Shown here piece by piece: positions 1 to 64,000 of a stretch of 64,000 bases of DNA (within the stretch, counting starts at the first letter, position 1; each line of letters begins with the position of its first letter). The DNA is from Crocodylus rhombifer (taxonomy: Eukaryota; Chordata; Crocodylia; Crocodylidae), in NCBI GenBank assembly GCA_038503035.1, contig JAVSML010000960.1:62001-126000 (forward strand). The letters are read 5' to 3'. Under the pieces are notes generated by a model. It was given only the letters and a program-made list of their open reading frames with translations, was not told the origin of the DNA and made no database searches. The position numbers and the translations under genes were made by a program.

Positions 1-1780
1 TCCCTCACCACTGTGGGAATGTATACCTATTTGTTATCTTATGAACTAGGTTCCCTTTATTTGAATTCAAATTATGTGCAGTGTTCCTGGAATGTATGTA
101 CTGCATAAAGCAAGAGAAACCTGTAACTGTTATGTCTGCATGATCCTGTAGCAGTAAAGCTAGCTAAATAAGCCCTAATGTGTCTATGAATGAAAGAGGA
201 GCCATTTTGCTATACTTTCAGTTCTACAGGGTCAAGCAAACAGAGCAGTTATGTAGTAATGGCATGTATGGGTATCACTGATACAATTGTTAGGTCTATC
301 TATATCTTTACCTGATACCAGACAAATTATTCTTAAGGTTTAGGCTCCAACAAGGTAAAGGAGAATGAAGGTTGCGTGTCCAAAGCATTTTGAACTTTGA
401 AGGTGAATTGTTACCATGAAGATCTTCTGCCTGTGTATGTGTCTTTTAAATGGAAAAATGTTAGCTTGAGAATTTCTGAATTAGTATCAGATCTCTTTTA
501 AAAAAAAAAAGGGCAGTTATCTGTGGGAGCCCTTTGGCTCCAAGTTTCATTATTAAAGTGTAATATTTTTGAAACACAGACACAAAGTGGAGAAGAGAGA
601 AAATACTTCTCAGAAACTGTGGCTGTTGTCCATTCCTTTTATTGCAGTTGCTGGCAGAGTGTAGCTGCAACCTGTGGCCAGTTTGATATGCTCTGTACCC
701 TACTTTATGTATGGTCTCTGACTACTGTAGGCCACTGATATTCATCTGGCTAGTCTGTGGCAAAAAAACTTTTTTTTCTTTTTTTTAAGTTGAAATTGTG
801 GTAATAGGCAACTCTTCTAATTTATCAAATGGCTTGCTACAACAGGCTACTAGCTTACTTCTGTCCTTGCTGGTTAAGTTAGATTCTTACTGGACAGAAG
901 GAGAGAGAAGGAGTATAAAGAAAGATAGAAATTGACAGTGTTAAAAAGGGCAGTAGCAAATTGCTGATAGTCGTGGTGATGTCTAGTTCCTAGGTGCGAT
1001 CAGAAAAAAACTTTTCGCCATTCCATCCTCTGAAGACTTTTTGAACCTAGTATTTTAAAGGCAATTTTTTAACACCTTGGACAAAAGGTGCCTAGTTTGT
1101 GGGGGTTTTTTGGACCAGATAAGAGTTTAAGCTATTAAGGTCAGGATAACTCTGGTCTCATACTTTCTCACTCTTTACTTTCTCTTTTAGCATCTACTCT
1201 CTGCCACTGTGATACAGGATACTATGCAAAATGGACCTATGATCTGAGCCACTAAATGACGGTTCTTATAAATAAATCCATTTAACATTTAAAGGGTATC
1301 AGTTTGGATTTTTTACTATATATTGTGTAACCAGGCATGCTGGCAAACAGTTAACTTTTATTTATTTGATGTGATTTTGATTTAGATCCTGCCCTTCCCA
1401 AAAAAGGCACAGGATAGCTTGTAAGACAAAATAACTTATAAAAGATGATAACATATTTTAATAAGGTAATGTGACAAAACAAAATACCTCTGAAATAATA
1501 ATAAAACATCTACCCTACCTCACCCATTGCCACTCCACTGTTTCACTGTTCTGTATTAGGCCCTGTGGTGTTTCCATCTCAAGTAGTCTTCCGCTTCCCT
1601 TACCTTAGCACTAAGTACAGTGGTTTCATTCCTGGCATGGATCTCTCAAATCTACCCTTTTGGTGTGGCTTGACCACTTTCTCATACCTTTATGGCTGTG
1701 CATCAACCTCCACGAATTCAGAGAACCTAGGTATAGCACTGCAGTCTTCTGCTTCATGAGCTCCTGCAACAACAAGACAG
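1..1780. other. AT-rich intergenic or intronic sequence, nothing recognised
   Basis: No exon with splice sites, repeat family or long coding frame was recognised here. The short open frames are in AT-rich sequence and look like chance. It is upstream of the first visible UQCC1 exon and is probably UQCC1 intron, but the preceding exon was not found so this is inference. Confidence 0.5.
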
Positions 1781-2090
1781 TAGGGCTTTGCGAAACGGAA
1801 GTGTTCCGTTTTGACCAGCGTTTCAACAGAACAGTGTTTTGTTTTGACTTTTGTTTCAAGCTGTCTTATAGGGCTGTGCAAAATTTCACCACCAGTTTTG
1901 TTTCAACTCTGTTTTGAGGTCGAAACAGCAAAATCAAAATGAAACAGATATGGTTGAAACAAAACGAGGCAAGTCAAAATGCTTCGCTGTTTTGGCACTG
2001 TTTCGATGTTTTGCCAATAGGCTATAATGGGGAAGGTTGAAACAGCCTATAACTTTGTTGTTTCTGGCCAGATTGGGATAAAACTTGCAG
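1781..2090. repeat. Gaaac-rich repeat with hAT-like terminal sequence
   Basis: Two similar starts, tagggctttgcgaaac at 1781 and tagggctgtgcaaaat at 1869, lie 88 bases apart and are followed by sequence rich in gaaac and gtttc. They resemble the terminus of the non-autonomous hAT-like element at 22978-23995 (aggcctgtgtgaag). No matching right end or target duplication was found, so the element may be nested or truncated. It runs straight into the tandem repeat that starts at about 2096, which could be its internal part. Confidence 0.4.
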
Positions 2091-2095
2091 AAGTG

Positions 2096-2875
2096 GTAGC
2101 CCCTTCTGAGGGCATAAAATGAGCCAAGTTTCAAGAAGATAGATGCAGGGGGTTTGGAGAAACTGCACCCCAGAGTTTTGAGAGAAAAACTCACGTCACG
2201 TGTATGTGTTAAGCCACAGGAGGGTCAAAACTACAGGCATGCTAGCCCCTGCTGAGGCCACAAAGCCTGTCACATTTCAAGGAGATAGGTGCATGGGGTT
2301 TGGAGAAACTGCACCCCAAAATCATGAAAGCAAAACTTGTGTCGTGTAGGTGTTAAGACACAGTGGGGTCAAAACTGCAGGCATGCTAGCCCCTGCTGAG
2401 GCCATGAAGCTTGCCAAGTTTCAAGGACGTAGATGCAGGGTGTGGGGAAACTGGACCCCAAGCAGCGGACAAGCAAAACTTGTGACATGGGTGACGCTGT
2501 GTGTTAAGGTGCACCACGGTGAAAGCTGCAGGCCTGCTAGCCCCTGCCAAGGCCACAAAGCCTGCCAGCTGTCAACAAGACAGGTGCTGGGGTTCTAGGT
2601 TTTGGGGCCCTGGACCTCTGGCCACAGGCAGGCAAAACTCATGTCATGGGTGCTTGTGCAATTGTGTCTGTCTTGGGGCGGGGGGTGGGTTGGAAACTAC
2701 TGCAGGCCTGGCTGCTAGGCCCTGCTGCAGCAACAAAGCCTGCCAGCTGTTAAGGAGATAGTTGCAGGGGGGTTCTGGGGCCCAGCACCCCTAGCTGCTG
2801 ACAGGCAAAACTTGTGTCATGGATGCTTGTGCAACTGTTGCCTCTCATCAGGCAGTAGGGCTGAAAATCCCCCAT
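2096..2875 (+). repeat. Tandem repeat, about 145 bp unit, five diverged copies
   Basis: The anchor gctagcccctgctgagg (or variants) recurs at 2096, 2241, 2385, 2536 and 2714, giving steps of 145, 144, 151 and 178. Each unit also contains a gccaagtttcaaggagat-like segment, a 'gcaccccaaa' segment and 'caaaacttgtgtc'. Later copies are more diverged and richer in GC. The open frames across it are by-products of the repeat. It may be the expanded core of the DNA element whose end-like sequence precedes it. Confidence 0.8.
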
Positions 2876-2914
2876 TACTTGTCACCAAGGCCTGAGGGTA
2901 ATAGGAGTGGTAAT

Positions 2915-3390
2915 AGGAGGGTAATCCAGGAGTGCGATGCTGTAGCTAGCAGGGCCAACAATATGCTGGCATGCATCAATTGATGCATCTCCAACAAAAC
3001 CATTGCAAAGAAGTGATTCTTCTGCTCTACTCAGCTCTTCTCAGCACTGGTGAGACTGCAGCTGGAGTACTGTGTCCAGTTCTGGGCTCTGCACCTTAAC
3101 AAGGATGTGGTAAAGCTTGAGAGAGTCCAGAGAAGAGCTACCCATATGATCAGAGACTTGCACGGCAAGCCATATGAGGAAAGGCTGAGGGACCTGGGAC
3201 TTTTCAGCCTGAAAAAGAGAAGGCTGAGAGGGGACTTGGTAGCAGCTTACTGTGACCTTGGAAGCATACATCTAGGGCTTGGTGAACAACTTCATCAGAC
3301 CACCCTTGGGGAAAGTTAAGAGTAATGGTCACAAACTCCTGGAAGACCATTTCAGGCTCAACATTAGGAAAAACTACTTCACAACTAGGG
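2915..3390 (+). mobile_element. CR1 LINE fragment, 3' part of ORF2
   Basis: Translation around 3050-3245 gives the conserved C-terminal CR1 ORF2 segment: [10 protein letters not shown], then [12 protein letters not shown], then [10 protein letters not shown] and RRLRGDLVA. The following 'ggtcacaaactcctggaagaccatttcaggct' region is also standard CR1. It lacks the usual CR1 3' end and stops at about 3390, where L2-like sequence begins, so it is truncated at both sides. Confidence 0.85.
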
Positions 3391-3399
3391 TGTCCAGAC

Positions 3400-4080
3400 T
3401 GTGATCATTATTCCTAGTTTTCCCCAAGGGTCCCCTGGTGAACAGTTGTTGACCCTTCCTTTCAAATTCAGATCTGGCCACCATCATCATGCTTTTATAA
3501 TCCAGGGCTAGACTACTACAGTATACTCTAGACAGGGCTGCCCTTACAAGTTGTCCATAAACTTCTGATGGTGGTGGGTCACCGGAAGCATAAACTCCAG
3601 TCCTTGAGGGTTGGCACAGGTTCCCAGTAGCTTTCCAGGCACAATTCAAGGTGCTAATTTTAACTTACAAGACCATAAGCAGTCTGGGCTGTACATATCT
3701 GAGGTACCTCCTGTTCCTTTATGCCCATCATGATTCCAAAGGTCAGCCAAGAGCAGCCGTCTGGAAGTTAGTATGTCAAGTCCATTTAATGATAATGTGT
3801 GGAAGGTTTTTCTTGGCAGTTGCTACTCAACTGTTGAAATCCCTCCCTGTTGAGGCCTGCCAGAGCTTGTGCCTAGACATCTTTAGAACTGTAAGATTTT
3901 CCTATTTGGGCAGGCATTTAAGAAACAAAGCTAGGCTGAGATATTGTATAGTGGGATTTTATTTCCTGTATGATATTTTAGTTCCCCTTTTGAGTTGTTT
4001 TGTTCTCCTACTGTAAGTCACCCTGAGCCTTTGTTGAGAAGGGTGGCATATAATTCACATAAAGTAAATCGTATATATCA
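3400..4080 (+). mobile_element. L2-like LINE, degenerate ORF2 C-terminus and 3' tail
   Basis: A frame at 3651-3700 reads LILTYKTISSLGCTYLRYLL, matching the conserved 'KxLxLTYKALxGLGPxYL' segment near the end of L2-clade ORF2. Upstream, sequence at 3505-3560 is compatible with the preceding LDYCN..Y.GLPL motif in broken frames. The end at 4013-4075 (gtaagtcaccctgagcc, then gggtggcatataa) is the typical tail of this LINE group in reptiles. It carries many frame breaks and is an old copy. Confidence 0.65.
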
Positions 4081-4480
4081 ATTTTGGGGAGTGGGAGCTT
4101 GTGCTTTTAATCTTCTGAAGAACTGTATCCTGGTTATATGCAAGTCAGTGGCAGACTTGTTCACTTAAATAGCATGTATTCAGCTCCCTAGAGGCCTAGA
4201 CAAACATGAGATGCCTATATATTAAAATCATGATGAATAAATTAAATTAAATTGCGTTTAGATTGCATTTTACAAGATGTTAATTGAACTGTTCACACAT
4301 TCTTCAGAAAATGCAAATCCAACCCTAATGAAGTGATTAGAGGGACATTATAGCAGGAAGCCTGAGAAAATTAGTGGATGTGTGCTAGACTACTTGAGTT
4401 TACTTTGCAGTAACACTTAGAAGCCTCAGTCGTCAACTGGGATCCTACAGAAAGGTGATTAATGAGTAGAATAAGACAGG
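4081..4480. other. AT-rich stretch, nothing recognised
   Basis: I see no gene, repeat family or structure here. Confidence 0.5.
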
Positions 4481-5720
4481 GAAACAGAGAGTTTTTATTG
4501 TCATGATGGGCAGAGGTCTTAGCCCACCTTTCAATTAGTTGTAAAGATTGTGTTGGTATTCTGGCAAAGGAAAGTGTTTAAAGAGGGATTTGAGGGAATG
4601 TAATAAGATGGTGCAGCTGGCGGGCCTCGAACATAAGGTCTCGTGCTACTCAGTCTCTGGCATGTGGTCTTGCCTGGCGCTTTGTCCCTAGATTTTGTCT
4701 ATTCCTGATAGGTCTTAGAAGCAGTCCTCACCCCTATCTCGCCTGCCATGACTTTGCTCAACTCTTCAGTGGAGGGGTTGACTACTTAAGCTTCTCCGGT
4801 GTTGGGACTCTTGGGGTGATGGTCTTCTGTGAGGCTCCACCCTCCCCTACACCTTGCCCTAATACCCAGCCACGCCGAGTTTCCGGTGATCCCTGGGGCC
4901 GACCCTCACCTTGTGATGCCCAGATGAACTGGTGGCAAATCCGTAGGCTTGTCCTGAGCCTAGACCCTGCCAGATGAGGACTCCTACTCAGGGTTCTTCC
5001 CTGGCCCTCTAACTGTGGGCCACTCCGCAAAACATAAAAGAAAGATCAACCCATAAGTCTCCCGGGCTATAACTCAAAGTTTGGATTCCCTGTCCTGGAG
5101 AAAGTCCTCTCCTTACTTAACTCTGTCTGCAACACCCCTAAGGCTGGGTGCTGCGTTTCCCTGATGGCCACTCGGTCCTTCGCCGAGTAGTTCCGCCTGG
5201 CAGAACCCAGGACTCTGCGGCCCCTCTCGCCGCTTGTATTTTGGTTCCCTGCCGGGATGGACTCTGGGGTACTCCCCAAACCCGTGTTGATCCCACCTGG
5301 ATTGCCGGGTCTTCTTCTGTTCCATTGTCTACGGGGTGGCTCCTAGCGTCGGATCCTGTCTCAGGATCCTTATGCTTGGTGTTGCCACTGCAATGGAGCA
5401 TCCGCCGCCTCTCCCTGGGCGTTTCCCTTCCCAATGCAGGGAAACGTGTCCCAGCCTCGCAGCTGGCCACTGGCCTCTCCCTTGCCTCCGTGTGAGGCTC
5501 CAGGCTTGTCTCCCCTCCTAGCTGGTCTCCAGCTCTCCTCCTCCTCATCTTCCCTTGGGGTGCTCTTTATGCCCCCCACGCTGGCTCTGATCATCATTGA
5601 TCACAGCTGGCTGTAGTTTGAAAAAGATGCGGCTAATCAGCTGCATGGGTCCCGCCGCTCCTTCCGGTTTTCCCGCATCATCAGCTGCAGGTAAGGAGTT
5701 CATTGTTTTCTTTCCTTCTC
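4480..5720 (-). repeat. GC-rich LTR-like block, possibly minus orientation
   Basis: A GC-rich block abruptly embedded in AT-rich sequence. The left edge carries tttatt, an inverted AATAAA, at about 4493. Anchors such as ggctccaccctcccctac near 4833 recur in similar form at about 45687 in a second block (45440-46830), and both blocks end with a 'caggtaaggtt/ag' plus T-rich sequence. A shared LTR or long repeat family in reverse orientation is plausible. No terminal TG/CA with target duplication was resolved. The overlapping open frames on both strands are GC-driven and do not resemble proteins. Confidence 0.35.
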
Positions 5721-6585
5721 CGCTCCTCTCCCCAGTCTTGTTTTGGGTGCCGGGATACCCCTTCTCCCCTTCGGGGCTATACTGTGCAGTCAGCCTGTGA
5801 TGGCTTTCTGTATGTTTATGGGAAGCCCCTCTTATGTGCAAGGGACAGTTTGAGAGAGAGCATGAGATGCTTTTTGAAAACTTGAAAAATAGGTGGCAAA
5901 TTTGGCGTAAGTGGTAGAATGGAAATAGAAGTCAACATGCCACTAGCAGATAAATCACTGTGTTCATCTTAACTGATAGATTATTTTGTGAATTGCAGAT
6001 TAATAAAGCAGGCTTTGGTATGAAATAACACTGACTGAAATCAGTATCATAGAATGTGTAAAGGAGTTTGATATAGTAGTATAGGGAAGCAGGTGAGGAG
6101 GCAAATAGAGTAGTGTTGATGAGTGCATGTTTGAAGAAATAACTGAAATTCATAATGCGCATTTAATGAATTCTGGATTAAATGCATATATGTTCACAAT
6201 AAGGATCAAAGTGTCATTCTTGGATCAATGTTAAACGGCAACCAAAAATTTTTTTTAAAAAAGGACTAAAATATTATAATTTAATGATGTGAATTGAGGA
6301 TACCTCTTTATGCAGAATACCGCATTCTGTTCATAGTAAAAAAGAGCAGAAATATAATTGATTCTGATACAGGTGGTAACTATTTATTTGAAGTAGGCAG
6401 AGATGTTTTTGTGAAGAGAATATGAATGGTTGAGACTAACTTTCCAGGTAAATAAAAGGTGAAATGGTATAGTTATGGGGGGGACAGACCTTAATATAGT
6501 TGATGCCCTTAGCAGTGACACCTGGTAGGAGATGGTAAAACACATTTCTTACTATGTATTCTAATAACACATCTTACAGTAATAA
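5721..6585. other. AT-rich stretch, nothing recognised
   Basis: I see no gene, repeat family or structure here. Confidence 0.45.
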
Positions 6586-7460
6586 TGTTTAGGAGCAGCA
6601 TCGCACCAGGGCACCTTCATGTTGCTACCTGTGACCAAAAGGAGCAGTCTCCCAGCCCGGCCTGCTCCTTTGCCTTTGGGCAAACTGCCTGCCTTGCTTG
6701 TTTGCCATGCCTTGTTGTAAAAATAATCCAGATGTTAAATAGTGCCCAGTTGTAGTGGGTGATACGGACACACTCCGACCTTCCCTTATACTTGTCCCAT
6801 GCTTTGCAAATATTTCATGGCCCAGCACCTGGCCTCCACCCTGGTGGCACACACCAGGCCTTAACCTACTTCAGGGCTCCAGCATCCTCCCTGGGCCCCA
6901 AGCAATTCTGCCCCCTCTCCAAGGCCTGTCAACTGCGCCCCCTCTCCAGGCTACTTTGCCCCACTCCCAGGCTAACACTCCGCCCCCGTGAATTGGGGCC
7001 ACAATCTCCAGACCTCTCAACTCTGCCCTCTCTCTAGGGGCACCCCTGGAGGCTCAGGTGCCTTCCTTGGCGTGCCTGGCCCACCATGCCCAACTGTAAC
7101 CCACCTGGAGGTTGGGGGTTGGAGTTTAGGCACCGTGACCTGCTTTTCGCCAGGGAGGTTCTCAGTCTCGGCATTGAAGTGGTACTGCCCTGCCAAAGGC
7201 AGTCCCACCAGGCCTCCCTAGCCCAGCAGGGTGCAGCTTTCGGTCATGCCCAGGACCATGAGGCCTCTTCCTTCCCCATTATCTTGCCCTTACCTCTGAA
7301 ATTACACTGGAGCAGGAGCTCTGTCGGGCGACATTGCTCCCAGGATGGCTGGTTTCAAACTGCTCTCTCCAGCCCTGAATGCTGGGCTCTAAAATGGCTG
7401 CCTTCATCAACCACATGCTGGCTGTCTGCTCAGCCCTTAAAGTGACGGAGCACTGAAGCT
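6586..7460. repeat. GC-rich block of unknown origin
   Basis: A sharply bounded C-rich block with internal imperfect repeats of ccctctccaggc-type phrases (6905-7035). It looks like an LTR or a non-autonomous element but shows no recognised ends. Several overlapping open frames of 75-120 codons exist on both strands; none has recognisable domains and composition alone explains them. Confidence 0.35.
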
Positions 7461-7634
7461 GCTTCATCATGCAACCAAAGGTATCAATTGGCTTTTTTAG
7501 GGTTTTAAATAGGGTTTTTATAAGTGCATACCTCCTTGAAACTTGACAATAAGAGAACAGGGGTTGTTCAGTTAAATAAATGGATGTTGTGTTCATCATA
7601 CCAAGGTACTCATGATAGTAGAATCCTTGATGGG

Positions 7635-7735
7635 TTTCACCAAGTGACTTGCTCAAGATCACTGAGAATGTCAGTGGCAGGGCAGGGAATTCAACTGGAG
7701 TCTTCCAGTCTCTAGACCAGCTCCCTTTCCAGTGG
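7635..7735 (-). mobile_element. MIR-like tRNA-derived SINE fragment
   Basis: Reads agtgacttgctcaagatcac, then gtcagtggcagggcaggga and a 'ttcaactgg.gtcttccagtctctagaccagctc' stretch. This is the reverse complement of the MIR core around 'ctgggttcgaatcccagctctgccac...gtgaccttgggcaag'. About 100 bases survive, diverged as expected for an old CORE-SINE. Confidence 0.65.
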
Positions 7736-7739
7736 CTGT

Positions 7740-8975
7740 TCTTCTTCCTATTCAATAAAATCTAAAGGTAGCATACTGAAAAAATGTTGTTTTACAAAAT
7801 CCTTATTTAACTTGTGGAATTCATTGCCATTGGGTATCATTGGAGCCAAGTGTTTGGTTAGGATTCAAAACAGGATTATTTATATGAATGGATAGCATTC
7901 TTATTTCTGTTAGATGCTATTAAAATTATCAGGCTTCTGTATTTCGAAGAACATGGAGATAAAAATAGTCCCAGGAAAACAAGTTAAACTAGAATGTTTT
8001 TGAATTAGTATTGTAATTTGTGTTAATAAATGGTAGTCTGGTGTATTAGTAAAGGGTTTGTTAACACTTACTTGGGATTTATTTTACTGCTTGAATTCCG
8101 GACATTGAAGATTTATGTTGATAAAATCCTTATGCACTGTCACACATTCTCTGTGTGCATTATAGTATTCAATAGCAAGTAGAAAAAAGATTGCGATTAA
8201 CAGTGAAAGCAAAAAATACATGTTTGTAATTTAGCTGGATTAATAAGAAAGGTCTTTAATTTTGGCATTTCCTAAATGAATGCTTTGTTTTAAAACTGCT
8301 ATGTAATATTAGATTTTTACCTTTAAATAGGAAGAAGCCAAGTGCATCAACAAGTCAGTTTGTTATTTTGTATGTTGTTTGCTATGCGTCTGCAACTTGC
8401 ATTTGTTTATTTATATGATTTTCTTTTTGCCAGTTTATACACTAGGTCTGTCAAACTCTCTGGGCACATGAACAACTGAGGATTTAAAATACCCTAATAA
8501 TAAATAATCATGATGTGAAAGATGACATAAAATGACCTCCATATTCTAATATGGGCCACTGCCATCCTTCAAAAAAAAACCCACCCAAAACCTGAGAATA
8601 TAATTCACTCTGGTGCAGACACACAGGCTTTGTTTTGTTACTTTTTATGGTTGAACTTTAGTTAGAGTGAATAGAAGAGGCTGTTAGTGGATTCTGTGCG
8701 TTTTGAAACATGTTCCTTCTCTGTGAGACTAAGGGAAGACATTAGTTTCAGGGTGTGAAAGCGCTTCATATCTGCAGAAATGCACACAAAAGGATTCTTA
8801 GCAGATCTGTCCTAATTTACCAGAACAGTTTGGTTAAAATCTGAAGATGGATAGATTTGGAGTCTGAGCATTGGGATTAAATTAAGAGGTATGGAATGGA
8901 CTCTTCCTGCTGATAGGGCAAGACCTGGAAAAAGAAATGGGACTCCCTCATAATTATTGATTTTTATCTTACATA
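7740..8975. other. AT-rich stretch, nothing recognised
   Basis: I see no gene, repeat family or structure. It lies between the MIR-like SINE and the Penelope-like element. Confidence 0.45.
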
Positions 8976-9615
8976 GTGGTCGTGTCTAGCCATCAGTCAG
9001 GTTGAGGCTCTATTGTTCCAGATATTATACAAACATAGTAAATGACAGTCCCTACTCTAAATCTACTGGATACAAATAATCATGGCTTCAATATAGACAT
9101 TGGTTTTATGACGCATTACAACCTGCCTGACATCTGATTCACCAGGAACATGCCAGAACTGACCTCCAACACTTTTCTTCCTTCCTCCCACCCCACTTTC
9201 TCCTCTTCCCTCCCTTCCCCTACTTTTTTGCCCTTTATCTTCCTAATTTCCAGCCATTTCCTTTTTCATAGACAGCCTCTTCTTCCTTGAATTATTATCA
9301 CTGTAGAGCCTCTCTTACTCACTTTTGGCTTTTTCTCCCCTGCTTCCCTTCCCCCCTTCACTGATTTACTTTTTGTTTTCCTAATTTTCACCTATTTACA
9401 TTTTCACCGACCTCCTGTCACGCTTTTAACTTCTTTCATACCTTGGAATCTCAGAACAGCAGAGACTTCTATTCCTAAAGAAGGATGATTGTGCCTGAAA
9501 GCTTGCCAAGAACTTTTTTCCAACTACTCAGTTGGTCTAATAAAAGATATCACATCTATTTAAAGAAACTTGCCTGTCTATATCCTTAGACCAAAACGGC
9601 TACAACCAAAAACCC
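8976..9615 (+). mobile_element. Penelope-like retroelement, 3' end (endonuclease C-terminus plus pLTR)
   Basis: Broken frames at 9070-9120 give a HGFNIDIGFMTHYNL-like ending, typical of the C-terminus of Penelope-like polyproteins after the GIY-YIG endonuclease. A pyrimidine-rich stretch follows. The terminal part at 9475-9610 contains gaaagcttgccaag, ttggtctaataaaagatatc and tagaccaaaacggctacaac. That terminal signature is shared with the inverted pLTR copies at 44890-45121. The 5' part is absent, as is common for these elements. Confidence 0.7.
9475..9502 (+). ncRNA. Degenerate hammerhead-ribozyme core in Penelope-like pLTR
   Basis: The order CTAAAGA (9475-9481), a short helix-like spacer, GAAA (9497-9500), then GC follows the hammerhead core layout CUGANGA - stem II - GAAA, with one core mismatch (A for G). 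Penelope-like elements are known to carry hammerhead motifs in their terminal repeats. This copy is probably inactive. Confidence 0.45.
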
Positions 9616-9873
9616 AGTCCCTGCTCTAAGGAATTTATAACCTTAAAAGGTGAGAGATTCCGTTTCTGAGCTCCTAATATAATAAAACAAATATCTGAAA
9701 AGTTCCTTTATATGCAGCATTTTCTGACGCACAATTTAATGGACAGGACAATACTTTTAAAGTGAAGAAAAAGTGTATTTAAGTTTTAGTTCACAAAGTT
9801 TGTAAGATGCAAAAAAGAAATGGAAAGCATCTTACCAATCCTCCTGTATTTAGTTTTCTTTTGTTTTCCCTAG

Positions 9874-9931
9874 GGTGCAATATGCCTGATACATTGAACT
9901 CGTGGTTTCTAGTAGCCCAACTTCATGTCTG
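9874..9931 (+). CDS. UQCC1: UQCC1 coding exon (ubiquinol-cytochrome c chaperone domain)
   Basis: A 58-base internal exon. A T-rich tract and AG at 9872-9873 precede it, and a consensus GTAAGT donor at 9932-9937 follows. It starts with two bases of a split codon; the frame from 9876 reads CNMPDTLNSWFLVAQLHVW, the last codon completed by the first base of the next exon. This matches the conserved segment of vertebrate UQCC1 ahead of the MCLVRMKQEGR motif. UQCC1 is the homologue of yeast Cbp3. With UQCC2 it binds newly made cytochrome b and is needed to assemble respiratory complex III at the inner mitochondrial membrane. The preceding exon was not found in the window. Identification rests on my recognition of the family, not on a search. 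Confidence 0.9.
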
Positions 9932-11199
9932 GTAAGTGAAAGTTAAAATAATAAGATTACTTTCAGAATGAAGTTACCCTACTGACAAGGAATGTTCTTT
10001 TTATTTTTTTCAAAATAGTTTACATTAGAATTTTTTTATTAGAGTTTAAATAGACTCAGAGAGAAACTGGTATTTGTAGTGTTCTTCAAAATCCTCAATA
10101 GCAGAAACAGCAAGGTCTTGAATCTTTCTAAAAACTGTCACTCTGACTGGATAGAAAACTGTGTTTTTAGTTGTTCTGGGAAAAGCTTATGTTTATGTAA
10201 CATTGGTTTAAATAGTAACAATTTGTAGTGATTTTTAGTTGCTGGTTTTCAGAAGCCTTTAACAAATTATAGCACTGACATTTACACTCTACATGCAGGT
10301 TAAGCGAATTACAGATTGACTACATGTAAAAATAGTTAACACCCTAAAACTGTATATTTTCTCCTTCATTTGAGAAATGTTTTTTTCAATACTACATGAT
10401 TGAAACGGTCAGAGGGATATAGCAGTGATGTACAAGGGAATATAGTATTTTTCAAACTGTCAATTCTTTCAGGAAGTGAATTAGATTCAGTACTGTAACA
10501 TAAAGCAATTATCCAAAGATTGTAAGGAATTGCTAGGTAGCAATACCAATTGGCCTGAAAGCCTGTGTCCCTTACTCTTCTTCATTCCTCATCATCCTCC
10601 TCTCCCCCTTATTTTAAAGAGTCTGAAATGTACAGATACATTTGGCAGCTTGTTCCATTTGAAAAAAACCCGTATTAGCATACTATTTGAAATCGAAATT
10701 GCATATAAATGTTGTGTTTAATATGTTATATTTCATCAGAGTTCCTATTAAACTATATCTTTGTGGGCATATAATTGTGGTTGGTGTGGGCACCTTAAAC
10801 AAGAATATCCTGTTTGGAGTTTAAATTTTCACTTAAACAGTGGTTGTACTCCTGTTTTTCTTGCTTTTCTAATATAAGTGGGCTAGATGGAGAAACAAAG
10901 TTGGCCGTAAAAAAGGGGGTGGGGGCTAAAAATGTTTAATGGAAATATGAAAACTGCCTCTGAATGTATGTCCTTTCTCTTAGTTTTCATTCTGCCTATT
11001 AAAAAAAGTATCCCCTTTGCTGTTGATAACAGATACTATCTCTTATAGTTATCCATCTGGGTAGCCTGTGTGGCAGTAGGAAGCAGTATTTTTGCTGCGA
11101 AGGAGAATTCAATTTCAAAGTTATTTGCTTTATTGAATATCCTGTTGTCATTTGCAGTTAACAAAGATACAGGTCTTCATAGATTTCATAGGTGCTACA

Positions 11200-13803
11200 G
11201 GGATTTGGGAGCGGAGCTAAAATGTCTGGGGGCACAGGTGGTCTTCTAATCGATCCTCCCAGTCTCGGGCTATGGGCTGAGCAGGGAGAGGAGGATCCAC
11301 GTAGTCAACCAAAGAGTGTGGTGCTGGTGTCATAGGGAAGGCTTTGGCTTCCATGACCACAGCCCGCCCTTTGGCGAGAGAGGCAGCGAGCTGCTGGGAA
11401 GAGATGGCTTCCATCTCTCTCCCTTGGGGAGGAGGCTCTTCTCAGCCAGACTGGCTGACCTACTCCACCGGGCTATAAACCAAGCCCGTTGGGGGGCAGG
11501 GGAACTACTGCCACTGCTGGCCCGCTGAGCAACCCTTGCAAAGCCAGCGGGCCAAGGCACGTAAGGGAGCCCACCCTTGCCTCAGACCTGGTACAATCTG
11601 CGCGCAAGGCAAGAGCCCCCAAGGGGACACTTGCCTGCCTGTACACAAATGCCAGGAGCTTGGGGAATAAGCAGCAGGAGCTCATCCTCCTGCTCAACGC
11701 AAATCATTATGATGTCATTGGGATAATGGAGACCTGGTGGGACTCCACCCATGACTGGACCTCGGGTACAGACATCTATACCCTGTACAGGAGGGATTAT
11801 GTAGATAAAAGGGTGTAGATCTCTCTGTTAAGGAAAGCTACATGTCCCTGCAAGCTGATATTGGTGATCAGGGTGGATGACTGGAGACCCTCTGGGTTAA
11901 AATCTGTGGGGAATACGGCACAGGGGACACAATGATGGGAGTCTACTACAGACCTCCCACCCAAAGTCCTGAGCTTGACCATGAGTTCGCCCGGGAACTG
12001 GCTGAGGCTGCATGCTCCAGGACCATGGTTGTCATGGGTGACTTTAATTACCCGGATATCTCATGGGAGGATCACTCAGCCAAATCTGAGTGGTCACAAA
12101 GCTTCCTCTTGTGTGTGGATGACCTCTACCTGACTCAAGAAGTCTATGGGCCAATGAGAGGTAAAGCGCTGCTCGACCTGGTACGGGCTACAGGGGGTGA
12201 CCTAATCGGCGACCTAGTGATTGATGGGAAGCTGGGTGACAGTGTCCACGAGCTGATCACCTTCACTATGCACCGTAAAGCTGGCAAGTCAGTCAGCAAC
12301 ACTGAAGTCCTTGACTTCAGGAAAGCTGACTTTGACAAGCTCAGGAGGCTTGTCAGTCAGGCCCTAAGAGACCAGGACCCCAGGGAGAGGGGAGTTCAAG
12401 AAGAATGGTTGCTCCTCAAGGGAGTGATCCTCAATGCACAAGGTAAATCTATTCCATCTTGGAGGAAAGGCAACAAGAGGGCACAGCAGCCCCCCTGGCT
12501 CTCCAGGAATCTAGCAGACATCCTGAGGCTAAAAAGAAAAGCCTACAAAGGATGGAGGATGGGATTCACCTCCAAGGAGGATTATTCTGCACTGGTCCAG
12601 TCCTGCAGGCAGCAAACCAGGAAAGCCAAGGCTCCAACTGAACTCCAGCTAGCTTTGAGCATCAAGGACAATAAAAAGTCCTTTTTCAGATATGTGGGGA
12701 GACGGAGGAAAAGCAAGGGAAACATTGGACCTCTGCTGAACCAGATGGGGCAACTGACAACTGAAGCCCAGGAAAAAGCCAACCTATTAAATGGGTACTT
12801 TGTGTCCGTCTTTCATCAGTCTCATGGGACACCAATGCCCGCTACGGGACAGGGAGGTCCGGGTGAGGGAGATCCCCTGTCCTCCGTTAATGTTGACCTC
12901 GTGAAGGAACATCTTGAGAAGCTGGATACCTTCAAGGCAGCTGACCCTGACAATCTACACCCCAGGGTACTCAAAGAGCTGGCAAGCATCATGGCCCAGC
13001 CCCTGGCACGGATCTTTAAAAACTCCTGACACTCTGGTGTAGTGCCGGAAGACTGGAAGAAGGCCAATGTGGTGCCTACTTTCAAGAAAGGGAGGAAAGT
13101 GGATCCGGCTAACTATAGGCCCATCAGCCTGACTTCTATCCCGGGGAAGATCTTAGAAAAGTTTATTAAAGAGGCCATCCTTAATGGACTGGCCAAGGCC
13201 AACATCCTAAGGGATAGCCAGCACGGGTTTGTTGCGGGTAGCTCTTGCTTGACCAATCTCATTTCTTTCTACGACCAGGTGACCTATCACCTGGACAAGG
13301 GAGAAGAGATTGATGTCATATATTTTGATTTAAAAAAAACCTTCAATCTGATATCCCATGATCACCTCTTGGCAAAACTGGCCAATTGTGGCCTTGGGTC
13401 CACCATGATCCACTAGCTGCGAAATTGGCTCTGTGGTCAGACCCAGAGGGTAGTAATTGATGGAATTCTCTCATCATGGTGTCCTGTGACCAGTGGGGTC
13501 CCCCAAGGCTCTGTCCTTGGACCCATTTTGTTCAACATCTTCATTAATGATAGATTGGAGTCACAAGTGGACTGGCCAAGTTCGCCCATGCCACCAAACT
13601 TTGGGGCAAAGCATCCACACCAGAAGACAGGCGGGTGATCCAGGCTGACCTGGACAGGCTCGGCAAATGGGCAGACGAGAACCTGATGGTGTTTAACACC
13701 AAAAAATGCAAGGTTCTCCACCTTGGGAAGAAAAACCTGCAGCATCCTTATAGGCTTGGCAGTACTACACTGGCTAGCACTACGGAAGAAAGAGATTTGG
13801 GGG
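11200..13803 (+). mobile_element. CR1 LINE, near full length, 5' portion up to LTR insertion
   Basis: One CR1 copy interrupted at 13804 by an LTR and resuming at 14778; both halves together are about 3.3 kb. The left portion holds a GC-rich 5' part (11213-11600) and most of ORF2. The right boundary is exact: CR1 sequence 'gagatttggggg' at 13792-13803 continues as 'gggggtcatcattgacc' at 14778. The left boundary is approximate. Confidence 0.9.
11600..13803 (+). pseudogene. CR1 ORF2 (endonuclease plus reverse transcriptase), disrupted
   Basis: Endonuclease motifs appear in order: LYTNARSLGNKQQEL (11637-11683), VIGIMETWWD (11716-11745), YYRPPTQSPEL (11943-11975) and VVMGDFNYPDISWE (12028-12069). 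A linker follows, then reverse transcriptase: MPEDWKKANVVPTFKKG, NYRPISLTSIPGKILEK, QHGFVAGSSCLTNL, and motif A as YFDLKKTFNLISH at 13320-13358. It is broken by a stop at 11816, a frameshift before 11932, and stops at 13027 and 13414. Motif C, normally FADD, reads FAHA (13581-13592), so the catalytic Asp pair is lost. The protein would normally nick target DNA and reverse-transcribe CR1 RNA. This copy cannot. Confidence 0.9.
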
Positions 13804-14777
13804 TGTAACAGGAGTGCTGCTTTCGGAGCCCTGCTGGGAATGCGGTGCTGGCCTCCTGTAGTGGGCTGACTGCCCGCCTAATCTCGCTTGCCACGTCTTG
13901 ATCTTGCTCATAATTGATGAAGGATTTAAAGCAGCGGGAAGCTGCCCAATCTTGTGCGCCCCGATGACAGGGGGCGCCGTCTGCGGCTCCTTTTCTGCCC
14001 CTACACCGCAGCCCAAGCCTCGCAGATGGTGCTGGTATGCCCTCGCTAGGGCCATAATATGAAGTCCCGGCCCTTTGCTTGCCTTCGGGGTTTCTCGAAG
14101 CCCCTTCTCACTCTCGGGGCCCCTCCCTGCCCCCTCACTCTGCTCCTCACCGCTCCTCACCGCCAGGGCTCTCTGCTGCCCCCCCTAACTCAGGGCTGGG
14201 CCAGCGTGCCCCCCCGAACAAAGCTGTGCCCTCTTTGGCACCATTCACTGTGCCCTCTGGGCGCGAGGAACCCCCAGATTACTGGGGAGCTCCCATGAGG
14301 CCTCCTCGCACCCCTACAGCCTCACCCGGTCCTCCGGTGTAACCATAAGCAAACACAGAAATTAGCCCGCTGGCTACAACATAACCCAAAAGCCTACTGG
14401 CTTGTAACCTCAAGCTCATAAACCCCGCACCGCTCCACGTGAGCTTTACCTGACCTCCGTCAGAGTGCCTTTGCCCCTGCATCATTGCAGCCCGTCCGGG
14501 TGGTCAGGCTCTGGCCATGGCCCCGGGCTGCTCAGCTCGCCCACAGAGCTCCTGCTCCTGTGGCTGCCGGAGGGGAACTGCCCTCCTGGCCTTCTGCCTG
14601 GGCTTAAGAAGGGCTAAGCTCCGCCCCTTCCTGGCTCCAGGCTTCCCCGGTCGCCCTAGCAACCCGCACGGGCACAGTCTTAGAGACTGGCAGTCGTGCT
14701 TCCCCTTTTCCGCCACTAGGGGCCTCTCCGGAGCCTTTTCTCCTCTCAGTTGCAGGGCACCTGAGAGCCCTGCGACA
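13804..14777. mobile_element. Solo LTR, 974 bp, with 5 bp target duplication
   Basis: Inserted inside the CR1. It begins TGTAACAGGAG and ends CCTGCGACA (TGT...ACA), and is flanked by ggggg on both sides (13799-13803 and 14778-14782). The interrupted CR1 sequence joins perfectly when it is removed, which fixes the ends. No internal retroviral genes are present, so it is a solo LTR left by recombination. A 5 bp duplication fits several endogenous retrovirus or Gypsy groups. The orientation and family are not determined, and the open frames inside (14079-14342 and 14517-14792) are composition-driven. Confidence 0.88.
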
Positions 14778-15452
14778 GGGGGTCATCATTGACCACAAGA
14801 TGAACATGAGCCTGCAATGCGATGCTGCGGCTAGTAAAGCGACCAAAACGCTGGCTTGCATCCAGAGATACTTCTCAAGCAAATCCCGGGACATCATTCT
14901 CCCCTTGTACTCGGCCTTGGTGAGGTCGCAGCTGGAGTACTGCGTCCAGTTTTGGGACCCACAATTCAAAAAGGATGTGGAGAAACTTGAGAGAGTCCAG
15001 AGAAGAGCCACACGTATGATCAGAGGTCAGGAAAACAGACCTTACGATGACAGGCTGAGAGCCATGGGGCTCTTTAGCCTGGAAAAGCACAGGCTCAGGG
15101 GTGATCTGATGGCCACCTATAAGTTTATCAGGGATGAGCACCAGGATCTGGGGGAACATTTGTTCACGAGAGTGCCCCAAGAGATGACAAGGTCAAACAG
15201 TCATAAATTACTGTGAGATCATTTCAGGCTGGACATAAGGAAGAATTTCTTTACTGTCTGAGCCCCCAAGGTCTGGAACAGCCTGCCATCGGAGGTGGTT
15301 CAAGCACGTATATTGAACACCTTCAAGAGTATATTGGATGCTTATCTTGCTGGGATCTTATGACCCCAGCTGACTTCCTGCTCTTTGAGCGTGGGGCTGG
15401 ACTCGATGATCTTCCGAGGTCCCTTCCAGCCCTAATGTCTATGAAATCTGTG
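14778..15452 (+). mobile_element. CR1 LINE, 3' portion after the LTR insertion
   Basis: Continues ORF2 with the C-terminal CR1 segment: MNMSLQCDAAASKATKTLAC, then RDIILPLYSALVRSQLEYCV, then [17 protein letters not shown] and RLRAMGLFSLEKHRLRGDL, ending at the stop at 15214-15216. The 3' untranslated part follows (gctgggatcttatgaccccag, ggggctggactcgatgatctt). The end at about 15440-15452 is the tgtctatgaaatctgtgaaa tail typical of crocodilian and turtle CR1. Confidence 0.92.
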
Positions 15453-15455
15453 AAA

Positions 15456-17640
15456 CATCAGCCCACTCAGTGGCATATGAGTGACATATGCCCAGAATGT
15501 CTATGCTCATACCTTTGCCTGCTTTTGTGAAAAAATCATCCTGGTGGTTAATGGAGGTCATGGATTTAGGAGACCACCCAGCATTTACTAAGGAAGAGCC
15601 ATAATACCAAGGTTATTTATAAATGGGTATCAGCTGTGATGGTGGCTCACAGGCCCAGCCATGACTGGCATCAGTGCCACACCAAGGCAAAGGTATTCAA
15701 AGTGTGGTACAAGAGACCCTCTGATGCCAAGCATGTCTTCAAAGCCCAGTGGATAACATACCCATATTTTGAGGAACTGGCATGTGTATTGGGCAGTGAG
15801 ACTCCATAGAGACTTGCTTTATGACTGACTGTGGGAGAAATTCAGAGCTGAGTTATAACCTCAATGAAATGCAGTTGGAGGACCATGAAGAACCCCTGTT
15901 CCAGACTTCAGGCAGGAGTACTCCAGGAGGGACAGGAGCATAGGAGGAAGTTCCTTCTCTTGTTTGGGACTCTCAAGCAAGATATTTACCAGCTGTTCGG
16001 TGAGGACAGCTTGGATGTAACTGATACAAGAAGCCAGTACCATCCTGTCAACATCCCTGATCAGCCCTTATTCTCTTGTATTCAGCCCTCATCCTCTCAG
16101 TCCGATTACCTGGAGGGGAATGTATGCACAGCCAGCCCCTAAACCAGTAGGTAAGTAGTAGTACACCAGCACTTTGCCAGTGTCACTAACCCTTCTCCTC
16201 CCCTTTTTCTGCACATCAGTAGCCAGCCACTGACTAGTGATCAGCTGCATCCCACCCCCAGGGCACACAAGCATGTGTGTGTGCATGTGCTTGCATGCAC
16301 GTATATACACTCATGCATATTATGCACCTGTCGTGATGGAGATTAGTGAGAGCTGAGGGGTGGAGATCAGAGCCTTTCGGTGGTAGGTTTACTTTGCTGG
16401 ATCGGAAGGAGAGGAGGCCTAGAGGCAGCCTGAGGATCATTTAGGCACTGGCAGGCTGTAGTTGTGTCCCATGACATCAAAGGAGAGGAATGTTAACAAA
16501 TTATATATAATTACGGTCTGCTGTATGTGGGTATCACTGCTTAAGTCAATTTGTCAACTCCTAATTTCCCTTCTCCTGGCCAACTTTCACCCTCCTTTCC
16601 CTCTTCCGTCCTCACCAACTCTGTGACTGGGTGAATGTGGCTGGTTGTGCCCATGCAGAAGAAAACCCTGATGTTTATCCAGAATAGTGCTCATATTTGT
16701 AAATATAGGCAATGTTACACAGTGCAGTTGGACTGTGGGTGGAGAAAGTATTAACACAAGTTGGTGCTCACTTATGATCCTGTGACACTTTCCTCACCCC
16801 AATCCCCATCAGTAATCAGTCACCGCAGCAAATGGTGAGGTTCACTGTTCCAGAAAATCAGAGCATAGCAGGGGTCATGTGCATTTACCTGGTCAGTCCA
16901 CTGCTTGCACAGAACTGTGATTTCCTCCCCTCTGTCTACCTTCTGTCTCTCTTTCCCTCACTGAGGAATGTGTAACAAAGGAGGGGGAAAGCTATGAGGG
17001 GAAAATGGCCTGATTTGCTTTTTTTTACAACAGAAAGAATAATTCTGTGGCCTTCCCATTCAGTGATCTCTCCTCTTTTGCTACTGGTTTGAATGTCCAG
17101 GGATCAGGGTACAGTTTGTAGGCTATAGTTCAAGTATGCTGGCATCAGGGCAGGATTGGGGAGTGACTCCTAAAGATCACAGACAGGTGCTGGCATGTAG
17201 TAGGCTGAGGGTCCTGGCTTGGGCATGGTGTATGGGTTCAGCGGGCTGTCATCTGAGTGACAGATCTTCACAGCTTCAGCAAGGCAACTGTGTAGGAGAG
17301 GCATGAAAGTCTTCTGCAGGGTGTTTCCAGATAGTGAAGTGGCATGCTCTGGGAACTTGGTGTGTGACTGGAACCCCTGACACAGGCACCATTTGCTTGT
17401 TATGTTGGTCTGTTAACGGAGAGTTTTATTGTCATCAAGTCACTGGGGGAGAAGTACTCAAACTTTCTAGAGGGATATTCAGTCAGTCATAATTTTGCAT
17501 GTTGAAAGGCAGCCCTCCTCCATCAGGGGTGCCACCATTGCTCTTTTGAATGTTTCAGGCAGAAGGGCCTTCAGATAGGACCACTTTCTCCAGGAGAAGA
17601 AGGGCTGAGGGGGAGGGATTCCTTCCCAAAACTGCAAAAA
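15456..17640. other. Unassigned intronic sequence
   Basis: No gene recognised. A short GT/CA-type simple stretch (gtgtgtgtgcatgtgcttgc) lies at 16276-16310. A gagagttttattgtcat phrase at 17421 resembles one at 4488, which may hint at another old LTR, but no ends could be drawn. Open frames here (for example 15864-16142) have no recognisable domain. Confidence 0.4.
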
Positions 17641-17644
17641 GCTC

Positions 17645-18535
17645 CCGGTACCCCACTGTCAACAAATGCAGCAACTTATTTATTATCCACAATGACCTGG
17701 AAACACTGGAAAAATGGTCCACAATCAATCAGATGAGATTCAACAAGAACAAGTGCCAAGTCCTGCATTTGGAACAGAATAACTGCGTGAACAAATACAG
17801 ACTGAGGAATGCGTGGCTAGGCTGCAGTATTGCGGAGAAGGACCTGGTGGTAGACTGTAATCTAATTACATGCCAACAGTGTACTTTTGTTTGCAAAAAA
17901 AAAAAAGGCCAACAGCATACTGGGTTGTATTAAGAGGGGTGTTGCATGTAAATCAAGGGAAGTGATTCTTCTGCTCTGTTCACTGCTGATGAGGCCTCAG
18001 CTGGAATAATGTGTTCAGTTTTGGGCCCCATACTTAAAGAATGCTGTGGACAGATTGGAAAGAGTCCATTGCAGAGTGACAGTAATGATTAGGGGCCTCA
18101 GAGGCAAGACCTATGGGGAAAATCTGAAAGAATTAGTGTTATTTAGCCTGGAGAAGAGAAGATGGGGGATTTGATAACAGTTTTCAAACACCTAAAGGGT
18201 GATTTGCAGAGAGGATGGAGATGGGCTTTTCTCTGTGGCTGTAGGCAGCATGACTCGGGGCAATAGACTCTAGCTGGAGCAGAGACAATTTAGGCTGGGG
18301 ATTAGGAGGAGCTTTCTGACTTTAAGAGTGGTCAAGCATTGGAACAGACAACCTAGAGAAGCTTTGGAGTCTCCATCCTTGAAAGTTTTCAAGAGCAGGT
18401 TTGACAGACATGTGAACAGACATTTGGCTAGGATTGTTTACTCAGGGTTGATCCTTGAGCAGGGGGCTGGACTAGATGACGTTGTGAGGTCCCTCCCATC
18501 CGTGCTTTTTTGTGATCCTATGATCCTGCAGAAAA
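17645..18535 (+). mobile_element. CR1 LINE fragment, older subfamily, 3' part
   Basis: Translation near 17690-17870 gives LFIIHNDLETLEKWSTINQM, NKNKCQVLHLEQNN, and an EKDLVVDCNL phrase, corresponding to the CR1 ORF2 thumb-like region after the FADD motif. Downstream nucleotides follow the standard CR1 3' order: 'ctcagctggaataatgtgttcagttttgg', 'tggagaagagaagatggg', 'gagcagggggctggactagatgac'. It ends near 18530 at 'cctatgatcctgc'. It has multiple frameshifts and an A-run at 17896. Confidence 0.88.
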
Positions 18536-18888
18536 AAACAAACAAACCCCACTAAATCACTTGATTTTTGGACGTTGGGGTTGTGGATGCCAGCTGAGGG
18601 CTCAACCCAGCCTGAAAATATGGGGAAAGTCTCATGGCAGCTCACCAGTGCTTTGTCCTGCACCCTAAGGCTAGCAAGGAACACACCAAGGTTTGGGGAG
18701 GGGTGCATCAGATAGCTAAATTTCCCCAACCCGGAGGCTTGGGGCGTGGGTACTTAACATCTTAGGTGCTAGGATGTTAAGTGACCCCTGCAGTGGAATG
18801 CAAAGACTTGTTTGGTGGATCATTTCTTATCATCAAATCATAAAAGTATAAAAATGACTACTTATGTTTTTACTGTCATTTAAGAGTC
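18536..18888. other. Unassigned intronic sequence
   Basis: Nothing recognised between the CR1 3' end and the solo LTR. Confidence 0.4.
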
Positions 18889-18894
18889 GATACC

Positions 18895-19924
18895 TGTCAC
18901 AGGCTAGCTGGGCACTGTGAGTATATCAATTTAGTTGCAGACTGACTAAGCACTGCAACTTTATTAGCCACTGGGCTTTTTGGTTTGGGATCAAGGAGGT
19001 GATGTTGGGAAGGAAAGCAATGACAAGTTTCATTTATAAAAAAAGAACAAATTTTACTTATGACAACAAAAGATATAGGTTGCACATATAATAGTTAATA
19101 AAAAGGTTAAGCTAATAAACAGACAACATAACAATACAGATTAAAATTGACAGTGATAATAAAACAGATAAAGAAATTAACCAAGAGTTTTCACTTGGTT
19201 AGTAACTTATCGATAGTCCCTTGGTTAGAAGATGCATATCAAGTTGAATCAGCGAAGTCAGACGTCTCTGAACTGGGCTGCCTGAAGGAGAACTGGTGGA
19301 AGCCCCTCAGTCAGGATCTGGTCCTTGCTGTCACAGGGAGTAAGAGAGATCCGTGGGGGTATGGGACAGCAGTGACTCTTCCTGAGTAACCCTCAGTAAC
19401 CTTCCTGAGGGTTACTATGAAGTGCGTGTTCTTTTATATCCTATTTATGCTGATTTTTTGGTTATAGAGCCATTCATAATATTGCTTTAAAGTTGTTATC
19501 CTATGGGGTTAAAAGGTGTTAGAAATTATTATAATAAGTTACTGCCCAAGTTTGGGTTTATCTAATAAGCAAATTGCAACACAGCGTTTTCAGGTTTGAA
19601 AATTACCTCGCCTAAATCCAGCCCCTTCAGAACTCTCTGACTATGCTTTTTCGAGATGTCCTTTCTTGAAATGTACTGGATAAGCTAGGCAGTTGAATCC
19701 AGTTTTTATCATCATCAAGGCTAAATTCTGAGCGAGAGAGAACTATTAGATCAGCTAATTTCACAGCTATAGCTTTGTCTTTGAGGCCTGATCAGTTCCA
19801 TAGACAGTTACAAGTTACGTTTGCAGATTACAAAAATACAAGCTTTATATTAGACAAAAGTTCCAAATGACTCTAAGAAGCACATATTTATTGCTTATTA
19901 ATTTCTTTGGTTCTGGCTATCGCA
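18895..19924. mobile_element. Solo LTR, 1030 bp, with 6 bp target duplication
   Basis: Begins TGTCACAGGC at 18895 and ends ...CTATCGCA at 19924, bounded by perfect gatacc duplications at 18889-18894 and 19925-19930. The TG/CA ends and 6 bp duplication are those of an endogenous retrovirus or LTR-retrotransposon LTR. It holds several AATAAA-like phrases (about 19093-19165) and a small inverted repeat gtaaccctcag/ctgagggttac at 19387-19416. The first bases resemble the start of the LTR at 13804 (TGTAACAGG), but the bodies do not look the same. Confidence 0.75.
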
Positions 19925-19930
19925 GATACC

Positions 19931-21480
19931 TAACAGCAAGATGCTTCCACTGTTGCAGTTAAGACCCAAGGTCACAGCTGGAAACCACAGCACATTGAGT
20001 TCCTAGGTACAGATGGGGAAAATGAAGAGCAAAGTGTGTGTAAATTTGTTTGTATTACGGAAAAAGAGGAATCCTCACAGAGAGTGGAGAGCAGGGATGG
20101 AGTATTTACCAGGACTGGTGTGGTGACCTTGTCAGGAAGGCATTTCTCAGGCCAGGTTATAGGGTATTTCAGGCACATCAGAATACATCAGCTTTGCGAA
20201 GTAGACAGGGCAGATACTAAAGAACAGTCCCCATGTTGAGAGGGATGCATAGCAGGCTCTCAGCTATGTTAGATGCCCAGAGAGTGTCCAAGTTGCACTG
20301 TTTTGTCTCCTATTCCCGGGCCTCTCCTATCTAGGCATAGGTTTGTCCTGTACCTGAACCTGGGGCCACTGTAAATTCCACAGGCTAGGGTTATCCTGTC
20401 CAACCCCTATTCGTGCTGTACCAGGGTCAGGGCTATTCTGTTTAGCCCCCATTGGTGCTCCTCATGGTCAGGGCTGCCCTTTTCAGTCTCTGTCAGCATC
20501 CCACCAGCGTCAAGGTGTTACCCATCTCAGCCCCAAAAAAACAACTTCCTCAAGTCAGCTTTACCCACCCCAATACCAAAGGATTCTTCTCCCTTCAGTC
20601 AAGAGTACCTGCCCCAGCACACACTCCTACCACCTCCCACCAGGCCAGTGTTACTTGCCATAGTTTCAAAGAACCCCTACCCAGGAACACACCTTCAGGC
20701 AGACGTTTACTCACTTCATTCATGTTTTCTGCTGCCCTTTGCCCTCTCAGCCACTCTCATAGCAGGCCCCAAGCACTCCTTCACAAACACAGCCTCAACA
20801 CTGTCCTGCTCTTTCTTACAGCCAGCCTTACCATGTCCCCAAGGCAGGGAGATCCCTACATTCTCTCCCATAAGGACCCACAGCCCCTTCCCCATGTGGA
20901 AGTGCCCTGTTCTTCGTGGAGGATTAGGGGATATGGGTTAAGGAACAGCTGAACTCCACATAAAAATGGAGGGCATTTTTTAGCTGAATATAGCACCCTT
21001 TGACTTTTACACATGATGTGTCAGGATCCTGCCATGCCACTTGATAGCCACTCTGCCTCCAGGTACCCAGTGAGCACAGTTTGGTGTGGCAAGACCACAT
21101 TTAGGGTTCCAATATCTTCTCTTCCTCCAGTTCATCCCACTTTTAGTTCACCAAACATTTTGTTGTTGGATTATAGTACACACCACTTGGATGTTTGGAA
21201 TTTTTAATAAAAAGCTCATTTCACTGACAAACAAGTACACACATTGGCCTGTGCACTGATTAGCTTTCTACCCTACAGGCTGGCTCTACTAGAAGCAGTT
21301 TGTCAGGGCATCTCTTACAAGAATATCCTGACAGTTGTGTTTGAAGGGTGCCTGATACAGGCTGGTGAGCTTTTGGGCTTCCTCTGCCTGGTTTTCTTCT
21401 GGTCTTGGCCTGACAGACGTGCAGAATACAGGCTAAAATGACATCTAGGGCAGGTAGTGTTGGGTAGCAACTAGGAGCAC
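19931..21480. other. Unassigned; C-rich middle with short repeated phrases
   Basis: Between 20310 and 20500 phrases of the type 'agggtcagggctattctgt...agcccc' recur loosely about every 60 bases, which could be a decayed minisatellite. The open frames at 20452-20952 and 20648-20941 are in this C-rich sequence and show no domain. The rest holds nothing I recognise. Confidence 0.35.
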
Positions 21481-21484
21481 CTTC

Positions 21485-21970
21485 AGTGTTCTCTGCTGTG
21501 CCTTGAAGTGCCTAAGTGCACTCCATGATTATCTGCAGCTGCTCTGTTGATAGATGAAGAGTTCCTCATTGCTAGGTATCCAGTGTAGGGCTTTATGAGC
21601 CATTGGAAATGCATTTCAGCTGGATCCTTGTGTTGCAGGAGGATAACCGTACCTCCAAGCTTGATGCAGGTACTGATGCAGGCAAGTGCTTTCCATATCA
21701 TTAGGAAAACTGGTCTTATATTTACGAAGACCCTATTGTGGGCCTTCCTCATCCACCCAGTGTCACCTCTATGAGCTGTCCCCATTAGTGCACAGTGCCC
21801 TGCAGCATGGTGGAGAAGTAGCTCTTGTGGTTGATATATTTTGAACCATGGTACACTGGGCAGAGGATGGAAACATGTATGATATCAGTGGCCCAACGTA
21901 ATTGAGAAAGCCCACATGGGCAAACTATACAGGTGAGAGAGGCAGTGGAAACACTCCAAATTGGAAACAC
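21485..21970 (-). pseudogene. PIF/Harbinger transposase relic
   Basis: The minus strand from 21900 downwards reads DIIHVSILCPVYHGSKYINH, then KSYFSTMLQGTVH. This corresponds to the Harbinger transposase segment 'DGTHIPI...YINRKGYFSMxLQ' that carries the first catalytic Asp region. Further along, phrases compatible with 'WLIKPYTG' (about 21580-21600) and with the terminal 'FNxxLSxARxxVE' block (about 21520-21560) follow, broken by several stops. This is a decayed fragment of a DNA transposase, with no sign of function. Confidence 0.55.
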
Positions 21971-22969
21971 TCCAAATTGAAGTGCTTCCAGTTAAGGGAG
22001 GATTTGAAATTCTTTGCATGTCCATTCATTCAGGCTCTTAGACTCAGACCTTGCAGTTTTGTTCCCTGAGTAAGAGTGATAAATGATGATGGGACAGCCA
22101 CCGTCAGGCAAAGCGTTCTTTGTTTAAAAGAAAAACATTTCACAGGAAACATAACAATAATAAAATACCTGCATACATGCCTACTTTCCTCTAAGGTTTG
22201 TCATTCCCTGGAATGGGGAGGACCAACTTTTTCAGCCTTTTTCACAGACCCTCTCTTGCAAGTGACATGGGCAGCTGTTGTGTGGCATGTGTGCCCCAGG
22301 TGCTCAGTAAAAGGATGTGCTGGAATTGACTCCTTGGAGTGGAGTGAGGGCAGGATGCTGTTGCTTGAGCCTCTTCCTTCCTGCCCACCTCCATTTTGGT
22401 GCTCCAGGACACAAGCTATCAGGTGTGCCCCTGGGAGATGTGGATCAGAGCAGTATTTGGGGGAATGGGAGGAGGGGGTTCAACTTGTGGCACGCTTGCC
22501 AAAAAAGTTAGTTACCACTGCCCTAGACAGTATCTAACACATGCCTACCATCTCCCCAGGAGACACTTTAGTGTTTGATCTCCAGGCTCCTAGCTTCTGA
22601 CAAACAAGACCTGCAGGTTGTTGAAGAAAGGTTCCTTGAAGCTAATGGCTTTCTCCAATGTCCTTCAAGTATGTGTCAGGCTGCTAATATGGATTTTTTT
22701 GTTTGGGCTCTCCATGAAATGTATTTAAATCTAGATCAATACATTTGTGCAGGAAATTCTAACAACCTACCTTCTGTAGTATTTTATAACTGAGTAGGTC
22801 ATTATGTAATAGAATATTCATACTGTATTACATAGCAGGTTTCTTAGGTTAAGGTATGGCTGCTCCTTATCTGTCACATTCCTTATTAGATGCTCTTATG
22901 AGGCTGGAATCAACAGCATTATTTAATTTGAAATGGTGTTAGTTTCACCCTGGCTTATTAGTTTGGCCA
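21971..22969. other. Unassigned; start shares a repeat with 53735-53860
   Basis: A 17-18 base phrase (gaaacactccaaattg) is duplicated in tandem at 21950-21985. The segment 'gtgcttc.a.ttaag..gaggatttgaaat' at 21975-22015 matches 53767-53800, so both are copies of one unnamed repeat. Nothing else was recognised. Confidence 0.35.
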
Positions 22970-22977
22970 CTGCTTAA

Positions 22978-23995
22978 AAGGCCTGTGTGAAGTGGCTTGT
23001 ATTCACTTCAGCTTCAGATTTGGCCAATTCGGGGGACATTGATTTGACTCGGTGATTCGAATTGCTGTCCTGAATCAATTCAGCCGAATCTGATTCGGAG
23101 ATTTGGCTGCTGTGGCCCAATCTCTGAATTATATGGGCCCATCCCCTGCCTGCTGTCCCAGTCCTGGCAATGGCTGCCCCACCTGCCCCAGCTCCTGGCA
23201 CTTTAAAAAAAAAAAACAAAAAAAAAAAGCTCTGACTCACCAGGTACTGCTGGGCAGGGGGGCGATCCCCACTGCCCTGCACTACACAGGGGGCTCTATC
23301 ACAACCCCCCTAACCTCCATCTGCTGTCCCAGCCCCATGGCTGCCCTGCCCACCCCAGCTTCTGGCCCTTTAAGGAAAAAACAAAAAAAACCCTGGGCTC
23401 ACTGGCTTCTGCTCTGTGGTGGGGTGATCCCCACTGCCCTGCACTGCGTGGGGGCTCTGCACGAACCCCCAAAGCCCCAAGGTTGCTGCAGGAGCTGGTG
23501 AGCCTGACATTTTTATTTGTTCTTTTCATAAAGAGGGGGTGGGGGCTCATGGTGGAGCCCCCCATGCAGCGTGGGGCTGTGGGGGGCAGCAGGGTTCGCC
23601 CCCCTGCTGGGCAGCACCTAGTGAGTGGGGGCTTTTTTTAAAGAACCGGGAGCTGGGCTGGGTGGGGCAGCCATGGCGGGGCTGGGGGAGTGGGGTTGGG
23701 GTGGGGGCTGGGGGAACAGGTAGGGGATGGGGCCTGGCAGGGGTGTCCCTCCCTCCCCATGGCCCCCGTCAGCCCCCTCTCCCCAACCCCTGCTTAACAG
23801 CATGGAGTCTGGGTCCAGCTCCCTGCTGCAGTGGGCAGGGACTGCCCAAATCATCGAAGTTCTCGGAATCTTTTCCGAATTGATTTGAACCTTTTTATTG
23901 GTCCCCTAATTCGATTCAGATTTGGAGAATCAGCCACTGAATCAGGATGAACCTCCTCCCAATCAAATCAGCACCTGAAGCTTCGCACAGGCCTA
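22978..23995. mobile_element. Non-autonomous hAT-like DNA transposon, 1018 bp
   Basis: The left end aaggcctgtgtgaag and the reverse complement of the right end, taggcctgtgcgaag, match at 13 of 15 positions. An 8 bp target duplication ctgcttaa flanks it at 22970-22977 and 23996-24003. Short inverted ends plus an 8 bp duplication are hAT hallmarks. The interior is GC-rich, with repeated 'gctgtcccagccc...ctgccc' phrases and A-runs, and encodes no transposase; open frames on both strands (for example 23103-23501) are compositional. Confidence 0.85.
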
Positions 23996-24003
23996 CTGCT
24001 TAA

Positions 24004-27000
24004 TGGTGACAAATATAGGCTCTGAACAGTTGAACACACATCCCCTGTCTAATTTGTATCAATGTATATAGTTTTATGTACATTGAGATCAGGACAGGGC
24101 AGACATGCAGTTATGCTGGGATAGCTGTGTAAAGTAGGTAGCTTGTTATGGTACCTTACCACTAGGTGGCAAGTGATAGCCTCAGTGCTTTTCACAAACA
24201 ACTACCCTGGAATGATCACAGGCAGAAAAATGCCATATTTTCTTGCATACAGCACATCCCAGAATATAATATGCGCTTTGTTTTGAAAGGCAGAATTAAG
24301 GGAAAAAAGATTTTTCTAGATTTGTGGCTGCACAGTGCAGGGACAGAACTTAATCTTCAGCTGATTCTCACCTTCCTTTTCCTGCTTAGCCTGTAAAATA
24401 GGAGGAGAGAGATTGGGAGCAGCTAGCAGACAGAAACATTGTCCTAAGATAGGTTAGCTTGATTAGTGAAATATCAAAACCATTAAAAAGGAGGGATGGT
24501 TGTTAACACCTGCGGAGTGGGGAAGAATGAGCGATCAAGTCAATTGATTCCCTGAACTGTTTGAACAGTAATACCACAACTGCTGCACTGTGCTATTACT
24601 TAGCAAAGTATTGTGTTTCTGTCCCTGGCAGAAAATCAGCTTCTCTGCGTAATACATGTACCCCAGTTTTGGGGTGCTGATTTCTGGGGAAAAGATGTGT
24701 ATTTTATGTGAGAAAATATGAGATAAACAGATGCAACTTATTCTGGTAGAGTTTCTTTTCGTTTTTTTCCTAGTAATTTTCCGCCAAATTGGATTGATGG
24801 TGATTTTGCATCACCAACTGGTATTTTTTTATACTATTGTAATGCTGATTGCACTGGTATAAACATGCTGGCAGTCCAGGATCATAGTTAGCGCGAAGTA
24901 ATTTAATGGTGATTGATTAGGTATGAAAGTCAAAACCCTGTCTTTTACTAAACAATTTTTAAAATGAAAGTTAAAGAGTATATTTTCAAGGCTGTTATGG
25001 AAATCTGAGTCGAGGTTGGCTGTATTCCACTGGCAGGAAAAACAAAAATTTTAAATGTATTTTTGTGTTGGAATTGTTTGTTCTAACCTGATGTGTTGTT
25101 TATGTATAATAAATGTTTTACAGTATAATTATCTTCATTTTATTTATCTAAGCTCTTTTTGCTAGGCAATAGATTCCTAGCTTCCTTAATCCTAACTTTA
25201 AAATGTTGTACTGAGACAATCTCTGTAAGGTCTTTTGCATCTTAACAGCAAATTTGGGCCAGATTTTGCTTTTACATGCAAATATTGAATACCTCTTGAT
25301 TTCAAAGAGGTCTGTGCTTATGCATCTGGAGACAGTTTGGTCAGTAACTTTGATTTCAGTTTATTTGCGGCATAATTTATCTAAGATGATCGTGATGGGT
25401 TTAAAAATCCAAGTGTTTTAATTGATAGTATGTAGCCTTATATTATCAGTGCAGAATGAAAATTTCTGCACTGGTTGAGGAACCCCCCCCCCCCCCCCCA
25501 AAAAAAAAATCCAAACTTAATATGCTTGATCTTAAACATCATAATTTTAAAATAAATTATGCGGACACTTTTTTAAAGCTAGAAATCTGAGCATGGAACA
25601 GTTTTACCTTAGTGGTTTGACAAAGATGAGTCAGTCTTTGAAGGGACTACAGAACATATTCTGTAGTGAAACAATAAAACATTTCACACTGTGTTGATCT
25701 AGGTAGAAGGTTTATAGCCTAAGAAAATCTGTGTCTTTCAAACCTCAGGTGGCAGGTGTAGTAACAAACTACTAAAGTTTCAAATAAACTGCAGTATTCC
25801 ATGACCTCACTCTTGGTGCTGCTGAACTGTTCTATGACAGCACTATGCATCCAAACACACAGTGTCCTTTCAGGCTTCAAGGGGAACAAGGTTTACTCTG
25901 AACACTACTCCATTTCTCTGCCATCTGTGATTGATTGTAATCAATGGTCTGCTGCACTCCTGCTCCTCCTGAGAAACTGCAGACTGGATTGGAAGCAGTG
26001 TATGTGTTGAAGAAATCTCCTGCCAGGACTTCTTTGGGTTTTTTTGTCTGTTTGGGGCGGTGGGGGTTCAGTACCAATACTACAGGTCATAAAAATACTT
26101 TTCCTAGCCCTGAGTTAAGTTCTCAGACTGACTCTTCTCTAATTTCTTATGAGTGGGGAAATGCATAAAATAAAATGATGATTATTGATGACAGTGTTTG
26201 TATGAGAAGGAGTTGGCATTTAAATAAACAAGGCAGACAAAGCAGCAGGGGGAGGGTGTATTCTCCTCATGTTACTCATGGGACAGGCCCAGAGAAAGTT
26301 TGACCCCAAGGCATACAGGAAGTTTGTGGCATAACTAGTACTTTGACTTACATACCCTGAGTTCCAGCAAACAAGACTTATATACTCTAAGTTCCAGGGC
26401 CTTAACCATAAGTTTCTCTCTCCCCCCTCTCCCCCACTCTCTCCCTGCCTTCCACCCTCCCCTGGATGGATATAGCTGATGGAAAAATTTTGCTGCCACC
26501 CTGTGGTGGGATCATCAGCTCATCTTTATGGCCACACGAGAAGTCTACATAATTAGCCTTGGCAGTACCCACACAGCTCCAGTGTTTTCCAGCAAGAAAC
26601 CTAACACACTTTTTGTGTGTCATAATTTTTTTGACATAATTTTTTATGGTGGCAAAAAAGCCAAGCATACAGACATCTATACCCCTTGTTGTGCCACAAA
26701 TTTGGTTTATGACAGGATGGTGCGGTCAGTCTGAAGCTGCCCGTACTCTCCAGCCACCCAGGGAATGCACTACTGGAGCTTCAGGGGAATGCCTGCCTGG
26801 CTTCCCTCATTTGGGATTCCCCCGCCTCCTGTCAACACTCTAGTGAGACACTCAGTTAATTGGTGAACCCAGCCCCCGGTCCACACTGAAGTGTCAGTCT
26901 TAGTCTGGCACAGTCCTGGGTCAGTCATCTCAGCCCTGAGACTACACCAAAATGTGTTCATCACTTTGGTGCACTTCTGGGACTGACAATCAGTTAATTG

Positions 27001-28035
27001 GTGGTCTCAGCCCCGGGACTGCACCCAAGTTGCCTTTTCCTGCTTACAGAGCTGCACCCAGGAGATTCCCTGTAATGCATCTCTGCAAGTGGGGAACACA
27101 TTGCCTGTTGTCCCTCAAGATCAACAGGAAACCTGTTACACCCAGTGAAGTCAATCAGCTTTGTTAGGACACATCCCAGGACAGCTGATCTACTTCATTT
27201 GGTGATGTCTACTTATATGTTCTTTCTCTCCACTTTGGCTCTACGCCTTCTATTACTGTCTACTCCCATCTCATTGTCTGCATCAGTCTGTCCTTCGTCT
27301 GGTTTCCTGCCCCTCTTCTTTTTCCCCCCACCACACACACAACCTGGCTGGCACCACCAGCCACAGATTCTCCTCCAGCTGCTTGCAGCAGCTCTGTACC
27401 TGGGCTATAGCAGCTGTTTGGAAAGGCTGGAGACAATCCACATGCCATTAGTAAAATGGACCAGATCAAATGGCTGGCTAATTAGCACGCCCATAGTAAA
27501 ATCAGCACTGAATCAGAGCTTCACAGATCAGATCAGATCTAATCCCTTTGCAGGCTGGATCCAGTCTGTGGGGCATAGGTTATCAGTCCATGCTCTAAGC
27601 TTGTTATTTCTCAGTGACTCACTTCCAGAGCAAAGTCTCCTACATTTATGGGTAAGACAACCTCATTACATGATCATGAGCATGACCCAAATATGAAGGA
27701 AAAATGATTTTTCTTTTTGCAGATCAAGCCTGCAAATATTTATTATAATTTCTATTGAAACAGTGTGTACAATGTACTGGGAAGTTGTCATATTTGTAGG
27801 AATATATACAGTCTTGTCTACACTAAAAAAATGTGCAGCTCTGAGAACCAGTTTTATTTCTTAATCATGCATTATTGTTCCTAGTTGTTCACAAGTGCTT
27901 GCAGGCATACAACTGACCCTGTAGTGCAGATTACATTGCAACAGTTTATTTCTGAGCTGCTCTGGTGCCTACTTTTGTATATTACAAAAGCTGACATGGA
28001 TTAACCTAATTTTTTCATTAAGAATGGTAGGATAT
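24004..28035. other. Unassigned intronic sequence with simple tracts
   Basis: No exon or known family recognised. It holds a C-run then A-run at 25484-25510, a pyrimidine-rich tract at 26415-26460, and a loosely duplicated phrase cagttaattggtg at 26854 and 26990. A second short duplication, 'acttacataccctgagttcca' and its variant, lies at about 26345-26395. Open frames here, including 27145-27696, have no domain. Confidence 0.4.
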
Positions 28036-28039
28036 GCAT

Positions 28040-28310
28040 TCAGACAGCACTGCAGCTCAAACAGCTTAAGACAGTTCAGGACTATTACTCCTTGTCTTCT
28101 CCCCTGTGACCACAGAAAATAGGCAGTCATCTTCCCTTTTATTATAATATTCTTTTGGTATTTTAAGACTGTTATCAAATATCCCCTTAGTCATCTCTTC
28201 TCCAGAGTAAACAATCCTAGGTATTCCAACCTTTCCTCATACTTCACGTGTTCTAGACTTCTAATAATTGTTGTTCTCTGCTGTACTCCTCCTAATATTC
28301 CCTTACCTAA
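28040..28310 (-). mobile_element. CR1 LINE fragment, old
   Basis: The minus strand reads 'tatgaggaaaggttggaatacctaggattgtttactctggagaagagatgactaaggggatatttgataacag', which is the conserved CR1 ORF2 end (RLEyLGLFtLEKR.L.GdlIT). It is diverged and lacks the typical 3' tail. Confidence 0.75.
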
Positions 28311-28845
28311 TTTGTTGAAATGTGAACTAGAGCAAACTCTAGTGCTTTCTCCCACATCTAGACTGCCAGTACAAACTGAAATAAAAAGAAATACAAAGCT
28401 GTTGTCAGAACAGTCCTGGCCAAACTTGCAGAGTTTTGCCTAAAATTCAGACCAATTTTTAAACTGAGTCAATTGAACCAACTGTTATGAATCCACAGTA
28501 TTTTGAAGTATTCATGGAATATCATGTCTCCTTGAATTTGTTTTACTGGTATGGTATGTGTATTATCTCCAGATAGATAATGTCAAGTTGTGTTTAGTCA
28601 TATCATTCTTAGATTTGTATGAATTGTAGTACTGGGTATGAATGTATTTTATAGGTTATACTGGGACCAGATTACATAATATGATATGATTCTTTTAACA
28701 TGATAATGATTTTTAGCTGTTATTTCCTAAACAATGAGTTTCATGCCAAGGAGAGAATTAATGCCTAAATGACTGAGAACGTATCACTGAGAATTAGTAT
28801 GCAACCTTGGTGGATATGATGGCCAGTCAAATAGTCCCTTGTGGA

Positions 28846-29095
28846 CATGGGTGACTGGTACCTCCTGAGTTTGGGGGGGCACCTGCAGAAGCTGCTGGCG
28901 GTGTCGGTGGCTGGGACGGGGCTGGCAAGCACCCACGAAGCCGCCAACGGTGTCAGTGGTGGGGGTGGGGCTGATGAGCACCCATAGAAGCTGCTGGCAG
29001 AGTTGGCAGGGAGGACAGGGCTAATGAGCACCCCCAGAAGCTGGCAGTGGTGGAGGATGTCCCCATGTACCCCCCTCCACCACCAGTCACCTATG
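28846..29095. mobile_element. hAT-like MITE, 250 bp, with internal 50 bp minisatellite
   Basis: Left end catgggtgactggta and the reverse complement of the right end, cataggtgactggtg, match 13 of 15. The flanks cttgtgga (28838-28845) and cttgtgaa (29096-29103) are an 8 bp duplication with one mismatch. The interior is about four tandem units of 49-50 bp, with the anchor gcacc at 28879, 28929, 28978 and 29028. Confidence 0.75.
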
Positions 29096-29103
29096 CTTGT
29101 GAA

Positions 29104-30555
29104 CGTGGTCTGAGGCCCATAATAAGCCTTCTAGAACAATGATGAACATTTATGAGAGAGGCCTATGGTAAGATTGACACCTGGAAACAGGCTATTCAAA
29201 GAAGGGTGTTTGTCACAGTAAATAAGTAAGAAACTATTACCTATAGAGAGAAATGATATCCAAGGATATCAAATTAGAAATCTCTAGGTCTGAATGTCTG
29301 TGATTATTTTCGTTATAATTTGATCAAGAATGTAATGTGACTTGTCAGTAGGAGGCACATGGGTAGCAGAAAGTTATATATAATTTACTTTCCAATAATT
29401 TTGTAGAAATATATGAATGGCCAGATAAGACTGAATAAGTAAGCCTTGCCATGAGAATAAGTCTTTGTGTGACGTTTCCCGGGCATAAGGTACTTCAGTT
29501 CTCCAGTAGTGTAGCTGTGCAATGCAGGCTGAGAGTATGTGCACAGTGCTGTTATTGTAATGGGAATGAGAATGGTGCAACTGTAAAGGTGTGTTTTGGA
29601 CTTTCAAGCAAACGTAATCACAAGGCAGGTAATCACAAGGCAGGTTGATAAAGGTGTGTCTGTGTAAGTTTAAATACATATTTTTGCAAAAAAAATGCAG
29701 GCTGACAGTTTGGGAGAAGACTTTGGCTTGGACAGAAGTGAAAGCTGCATCTTAAAGCTTAGGGCTAAGATGTAAGCATGAGGTAAAATCCTTTTTCTGC
29801 TATTTTCTTTTGTTTGTTTGTTCTTATTTCGCTATCTGTATCTCAGCATATAGTTACTGCTTTTCATGATTGCTCTTGATTGCATCTCAGTTGCATTGGA
29901 CCAAATTTAGAGTCAGGGAGTACATTTGCAATTAAGGCGAAACAATAAACTCTAGAACACTGTGTGCCAGAGTAAATTGCTGCTAGGCATAGCATCTACA
30001 CACGTGCCTGGGATAGCAGCAATTTGAGCCACGGCAGAGCAGCCCTGCGGTGGCAGGGGACTTGGTGGTGGGGTCAGCCTAAGGCTCCAGATGGTGGCAT
30101 TGGAGTTGGCAGGAGCCAGGGGGCTGGCCTTCAGCTGGCTGGGCTGACCAGGCGCAATTTGTGTCTGCTGTCTGCATCTATACGTACATTTCAGTGTACA
30201 GAATAACACTCACATTTGCAGCTGAAGAGGTTTTTTGAGGTTGGGGGTATGCCTGCAAACCAGGATATGCATGTTCACCCATGGCTACCTTGCAATGGTC
30301 ATTGCTTTCCATGAGGGATTGGAGGTGACTAATAATGTGTTCTACCTGGGGGCTATAGGCGAAGACCAGAAGGATTCTGCTGTCCTTGTCATGGGGTTGG
30401 TGTTGTAGCAGATCATAGCAGGATCTGAGTCTGCTTTGACTAGCTATGGTTTTGTATTGTAAGTGTAGGGAGCCCTGTTCTAGATTCCTAAATTGTGCAT
30501 CCTGGGCAGAGGGATTAGAGCATATGCGGTTATGATGTCATTCAAGCTATAAACT
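29104..30555. other. Unassigned intronic sequence
   Basis: Contains a 15-base direct duplication (gtaatcacaaggcag) at 29613-29642 and a short GC-rich patch at 30020-30150. No exon or named repeat was recognised. Confidence 0.4.
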
Positions 30556-30559
30556 ACCT

Positions 30560-31210
30560 AATGCCAGTTCTCTCCAGCTCATCCAGTCTTGCTACAGACC
30601 AGATACCAACTATATCCTCTCATCGACATAGACCAGGTTTCAGTGGACCTAGTCACATGGATCTGGGGTTCATTTACATGCTCCTTCACTAACATCAAAC
30701 ATGCCATCTACATTGGCCGGATGGAGCCATACATACATAAATGAGTGGATACTGATTTATCATCGATTCCAGAAATGCACAAAAGTCCATGGCAGAACAC
30801 GTGAACCTCCCTGGCTGTCACTGACCGCAGAGTAACTGTCCTTAAACAAAATTTTAAAAACCATTGTGAACATGAAAGTGCAGAACAAGATCAGCCACAA
30901 GCTGGATTGTTAAGCATGGTTTTGACAGAGATTATGGATTCTTATCCCATTACCTGGACTAGCTGTTAACTCCAGCTGCCAACCTCTGTGCCACTCTGTG
31001 GTAACTGCCTTGTTAACCTAGTCAACCCATTTTTTTTACCTCTTTCACCCAGGTCCCTTTCCTTTGTATTTAAATTCCTTCCTATTCAAAATCCTTTCTT
31101 TTGCAAGTCCATTCATAATATCTGACAAAGTAGACAATTGCCTTCAAAAGCTCATTCCTCTCTGAACCAGGTAATCTTTAAGATGCCACCCTGCCCTACC
31201 TTCTGTCTTA
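30560..31210 (+). mobile_element. Penelope-like retroelement, GIY-YIG C-terminus plus pLTR
   Basis: Broken frames between 30690 and 30965 preserve a Penelope-like polyprotein ending: an HVNLPG-type phrase at about 30798, and KHGFDRDYGFLSHYLD followed by a stop at 30915-30965. The conserved 'HGLNxDxGFLSHY' ending is typical of vertebrate Penelope-like elements. The terminal pLTR follows, with ctgacaaagtagacaattg, aaaagctcattcc and ctttaagatgccacc (31122-31185). The element lies just 5' of the second UQCC1 exon. Confidence 0.7.
31122..31151 (+). ncRNA. Degenerate hammerhead-ribozyme core in Penelope-like pLTR
   Basis: CTGACAA (31122-31128), a hairpin-compatible spacer containing the palindrome caattg, then AAAA (31146-31149) and GC occupy the CUGANGA - stem II - GAAA positions of a hammerhead core. 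Both core blocks carry one substitution. It is probably inactive. Confidence 0.42.
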
Positions 31211-31356
31211 CTACTGTGTAGTGAGAAGAAGGAACAAAGGTGGGAAAGAGGGAAAGCAGGAAGTTAAATGGAGTGTGTGTGTATTTATATTTATTTATTT
31301 AAGATTTTAAGAAAAAACTGGAAAGCAAATTTATCTCTGTTGTTTGCATCTTTTAG

Positions 31357-31465
31357 GATGTGTCTGGTACGTATGAAACAGGAGGGTCGAACTGGGACTT
31401 TTATGTGTCACCATATAGTTCATTTTATGTGGGACGACGTTAAACAGCGTGGGGAAATGTTGGGG
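31357..31465 (+). CDS. UQCC1: UQCC1 coding exon (chaperone domain, following exon)
   Basis: A 109-base exon between a T-rich ttttag acceptor (ending 31356) and a GTAAGT donor at 31466. Its first base completes the Trp codon from the exon at 9874-9931. The frame then reads MCLVRMKQEGRTGTF (31358-31402) and continues MCHHIVHFMWDDVKQRGEML to a final Gly codon, ending in phase 0. This is the most conserved core of the ubiquinol-cytochrome c chaperone family (MCLVRMK.EG...); in vertebrates the next exon begins with a VNPY-type sequence. No stop or frameshift is present, so the gene appears intact. I did not find the next exon in the remaining 32.5 kb. Confidence 0.93.
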
Positions 31466-33120
31466 GTAAGTTATCTTTGTTTGCTGTCTTGATTATTTTT
31501 ATGACCCAGATCATTTAATGCATTTTTTACTTTACTTGGACCAGAGCAATTGCTGAGGGATTAAGATAGATCCAGAGTTGAACTGTTTCCACTTAGGGTT
31601 TCAGTACTTTCATGCGGATGAAAGAACCTTGTCCAGCAGCAAACTAAATTTTAAAAATAGAAAACTTAGAAGGATTAATATACCAGTTGGGATTGCATGC
31701 TTGTGGTTATGACAAACCATGACAGGGGGTGCTAGGAGATTGGTTCAAGTGACAATCAAAAAAGGGGAAATTAGTAAAGGGGTTAGAAGGGCTATTGTAT
31801 CCTTTTGCCTGTACATTTTTTTGTTTTGAATTTTTAACAGTGAAATTGTGAGGTTTTGGTGCAGAGAATCACTTCTTTTACATGTATAAGGACATAATAC
31901 ATTTTCAGATACTGTTAATAGGAGTTGTGTCAACAAGCTAAGCAGTTTCTCTGCTTCTGTCTAATGCGTTCTTTTTATTCTGTATGTATAGTCCTAGTCT
32001 TTGGACAGCCATGCATTTCAAGTGCTCCAAATCCTGGTTGAATTTGAAGCATTTAAAATGTGGAGTGCTTCAGCTCTATGCAGGCATGTAGTTTTTTACC
32101 TCCTAAAGGAAGCCCTTCAAATAGCCTGTCTGTCCATGCCCTAGAAGATGTTGGTTGTAAAGAGGAGACTTCATTTACACCGTTAATGATCATTCTTTTT
32201 TCAGTTGCTATAATTTCCTGAATTCTCCATTGTTGAGATTCTTTTACTCATTTAGTTACAGCAGGTGAACACAAGGCAGGTCATACTTTGAAATCTGTTC
32301 TTCAGAATAAAAATTTAAGGGGGTGTGATTCTACAGTGGAAAATATAGCATAAGTACCTCTTCATCGGTATGTTCACCTACTGCCATGTTTAAACAGTGT
32401 GTTACAATATAATTTGAAATTGGACAGCCACTGATTATCTCTGTCAGTGCAATTCTCAGTGCTGTGGTTTGTTCCCACAGGCTCACTTCCAGGAGACTGG
32501 GAATTAGGTATCCAGCCATGCAGTGGTTTGCAGGTTGTGGATCACAAGTTATATGCAGAAACTCTTGGGCAACCAGAACTGAGCGCCATTCTGGGTGCAA
32601 GTTTTGAACCTTGGGCGTTAATTGTTGTACATAAACTGGCTGTCTCTCTGGCTTTACTGTACGTGCTGGAAGCACGTTTGGTTTTTTTGATATCTTTTTA
32701 TTAGAACAACTGTGTAGGTGGAAAAATGTTAGGCTTTTGAGCACAAGGTTCCCTTCTTCAAGTCTGGGGAAGAAACAAGTGGAGCCTAAGCTAAATACCA
32801 GGAAAAACATAGTGAATTTCATATTCAAAAGAAAACAAATGCTTAAGGAAGTGGAGGACTGCTATAAATTGGAAGCAAAGAGAAGTAAACAGAAATGGTT
32901 TCAAAGTAAGATACATTTAGTTGAATAGATAACTTAATTTTATAAAAGAACAAAACCATTCAGAAAAGAAAAAGAATCATTAGTACCTTTCACCTACTGA
33001 GAGGTTTGAAGAGACAGTAGTTCAATTACTGTACTTGAATATATAGTCACTCCTCCCCTCTCCTCTTCCCCCTTCCCTCGTTCTTGCTTCTCTCTCACTT
33101 CCTCCGTCCATAGCCTAGCT
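31466..33120. other. UQCC1 downstream intron, nothing further recognised
   Basis: No exon with a UQCC1-like frame was found after the donor at 31466. Open frames at 32331-32828 (minus) and 32447-32704 (plus) overlap each other and show no domain. Confidence 0.45.
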
Positions 33121-33320
33121 CAGTGTTTCCCAACCTTTTCCATCCCATGGCACACTAACATAAATAAAAAAAATTGTGGCACCCCAGACCCGGGGGACAT
33201 CACCAAATGGAGCTCTGAACAGTTCATCCAGAATCCCTCTGTCACCCCCTCTTTCAGTCTACTGTATATGATTAGTGAGGCCCCACCCTCCATGTGGTGG
33301 AGCCAGACCAGCCTGCCCTG
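33121..33320 (+). mobile_element. hAT-like element, left end only
   Basis: Starts cagtgtttcccaacc at 33121, a classic hAT terminal sequence, followed by 'ccatggcacac...attgtggcacccc', the usual context of such elements. No right end was found; the LINE remnant at 33425-34420 may have replaced or split it. Confidence 0.5.
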
Positions 33321-33424
33321 TGCCTTATCTGCATATAAATGTTTGGAGGATCCCAGGACTTGTGATAAGAATACCCTGTTCCAGTTATTAATGTGGGCTA
33401 ATTAGCATGTAGATCCTTTGTGGG

Positions 33425-34420
33425 GGAATCTGGAGTACGATGATGATGATGGGCAATCACTCACGAATGAGTAAGATTACCTTCTAAGGATCTTAATAGC
33501 GAGTCCACAGGTGGTTCCATAGCCCAATTCTAGATCCACACGTCTTGTCGCAGTGAGGACAGATGTTTCCAGGAGGGATAGGCACTGTGTTGCTTCATTG
33601 TATGTTCTGCTGTTCTTTTTGCCTTTTCCTCTTTTCCTCTTCTGCCTGTCGACAAGCTGTTTCAAAGTGTTGAAGTCCTTCCCAAAGAGTTGTCCTTCAT
33701 TTTGGTCGGTCCTGAGCAAGGGTCTCCTAAGTGTTGATGTTGATGTTACACCTCTTCATGTTTGCCTTCAGGGTGTCTTTGAAGAGCTTTTTTTGCCCTC
33801 TGCTGTTTCACTGGCCTTCTTTCAGCTATGAGAAAAAGATTCTCTTTGGAAGGCAGGAGTCAGGCATGCAAACAACATGACCTGTCCAGCAAAGTTGTTT
33901 TTTTGGTGATGATGGCCTCAGTGTTGTTGGAATTTGCTTCAGCCAAGACGCTGATGTTTCTGCATCTATCCTCTCAGCTAATTTGATGGATCTTGCGAAG
34001 GCACCATTGGTGGTACTTTTCCAAGCTCTTGAGATGTCTTCTGTATGTGGTCCAAGTTTCCAAGCCATACAGCAGAGTTGGAATGACAATGGCTTGATAA
34101 ACCCAGAGCTTCATTTCAGCAAGGATGTCGTGATTTAAGAAGACTCTCTTACTCAAACGTCCAAAGGCTGCGCTTGCACATTTCAAGTGGTGTTGTATTT
34201 CCGTGTTGACATCTGCCTTTGATAAAAGATGGCTTGTAAGGTAGGCAAAATGATCCCGTTTTCCAGCAGTGCTCTGTTGATTTGAACGGAGCAGGGGTTT
34301 GTTTCTTCATTTGGAGCAGGTTGGTAAAGGATTTGCATTTTTCTGATGTTTAGAGTTAGGTCAATATTCTTGTAGACTTCTGAGAATACATTAAGAATCT
34401 GGAGTACAAACACATACTGA
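33425..34420 (-). mobile_element. Non-LTR retrotransposon remnant, ORF2 C-terminal region
   Basis: Minus-strand frames at 33974-34186 read SAAFGRLSKRVFLNHDI, then VYQAIVIPTLLYGLETWTTY and RRHLKSLEKYHQWCLRKI. This is the conserved post-reverse-transcriptase region found in RTE-like and related LINEs ('KxxVYxAVVLPTLLYGCETWTLY...HLxxLExFHxRCLRxI'). The next minus frames give TGHVVCMPDSCLPKRI (LRWxGHVxRMxDxRLPKxxL). The 3' end carries an atgatgatgatgg tract at 33437, usual for the tail of such elements. Upstream, 34183-34413 continues it in another frame. Clade assignment is uncertain. It is disrupted throughout. Confidence 0.75.
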
Positions 34421-35341
34421 GCAGTGCTGAGCTATGGAGTCACCATGGCTTGAAATGCTTTTGACTCTGCTGGGGCCCAGCCCAATGAACTGTATGGTAA
34501 ATCGTGAGCTTTTTGGCTTTAGACTAATATCATGCATAGTTTGTACTCTTTATAAGTAAGTACCGAGGTGTTACCAAGTTTGCCCGCTACTTTGCGGCGT
34601 GCTCATTTATTAGGGCTAGGTTCTTGGTAATTCTGTTAATGTGCTGCTTGTGTTACTGGTGTCTCTATATGGAGCTGTATCTCTCCCTTCTGCAAGCCCT
34701 CACCCCCAATGGAGCTATCTTGCAGGACTCAGTTCAGTGGGGCTGGGTTCCTTCAGTCCCCAAATCAGTCATACACACACACACAGATTAATGTGACATG
34801 CCTGACCTGGCCGGGTTGATCAGCATGGACAGGCTGACACCCTCATATGCCAAGAATCAGTTCATCAGAGCAACAATAACTACAGTCAGACACAAGCACA
34901 CAGTTAAACAGAAAACCTCTGAATCCGGCTGGGTGTCCAGCTGACAGACACCCTCATGGGCCAGCATTCAGTTCATCAGGGCACGTCTGAGCCAAACTGG
35001 GTCAATCAGCCTGTACAAGCTGATCCCCTTATGTGTTTCAAACTCAGCACATCCCAGTCTTTTAGCTTCTTGATGAGCAGATCGCACAGTACTTTTAGGC
35101 TTCACAAGGATCTTTAGCTTAGGTAAAAGAAGCGTTGCTGCAGAGCAAGTGGGGAAGGAGAAGTAAAGAAGGAAAAATATACCCAGTTACCACCAGTTTG
35201 ACTATAAAAGTTATTTATTGGTAAGTAGATGAAATATATATTGACACTGGTAGTAATAGACATGCAAAGGAAAAACAAACACAAACAGTTACAATATTAC
35301 CCTGGTTTCACTAAGTATTTGGGGAAACTTAGCTCAAGCTT
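34421..35341. other. Unassigned; possible decayed LTR
   Basis: Contains an (AC)n tract at 34773-34786 and phrases repeated about 130 bases apart: 'ggctgacaccctcat' near 34831 and 'cagacaccctcatgg' near 34946, then 'gctgatccccttatg' near 35019. Together with 35691-36180 it may be one LTR-like repeat split by the CR1 at 35342-35690. No ends were fixed. Confidence 0.35.
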
Positions 35342-35690
35342 AATTATAGTTTCATAGTTTCTAGGGTCGGAAGGGACCTGAGTAGATCACCTAGTCCGAC
35401 CGCCTGCCATGGCAGGAAATAATACTGGGGTCAGACGACCCCAGCAAGATGTTCAACTAACCTCCTCTTAAAACCCCCCAGGGTAGGAGCCAGCACCACT
35501 TCTCTTGGAAGTTGGTTCCAGATCCTAGCCGCCCTGACTGTGAAGTAGCGCTTCCTGATATCTAGCCTAAACCTGCCCTCTGCCAGCTTGTGACCATTAT
35601 TCCTGGTCACTCCTGGCAGTGCACGGGGGAATAGTGATTCCCCCAATGCCTGCTGATCCCCTCTGACTAATTTATAACAGGCCACAGGTT
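35342..35690 (-). mobile_element. CR1 LINE, short 3' fragment
   Basis: The minus-strand frame 35431-35685 reads MACYKLVRGDQQALGESLFP and continues VTRNNGHKLAEGRFRLDIRK, then VRAARIWNQLPREVV, the CR1 ORF2 C-terminus. The 3' end is at the left: tttcatagtttctagggtcgg at 35350, the reverse of the CR1 tail. A severely 5'-truncated insertion. Confidence 0.9.
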
Positions 35691-36507
35691 GTTACAGTTC
35701 AGGTTCAGAAATTTATGCTTAGAAAGAGAGAAGAGAAAAGAGAGAGAGAGCTGGGATCTTACCAGTCCAAGGCACTCGGGTTGCAAAGCTGACAGGTTAA
35801 AGTTCTCAGCACGATCATTGAAGGGAGATGATCTGCCTCCTTCAGCCTCTCCAGAAGAAAGTGGGTGGTGCCAGTACACACACTGCTGCTTCTTTTACGG
35901 ATTTTTATACCCTCAGTTCAGCTTCTTTCAATCATTCTCAATAGCGTAAATCAAATTGTCTTTTCTATTGACAAGGGGTTATCTGATTGGAACATCTCAG
36001 GAAACTGATTGATACTCAGGAAACACACACTTAGGAGCCAGCTTGACATTCCTATGGATAGCAGATATACTGATGGGACATCTCCTGGTGTCTTCAGAAA
36101 CAATAGATAGCTTGTAGCATCAGGGTCTTGGATTTTTACTTGCTGTGAACAAGCCTCAGCTTAGCATGACTTTTCTAGATCTTACTATAGTCTTTTAACA
36201 GACTTAAGGCAATTATTGGAGTGTTCATAACCTGTTGTGGAGAGGACTTCCACCAGTCGTCTGTGGAAGAGTATGACAACACTCGTGGACAGGGCTCCAA
36301 CGGGCTGGACGCTGTGATGAACCCTGTACCATTGTTCAGAAGTTGTCCATACTCCCTTCTAACTCGGTCTATTGCCTCAGCATTCCCTAACCCAGCAACC
36401 AAGTTGTAGCCAATTAAGTTTACATAGGCCTCCCATGGTGGGACCGGGGAATGTACGGCCTGAGATGCCTAGTAAACTTACTTCTGCTTAGAGGTGGGGG
36501 GGGGGGG
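35691..36507. other. Unassigned; includes an unexplained minus-strand open frame
   Basis: An open minus-strand stretch at 36175-36402 reads MVAGLGNAEAIDRVRREYGQ and continues to 76 residues without a recognised domain. Its composition is more protein-like than that of most shadows here, so it may be a fragment of a retroelement or other coding repeat. I cannot name it. The rest shows nothing recognised. Confidence 0.3.
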
Positions 36508-36607
36508 NNNNNNNNNNNNNNNNNNNNNNNNNNNNNNNNNNNNNNNNNNNNNNNNNNNNNNNNNNNNNNNNNNNNNNNNNNNNNNNNNNNNNNNNNNNNN
36601 NNNNNNN
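36508..36607. other. Assembly gap, 100 N
   Basis: Exactly 100 N, the usual placeholder for a gap of unknown size. Poly-G flanks it: 11-12 G before (36496-36507) and about 17 G after (36609-36625). The true sequence is probably a long G-rich simple repeat that failed to assemble. Confidence 0.97.
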
Positions 36608-37347
36608 AGGGGGGGGGGGGGGGGGAGAGGGAGGAGAGGGGAGAGGGGGAAGTCCTTTGTAAATCCAGATTAGAACTGGTCTGATAAATGCTGAGCTGGG
36701 TGTGGGGGTTGATGAGCATTTGGAGCACAGATTCCCCGTCATGCAGTGCTCCCCTGCTTCGCTGATCCCAGAATTCACTGCCGTCTCTGCTTCAGGTTTT
36801 CTGTTCTCCATCTCTCATGTAAATGAATGGTCATCTGTTCCCATCTCAGATGCAAATGAGACCTAGGGCAGTTGTTTCACTTTTGTCACCCTTATCTGGA
36901 GGGTTTTAGGTGTGTCTCTCACTGCATTTTAATCAGGTTCTGTTTAGGTAGAGAGGGGGAATTCTTTGTGAGTCAGACAGTCTGTGTCCTGTGTCAGAGT
37001 TCCCCAAGAACATGGAGCTGAGAGGTAACAAAGATGCTGTTTAAAGGTGTGTTTTTGGAATACTTGTGCTAAAAACTTGCAGCAGTTTCCAAAAAAGCAA
37101 AATGCAAATTACTATAGACAAGTTTATTTCAAAATCAGTATTTTTAAATTTGTCTCTTCTGTGTGCTCAGGGAAAGCAGGGTCTAATACTAAGGGGAGCT
37201 GCAGGGGGAGGACTTCAGGGTGGGGGCAGAGGGCAAGGGATATACCCCTGGTATATCAATGGGAGGGGTCAAATTCAAGACAAACCTCCGGTAATTAGAT
37301 TCCTGTATTTGGGAAATTATGGCAAATGTATACATTTTCCATATAGA
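36608..37347. other. Unassigned sequence after the gap
   Basis: Begins with a poly-G then G/A-rich tract (36609-36650). Nothing else was recognised. Confidence 0.45.
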
Positions 37348-37355
37348 ATCTAATT

Positions 37356-38871
37356 CAGGGGCAGGCAAAATATGGCCGTGGGCCAGATCTGGCCCGCCAC
37401 GGCATTCTATCGGATGCGTGAGGTCCCTGAAAATTTTAGAAAATTAATATTTATATGCCCCTGGCTACCTGTCAAAGATGGCAGGAGCCAGTGGCAGTAG
37501 GACCCAAGGGGATGGAGAAGCAGGTCCAACCCTGCCCCACACTCGCTCTAGCCCCTCCCCTCCCCTTCCCAAGCCCCAGCCTGAAGCCTTTGCCCAGCTG
37601 GAGCTTTTGGAGGCTTCTGGCCTGGAATTGTTCCTACCTCCCCATGCCGAGGGAAATACAGATAAGAGAAGGGTCGGGGGGAGGGAGGCAGGGGAGGACT
37701 GTGGGCAATCGCCCCAGTCTTTGGGGCCAGCTGGGCCAGGTCCTGCAGTGCCAGTGCTGCAGCGGAGAACCACATGGTGCCAGTGGGCAGGCAGGTAGGG
37801 GAGAGCAGGGAAATGACTGTGGCAGATGGGGGAAGGGGCAGCGAGGCCAGCACCGCCAGGGCCCAGGGTAACAGGAACACGGGGCAGGGGCTGCCTGGGG
37901 CTCTACGGAGCTTGGCTGTGCTGCTCAAGCAGGGAGAGGAGGGAGCCAGCCCTGCCCCATAGAGCACCATGAAGCCCCTGCCATGCGCTCCTGCTGCCCT
38001 GCTCTGGGCCCTGTGCTCCTGCTGTGCTCCACGTGCCTGCTTGCTGCCCTTTCCCCCATCTGCTGCAGCCATTTCCCCGCCCCCCTCCCTGCCCCCCCCC
38101 CCCCCCATTGACCGCTCAGCACCATGTGGTACCTAGCTCCAGCACTGGGACCACAGGAGGAGCTGGGATGGAGCAGGAGAAGAGCAGCAGTGACAGATGG
38201 GGCAAGTAGCAGCAAGCAGCAGCATGGGGCCACGCCAGTGCCCCAGGGCCAGGAGTGACAGAAACTCAGAGCATGGGCTTGCAGCAGTGCTGGCGGGGGC
38301 TCTGCTTGCCAGGGGGGAGGGGCTGTAGGCAAACCCTCCGCCTCCACAAACCACAACCCTCCCCAGCCACCTTCCCCCCACACACTCACAGCCCCCCCAC
38401 AAAACCCATACCCACTCACAGCCCACACACCCACATCTATCCACACCCTACAAATCTCCCCCACACCCACAAACCTATACCCACACCCCTCCCACAATAT
38501 ACAAGAGTAAGTCTTCATTTTGAGCTATTATACTATCACCTCTATGTAAACTACACAAGCATACATAAATGAGGGCAAAAATATTTTTTAAATTAAATTA
38601 ATGAATGTTGTAATACATTTCATTTTTAGAATATAATTTGGTATATTTCTGGTTCAGAGATGGCAAACCCCTTTGTTGAAGGAGTAATTCCGGAGGGCTA
38701 GAGGAGAGACTTCTGGTGGCAAAGGTCAGCGGTTGGGGGCAGGACTTCTGGCCCCAAGATGGTGACCCTGGTGCAGGGCACCTGTCAAGGGGTGGGGCTA
38801 CCCATGTGGCCTTTGATGGCTTGCCAAAACTTGATAAGTGGCCCTCTACCCAAAACAATCACCTGCCCCTG
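37356..38871. mobile_element. Non-autonomous hAT element, 1516 bp
   Basis: Ends caggggcaggcaa at 37356 and ...cacctgcccctg at 38871 are inverted. The flanks atctaatt (37348-37355) and atttaatt (38872-38879) are an 8 bp target duplication with one mismatch. The left end continues 'ggccgtgggccagatctggccc', a phrase common in reptile hAT elements. The interior is GC-rich, with a C-run at 38094-38106 and a CCCACA-type tract at 38370-38495. No transposase was seen. Long open frames such as 37548-38108 and 37925-38518 (minus) are low-complexity. Confidence 0.82.
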
Positions 38872-38879
38872 ATTTAATT

Positions 38880-39300
38880 ATTGGAGGGTTGTCCTATATT
38901 CAGGTTCATCTTGTATTCACGTAAATACGATATAGTGAATCATGAAACCTTTATCTGTGTTTAGTCCATGCTGTTTAGGGTCTCATGAAATTATAAATTT
39001 TTGTTCCTAGGCCTGCCTTTTGAAGGTATTTTTAGCTTTCCGTTGTGTATAAGGACTATGAGGTCAGAAATGGAGTGATTGTTCTGTGAAAAATGTTCTC
39101 CCACAGGTAACTGGGTGTCGCACGCACAGTTTCAGTAAAGGTATTTAGTGCATTGGATAAGGTATGTTACATTTTGTGATGGACATGTAAAATCCATGGA
39201 TTCTGATGGCTTTATTGTGAGGTGTTAACTGAGGTGGCAGTAGAGATGTATTGACAGGTTTTACATCTGTTCTCACGCCCAGGTAGTTTCTGTTTGTTGA
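38880..39300. other. Unassigned AT-rich sequence
   Basis: Nothing recognised between the hAT element and the Penelope-like element. Confidence 0.4.
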
Positions 39301-40540
39301 TCAATGGGGAGTTTACTTCTTACAATGAATTGAATGAGGCTTGGAGGTTGTTTACAAGCTGGGGGGCGGGGAGGAGGGGATGGATCAAAATCTGATCTTC
39401 TGGCACATTCTGTAATTCTTTAACAATTCTTCTTATAGCTTCCAGTGTGGGATGGTCCATGATAACCAGGGTGTGCTTTTGGTTTGGAGTCTTCTTTTTG
39501 TATTGCAGTAAGTCCAAGATGGGGTATTGGGGTGCTTCATTCAAAGATATGATCTGTTTCTCTGCTGGAGAGTACTTTCTTACTAAAACAGTTTTAGGTT
39601 GGTGAGATGGATGTTACAAATATTCTCAAGGTAGATGTGGTAGTATCTGAGAACTTGGCTATAAATTACAGATTTCGTGGTTGGTTGCTGGTTTTGTATA
39701 CATCAGTGTGGTATTCTGTGGGATTTTTGTATATAGTTATTTTTAGGGTGCCATTCTGCACTGTGGTATCTTGAAAGTTGATGTTAGTGTATGAGTATTC
39801 CAGAGAGAATTTGGTAGAAGATTGGTAATTGTTGAAGTGGTAGGAGTCAGTAAGCAAGTCTAGTTATTCAGTCCAGATGAATAAAATGTCACCTCTGTAA
39901 CAGGTTGAGTGCAGATTTGGTGATTTTTTTCCAAGGTGGCTCATGAAGAGGTTGGCTTATCAGCTGGTCCTCTTTATGCCCATAGGTGTGCCCATTGCTT
40001 GGAGAAGTGGGACTTGTTGGGGGGGGCCAAATGGATGATTTCTCTGATGTTGTGGTTGCAAATCTGAATATAGTAAGTCTTTTTGCAGGTATTGCTGGCA
40101 TGCAGTTGTGCCGTCTTAGTATGGGATATAAGCGTACAGGCTGGGTTGCAAGCATGGTCTTCTCAGAGAGATGGCCAGTGTTCCAGATCTTGCTGAGGGA
40201 GTCTTTTGGATCTTGTCAAAAATTTGCTGTTTGGGTGACAAGCGTTTTAAAATTTTTCTGAGTCCTCATAGTTCTTCAGTGAGGTATCTCAGTTTAATGT
40301 GATGGGTCTGCCATAGTTACCTGTTAGGACAACACAAAGTATATGGTGTGTATTGCTGACTATATGTACAATTTATGCTCTGAAAGGGTTTCCTTAAGGT
40401 AAACTTTCTGGAAAGTTTTGCCTCCTTATTGTCACTCAGGCACCAAGTTTGGCCAGTCGGCAAAATCATATATGTACAGCCAGCTCTTCTCTCATGTAAT
40501 GCAGCCCCTTCTCTAATCAGTCTACATTTTGCCTTCACAG
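39300..40540 (-). pseudogene. Penelope-like element reverse transcriptase remnant
   Basis: Read on the minus strand from 40160 to 39660, broken frames preserve the Penelope-like RT signature in order: a QAMGTPMGIK phrase followed by SANLFMSHL (about 40015-39940), DILFIWTE (about 39890-39865, the catalytic-motif region), then SLEYSYTNINFQDTTVQNGT, LKITIYKNPTEYHTDVYKTS and NQPRNL (39666-39830). These correspond to 'GTxMGxxxxPxYANLFM', 'DDIFFIW' and 'INFLDxxxxxxxxxxxTxLYxKPTDxHxYL'. The first Asp of the catalytic pair is not evident and several stops interrupt it. More 3' minus-strand coding (39320-39544) and 5' sequence up to 40540 may belong to the same element. Confidence 0.72.
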
Positions 40541-40563
40541 GAGATGGTCGTGTCTGTCTAGAT

Positions 40564-41128
40564 CATGACTTTCAGCCTTTTTAGCTTAAGTGCCCCTGTA
40601 CAAAACCTTTTTCTCAATTTAGTGACACCCATTGAGCATCACTGAGCTAGAATTTAGCTGGTGATGGGTGAGGGTGGCTGCAGGACCTTACCCTGCTGTG
40701 ACCTGCTCTTTTTCCACTGTCTGCTTCTCCCTACCCCCAGGTTATACCTGAGGGGACAAGCATAACCCCTGCCACTGCAGATGCTACTGTGGGGTATCAC
40801 ATACTAGCAACCAGAACCATCTACGTGTGTGGCCCCTCCCACTAGCCTTAGGAGTGTGGGGCAGAGGTGGAAAGGGCTGGCCGAAAAATACAGCTCTACA
40901 GTTCCATGTCTGCCTGTTCATCTGCCCACCCATAGCAGAGCATGCTGCTCAGAGCATGGGGATAGCTAGCAGAGAGGGTGCTGTGGTGTTGGAAGGACAG
41001 TAGTGGATGTCTCCAAAAGAACAGTCACAATCACTGCTTGTCTATGGGACTCTTTACATCTTTGCACAGGGACCAGGCACTGTGTTACTTTTAAAAGGAT
41101 CTTGCAGGGTCCATGTTGAGAGTCACTG
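40564..41128. mobile_element. hAT-like element A, 565 bp
   Basis: Left end catgactttcagcc and the reverse complement of the right end, cagtgactctcaacatgg, align as diverged hAT termini. The flanks gtctagat (40556-40563) and ttctaaat (41129-41136) are 8 bp long with 6 of 8 matching. No coding capacity is evident. Confidence 0.6.
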
Positions 41129-41136
41129 TTCTAAAT

Positions 41137-41390
41137 CAGGACTCTGCAACCTGCAGGCCTCAAAGAGGTCCATTCTGGTCTGCATAAATCTAATCCAGCA
41201 CTGGAGGATCAGTGTCATGGAGCTGTTCCAGGTTGCTCCTTTAGTTGCTGCTCTGCTGCATCTAAGCTTACCCTTGCTGCGGTGGAGCTGGGAATCTGAC
41301 AAGTAGATGCTTGGAACAGAGATTTCTGGCTCTCAGTGATAACTATGTCATAAACTTGAGTTTATGCCAGCAAAAGGCTGCTGACCCCTG
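41137..41390. mobile_element. hAT-like element B, 254 bp, abutting element A
   Basis: Starts caggactctgcaacctgcagg directly after the 8 bp repeat that follows element A, and ends ...ctgctgacccctg. It is flanked by ttctaaat (41129-41136) and gtttagat (41391-41398). The interior has 'ggtccattctggtctgc' phrasing like other hAT MITEs here. Confidence 0.6.
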
Positions 41391-41398
41391 GTTTAGAT

Positions 41399-43765
41399 GA
41401 TAAAAGTAAATGCAGAGCAATGAGAGGATAGGAGGATCTCCCACTCTTCTTTTCACAGCTTTTTTCAAAGACTCTGCTGAGAAACTAGAAGGAAAATATA
41501 GAGGAGTTTAGAGGCATTCTGATACCATTTACCCTCTTGGATTTCTTTTGGTTCACAAGTTTACTCACCTTCCCCAAGAGTTTGGCTGTTCTGCTTTTGG
41601 GACATTGCAGCAGCTAAGAACATCCCCTTCTCCTGTTCATGCACACTGATACTTGAGGCTGTGAAAGGAAGAGGAGGGGGATCAGTTTTACAGATTCTCA
41701 AAGATTAAACTTTAACTGAAGTTTATTGGAGCAGAAGCTGAACATTTTATTGGATTACACTGTTTAATTTTAAGATGCTTTTGAAATCTTTTAGTGAGGT
41801 CTCAGTCAATTTGCTTTTAATTTTAAGACACTTAGTATGATCTCTTCCCCAGCTTTCCCTTTCCCTCTTAGTCTTTTCTGGTTATCATGGGAAATCACCA
41901 CAAACATAACTAGCATTGCAACCTGCCTCAGCATATCCTTTCTGATTTTATAAAACAGTAGAGTTGTCTGGAGTGCCAAGTGTCTAGTTTTGTTCCCAAG
42001 GAAAATTTCAGGATCTGACATTTGTCCTGAGCCATTTCTGACAAAGGAAAGATTGCAGCAGCCTTTTAAGAACTGAAATTCTAAAGGCACAGCTTCCAGG
42101 AGGTCAGAAAGTCCCACTCCCAGCTTGACTTGTAGTAGGTGCCTTAAAAAGGGATCTTGGGAGTGAGCTTCTGGCTCCTAAATGCAGGGTTTTATTCTTT
42201 GATTGAGGCAGTATAAAGGACAGAAAGTCTCCATTGCCTTTCAGAAATTAACTTATCACATGAGAGAGAAGATGGTTTTCTGGATTAAAATCTGCATCTC
42301 TTTGAAATTTGCTTGTCCACTTTAATGTAACCCTAAGGAGAAAAATAAGCTTTTTTGCATTAAAAATGTGTGGATCTTTTTGTAGAAATCAAATCTGAAC
42401 TCCCACCCCGTTATGTATGTGGAGTTCAATAATGTATAGCTCCTAAAATAATTTTTAGCTTGACAGAGTCTGTGAGGAGTCCTGGGAGCAAATATTTAGC
42501 ATGGGTGATAGATACAGCTAACTGACGCGCAGAAAGCAAAGCAGCTCATTAAGTTTGTCTTGAACACTGTTTAACAGTATTATTTCAAGAAACTTTAAGA
42601 CATGAAGTTATGGAACCATTAAAAACCCATAGATGATCTTATTTCTAAAAGGCAGTTTGTATAAATTCAGTCAGACCAGGATAACATGTTGACATAAGAT
42701 AATGCAGTGCTTTAACCCTCTCTCATGTAGGTAGCATAACTTATGCAGAAAATGGGCATTATATTTTATATCGTTGAATAGACAACAATAATTGGATTCC
42801 TGCTTGCTCTTAAAAATGCAATATGACCGGGGTTTAAAGTAATACAGTGTGTTGCATTTTATTACTAATATATATCATCTGCAATTTCATCTTGTAGTAT
42901 TTATTTGTATTATTTCATAAGCTGGTTAAAATTGTTGGGGTCTAAATCTTGCCTACAAAATGTTGGGAACCGCTAGCCTGGGCTCCTTCAGCACTTTTGA
43001 GTGTTTGTTAGAGTTAGGAACCAAAACTTGACACAGCTGTAAAAACATACAGAGAGCCTTTGGCCTCAGCAGTTCTAGTACTGCAGGCAGATTTCAGATA
43101 TAAATTTTACTCTGCTGCCCCTAGTACTAATGAAGTCAGTTTCTTTGGGTGGGTTTGCAGCCAGGTGTGTCCAGTTCTGTGGCTAACCAGTGCTCTTTAT
43201 TTAATTTTTCCACTTGTGACATTTCTACCAAACTTAAAAAACAAACATAAAAATTGGCTTGATGCAGTGGTTCAAAATGTTAATAGTAGCATTAGGCTGA
43301 GTAAAAGACTTCCTTTAGATCCTGTTCTGCCAGAGATCTCCACCTTGTGGCTTATAGTGAGCAGACTTAAACTGTCCAAACTGGGAACTGCTTTAGTCAA
43401 TACTAGAAGTTGCAGCTATTTTTTTTTTCATCAGAGTTCCTCGGGAACAAAAATAACAGGCTGATCAAAATACTGTATTAGTAATTCTTTGTATAAACAG
43501 CAAAGAAAGCATATTCTCAGCCCCCTGAATCAAGGGTTTCAGCAAAGGTCTTCTCCTTATTGTTAGACCTTTCCTGTTGTTACCAAAGTTCATTACAGAA
43601 ATTGCACTATATCTCTTCTCTCTTATCTACATTTGTATTTATATCTATCCAACTAGGTGGTGGAAAAAAAACATTCCTAATCTAATAAAGTGTTATTTTA
43701 ACAAAGACTTGTGTAATATGGAGCAGAGATATTGTTTTGTAGCTGTACATATTAAAAGCTGCAAA
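41399..43765. other. Unassigned intronic sequence
   Basis: No exon or recognised repeat. The open frames at 41806-42117 (minus) and 43060-43464 (plus) have no domain. Confidence 0.4.
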
Positions 43766-43767
43766 AA

Positions 43768-43960
43768 ATGATAGAACAGGAAGGAGCCGTCCAGACCAAC
43801 ATGCCAACCCTGTTTTAATTTATCTTAATCCCACCTTCCTGCTTTCCCACCAGACCACTCAATCCCCTTCTTTTCCAGAAATACATCTAGGTGTCTTTTC
43901 AAGTCATTTATTGGCTCTGCCATGCATAGCACAATAGGGCCTTTGTTTTCCTTTCAGCTA
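43768..43960 (-). mobile_element. CR1-like 3' fragment, very old
   Basis: The phrase gatagaacaggaaggagccg at 43770, followed by 'tccagaccaacatgcc' and 'atacatctaggtgtcttttcaag', has the layout of the reverse complement of an old CR1 or L3-type 3' end ('atagaacaggaagggaccgtccaga...'). No coding frame remains. Confidence 0.4.
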
Positions 43961-43977
43961 TAGCTTCTTATACTCAG

Positions 43978-44089
43978 TGGCCCACATTCTGCTCTGTTAC
44001 ACTGGTGTGAACTTAAAGTAACACTATTAACATCATCACTGGCATGGATTTAAGTCATTGTAGCTGAATGAAAGCAGAATGTGCCCCAC
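43978..44089. mobile_element. MITE with 25 bp inverted ends
   Basis: Left tggcccacattctgctctgt and right 'gaaagcagaatgtgccccac' are inverted. The interior 'ttacactggtgtgaact...aagtaacact' matches a short palindromic MITE frequent in birds, turtles and crocodilians. Superfamily not assigned. Confidence 0.6.
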
Positions 44090-44483
44090 AACTTTGAGCA
44101 GTTTTCTATCTTTGTGGGTTTATTTATTATTTAAAAAGGTATTCTGTTTTACAAGAAGAAAAATTCAATTTTATCATAGATTAGCAATATTCTGAGCATT
44201 GGAAACCAACCTGGGATTCCAGACTTTTTAATGTCATCTATATTACGTTTTCTTAAATTTGATGCAGTTTAGTTCAAAAGGAAGTTATTCTTCTTGCTAG
44301 AGGTTAAAAGATCCAGAATGTTGACCACTCAGAGAAGCCTAGAAATTACTACATCAGTTAGGGTGTTTGAATGAAGTTAGTATTGCAAATTTTGGATTTT
44401 TGATCCTTAGGTACATCTTTCCTCAAATTACTTCATTTTAAAATTTTGCCAGTTTTAAAATCTGTTTTTCTCAACAGCTAGAG

Positions 44484-44652
44484 CAGGGGCGGGCAATTAT
44501 TTTGGGCAGAGGGCCATTTACTGAGTTTCGGCAAGCCACTGAGGGCCTCATAACAGCCAGCCCAAGGCAGATCAATATTAATTTTCTAAATTTTTTAGGG
44601 GGCCTGTGGGCCAGATATGCAGCTTGCAAGGCCATTCTTTTGCCCACCCCTG
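44484..44652. mobile_element. hAT MITE, 169 bp, perfect 8 bp target duplication
   Basis: Starts caggggcgggcaatta and ends 'cttttgcccacccctg', clear inverted ends. Perfect agctagag duplications flank it at 44476-44483 and 44653-44660. Its ends resemble those of the 1516 bp hAT element at 37356, so they are probably one family. Low divergence of the duplication suggests a younger insertion. Confidence 0.9.
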
Positions 44653-44987
44653 AGCTAGAGACTCCTTATATCCTTCACCCATATGATACTAACCTTGGTG
44701 AACTCACTCTAAACTCAACTAGTGAATGTCAGTGAGAGTAGCTTCACAATACAGTACTTAAAATATGTATTAGAATTTCATTCTAACTATATAAAGCACT
44801 GGTTAAATATGTTACACAAGGCATTATAATAAGAGCACGTCAGTTTTAAATTCAGTTTTGAAAGTGCTTTAAAATTCATATGGTATTATTGGAGTGATGT
44901 TGTAGCTGTGATGGTCCAGAAACTATGCAAGAGGCAAAGATTTCTTTTATTGGGTCAACTGTGTAGTTGGGATAAAGTTAGACAAGC

Positions 44988-45014
44988 TTTCGAATGCAAG
45001 ATATTTTTCCTCAG
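44988..45014 (-). ncRNA. Hammerhead-ribozyme-like core (minus)
   Basis: On the minus strand CTGAGGA (45014-45008) and GAAA (44991-44988) are both intact consensus core blocks, but the spacer between them pairs poorly as stem II. Compare the inverted copy at 45081-45107. Confidence 0.45.
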
Positions 45015-45080
45015 GTTTGTGGTCACAAGGAGCTAGGCAGAGTATAGACTGCCTATGCCTGGCTCCTTGTGACCAGAGAC

Positions 45081-45107
45081 CTGAGGAAGAATGTATCGCA
45101 TTCAAAA
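45081..45107 (+). ncRNA. Hammerhead-ribozyme-like core (plus)
   Basis: CTGAGGA (45081-45087) is followed by GAATG-TATCG-CATTC, a perfect 5 bp stem II with a 5-base loop, and then AAAA in place of the consensus GAAA. So this copy kept stem II but lost a core G, while its inverted partner kept both core blocks but lost the stem. Confidence 0.5.
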
Positions 45108-45121
45108 ACTTGTCTAACTTT

Positions 45122-45439
45122 AAAATTCATAGGCAGAATGAACAAGCCTGATACTTAGCTAGTGAGGAAACAAGATCTACTTGTGGAGAAAATTTGGAGT
45201 CATTCGGTTTTAGGGTTCCTGAGAAACACCCCTCACACCTAAAGTCTAAAACAGTGTTGTTCAATTTTTGGAATCAGTCCACGTGCCAGATTAAGTGATG
45301 CAGGGTCAATCTGTAAGCCAGATTTTGGTCCCCTTGATCTAATATGTATGTGCATAGGTGCTATGCTATGAAAGTAGTTACGCCTCATCAGTGTCTAGGA
45401 TAGACAATAATTGTTATGTAAATTTGGGGTTATTAAGGA
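45122..45439. other. Unassigned sequence
   Basis: Nothing recognised. Confidence 0.4.
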
Positions 45440-46830
45440 GGGTCTGAAATAAAGTCCATCCCTCAAAAAGTCTGCCTTTAATTTTCTAAAGGTATGGACA
45501 GATATGGAGATAGCCGGGTGTGAGCGGGCGGGCCTAACTGCTGCTTCTTGTTATGTGGAGATCTCAGGGACCTCTACCTCGTTCTTCCTCCCTCTTTTCT
45601 GCCACGTCTTTGATATGAAGTTGGTTCTCAGGAGTTTAGTTGGTATCTTGAGTGATGATCATATGGATGAGGTCGGTTATCTGCAGGGCTCCACCACCCC
45701 CACACCCTGCCCCTTTCCTCTTGGGTGACAAGTCATCTCTTCCTGCTGGTATTGAGTATGAGCCGCCAGTTCTTGGATCCTCTCTGGTCCAGTTGGCTGT
45801 GGGCTTCGTAAGGTGTTGTGGCCAGGCCTTCTAGGTAGGTCTTTCCTCCTCAAATGTCTGCACCCTGTTTGTGGTAGTCTTCCTTCTCTTTGGGATCAGC
45901 AGATCCTGGAGAGATGAAGTCTCTGTCTGCCAGTCCCAGGATTCACGTTCAGTTGCTACTGGGCCTCAGGTGTTGATTCTTGGGCTTGATTAATCAGAAC
46001 TCAGGTGTACAGGGAATCGGGCTTTTCCCTTGCTGTACTTCTCTAATTTGGGATTATTATGCAGCAGCACAAAGAAAAACTTCCCAGTCTGTGCTGGGCT
46101 TCAGCTCCACTATCCACAGCCACCCTGAGCCAGTGAGCTCATTTTCTCAGTTCCTTCAGGAAAATTTCTTCTTTACCCAGGTCTATCCAGAACCCTCCAA
46201 GGCTGGCTGCTGTCAGTGTCCCTTCTCACCCTCTTTTTTGAGGGTGTAGTACTCTTTTCCTGGGGGTACTCCTTTTCCTGGTGCCCCCATCTCCTGTCCC
46301 ATAAGCCACCCAAAAGCACCCCACTGTCCGGCTTCACTTATCTGGATAGTAGGTCAGGTTGGTTCCTCACTCAGGGTCACAGACTCCCTGGCATGCCATG
46401 AGGGTTCAGGTTGCTGGGTCTCAGCTGTGGCAGAACCCTCATCCCGGTCTGGCTGTAGGGTCCCCTCTTCTTCCACACTGAACACTGAGCCCTGCTTGGC
46501 ATTGTCCCTTTAAATTTCCTGGGCTTTCTTCCTGGGCAGATCAACATGGGCTTTTTGGGGCACATGCTCCCTGGGCCGTGTGTGTGGCCCCTGCTCTCTT
46601 CCCTGCACAGCTGGGGAAGTACTGCCTGCCCAAGAGGTTCCTCTCTGGCATCTCCCCAGCAGCCTGACTTCCCCAGCTCCTGCTGGGTGATTTCCCTTCC
46701 CCAGAACACCAGGGCAGCACGGCTTGCTTCACCTTCACTGGGTGCAGTCTGAGCCTCCTGGCCCCTTCCCTCTGCATGCTGGGCAGTGCAGTGCTCCTGG
46801 ACCTGGCCAGGTAAGGTTCTTTTTGTTTTT
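45440..46830. repeat. GC-rich LTR-like block related to 4480-5720
   Basis: A GC-rich block with C/T-rich phrasing. The segment gggctccaccacccccacac at 45686 parallels ggctccaccctcccctac at 4833, and the right end 'ccaggtaaggttctttttg' (about 46805) parallels 'gcaggtaaggagttcattg' (about 5685). A G-run of 16 follows at 46831-46847. A shared decayed LTR family is likely but its ends were not resolved. Overlapping open frames on both strands are compositional. Confidence 0.35.
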
Positions 46831-46847
46831 TGGGGGGGGGGGGGGGT

Positions 46848-49165
46848 TTGTGGGGCTTACAGCCAGTGGGCTAGGACTGGCACCACTCATCTGAGTCCCT
46901 CCAGGCACATTTTCCCTGGCTTGGCTCCTCCTGTGGGGTCTAGCAGGTTCTACTCCCCAGCCCCTGCTACACTGGGGATCCTGGTCTTCTCTGTTTAAAA
47001 ATCCCAAATTCTCTGCTAAAAATCCCAAATTCTCTGATTAAAAACTCCCAAATCCGTGTTTTTCCACAATTAAAGTGAAATGCCACTATATATATATATA
47101 CACACATACGTATCAGTTGAGCGCAATGTTTACTGATATATTTACAGTTTTAAAGCCGCCAACCCTGCCCCACTCCTTCCCTCTCCATTGCTGCCTATCT
47201 GTATTCCTGGCCATGTACATGTGTGCACATGCATGCACATGGTGCCCCCTGTGCCCCATTTTCCGCAGCCCTTTGCAAGCTGGAACTTTGCCAGCCTGCA
47301 AGAGAAAACCTGTGGTTTCTCATGTTTTTCTCCCTTAAAGGAGAAAATCCGCTTTTTGCCACAGCAAATGGAAAACCCAGCTCCTTCGTGATAGCACTTT
47401 AAGTGGCTTAAATATGCTATAAAAACTGAGCAGAAAGACGATGCTTAGCACAATGGTGCTAGGAATTGGCCTGAACTATATAAAAATTGGCCCTGGATTT
47501 TGAAATACTTCAGTGTATGATACTTCTCATTGTTTGTCTTCCCAGCCAGATTGCAATAGGGTGAATCAACCTATCATCTGCCCCCAAGTGTTGGTTTTCT
47601 ACCCTCCTACCTACTTTGGATGGCCCTCCTATGACTGCTACCCTGGGGTCATTGGCCCAGGCTCACTGAGTGAGGCCTGAGGCCCAAGGGGCATTAGACT
47701 CAGAAGCCCAGTGAGGGAGCTGGGTTCTGAGGCTCTAAAGGGCAGGGAAGAAGCCCCAGTGTGGGGGTGTGGGAAGATAGAATCCTCAGTGAAGTGGGGA
47801 AGATGGCCCAGCTAAGGGGCCGAGGAGTAATGACAGATATGGATGTCAGCTCTGAGGCATGGGACACGGTATAAGGGGAGGTTTGGAGTCGTGTAGCATC
47901 AGAGCAGTTAAATGAGCCTCTTACCTAGGAAAATCTTCAGTTACAGCAAAGGCATGGCAGCTGAGGCAGGTGGGCCAACATCTGGACTGGCCCCAGGATG
48001 ACCCATTTGTTACAGAATGGCACACCACAACCACTGTGACCCCAGGAATTTGGCTTTCTGAAAGCCGTGCAAACATCCTTGAGCATCCATTTACCTACCA
48101 CTTATCCAGCATCTGTGAAATACACCATCAATTGGAGATGCCACTCAGCAATCCCTGAAAAATGGCTGTCAAAAGTGAACAGTTAACTGATAGCAAAATA
48201 GTATCTTGTGGGCACAACTGGGACTGGTATTAATGCTAGGCCAATGCAAAGGTCCTGAAGGTGTGCTAGAAGAGGATGTGTGATGACAGCCAGGTGCCTG
48301 GCAGGTGACATGCTCTTGCTATGAGGCACTTTTGAGGACCTGTGCAAGGAATGACTCCACTGAGATGTACTTTGTCACCAATGCTTCAGTGACTGTGATG
48401 ACATGGACCATGAGGAGCCCCAGGATAACTCTGTGATAACTCTCTGTTATCATAGCACTGACATCCTGTAATCATGTGCAATCATCCCTTAATCATTCTC
48501 TCAGCAGCCAGGCCCAGCTGTATTGAGGAAGTGCCTGCACACTCGGACACTGAAACCTCTGGTGAGTAGCTGTGCAACCACACTCTGGCAGCATCACCAG
48601 CACTTGTTCTTTCTATTCACCCTCCTTCCCCTTGAGCCACAGGTGCCCAGAATCCCATTATGTGCCAGGTCTAGAGCATGCTGGCCAAGCAGGGCCTGCA
48701 AATGTGCTGGTGTTGGGTACTTGGAGCACAGATGTGGGCCAAGTTCTTTTGGGGGCTTCTGCATTCACCTAATGGGAGAAATGTGATATCAGACTGGTGC
48801 ATTTAGGACTTTTGGGAGTGTACAGGGAGAGTTTATCATCTCTTGAGCCATTAAGAGTGCTAATAGGGCTGATTGTAATCTGTTCTTTAGGGTTTTGACT
48901 ATCAGTTTGAGCCACAGGCTGCGCTTCTTCCATTCTGCTGATTTATGTACTGTGGGGGTAGGGAGGACAAATATTTGAGAGGACCAGTTGAGACCCCTTT
49001 AGGAACCTGGACTGTTAGAAAACTGTTGTTTGGGGTTTTAGTCTCAGTTGGCAAGTTCTTCAATTAATGGCCATTTAAATGATCAGTTAATTGTCACTCT
49101 CTGTGTGGAGGTTAACATGACTAATATCCTTTTCCTCTTTCTGGGTGACAATTGAGCCATAGCTC
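46848..49165. other. Unassigned, with a TA/CA microsatellite
   Basis: A (TA)n(CA)n tract lies at 47084-47106. Direct repeats aaaatcccaaattctctg occur at 46997 and 47018. Nothing else was recognised, including the region 47900-48700, where short open frames show no domain. Confidence 0.4.
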
Positions 49166-49171
49166 AGCACT

Positions 49172-50225
49172 CCATAGATTTCATAGACATTAGGGCTGGA
49201 AGGGACCTAACGAGATCATTGGGTCCAGCCCCCTGCCCAAGGGGCAGGAAGTCAGCTGGAGTCAGATGACCCCAGCAAGATAAGCATCCAAACACAACTT
49301 GAATGTGTCCAGAGTAGGCACTTGCACCACTTCTGGGGGGAGTCTGTTTCAAACTCTGTAGACTTGGACAATAAAGAAGTTTTTCCTTATGTCCAGTCTA
49401 AAATGGTCTTCCAGCAGTTTGTGACTGTTGGACCCTAGTCATCCCTAGAGGAGCCGTGGTGAACAGACATTCTCCCAGATCCTGATGTACATCCCTGATG
49501 TACTTAGGGCTGCCACCAAGTCCCCTCTGAGCCAACACTTTTCCAAGATGAAGAGTCCTGTGTCTCCCAGGCTCTCATAAGGCCTGCTCTCTTGACCTCT
49601 GATCATGCACGTGGCTCTCCTGTGAACTCTCTTGAGCTTCTCCACATTCTTTTTAAAGTGCGGGGCCCAGAATTGGATGTAGCACTCCAGCTGCCGTCTC
49701 ACCAAGGCTGAGTAAAGTGGGTGAATGACATTTTGGGTCTTGTTTGAGATGCATCAGTAGATGCAAGCCAGGGTTTTATTTGGTTTGCCGACTGTGGGAT
49801 TGCACTGATGGATCATGTTCATCTTGTGGTCGATCTTGACTCCCAAGTCTCTTTCGGATGTGGTGCTAGTAAGTGAAGCACTGTAGAGCCTATAGGGATG
49901 CTGTGGGTTCTTTCACCCAAGGTGGAGAGCAGCTTGCATTTCTCTATATTGAAGGTCATCAGGTTTTTGTTCGCGCACCCTGCGAGTCTGTCCAAGTCGG
50001 GCTGAATCCTCAGCCTATCCTCTAGTGTAACTGCGCTTCCCCACACTTCGGTGTCATCTGCGAATTTAGCCAGTCTGCCACCCGAATCCAGATTATTAAT
50101 AAATATATTAAAAAGTACTGGTCTGAGTACTGAACCCTGAGGGATGCCACTGGACATCATGCACCATGTTGACTTGGTTTCATGCCCGTAGTTGGTAGCT
50201 ATTGCTACCCAGACCTGAGAGAACT
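49172..50225 (-). pseudogene. CR1 LINE, 3' third of ORF2 and tail
   Basis: The minus-strand frame 49819-50235 reads SGIPQGSVLRPVLFNIFINN, then LAKFADDTEVWGSAVTLEDR, so the RT motif C FADD is intact here. The frame 49445-49705 gives MVRRQLECYIQFWAPHFKKN and RRATCMIRGQESRPYESLGD. The 3' end is at the left (tagatttcatagacattagg at 49176). It is 5'-truncated at about 50225 and broken by frameshifts between the two frames. Confidence 0.92.
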
Positions 50226-50235
50226 GCAAGACCAC

Positions 50236-50785
50236 GGGAGGTTATTCCCTCACTGTCCCTTCCATTACCAGCCACGCTGTTCCTTCCTCCCCTCCTCCAA
50301 TTATTAGCCATACTGAACACCCACAACCCCCAAACCTCCCATGTATTTTTGGTCACCTTGTTACCCCCCTCTCTCATTGCTCCAGATTAGCCATGGTAAC
50401 TGTCTTCTCGTACTGGAAATCTCTCATAGCCTTACAAATAGAAGTGCGTTTGCACAAAGCCATGGGCCCTGCTTGCCCCCCCCCCCCACACACACATTTT
50501 CTGACTGCTGAAGGTACACATAATGGGGGGTAGGTCCCGGACTGGGGTCTCTCTGCAGTTTTGAAAAACAGACAGCTAAAACTGCAGCCTGTCCATCCAG
50601 TAAGTTTTTTCCCTTGGAACTATGTTTTTCAAATCGCCTGGGAATGGTAGTAGGCTGTAACTTAAACATGATGGCATGCAGACAAGGGGAAATTTCTTGG
50701 TGTTTTACTGACAGCAGAGAATATACAATACGAGCATTCTGGCTTCAGCAGGGAGACTTTGTAGGATATGTGCAAGGGGGCTTCA
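50236..50785. other. Unassigned, with a C-run
   Basis: A C-run lies at 50477-50487. Nothing else was recognised. Confidence 0.4.
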
Positions 50786-50789
50786 GAAG

Positions 50790-51150
50790 GAAGTGGCCAG
50801 CAAGTGACAGGGATCAGGCCCCAGGGCCCCACACTGCCTCTCTCCAGTTCCATGGACTGAGATAGGGCCATGGGACCTTGTGCTGCCTCTGGCTGACCCA
50901 GTGTGCTGGGATTGGGGCCCCATGCTGCCTCTGTCCTATTCTGTGTTCCAGGATGATGCCCCAGGGCCCGCACTGCCTTTGTTCTGGCTTCCATACTGAA
51001 ATCAGGGGCCCACACCGCCTCTGTCCACTCCCAATTTCCAGGATTGGGCCCTGGGAACCTGCACTGCCCCTGCCTGGTCCCATGCACCAGGATCAGGGTC
51101 CTGGGCCCCACACTGCCACTATCTGGCCCCACATGCCTCGATTAGGGCCT
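50790..51150. repeat. Minisatellite, unit about 49 bp, roughly seven copies
   Basis: Phrases of the type 'ccagggccccacactgcctctgtccagttcca' recur, with the tgcct anchor at about 50835, 50884, 50936, 50974, 51016, 51065 and 51114. Most steps are 49-52 with two shorter ones. It abuts hAT-like phrasing at 51225-51255 (ggatctggcctgtgggctag), so it may be the core of a hAT MITE, as at 28846. Confidence 0.7.
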
Positions 51151-51334
51151 CAGTCCTGCCCTATGCTATATTGGGCACCCACTGTAGTACACTGGGAGTC
51201 CTGCTGGCCAGATGACATAGTGCCAGTGGCTGGATCTGGCCTGTGGGCTAGGGCACCCCAATCTAGACTACTCTGACTCACTCTGGAGGAAGATATCCTA
51301 AGCTAGGCACACAGGGATCTTCCAGGCATAACAG

Positions 51335-51373
51335 AGCCCCCATGGTGTTCTCATTGAGAACACCATGGGGGCT
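51335..51373. repeat. Perfect palindrome, 19 bp arms
   Basis: Arms 51335-51353 and 51355-51373 are exact reverse complements around a single T at 51354. Confidence 0.9.
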
Positions 51374-51524
51374 TCGGGGGCAAGGCAAGTAGGCTATGAA
51401 GATGATAATGGACAGCCTCCATGTGAAGAGGGAAATGCAACATACTGTCATAGCCACCCTCAACTAGAAGACTTACTGCATCCAAGGAGTGCTGTCTTGC
51501 TTCTTATGTCCTTATCTGTCTTCC

Positions 51525-51765
51525 CTAAGCCCAGGTTTACCATCCAAGCCAAGGCCTACACATTGTAGTCCCAAACTCCTCCCCCTCCCAGGACACACAT
51601 TTTATGCTCTGGAGAGTTCCTCCTATCACTTCTCTCCCATTCCACATCTTCTAGTCCAGGTCTTCTCTGTCTCAAGTTCAAAACTTTCTGTGTTGTCCCA
51701 GCTATAATGAGAGCAAGTCCCAAAACTTCTTTTGTCAAGCCTGTTGTAACCCTGCCCCTTTTCTT
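51525..51765. repeat. Left arm of a long inverted repeat
   Basis: About 240 bases that reappear inverted at 52798-53041 at roughly 80-85 percent identity by eye. Shared phrases include 'ccaggtttacca', 'caaactcctcccc', 'cacattttatgctctgga' and 'tccacatcttctagtccagg'. The arms are separated by 1.03 kb. They could be the long terminal inverted repeats of a DNA transposon or two opposed copies of one repeat. Confidence 0.8.
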
Positions 51766-52797
51766 CCTCCCAGCCCTGCGTTTTAGCCATCATTTACATA
51801 CCATCTTTGTCCGCTGAAAGGCCCTGTATCCCTTTCTCTAGTAAGTATGGGAGTGTTACTGAGCACTGGCCTTCTAAGAAGGCTTAGGGCTATAGAGAGA
51901 GAAGTAGCTCCTTTCAACCTCACAGGGTCTTGGCCAGTATTTGTGTGGGGAAGAAATATGGTGGCAAACTCCACAGTTATTTGGCATCTGCTCAGCTGGT
52001 AGTTTCAACTAGTTTCTTGGTGATTTATCAGTATTAACAAAAAAAATCTCGGGTGAGTAACCCCACTTGACTGCAGGAGTGGTTTTACACTGTGCTGTCC
52101 TCATCCCATGGGTTTCCTACTTGTCCACACCATGCTTTCCCTTTCAGGCCACTCCCCCAGGCTTGCCCCCTCCCCCCACAAGCCCTATTCCTCTCATCCC
52201 ACCATGGGCCCCCAAAGTAGGGCCACTGTTTGCCACCCAGCAGTGTTACAGGAAGATGGGAAGTAACAGGGAGGCTTGGGAAAGGAGTCACAAAGCCCTT
52301 GGAAGAGCTAACTTTGGGGTGCTGCATTCCTACTAAGACACCAGGTGGTGCTGCTATGCTCTGTGTTTCAACACTGCATCAAGCGTGTTTTCCGACTGAT
52401 GAACTTCAGAAGCTCTGTGTTTTTACGGAACTGTTTTGTGGAGTTCTTTTTGTTTTGGGATTTCTGGAGAGCACAATTTTCAGAGTTATTTACAGGCAGC
52501 TGGCAACCTTGGCTCTGAGCCACAGTGAACTAGGTAATAGATAGGAATGTGGGTGCCATTCGTGGCCCTAGAGCTGTTTGGAAAGGCCATGTGAGCAAAT
52601 CTGGCTACGATGCCCTGAAGAATCAGGGGGACCATTGTCCCAGCACTTTCTGGGGAGCAGAGCACACCTACCAGATAGCTAATTCAACAGAAGGAGTTAG
52701 TGATACACCAGAGGCTATCAGGGGTTGCCAGCTTCCAGATGATAACTGTTACCCATTTCTATGAATTCATGGTACCTTTATGTTGGTGGTTTGGTTA

Positions 52798-53041
52798 CAA
52801 CAGGTGGGGTTATGACAAGATTGAAAAAAGAAGGTTGGGCTTGCTCTCATTATGACTGGGACAACACAGGGAAAGCTTTGGACTTGATACAGAGGGGTCC
52901 TGGACTAGAAGATGTGGAATGGGGGGAGAAGTGATAGGAAGAACTGTCCAGAGCACAAAATGTGCATCCTGGGACGGGGAGGAGTTTGAGACTATGGGTG
53001 GGTAGCTTTGGCTTGGAGTGGTGGTAAACCTGGCTTGTTTC
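52798..53041. repeat. Right arm of a long inverted repeat
   Basis: Inverted partner of 51525-51765. The intervening 51766-52797 holds no recognised transposase; its open frames are unremarkable. Confidence 0.8.
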
Positions 53042-55540
53042 TGGAGTGATGGGACCAGCATGGCTCAGATGTTGAGGTAAGTGGCCCTGCTCATCTTGAA
53101 GTTGTGCCACCACTGCTCACTGTTGCAGGTCTTCAGGACTGTCTGCTGTTACCAGCTGCTACTTGTCTCTGGACTAACCATGGCAGTAGATAGGTCTGCA
53201 AGTGGTCCTAGAGAAGCCTATCCTACTTGGAGTTCTTTATTTCTTACTCCTTAGGCCTGTTGCTCTCAGACATGCAGAACAAGAGGAAACAGCTTTCCCA
53301 TGTCAGGGTCTTTGAACTTTGAATTTCTGCACTTGAGGCACTCACACCAACTGGTAGACTTGCCTCAAGAAAATATGGCAGTTGGATGCACTCACTCTGC
53401 CATAGGACTGAGGGCAGGACCAGTGCATCATGATTTTGCTCAATCAGACATTTCAGGGCCAGGAGATGATTTTTGCTGGGAATACCATGCATGCCAAACT
53501 GATCAGCCCTCCTGATGTGATACTGATTAAGCCTGCAACAGCAGGAAACTTATTACAGAAGCTCGTGGGATGGTGGTGGTGGAGGGGATCAATTGTCCAC
53601 AAGAACTCTGTACTTTCTACTTGACAGGGCTCAAAAGTCTACAAGAAATTATGTCTGAAAGGGATGCTGGAATCCCTGCTCACCAGCTTCCTATCTGTGG
53701 TGTTGCAACAACAGCATTAATTCCAGCATTACTTATGAATTTGTACAATAGTGACATGCTCCAAATTAGAAGTGCTTCAAATAAGAGGAGAATTTGAAAT
53801 CCTTTATGTTTATGTCTGTTCATATCTACGTGTTCTAGAATCAGACACAGAGTACTGAAATATACCAGTGTAGGTAAGAATACAGACTTTCCATACATAA
53901 TAGCAATAATAGCAATTCTTGCAAGACCTAGGATTTTAGAAACTGTTCAGATATGACCTTGTCTAGAGGCTGACAGAAAGAGCTAGTCAAAGTAGCCCAT
54001 TTATGGTGTGTGCTGACTGGTTTAGGTAATCCTGGCTTCCTTTTAGACCGTCTGGAGTTTCCAGCGGGCAACACTGAGGAAGTATCCACATCTAGAGTAT
54101 GCTTGTCCTTCCATGGCTGCCCCCACATCATGTCCCTCTCTTTATTCATGTCTCTCTCATTGAGGCCAGTTCCCATGCTAAAACTGATTTTACCAAAGGG
54201 TCTTTCAGCCCTTCCAGAACATGGAAGTTATTTGTCAAAACTCAAACACTGGCAAACTAAGAAATGGAGATTTAAAATTACATTCCCATATACTAGGCAA
54301 GGGGGTTTTGGTAATACCCCAATAGCATCATTGGGAAAGATGTTAGATAAGCACTCAGGCATGAAGCTCTCTTCTTCAGGTTTGTCCAGAAGAAGAGAGC
54401 AGGGGAGTGGGCGAGAGGACTGCCGAGTGTAGGGAAGTGGGGGTGTGGAATGCTGCTTGCACACTGTCTGAAGTGGCACATGGGGCTAATGCCCCTTTTC
54501 TCCTGCCCTAGTGAAGCTACTGATCTGGTTCTGCAGATAAAACAAGTTACCTTGAAGTTCTATTTAACATGATGTTACTTTGGGATTAGAAAGTGTTTCA
54601 TTGTTGCAGAAAAAGATGAATACGGTGACCAGCTTCACTGCAAAACATTTGGGTTTTTTATGTTTCTGCATTGATTGAATCTTCACTAACAATTATACTA
54701 TTCCTAAATAAACATTTTTATTATTGCTACTTTCAATTCCCCTCTTAATCAGGATTTTTTTAAAAACAGGCTTTGTTTTGAAATTTCGGTTTTCCAATAT
54801 TAATATTCATAAACAATTCATATATTTAATATTTCCTTTCAGGCCTGTAACTTTATTGTTTTCAGCTTTGTGAAATCAAACTTTTTAAAACATCAAGAAA
54901 AATATAAGGGGGGGGGTGTGCGCATGTGTGGTTTGTTGGGTTAATATTCTGAATTGAATTAGGTTTTGATGATTTGCACCTAGGCAACTACAGTTTTATT
55001 ATTATTATTTCAGTGATTGTTCTAACTTCTATAGCAGAATAAGGTCTAGAGAAGAATAAGCTCATACTCGTTTCAATATATCTTGTATTAGAAGAGCGAG
55101 ATAGTTAGCCCTTTTAAGGGCATAGGAGCAATCTATCCCTGTACAACTGAAGACTGGAAAGTGCAACAGGAGATTAGCCTGGATAGACAGCAATTTCTTC
55201 AGTATGTTGACACTCAAAAACAAATCCTACAAAAAGTGGAAACTTGGACATAGTACTAGGGCAGAACAGGTTAGAGTTTACTTAGAGAAGCTAGATCATG
55301 GATCAGCAACATTTTTGGGCAGTGTCAAAAACACCCGCAACTTTGACTTGTAAGATGCCAGGGGCAGGTGGCGGGGGAGCCATGAGGGGCCTGATCCTTG
55401 TTGTGTTAGTTCAGCCCTGGCCCCTTCTCCGAGGTGCAAGTGCCAAACAAAATGCCTTCTCATGCCATGCTCTGGCACACATGCTGGGGGTTTGCCTACC
55501 CTTGAGATAGGGTGCAACCCCTCCAGCCGTGCTAACTGAA
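53042..55540. other. Unassigned, with one shared repeat
   Basis: 53750-53860 shares 'gctccaaattagaagtgcttc...gaggagaatttgaaatcctt' with 21965-22020. The end of the stretch, 55290-55505, begins 'gatcatggatcagcaacatttttgggcagtgtcaaaa' and looks like a decayed hAT-type repeat. No gene was recognised. Confidence 0.35.
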
Positions 55541-55996
55541 AGCATCTAAGATATCAAAGGAATTGCCTGAGGTAATTTCAGAGCCGTTAGCTATTACCTT
55601 TAAGAAGTACTGGAGGTTGGGTACGGTCCTGGATGATTGGAAAAGGAAAAATATAGTGCCCATCTTTAAGAAAGGGAAGGAGGAGGTTCTGGGGATTTAC
55701 AGACCAATGAGCCTGACCTTGAGCCAGTCCTCAAGGAATCTATTGTAAAGCATATATAGGAGAACAAGGTGATCAGGAACAGCCAGCATGGATTCACGAA
55801 CACTATGTTGTGTTTGACCAATCTGATAAGGTTCTGCAGATAGGGGGAGAGTAGTGGATGTGATATACTGTCCTTGACTTTAGCAGGGCTTTTGGTGCTG
55901 TCTCCCACAACATTCTCATTAACTAGCTAAAGAAATACAGATTGAATGAAAGTAGCATAAGCTGGATATATAATTGGTTGGATCATCATACTCAGT

Positions 55997-56268
55997 GGGT
56001 GCAACTACACATCGCTGTATGGTGTCCTTGTTACTGCGCTGTGCTTTAGTACTTCCAAAAAGGAAGTACTAAAGCACAGCGCAGTAACTGCCCATGCTAT
56101 GCCATGCATGCAGCACACAGTTAGTTTTAGCTGCTACGGGAGAGTGCTGCTATGGTGAAGTAGCTGCCAGTCATGTGTAGACACACGTGATCACTGCATC
56201 ACTGTAGCACACTACACATCACCGTAGCACATCATTACAGTGACATAGGGTGGCATGTAGACACACCC
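55997..56268. mobile_element. Harbinger-like MITE, 272 bp, inside CR1
   Basis: Ends gggtgcaactacacat and the reverse complement of the right end, gggtgtgtctacatgcc, are inverted. A 3 bp agt repeat flanks it (55994-55996 and 56269-56271). Removing it restores CR1 reading 'actcagtgagtag...cagtggctcaatgtc'. A 3 bp duplication with GGG ends fits PIF/Harbinger-type MITEs. It carries no coding. Confidence 0.7.
56030..56088. repeat. Perfect hairpin, 27 bp arms, 5-base loop
   Basis: Arms 56030-56056 and 56062-56088 are exact reverse complements with an AAAAA loop, inside the MITE. Confidence 0.95.
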
Positions 56269-56890
56269 AGTGAGTAGTCGTCAGTGGCTCAATGTCTAGC
56301 TGTCTAGTTGGGAGGTGGTATCCGGTGGAGTTCTTCACAGGTCTGCCCTGGGTCTGGAATGGTTCAATATCTTTATTAATGATTTGGACGATAGCAAATT
56401 TGTAGATGACATAAAGTTGGTTAGAGCTATAAGCACTCTAACCAACAGCAGGGATTCTGGGTAGGCCTAGGATCCAGAATGACCTGGATAGGCTGAAAAA
56501 TGATCCAGAAATGGAATTCAGTAAGGACAAGTACAAAGCCTTACACTTGGGATAGAATAATCACATGTACAAATACAGAATGGGGAAAGATTGGCTAGGC
56601 TACAGTACTGCAGAGAAGGATCCGGGGGTTACGTGAGTAGACCATAAGCTGAATAAAAGTCAACAGTGTGCTGAAAGAGCTAGGATGACTTAGTCTGGAG
56701 AAAAGAAGACTGTGCAGGATTTGATAACAATCTTCAGGTACCTGAAGGACAGTTATAGAGAGGATGAAGATGGGCTTTTATCTGTGGATGTAAGGGTCAG
56801 GACAAGGAACAATGGCCTTAAATTGCAGTAGGGGAAATTTAGGTTGGAGATTAGGAAAAAAGGCATTGATTCTGTCAAGTTTATAAAGGG

Positions 56891-57189
56891 TCACATTACC
56901 CTGGATTTAGTACCAGAAGATTATGGTCCATAATTCTGTGGACTCCAAGGATATGTTTAGTAAGCCACCTTTGACCTCCAGTGTCTGTTGCCCTGCTAAT
57001 GCTTTTTTTTCTTGCATGTTACAGATATTTAAGTAGTTTCTTCTTTCATCTTCCCTTATCTAGTTTGTCTCTTTGTAGCAGAACCCTACAAGTATCACTT
57101 CTTGTCATTTATTAGTTAGAGCCTTTATCTACAGCATACCAAGTCTGACTTGTTAAATCAGTACTATTTATTCATTGTGTAAAAATCCT
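56891..57189. other. Unassigned sequence
   Basis: Nothing recognised. Confidence 0.4.
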
Positions 57190-57330
57190 TGCAGAACTCT
57201 CAGCTTGTACAAAACACAGAAGCCTGCCTTTTTTGCACTCATTTGACATGAGGATATCACATTGACATTCCCCACACTCACTTGCCTCCCCATTAAATAC
57301 TTCAGTGGTGGCAAAAGTTAAAAGTAAATG
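57190..57330 (+). mobile_element. L2-like LINE fragment, very short
   Basis: From 57201 the frame reads QLVQNTEACL, corresponding to the L2-clade 'LQLVQNAAARL' motif. A 'tcacattgacattccccacactcacttgcctccc' phrase follows at the position of the HITPVLRxLHWLPV motif. The rest is too decayed to follow. Confidence 0.45.
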
Positions 57331-57925
57331 AGAACAGCGTCTTCTGAGCAAATTAATACATTTCTCAAATATATATACAGTACCCAGTTGGTGTTATATC
57401 GCTGGTGAGGTTAGTTTGGTGTTCAGAACTGTGATACTTCACTGGCTTGAGGTTAGATTTGAGAGGAGGATCAGTTCAGTGATTATTCCCTGTTCCTTCC
57501 AACCTCAGTGGTTCTTATATATAAGACAGTTTGAGTTTGAATCTGTAAGCTGGGTTGTTCCCAGATTATTTTTCTCCTTAAACAGCCTTTTTTGTTCTAG
57601 GAGAAAAAGCCTGAACATCTGTATGCTCATGATTTTTCCTTGGAGAGCAGCAAATCTCTAAGGAGAAACTATGTCTATACGAGCCCAGTAGCATGTTTAC
57701 CTTTGGCCTCCCTTTTTGAGCACAGCTTAATTGACCACTGCTTTTTGGGCTATCCTGACCTCTGGCTGCTTTATACTCTGACTTTCCCATAAATTGTGCA
57801 GGGAAAAGCAACCTATTCAAAGTATGCTTAATTTATTATTCAGTTTATTTAAGTTTTAATTCTCTAAGTAACAGCTTATTGTGCAACTAATTACTTCCAA
57901 CCTTTGTTCCTCACTCTAGCTGTCA
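57331..57925. other. Unassigned sequence
   Basis: Nothing recognised. Confidence 0.4.
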
Positions 57926-57927
57926 TA

Positions 57928-58826
57928 GATTTCATAGACATTAGGACTGGAAAGGACCTTGGAAGATCATCTAGTCCAGCCCCTGGCCCGAAGGGCAGGA
58001 AGTCAGCTGGGGTCATAGGATCCCAGCAAGATAAGCATCCAATTTGCTCTTGAAGGTGTTCAGTCTAGGTGTTTGAACCACCTCAGATGATAGGCTATTC
58101 CAGACCTTGGGGGCTCAGACAGTAAATGTCCAGCCTGAAACAGTTTTGCAGTAGTTTATAACTGTTCAACCTCGTCATCCCTTGGGGCGCTCTGGTGAAC
58201 AAACGTTCCCCCAGATCCTAGTGGTCACCCCGATAAACTTATAGGTGGCCATTAGATCACCCCAAGCCTGCGCTTTTCCAAGCTAAAAAGCCCCATGGCC
58301 CTCAGCCTGTTGTTGTAATGTCTGTTTTCCTGACCTCCAATTATGCGCGTGGCTCTTCTCTGGACTCTCAAGTTTCTCCACATCCTTTTTGAATTGTGGG
58401 TCCCAAAACAATGCGGTACTCCAGCTGTGGCCTCACCAAGGCTGATGATTATAAAGGGAGAATGACGTCCCGGGATTTGCTTGAGAAGCATCTCTGGATG
58501 CAAGCCAGAGTTTTGGTCACTTTATTAGCCGCAGCATCGCATTGCAGGCTCACGTTCATTTTGTGGTCAATGATGACCCCCAAGTCTCTTTCTTCTGTAG
58601 TGCTAGCCAGCGTGGCATTGTTGAGCCTATAAGGATGCTGCAGGTTTGTCCTCCAAAGGTGGAGAACCTTGCATTTTTTCGTGTTAAACACCATGAGGTT
58701 CTCGTCTGCCCATTTGCTGAGCTTGTCCAGGTCAGCCTGGATCACTCTCCTGTCCTCAGGTGTGGATGCTTTGCCTCAGAGTTTGGTGTCATCGGCCAAC
58801 TTTGCCAGTCCGCTTCTGACTCCAAT
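57928..58826 (-). pseudogene. CR1 LINE, 3' part of ORF2, cut by the LTR retrotransposon
   Basis: The minus-strand frame 58449-58745 reads MIQADLDKLSKWADENLMVF, then NTKKCKVLHLWRTNLQHPYR and MNVSLQCDAAANKVTKTLAC. The frame 58252-58503 continues with RVQRRATRIIGGQENRHY and RAMGLFSLEKRRLG. The 3' end is at the left (catagatttcatagacatta at 57931). Homology stops abruptly after 'gactccaat' at 58826, where related copies continue 'ctatcattaatg'. That is the insertion point of the element starting at 58827. Confidence 0.92.
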
Positions 58827-58975
58827 GTTGTGAGGGGGCCAAGGCCCCAGGGGGTGAGGGTCGGGCGAGGAACACCAGAGTTCCGCCTAACTTCCGGGGC
58901 CCGACCCGGAAGTTTGGCCGGGGGCTTAGCGCTTCCTGGAACTCGGACCGGGCCGGACCGGGACCGGCCTAGGAG

Positions 58976-58984
58976 AATAAAAGG
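58976..58984 (+). promoter_or_regulatory. TATA-like / poly(A)-signal-like AATAAAAGG in the LTR
   Basis: The only AT-rich motif in an otherwise GC-rich LTR, 150 bases from its start. It could position the transcription start or act as the AATAAA signal. If it is the promoter, U3 is short and R-U5 unusually long. Confidence 0.4.
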
Positions 58985-59033
58985 AGCCCACCTACCCCAA
59001 GCAGGAGAAGACTGAGGCTCCAGCCGGAGCCTG

Positions 59034-59240
59034 CACCGGGAGCTGCGGAGCCGGGAGCCGGCGGCAGCGAAGCCAGGAGCCGCGGAGCCGGGAGCCACGC
59101 GGCAGGAGCCGGCGGCAGCGAAGCTGGGAGCTGTGGAGCCGGGAGCTGAGGAGCCGGGAGCCACGCGGCAGGAGCCGGCGGCAGCGAAGCCAGGAGCCGC
59201 GGAGCAGGGAGCCACGCGGCAGGAGCCGGCGGCGGCAGCG
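59034..59240 (+). repeat. GC-rich minisatellite inside the LTR
   Basis: The block gccacgcggcaggagccggc recurs at 59094, 59160 and 59211 (steps of 66 and 51, both multiples of 3), separated by shorter 'ggagccgggagctg' units. Because steps keep the frame, long open frames appear on both strands (59133-59522 plus; 58742-59509 minus), made of Ala/Pro/Gly/Glu-rich repeats. Confidence 0.8.
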
Positions 59241-59884
59241 CGGGGAGCTGCGGAGCCCAGGACCGCACCGCAGGAGCCAGCGGGGCCGGGAGCTGTGGAG
59301 CCAGAGGCGGTAGCGACTCTAGACGACGAACTGGTAACAAGGGGGCTGGCAGCAGCCGTGCCGGAGGAGACCGGAACGGGAGGTTCTGACGGAGGGACCC
59401 TTCTCCGGCGGCTGCGGGCAGTTTGGCCGCGGAAGAAGACCCGCGGGCAGGGAGGTAAGCCTCGCAACCCCCCTGGGTCTCGAGAGACAGTCAATAGGGG
59501 TAAAGACACCCCGGACCCATAGGAGCTAGCTGCACCTGGATAGACCAGGTGCCGTAAGGACTCCTGAAGAGGGTCCGGCAGTGCGAGGGCGGTACCCCAC
59601 TGCAGGACTAGGACACGGACAAGGGAGCCCCTGACGGAGGCTAACCCCGGAGGACCGGGCGAGGGTGTAGGGGAGGAGGAGCCCTCAGGACCCCTGGACC
59701 TTGGAGAAGAGGTACCCTATCCGGACCGCCAGCTTCCCCGTATGGGTGAACCCCCATATTACATCAAGTCGTGGCAGGCGAGATCGGCGGAAGCAGGAAC
59801 GGCCCGTCGCGTACCCCTCCTCTCCAGGAGCCGTCCGGGGATAGGGGGACTCACGGCAGGTGACGCACCCCATCCCCTCACAAC

Positions 59885-59902
59885 TGGTGCATTGGCCGGG
59901 AA
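59885..59902 (+). promoter_or_regulatory. Primer-binding site, complementary to tRNA-Gly(GCC)
   Basis: TGGTGCATTGGCCGGGAA is the exact reverse complement of the last 18 bases (with CCA) of vertebrate tRNA-Gly(GCC), as I know that tRNA. It begins at the first base after the LTR. This is where the tRNA would prime minus-strand DNA synthesis. Confidence 0.85.
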
Positions 59903-59940
59903 CTCCAACCCGAGCCTGACGCCAAGATCACCAGGGAACA

Positions 59941-62400
59941 ATGGAACTCCCCACGGGCACCGATATGGCGCAACAGACGCTGCACCTAATAGCCCAGCTG
60001 CTACAGCAGCATCAACAGACTGCCTTAAGGCAGGTGAACTTGCAGGAGCATTTGCTCCAACAACAACAGGCTAGGGGAGGCCTGTATAGCGGGGAAATGA
60101 ACGTCCCCCGAATGAACAAGGAGGACGATGTAGAGGCCTTCTTAGAGACTTCTGAGCGGGCGGCCCTGGCTGCGGGAGTAGATAAAACGAAGTGGGCCAG
60201 CAGACTGGGAGTCTTGTTGATCGGCCCCGCGCAGGCGGCATACCGAGCCTTGACGCGGGCCGAGGCTGGGGACTATGACCGAGTAAAGGCTGAGATCTTG
60301 CAGCGCTTAGAGATCACCACGGAGAAGCACAGGCAGGCCTTCCGAGGGGTCAAGGCCAAGGGGGAGAGGACCCCCAAGATGTTATGGCACAGTCTCAAGG
60401 ATGAGATGACGAAGTGGCTGAGGCCAGCCATCGCCACAAAGGAAGAAATCTGCGACCAGGTGCTGTTAGAGCGGTTCCTGGCGGACTTGGACGAAGACAC
60501 CCAACACTGGGTAAGATGTCACGGCCCCACAACCTCCCTGCAGGCGCTGCAGCTAGCCGAACAGTATGCGGCGGCACAGGCGGGGCGACGTTCGAGCCGA
60601 GGGAAGCCGAGGCCGGAAGGCTCACCCCGAAAAGGGAAGGGAGGTAAGAGCGAGAAGGTCCCGGAGAGCAGTGTCATTTGTTGTTTCTGGTGTGGTGGGA
60701 AAGGACATCTTGCTAGGTCCTGCCCGACCAATGCTGAGTACCCCGCTAGCAAAGGGGCCCCACTCCCAAGGGGGGACAGTAGAGAGCGGGAGTCCACCCG
60801 GGAGGAGCCGATGGAGTGCGGGGTCGGCGGCAGGGAAGATTCCCCTCCTAGACCCTTACCCCGAGTTAAGACCTGGGTAGGACAACGGCCCCTCATGGCC
60901 ATAGTAGATACGGGGTGCACACAGACACTGGTCCGCCCATCGCTGGTCGAATGGAGGCGAGCACCTCGGTGTGCGGGAATCCACCTGGTTTGCCTGCACA
61001 ACAAAAGAGCTTACTTCGAGCGGCGAATCCTCGAGGTCCGGCTCCAGGGTGTCTCTAGGCGCTTGCCCGTGGGATTGAGTGAGGACATCCTCCACCCTAT
61101 GATTGTGGGGAGAGACTGGCCGGAGATTTACGAAGTACTGGCCACGCTCCGGCCACGAAAGGAATTAACGGAGGGCTTAGCTGGGGAAGAGACAGAGCAG
61201 CCCTGGCTGGGCGAGCTGGAAGGCCTAGCAAGCGGCTACCAGTTCCGTGAGGCCCAGGAGGAGGATGCAGAACTGCGACCCTTCCGCGAGGAAGCCCTCA
61301 AACCCCACTGGCAGCCAGTAAGCCCCACTGCGGATCGGGGACAGGGCCCCCGGGTCGAGCTGAGGCAGGGCTTACTGTACCGTATTAAACCCGATCCCCA
61401 GACAGGGAGGGAGGTGGAACAACTCTTAATTCCCCGCAGATATCGGACACCCCTATTACGGTTAGCCCACGGGAACCCGATGGGGGGACACTTGGGGAAG
61501 GGTAAGACAGAGGCCCGATTAACACACTGGTGCTTCTGGCCCCACTTGTATGAGGACGTCGAGAAGTTTTGCAAGGGGTGTCGGGACTGCCAGCTAGTGA
61601 GCCCCCACAGGCCCCCACGCGCTCCCCTTCAGTTGATGCCAATTATACAGGACCCCTTCGCCAGGGTCGCTTTGAATGTGGTGGGGCCTTTACCGCGTAG
61701 TACCGCGGGATACCGGTTCCTCCTGGTTCTCATAGATTACGCCACCCGGTTCCTGGAGGCTGTCCCCTTACGGGCGGTGACGGGCTCCAAGGTGGCTGAG
61801 GAGCTCATGAAATGGGTGTCCCGGTTTGGGATCCCGAGGGAAATAGTAACGGACCAGGGAACAAACTTTATGTCCGCAGTGATGGCAGCAATGTGCAGGG
61901 TGCTGCATGTCACCCATCTGAGAATGACTGTGTACCACCCCCAAACTAATGGACTTGTGGAGCGCTTCAATATGACATTGAAGGGGATGCTCCGTCGGTG
62001 CGCCCAGGAAGATCCTGCAAGGTGGGATCTATTGGTACCCCCTTTACTATTTGCGGTGCGGGATGCCCCGCAGGCCTCCATGGGATATTCCCCATTTAGG
62101 TTGGTTTTCGGGCACCAACCCCGAAGCTTACTGGACATAGTGAGGGAGAGCTGGGAGACCAGTGCGCGAGGGGGCCGCCAGGTGGCCGAGTACGCCCAGC
62201 AGATACAAGAACGACTCCACAAGGCTCAGCGGGCAGCCCAGGACAACCTCACCCAAGTTCAGAGGCAACAGAAGAACAGGTATGACCAAGGGACCCGGGA
62301 AAGGGAGTTGCAGCCTGGCCAAAAGGTGCTGGTTATGTTGCCCAGCTCCCACAGTAAATTTGAGGCAAGATGGCAAGGGCCAGCACGGGTAATAAGATGA
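59941..62400 (+). CDS. Gag - protease - integrase polyprotein segment of Gmr1-like element
   Basis: 819 codons from the first ATG after the primer-binding site. Capsid-like region at about 60-212, of which 128-212 is SCAN-like (key: WLRPAIATKEEI at 159-170, LLERFL at 175-180, W190, VR). Basic linker 214-240, then a CX2CX4HX4C zinc knuckle at C248, C251, H256 and C261. Protease: VDTGCTQTLV with active Asp 323, and IVGRDW at 388-393. Integrase: HHCC zinc site H510, H517, C544, C547; catalytic core with position 579 Asn where the first Asp is expected, then D638 and E674 (DD35E spacing); GPY/F-like WQGPARV at 811-817. A stop at 62398-62400 ends the frame, but the same frame continues into reverse transcriptase, so this stop is a later mutation. 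With Asn 579 the integrase should be inactive. Confidence 0.92.
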   Translation: MELPTGTDMAQQTLHLIAQLLQQHQQTALRQVNLQEHLLQQQQARGGLYSGEMNVPRMNKEDDVEAFLETSERAALAAGVDKTKWASRLGVLLIGPAQAAYRALTRAEAGDYDRVKAEILQRLEITTEKHRQAFRGVKAKGERTPKMLWHSLKDEMTKWLRPAIATKEEICDQVLLERFLADLDEDTQHWVRCHGPTTSLQALQLAEQYAAAQAGRRSSRGKPRPEGSPRKGKGGKSEKVPESSVICCFWCGGKGHLARSCPTNAEYPASKGAPLPRGDSRERESTREEPMECGVGGREDSPPRPLPRVKTWVGQRPLMAIVDTGCTQTLVRPSLVEWRRAPRCAGIHLVCLHNKRAYFERRILEVRLQGVSRRLPVGLSEDILHPMIVGRDWPEIYEVLATLRPRKELTEGLAGEETEQPWLGELEGLASGYQFREAQEEDAELRPFREEALKPHWQPVSPTADRGQGPRVELRQGLLYRIKPDPQTGREVEQLLIPRRYRTPLLRLAHGNPMGGHLGKGKTEARLTHWCFWPHLYEDVEKFCKGCRDCQLVSPHRPPRAPLQLMPIIQDPFARVALNVVGPLPRSTAGYRFLLVLIDYATRFLEAVPLRAVTGSKVAEELMKWVSRFGIPREIVTDQGTNFMSAVMAAMCRVLHVTHLRMTVYHPQTNGLVERFNMTLKGMLRRCAQEDPARWDLLVPPLLFAVRDAPQASMGYSPFRLVFGHQPRSLLDIVRESWETSARGGRQVAEYAQQIQERLHKAQRAAQDNLTQVQRQQKNRYDQGTRERELQPGQKVLVMLPSSHSKFEARWQGPARVIR

Positions 62401-64000
62401 GTCGGCCCAGTAAATTATGAAGTCCAGAGGGAGGGCTGACAGAGGACGTCCCAGATCCTGCACATTAATTTGCTGAAGGAGTGGCAGGAGCCACAGGGGC
62501 TCCTTCTAGAAATGGATCGGGAGTCAGTGGATGGAGATTAGCAAGGGCTAGAGGCGGGGCCCAAAACCTTAGAGGAGGGACTCCCCGGGGAAGGAGCGTC
62601 CCTCTCGCCGCACCAAAAGAAACAACTGCAGCGTTTAAACACGGAGTTCAGGGATGTGTTTACGGAAACTCCCGGGAAGGCTAGAGGCGTCGAACATGCG
62701 ATCCTGACGCCGCGAGGTCAGGTTGCCAGAGAGAAGTGGCGGCGGATCCGCTTCTTCCGACGCCAACCAATTAGAGAAGAACTAAACCGTATGCTGGCCC
62801 AAGGCATTATCACGCCTTCCCGCAGTCCCTGGCGGAGGCCGTTGGTGGCCGTAACTAAGCCGGACGGCAGTTTGCGGCTGTGCGTCGACTTTAGAAAGGT
62901 GAATGCCATCACACAGTTCGACGCCTTCCCTATGCCCCAGGTGAACGAACTAGTGGAGAGCATCGGGCAGGCTAACTTCATCTCCACCCTGGATCTGGCA
63001 AAGGGATACTGGCAGATCCCCTTGCGGAAGGAGGATAAGCCCAAGACCGCGTTTGGAACACCATGGGCCTGTACGAATTCAAGAGGATGCTGTTTGGGTT
63101 GAATGGGGCTGCAGCCACCTTCCAAAGGCTAATTGACTGGGTGCTGGTGCCTCACCAAGAATACGCCGCCGCATATATCGACGACATTGTGGTCTACACC
63201 CAGACGTGGGAGCAGCACCTTCGGGCCCTGAGGAAGGTCCTGCAGGAGTTACGGGGTAAAGGCCTAACGGCCAACCCGAAGAAATGTGCCCTGGGAAGAT
63301 CAGAGACTAAATACCTCGGCTTCCAGGTAGGCAAGGGGCAGGTAAGGCCCTTAAGGGACAAGGCGGCGGCCCTCCGGGACTATGAGGCCCCAGTGACTAA
63401 GAAACAGATGCGGGCCTTTCTGGGGTTGGCCAGCTACTATCGGCGGTTCATTCCCCGGTTTGCAGAACTGGCTAACCCCTGGTAGACACAACCAAGGGGC
63501 GGGAGCCTCCCCGAGTCAACTGGACCCCGGAAAGGCGTAAGGCTTTCGAAGAGCTCAGGCGAGCATTGTGTCAGGGGGTCGTGCTACATACTCCGGACTT
63601 TAACGTTCCCTTTACTCTGCAGACCGATGCTTCGGCGTATGCCCTGGGAGCTGTCCTCTCACAGGAGGTGGAAGGAGCGGAGCGTCCCGTGGCGTTTGCC
63701 AGCTGGAAACTAAACGAGCATGAGCAAAGGTACTCCACGATCGAGAGGGAGTGCCTCGCTATACGGTGGGGCATAGACTATTTCAGATATTATTTATTGG
63801 GCCGGGAGTTCCGGCTAGTGACAGACCACGCCCCTTTACGGTGGCTCAACTCTGCCAAGACAGAGAATGCGAGGATTATGCGATGGGCCCTGGCGCTACA
63901 ACCCTACCAGTTCCAAATTGGGTATAAGCCGGGGCGCAGTAATACGGTAGCAGACTTTTTGTCTCGGTGCGGAGGGGCAGAGACACCTCCTGAGCCCTCG
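62401..64000 (+). pseudogene. Reverse transcriptase - RNase H of Gmr1-like element, broken, partial
   Basis: Directly continues the previous frame, with further stops at 62437 and 62539, then is open to about 63060. RT motifs: LRLCVDFRKVNAITQFDAFP (62875-62934), FISTLDLAKGYWQIPL (catalytic Asp, 62977-63024). A one-base frameshift near 63061 shifts to MGLYEFKRMLFGLNGAAATF, then AAYIDDIVVYTQTW with YIDD intact (63168-63209), and KYLGF. A second one-base shift near 63480 leads to RNase H: LQTDASAYALGAVLSQ (63619-63665), ERECLAIRWGI, TDHAPLRWL and SNTVADFLSR (63939-63967); the Asp/Glu/Asp/Asp residues are present. The window ends just after this. Protein fold and polymerase residues are otherwise preserved, which suggests decay after a functional past. 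Confidence 0.92.

Follow-up and report, generated by a model that had tools for sequence, protein, structure and literature searches.

The window, a stretch of 64,000 nucleotides from Crocodylus rhombifer, very probably carries a copy of a Gmr1-like Ty3/Gypsy (Metaviridae) LTR retrotransposon with a two-domain capsid, whose C-terminal domain belongs to the SCAN family through the capsid origin of SCAN. Residues 128-212 of the gag product are members of this family, presumably because zinc-finger genes took their SCAN domain from the capsid of Gmr1-like elements. A first-pass annotation had called the region the ancestral SCAN domain; this reading was right in kind and too strong for the window copy, and is partly supported.

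A SCAN-family domain at the capsid C-terminus

The domain is encoded at 60322-60576 (+ strand), as the first-pass annotation had placed it, in agreement with a first ATG of the open frame at 59941. The annotation had described the region as SCAN-like and proposed a comparison with the family model. Indeed, residues 128-212 match Pfam SCAN (PF02023) well above chance, with an E-value of 1.5e-19 and a score of 70 bits (cut-off 27) over profile positions 2-84 of 90. A sequence search of the PDB returned five distinct matches at E<=0.001, all five of them SCAN domains (3.2e-9 to 6.2e-4, the best being ZNF24); three more matches, with E-values of 1.1-1.3, are unrelated proteins. No SCAN match at E<=1 was found in one reversed and three shuffled versions of the domain. 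Unrelated Gypsy capsids scoring equally well would have spoken against the assignment. The sole such capsid compared, the sushi-type L080 of the same genome, has no SCAN match and is recognized instead by DUF4939 (6e-13) and Retrotrans_gag (1.2e-6). A search of the genome with the Retrotrans_gag profile gave two matches only, all 30 of 30 candidates being scored.

The order and spacing of the SCAN core also hold: WLRPAIATKEEI occupies residues 159-170 (60415-60450), LLERFL residues 175-180 (60463-60480), and W190-V-R-C-H-G-P196 matches W-V-x-x-x-x-P. The stretch that follows had been misread as A-x-L-A-E-Q; it is A202-L-Q-L-A-E-Q208, that is, A-x-x-L-A-E-Q. The domain is thus like the SCAN domains of ZNF24, PEG3 and ZNF174 in sequence family, motif order and spacing. 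It differs from them in having a capsid N-terminal part before it and a CCHC knuckle, protease and integrase after it, where no C2H2 zinc fingers are joined to it: in the window copy the frame runs on into the CCHC, protease and integrase domains. Structure prediction, run on the capsid without an alignment and on the domain alone, agrees weakly and indecisively with the SCAN fold: the Foldseek and VIA matches are weak, and the model of the domain alone was of too low a quality for a search. The gag sequence found no match at E<=0.01 among 4475 candidates of a protein database and none in phage records, and a scan of IMG/VR gave two stretches, neither of which was confirmed.

The retrotransposon and its insertion site

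All domains of the element lie on the + strand. A single open frame (59920-62400, 826 codons) holds gag, protease and integrase. Gag to the end of the capsid covers 59941-60636, and in this 232-residue piece SCAN is the sole Pfam family at E<=1. Directly upstream of the SCAN-family domain, the capsid N-terminal part (residues ~57-127, 60109-60321) is homologous to the N-terminal half of the host ESCAN exons described below. Next come a CCHC zinc knuckle at 60679-60726 (zf-CCHC, E 0.0021, 18.5 bits, slightly below the curated cut-off of 20.8), an aspartic protease at 60868-61116 (Asp_protease_2, E 0.0028, 18.7 bits, below the cut-off of 24.3, with VDTGCTQ read as an active-site-like motif), and an integrase at 61429-61941, made up of an H2C2 zinc-binding domain and then the core (Integrase_H2C2, 1.7e-16; rve, 3.1e-8). 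The frame stops at 62398-62400, and further in-frame stops stand at 62437, 62539 and 63100. The reverse transcriptase (62854-63329; RVT_1, 2.9e-10 and 4e-18 on its pieces) is broken and lies in two frames, and RNase H (63596-63907; RT_RNaseH, 3.1e-40) in a third. The window copy is therefore non-autonomous: beyond the stops that follow the integrase, the reverse transcriptase changes frame for its second half, and RNase H occupies yet another frame.

Read from separate Pfam matches of the pieces, the domain order is CCHC-PR-IN-RT-RH. The integrase is upstream of the reverse transcriptase, the starts at 60868, 61429, 62854 and 63596 following the order PR-IN-RT-RH (with a protease match below cut-off). 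An integrase before the reverse transcriptase is the hallmark order of Gmr1. This order, together with the LTRs and a 5-bp target-site duplication, leads us to class the element as Gmr1-like.

The 5' LTR (TGTGAG...CTCACA, 1054 bp) spans 58829-59882 (+ strand), and the 3' LTR (1276 bp, including 10 N) lies outside the window at C816:126091-127366, equivalent to window positions 64091-65366. One copy of the target-site duplication, AATGT, directly precedes the 5' LTR (58824-58828), and the other follows the 3' LTR (L009, 2368-2372). The 5' LTR contains a GC-rich minisatellite (~59036-59283, + strand) of unequal length in the two LTRs, and the 3' LTR is longer by 222 bp because its array is longer. 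With the minisatellite left out, the LTR pair differs by 17 transitions and no transversions over 814 sites (K2P 0.0213), unevenly distributed between the head (9/187) and the tail (8/627). The window copy is a fairly young insertion, and a degraded one. Two bases past the 5' LTR is a primer binding site, TGGTGCATTGGCCGGGAA (59885-59902, + strand), whose complement, TTCCCGGCCAATGCACCA, resembles what we take to be the 3' end of tRNA-Gly(GCC).

The element was inserted within a LINE copy, its flanks matching adjoining positions (13554 and 13551) of a second LINE at 86-89%. This second LINE (window 12551-15453) encodes an endonuclease and RVT_1; the LINE that hosts the element is presumably CR1-like. 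Another LINE reverse-transcriptase fragment is found at 49822-50241 (- strand; RVT_1, 4.8e-7), and undetermined bases interrupt the window at 36420-36791.

Among known systems, the closest likeness is to Gmr1-like Ty3/Gypsy elements such as frog Gmr, as presented in passages of PMC4131045: the window element is alike in its PR-IN-RT-RH order, its LTRs and the SCAN match in its Gag capsid, and it likewise leaves no space for env, since the 3' LTR begins 91 bases past the window end. The window copy differs in its broken pol and its LTR minisatellite, not in principle.

Related capsids and ESCAN exons in the same genome

When the 2.2 Gb assembly was searched with the SCAN profile and the best 150 of 1521 candidates were scored, the lowest score was 72.4 bits; 71 of these matches reach at least 85 bits and 79 lie at 72.4-84.5 bits. 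The window copy, at 70 bits, is below all 150 listed. The pairing of a SCAN-family capsid with the Gmr1 gene order in one element is supported; the word "ancestral" and the implied singularity of this copy are not: every listed match outscores it, and it lies inside one element clade. Contig pairs such as C12314/C12315 suggest some duplicates among the SCAN matches.

The N-terminal part of gag, used as query, has at least 150 matches in the genome (the best 150 of 1235 candidates). By comparing positions with these listed matches and with those of the ESCAN query described below, for which 53 rows judged to share contigs were used, the capsid N-terminal part was found directly upstream of at least 52 of the 79 SCAN matches of 72.4-84.5 bits; none is listed for the other 27. 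Both counts rest on the best matches listed, and host SCAN exons (C7018, C8877) are among the 27, so that the element copies number at least 52. The most divergent member folded into the element clades, L069, has a SCAN score of 74.2 bits. Many related copies of the element are present in the genome.

Three places in the genome carry both halves of the capsid in a gene-like setting. In a search that took a host exon's N-terminal half as query (best 150 of 831 candidates), they stand out at 68-99% identity, the next match reaching at most 47%. These ESCAN exons lie at C4749:164878-165339 (SCAN, 135.1 bits), C4749:194891-195358 (129.4 bits) and C4973:24610-25083 (133.6 bits; N-terminal match at C4973:24889), and each keeps a single open frame across the N-terminal part and the adjoining SCAN. 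The element capsid is alike in this respect to ESCAN, extended SCAN, described in Emerson and Thomas 2011 (via passages of PMC3406341, which describe it for Anolis). The exons differ from the element in their surroundings: the six flanking loci searched contain nothing that matches integrase, the reverse-transcriptase pieces or RNase H at E<=1e-3, and seven C2H2 fingers (C4749:172198-172764) lie about 7 kb downstream of the exon at C4749:164878-165339, on the same strand. Four fingers lie about 23 kb downstream of the C4973 exon, perhaps in another gene; for the exon at C4749:194891-195358 the finger check covered the next 2.6 kb. Retrotrans_gag also matches one ESCAN exon, weakly (0.025). Since the exons carry the N-terminal part, one of them with this weak match, the genes hold the whole capsid. 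The sequences thus suggest that the element and a domesticated capsid coexist in one genome.

The N-terminal part of ESCAN was looked for at E<=0.1 in 19 more SCAN loci together with their flanks, and none of them has it. At the same threshold, tblastn with the window's N-terminal part missed the ESCAN exon L005, which was recovered with an ESCAN query. In two SCAN-only loci, L002 and L021, short Ala/Leu-rich repeats in the same frame (e.g. LGPEKAAV) replace the capsid N-terminal part.

An unrooted tree of the whole capsid was built from 32 rows: the window copy, 28 of 38 fetched element loci (the ten left out have no single frame spanning the capsid) and the three ESCAN exons. ESCAN forms one group (100/100), which attaches with an old and degraded clade of elements on one side (8 rows, 84/72) and the remaining elements on the other (21 rows, 87/85); the window copy pairs with L059 (93% identity). 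In the equally unrooted tree of the SCAN part (55 rows), a branch of 99/94 separates 29 element rows from ESCAN, 20 SCAN-only loci and three human SCAN domains. ESCAN is split in the best such tree, and a single ESCAN clade passes the AU test (p 0.14). In both trees the window copy falls inside one element clade. The first-pass annotation had called for a phylogeny with the SCAN genes of the host, and this recovers the split between elements and host genes, not a donor lineage. In descriptive AU tests, whose groups were named after inspection of the trees, a grouping of the host with the window's clade (p 0.343) and one with the old clade (p 0.431) both escaped rejection. By identity to ESCAN, the old clade comes closest over the N-terminal half (as much as 53%), and a different clade over the SCAN half (as much as 40%). 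No donor lineage is named, because the identities point both ways and the AU test rejects neither placement.

The C8877 gene (L081 2109-7676, - strand) has the arrangement SCAN-KRAB-zinc finger, with KRAB at 6.2e-24, nine fingers and a very divergent SCAN. It was considered as a second domestication (L075), as it groups with elements (87/87) on a long branch, and was set aside for want of support. SCAN-KRAB-zinc finger genes of this kind, and the LINEs, would suit the amniote host that the first-pass annotation had named.

Direction of transfer and meaning for SCAN

According to PMC4592553, PMC3424704 and PMC3406341, which cite Emerson and Thomas 2011, SCAN derives from the C-terminal portion of a Gmr1-like capsid. 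The same three sources and PMC4131045 already describe Gmr1-like elements that combine this gene order with a SCAN-like capsid. PMC11011659 reports that its capsid profiles failed to detect SCAN proteins. Transfer would have run from element to gene, the SCAN of zinc-finger genes being taken from a Gmr1-like capsid. In the element, the capsid C-terminal domain most likely dimerizes, as in the retroviral capsid, and dimerization would allow Gag to build the intracellular particle that houses reverse transcription. In SCAN genes, the same domain pairs transcription factors.

The opposite direction, in which an element acquired a host ESCAN exon as its capsid, is compatible with the unrooted topology taken alone. 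We regard it as most improbable, given that the domain is found in deep element clades (L069, 74.2 bits) and at the capsid position of gag, that more than 50% of frog Gmr elements match SCAN (2014; passages of PMC4131045), and that ESCAN arose near the tetrapod root (passages of PMC3406341). Scarcely more credible is the proposal that the window copy, or its own subfamily, is a direct relative of the SCAN donor. The AU test does pass host SCAN with the window's clade (p 0.343), but the N-terminal half of the window copy ranks 71st among the best 150 matches to the host ESCAN exon (43% identity, the best element match having 47%). Its identity to the three ESCAN exons is 37-42% in the N-terminal part and 33-35% in the SCAN part, against up to 53% and 40% in other clades, and the insertion itself is young. 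As for a chance or convergent likeness of helical segments, to which a helix-rich region and the weak Foldseek and VIA matches might point, it is refuted on sequence statistics and practically inconceivable: the E-value of 1.5e-19 extends across nearly the full profile, the scrambled controls are clean, and homology continues into the N-terminal part of the ESCAN exons.

With a Gmr1-like element bearing the SCAN-family capsid as the preferred reading, the finding is a sound re-discovery, since the derivation is already in print. What this analysis adds is the presence, in the same genome, of three exons with the whole capsid, a useful detail and no new principle. We find it rather doubtful, though conceivable, that full-capsid ESCAN proteins were retained for co-assembly with, and restriction of, incoming Gmr1 particles, and that paralogues with SCAN alone shed their N-terminal half, perhaps repeatedly, to become plain dimerization modules. 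Repeated loss would fit the split of ESCAN in the best SCAN tree, although the AU test also passes a single clade. The known story of the origin of SCAN is unchanged. Its domestication receives an independent confirmation from a single genome, in which young Gmr1-like capsids, ESCAN and truncated SCAN genes are found together, and through their coexistence a speculation in the literature, by which SCAN proteins encountered the capsids of retroelements, can be tested with the proteins of one host.
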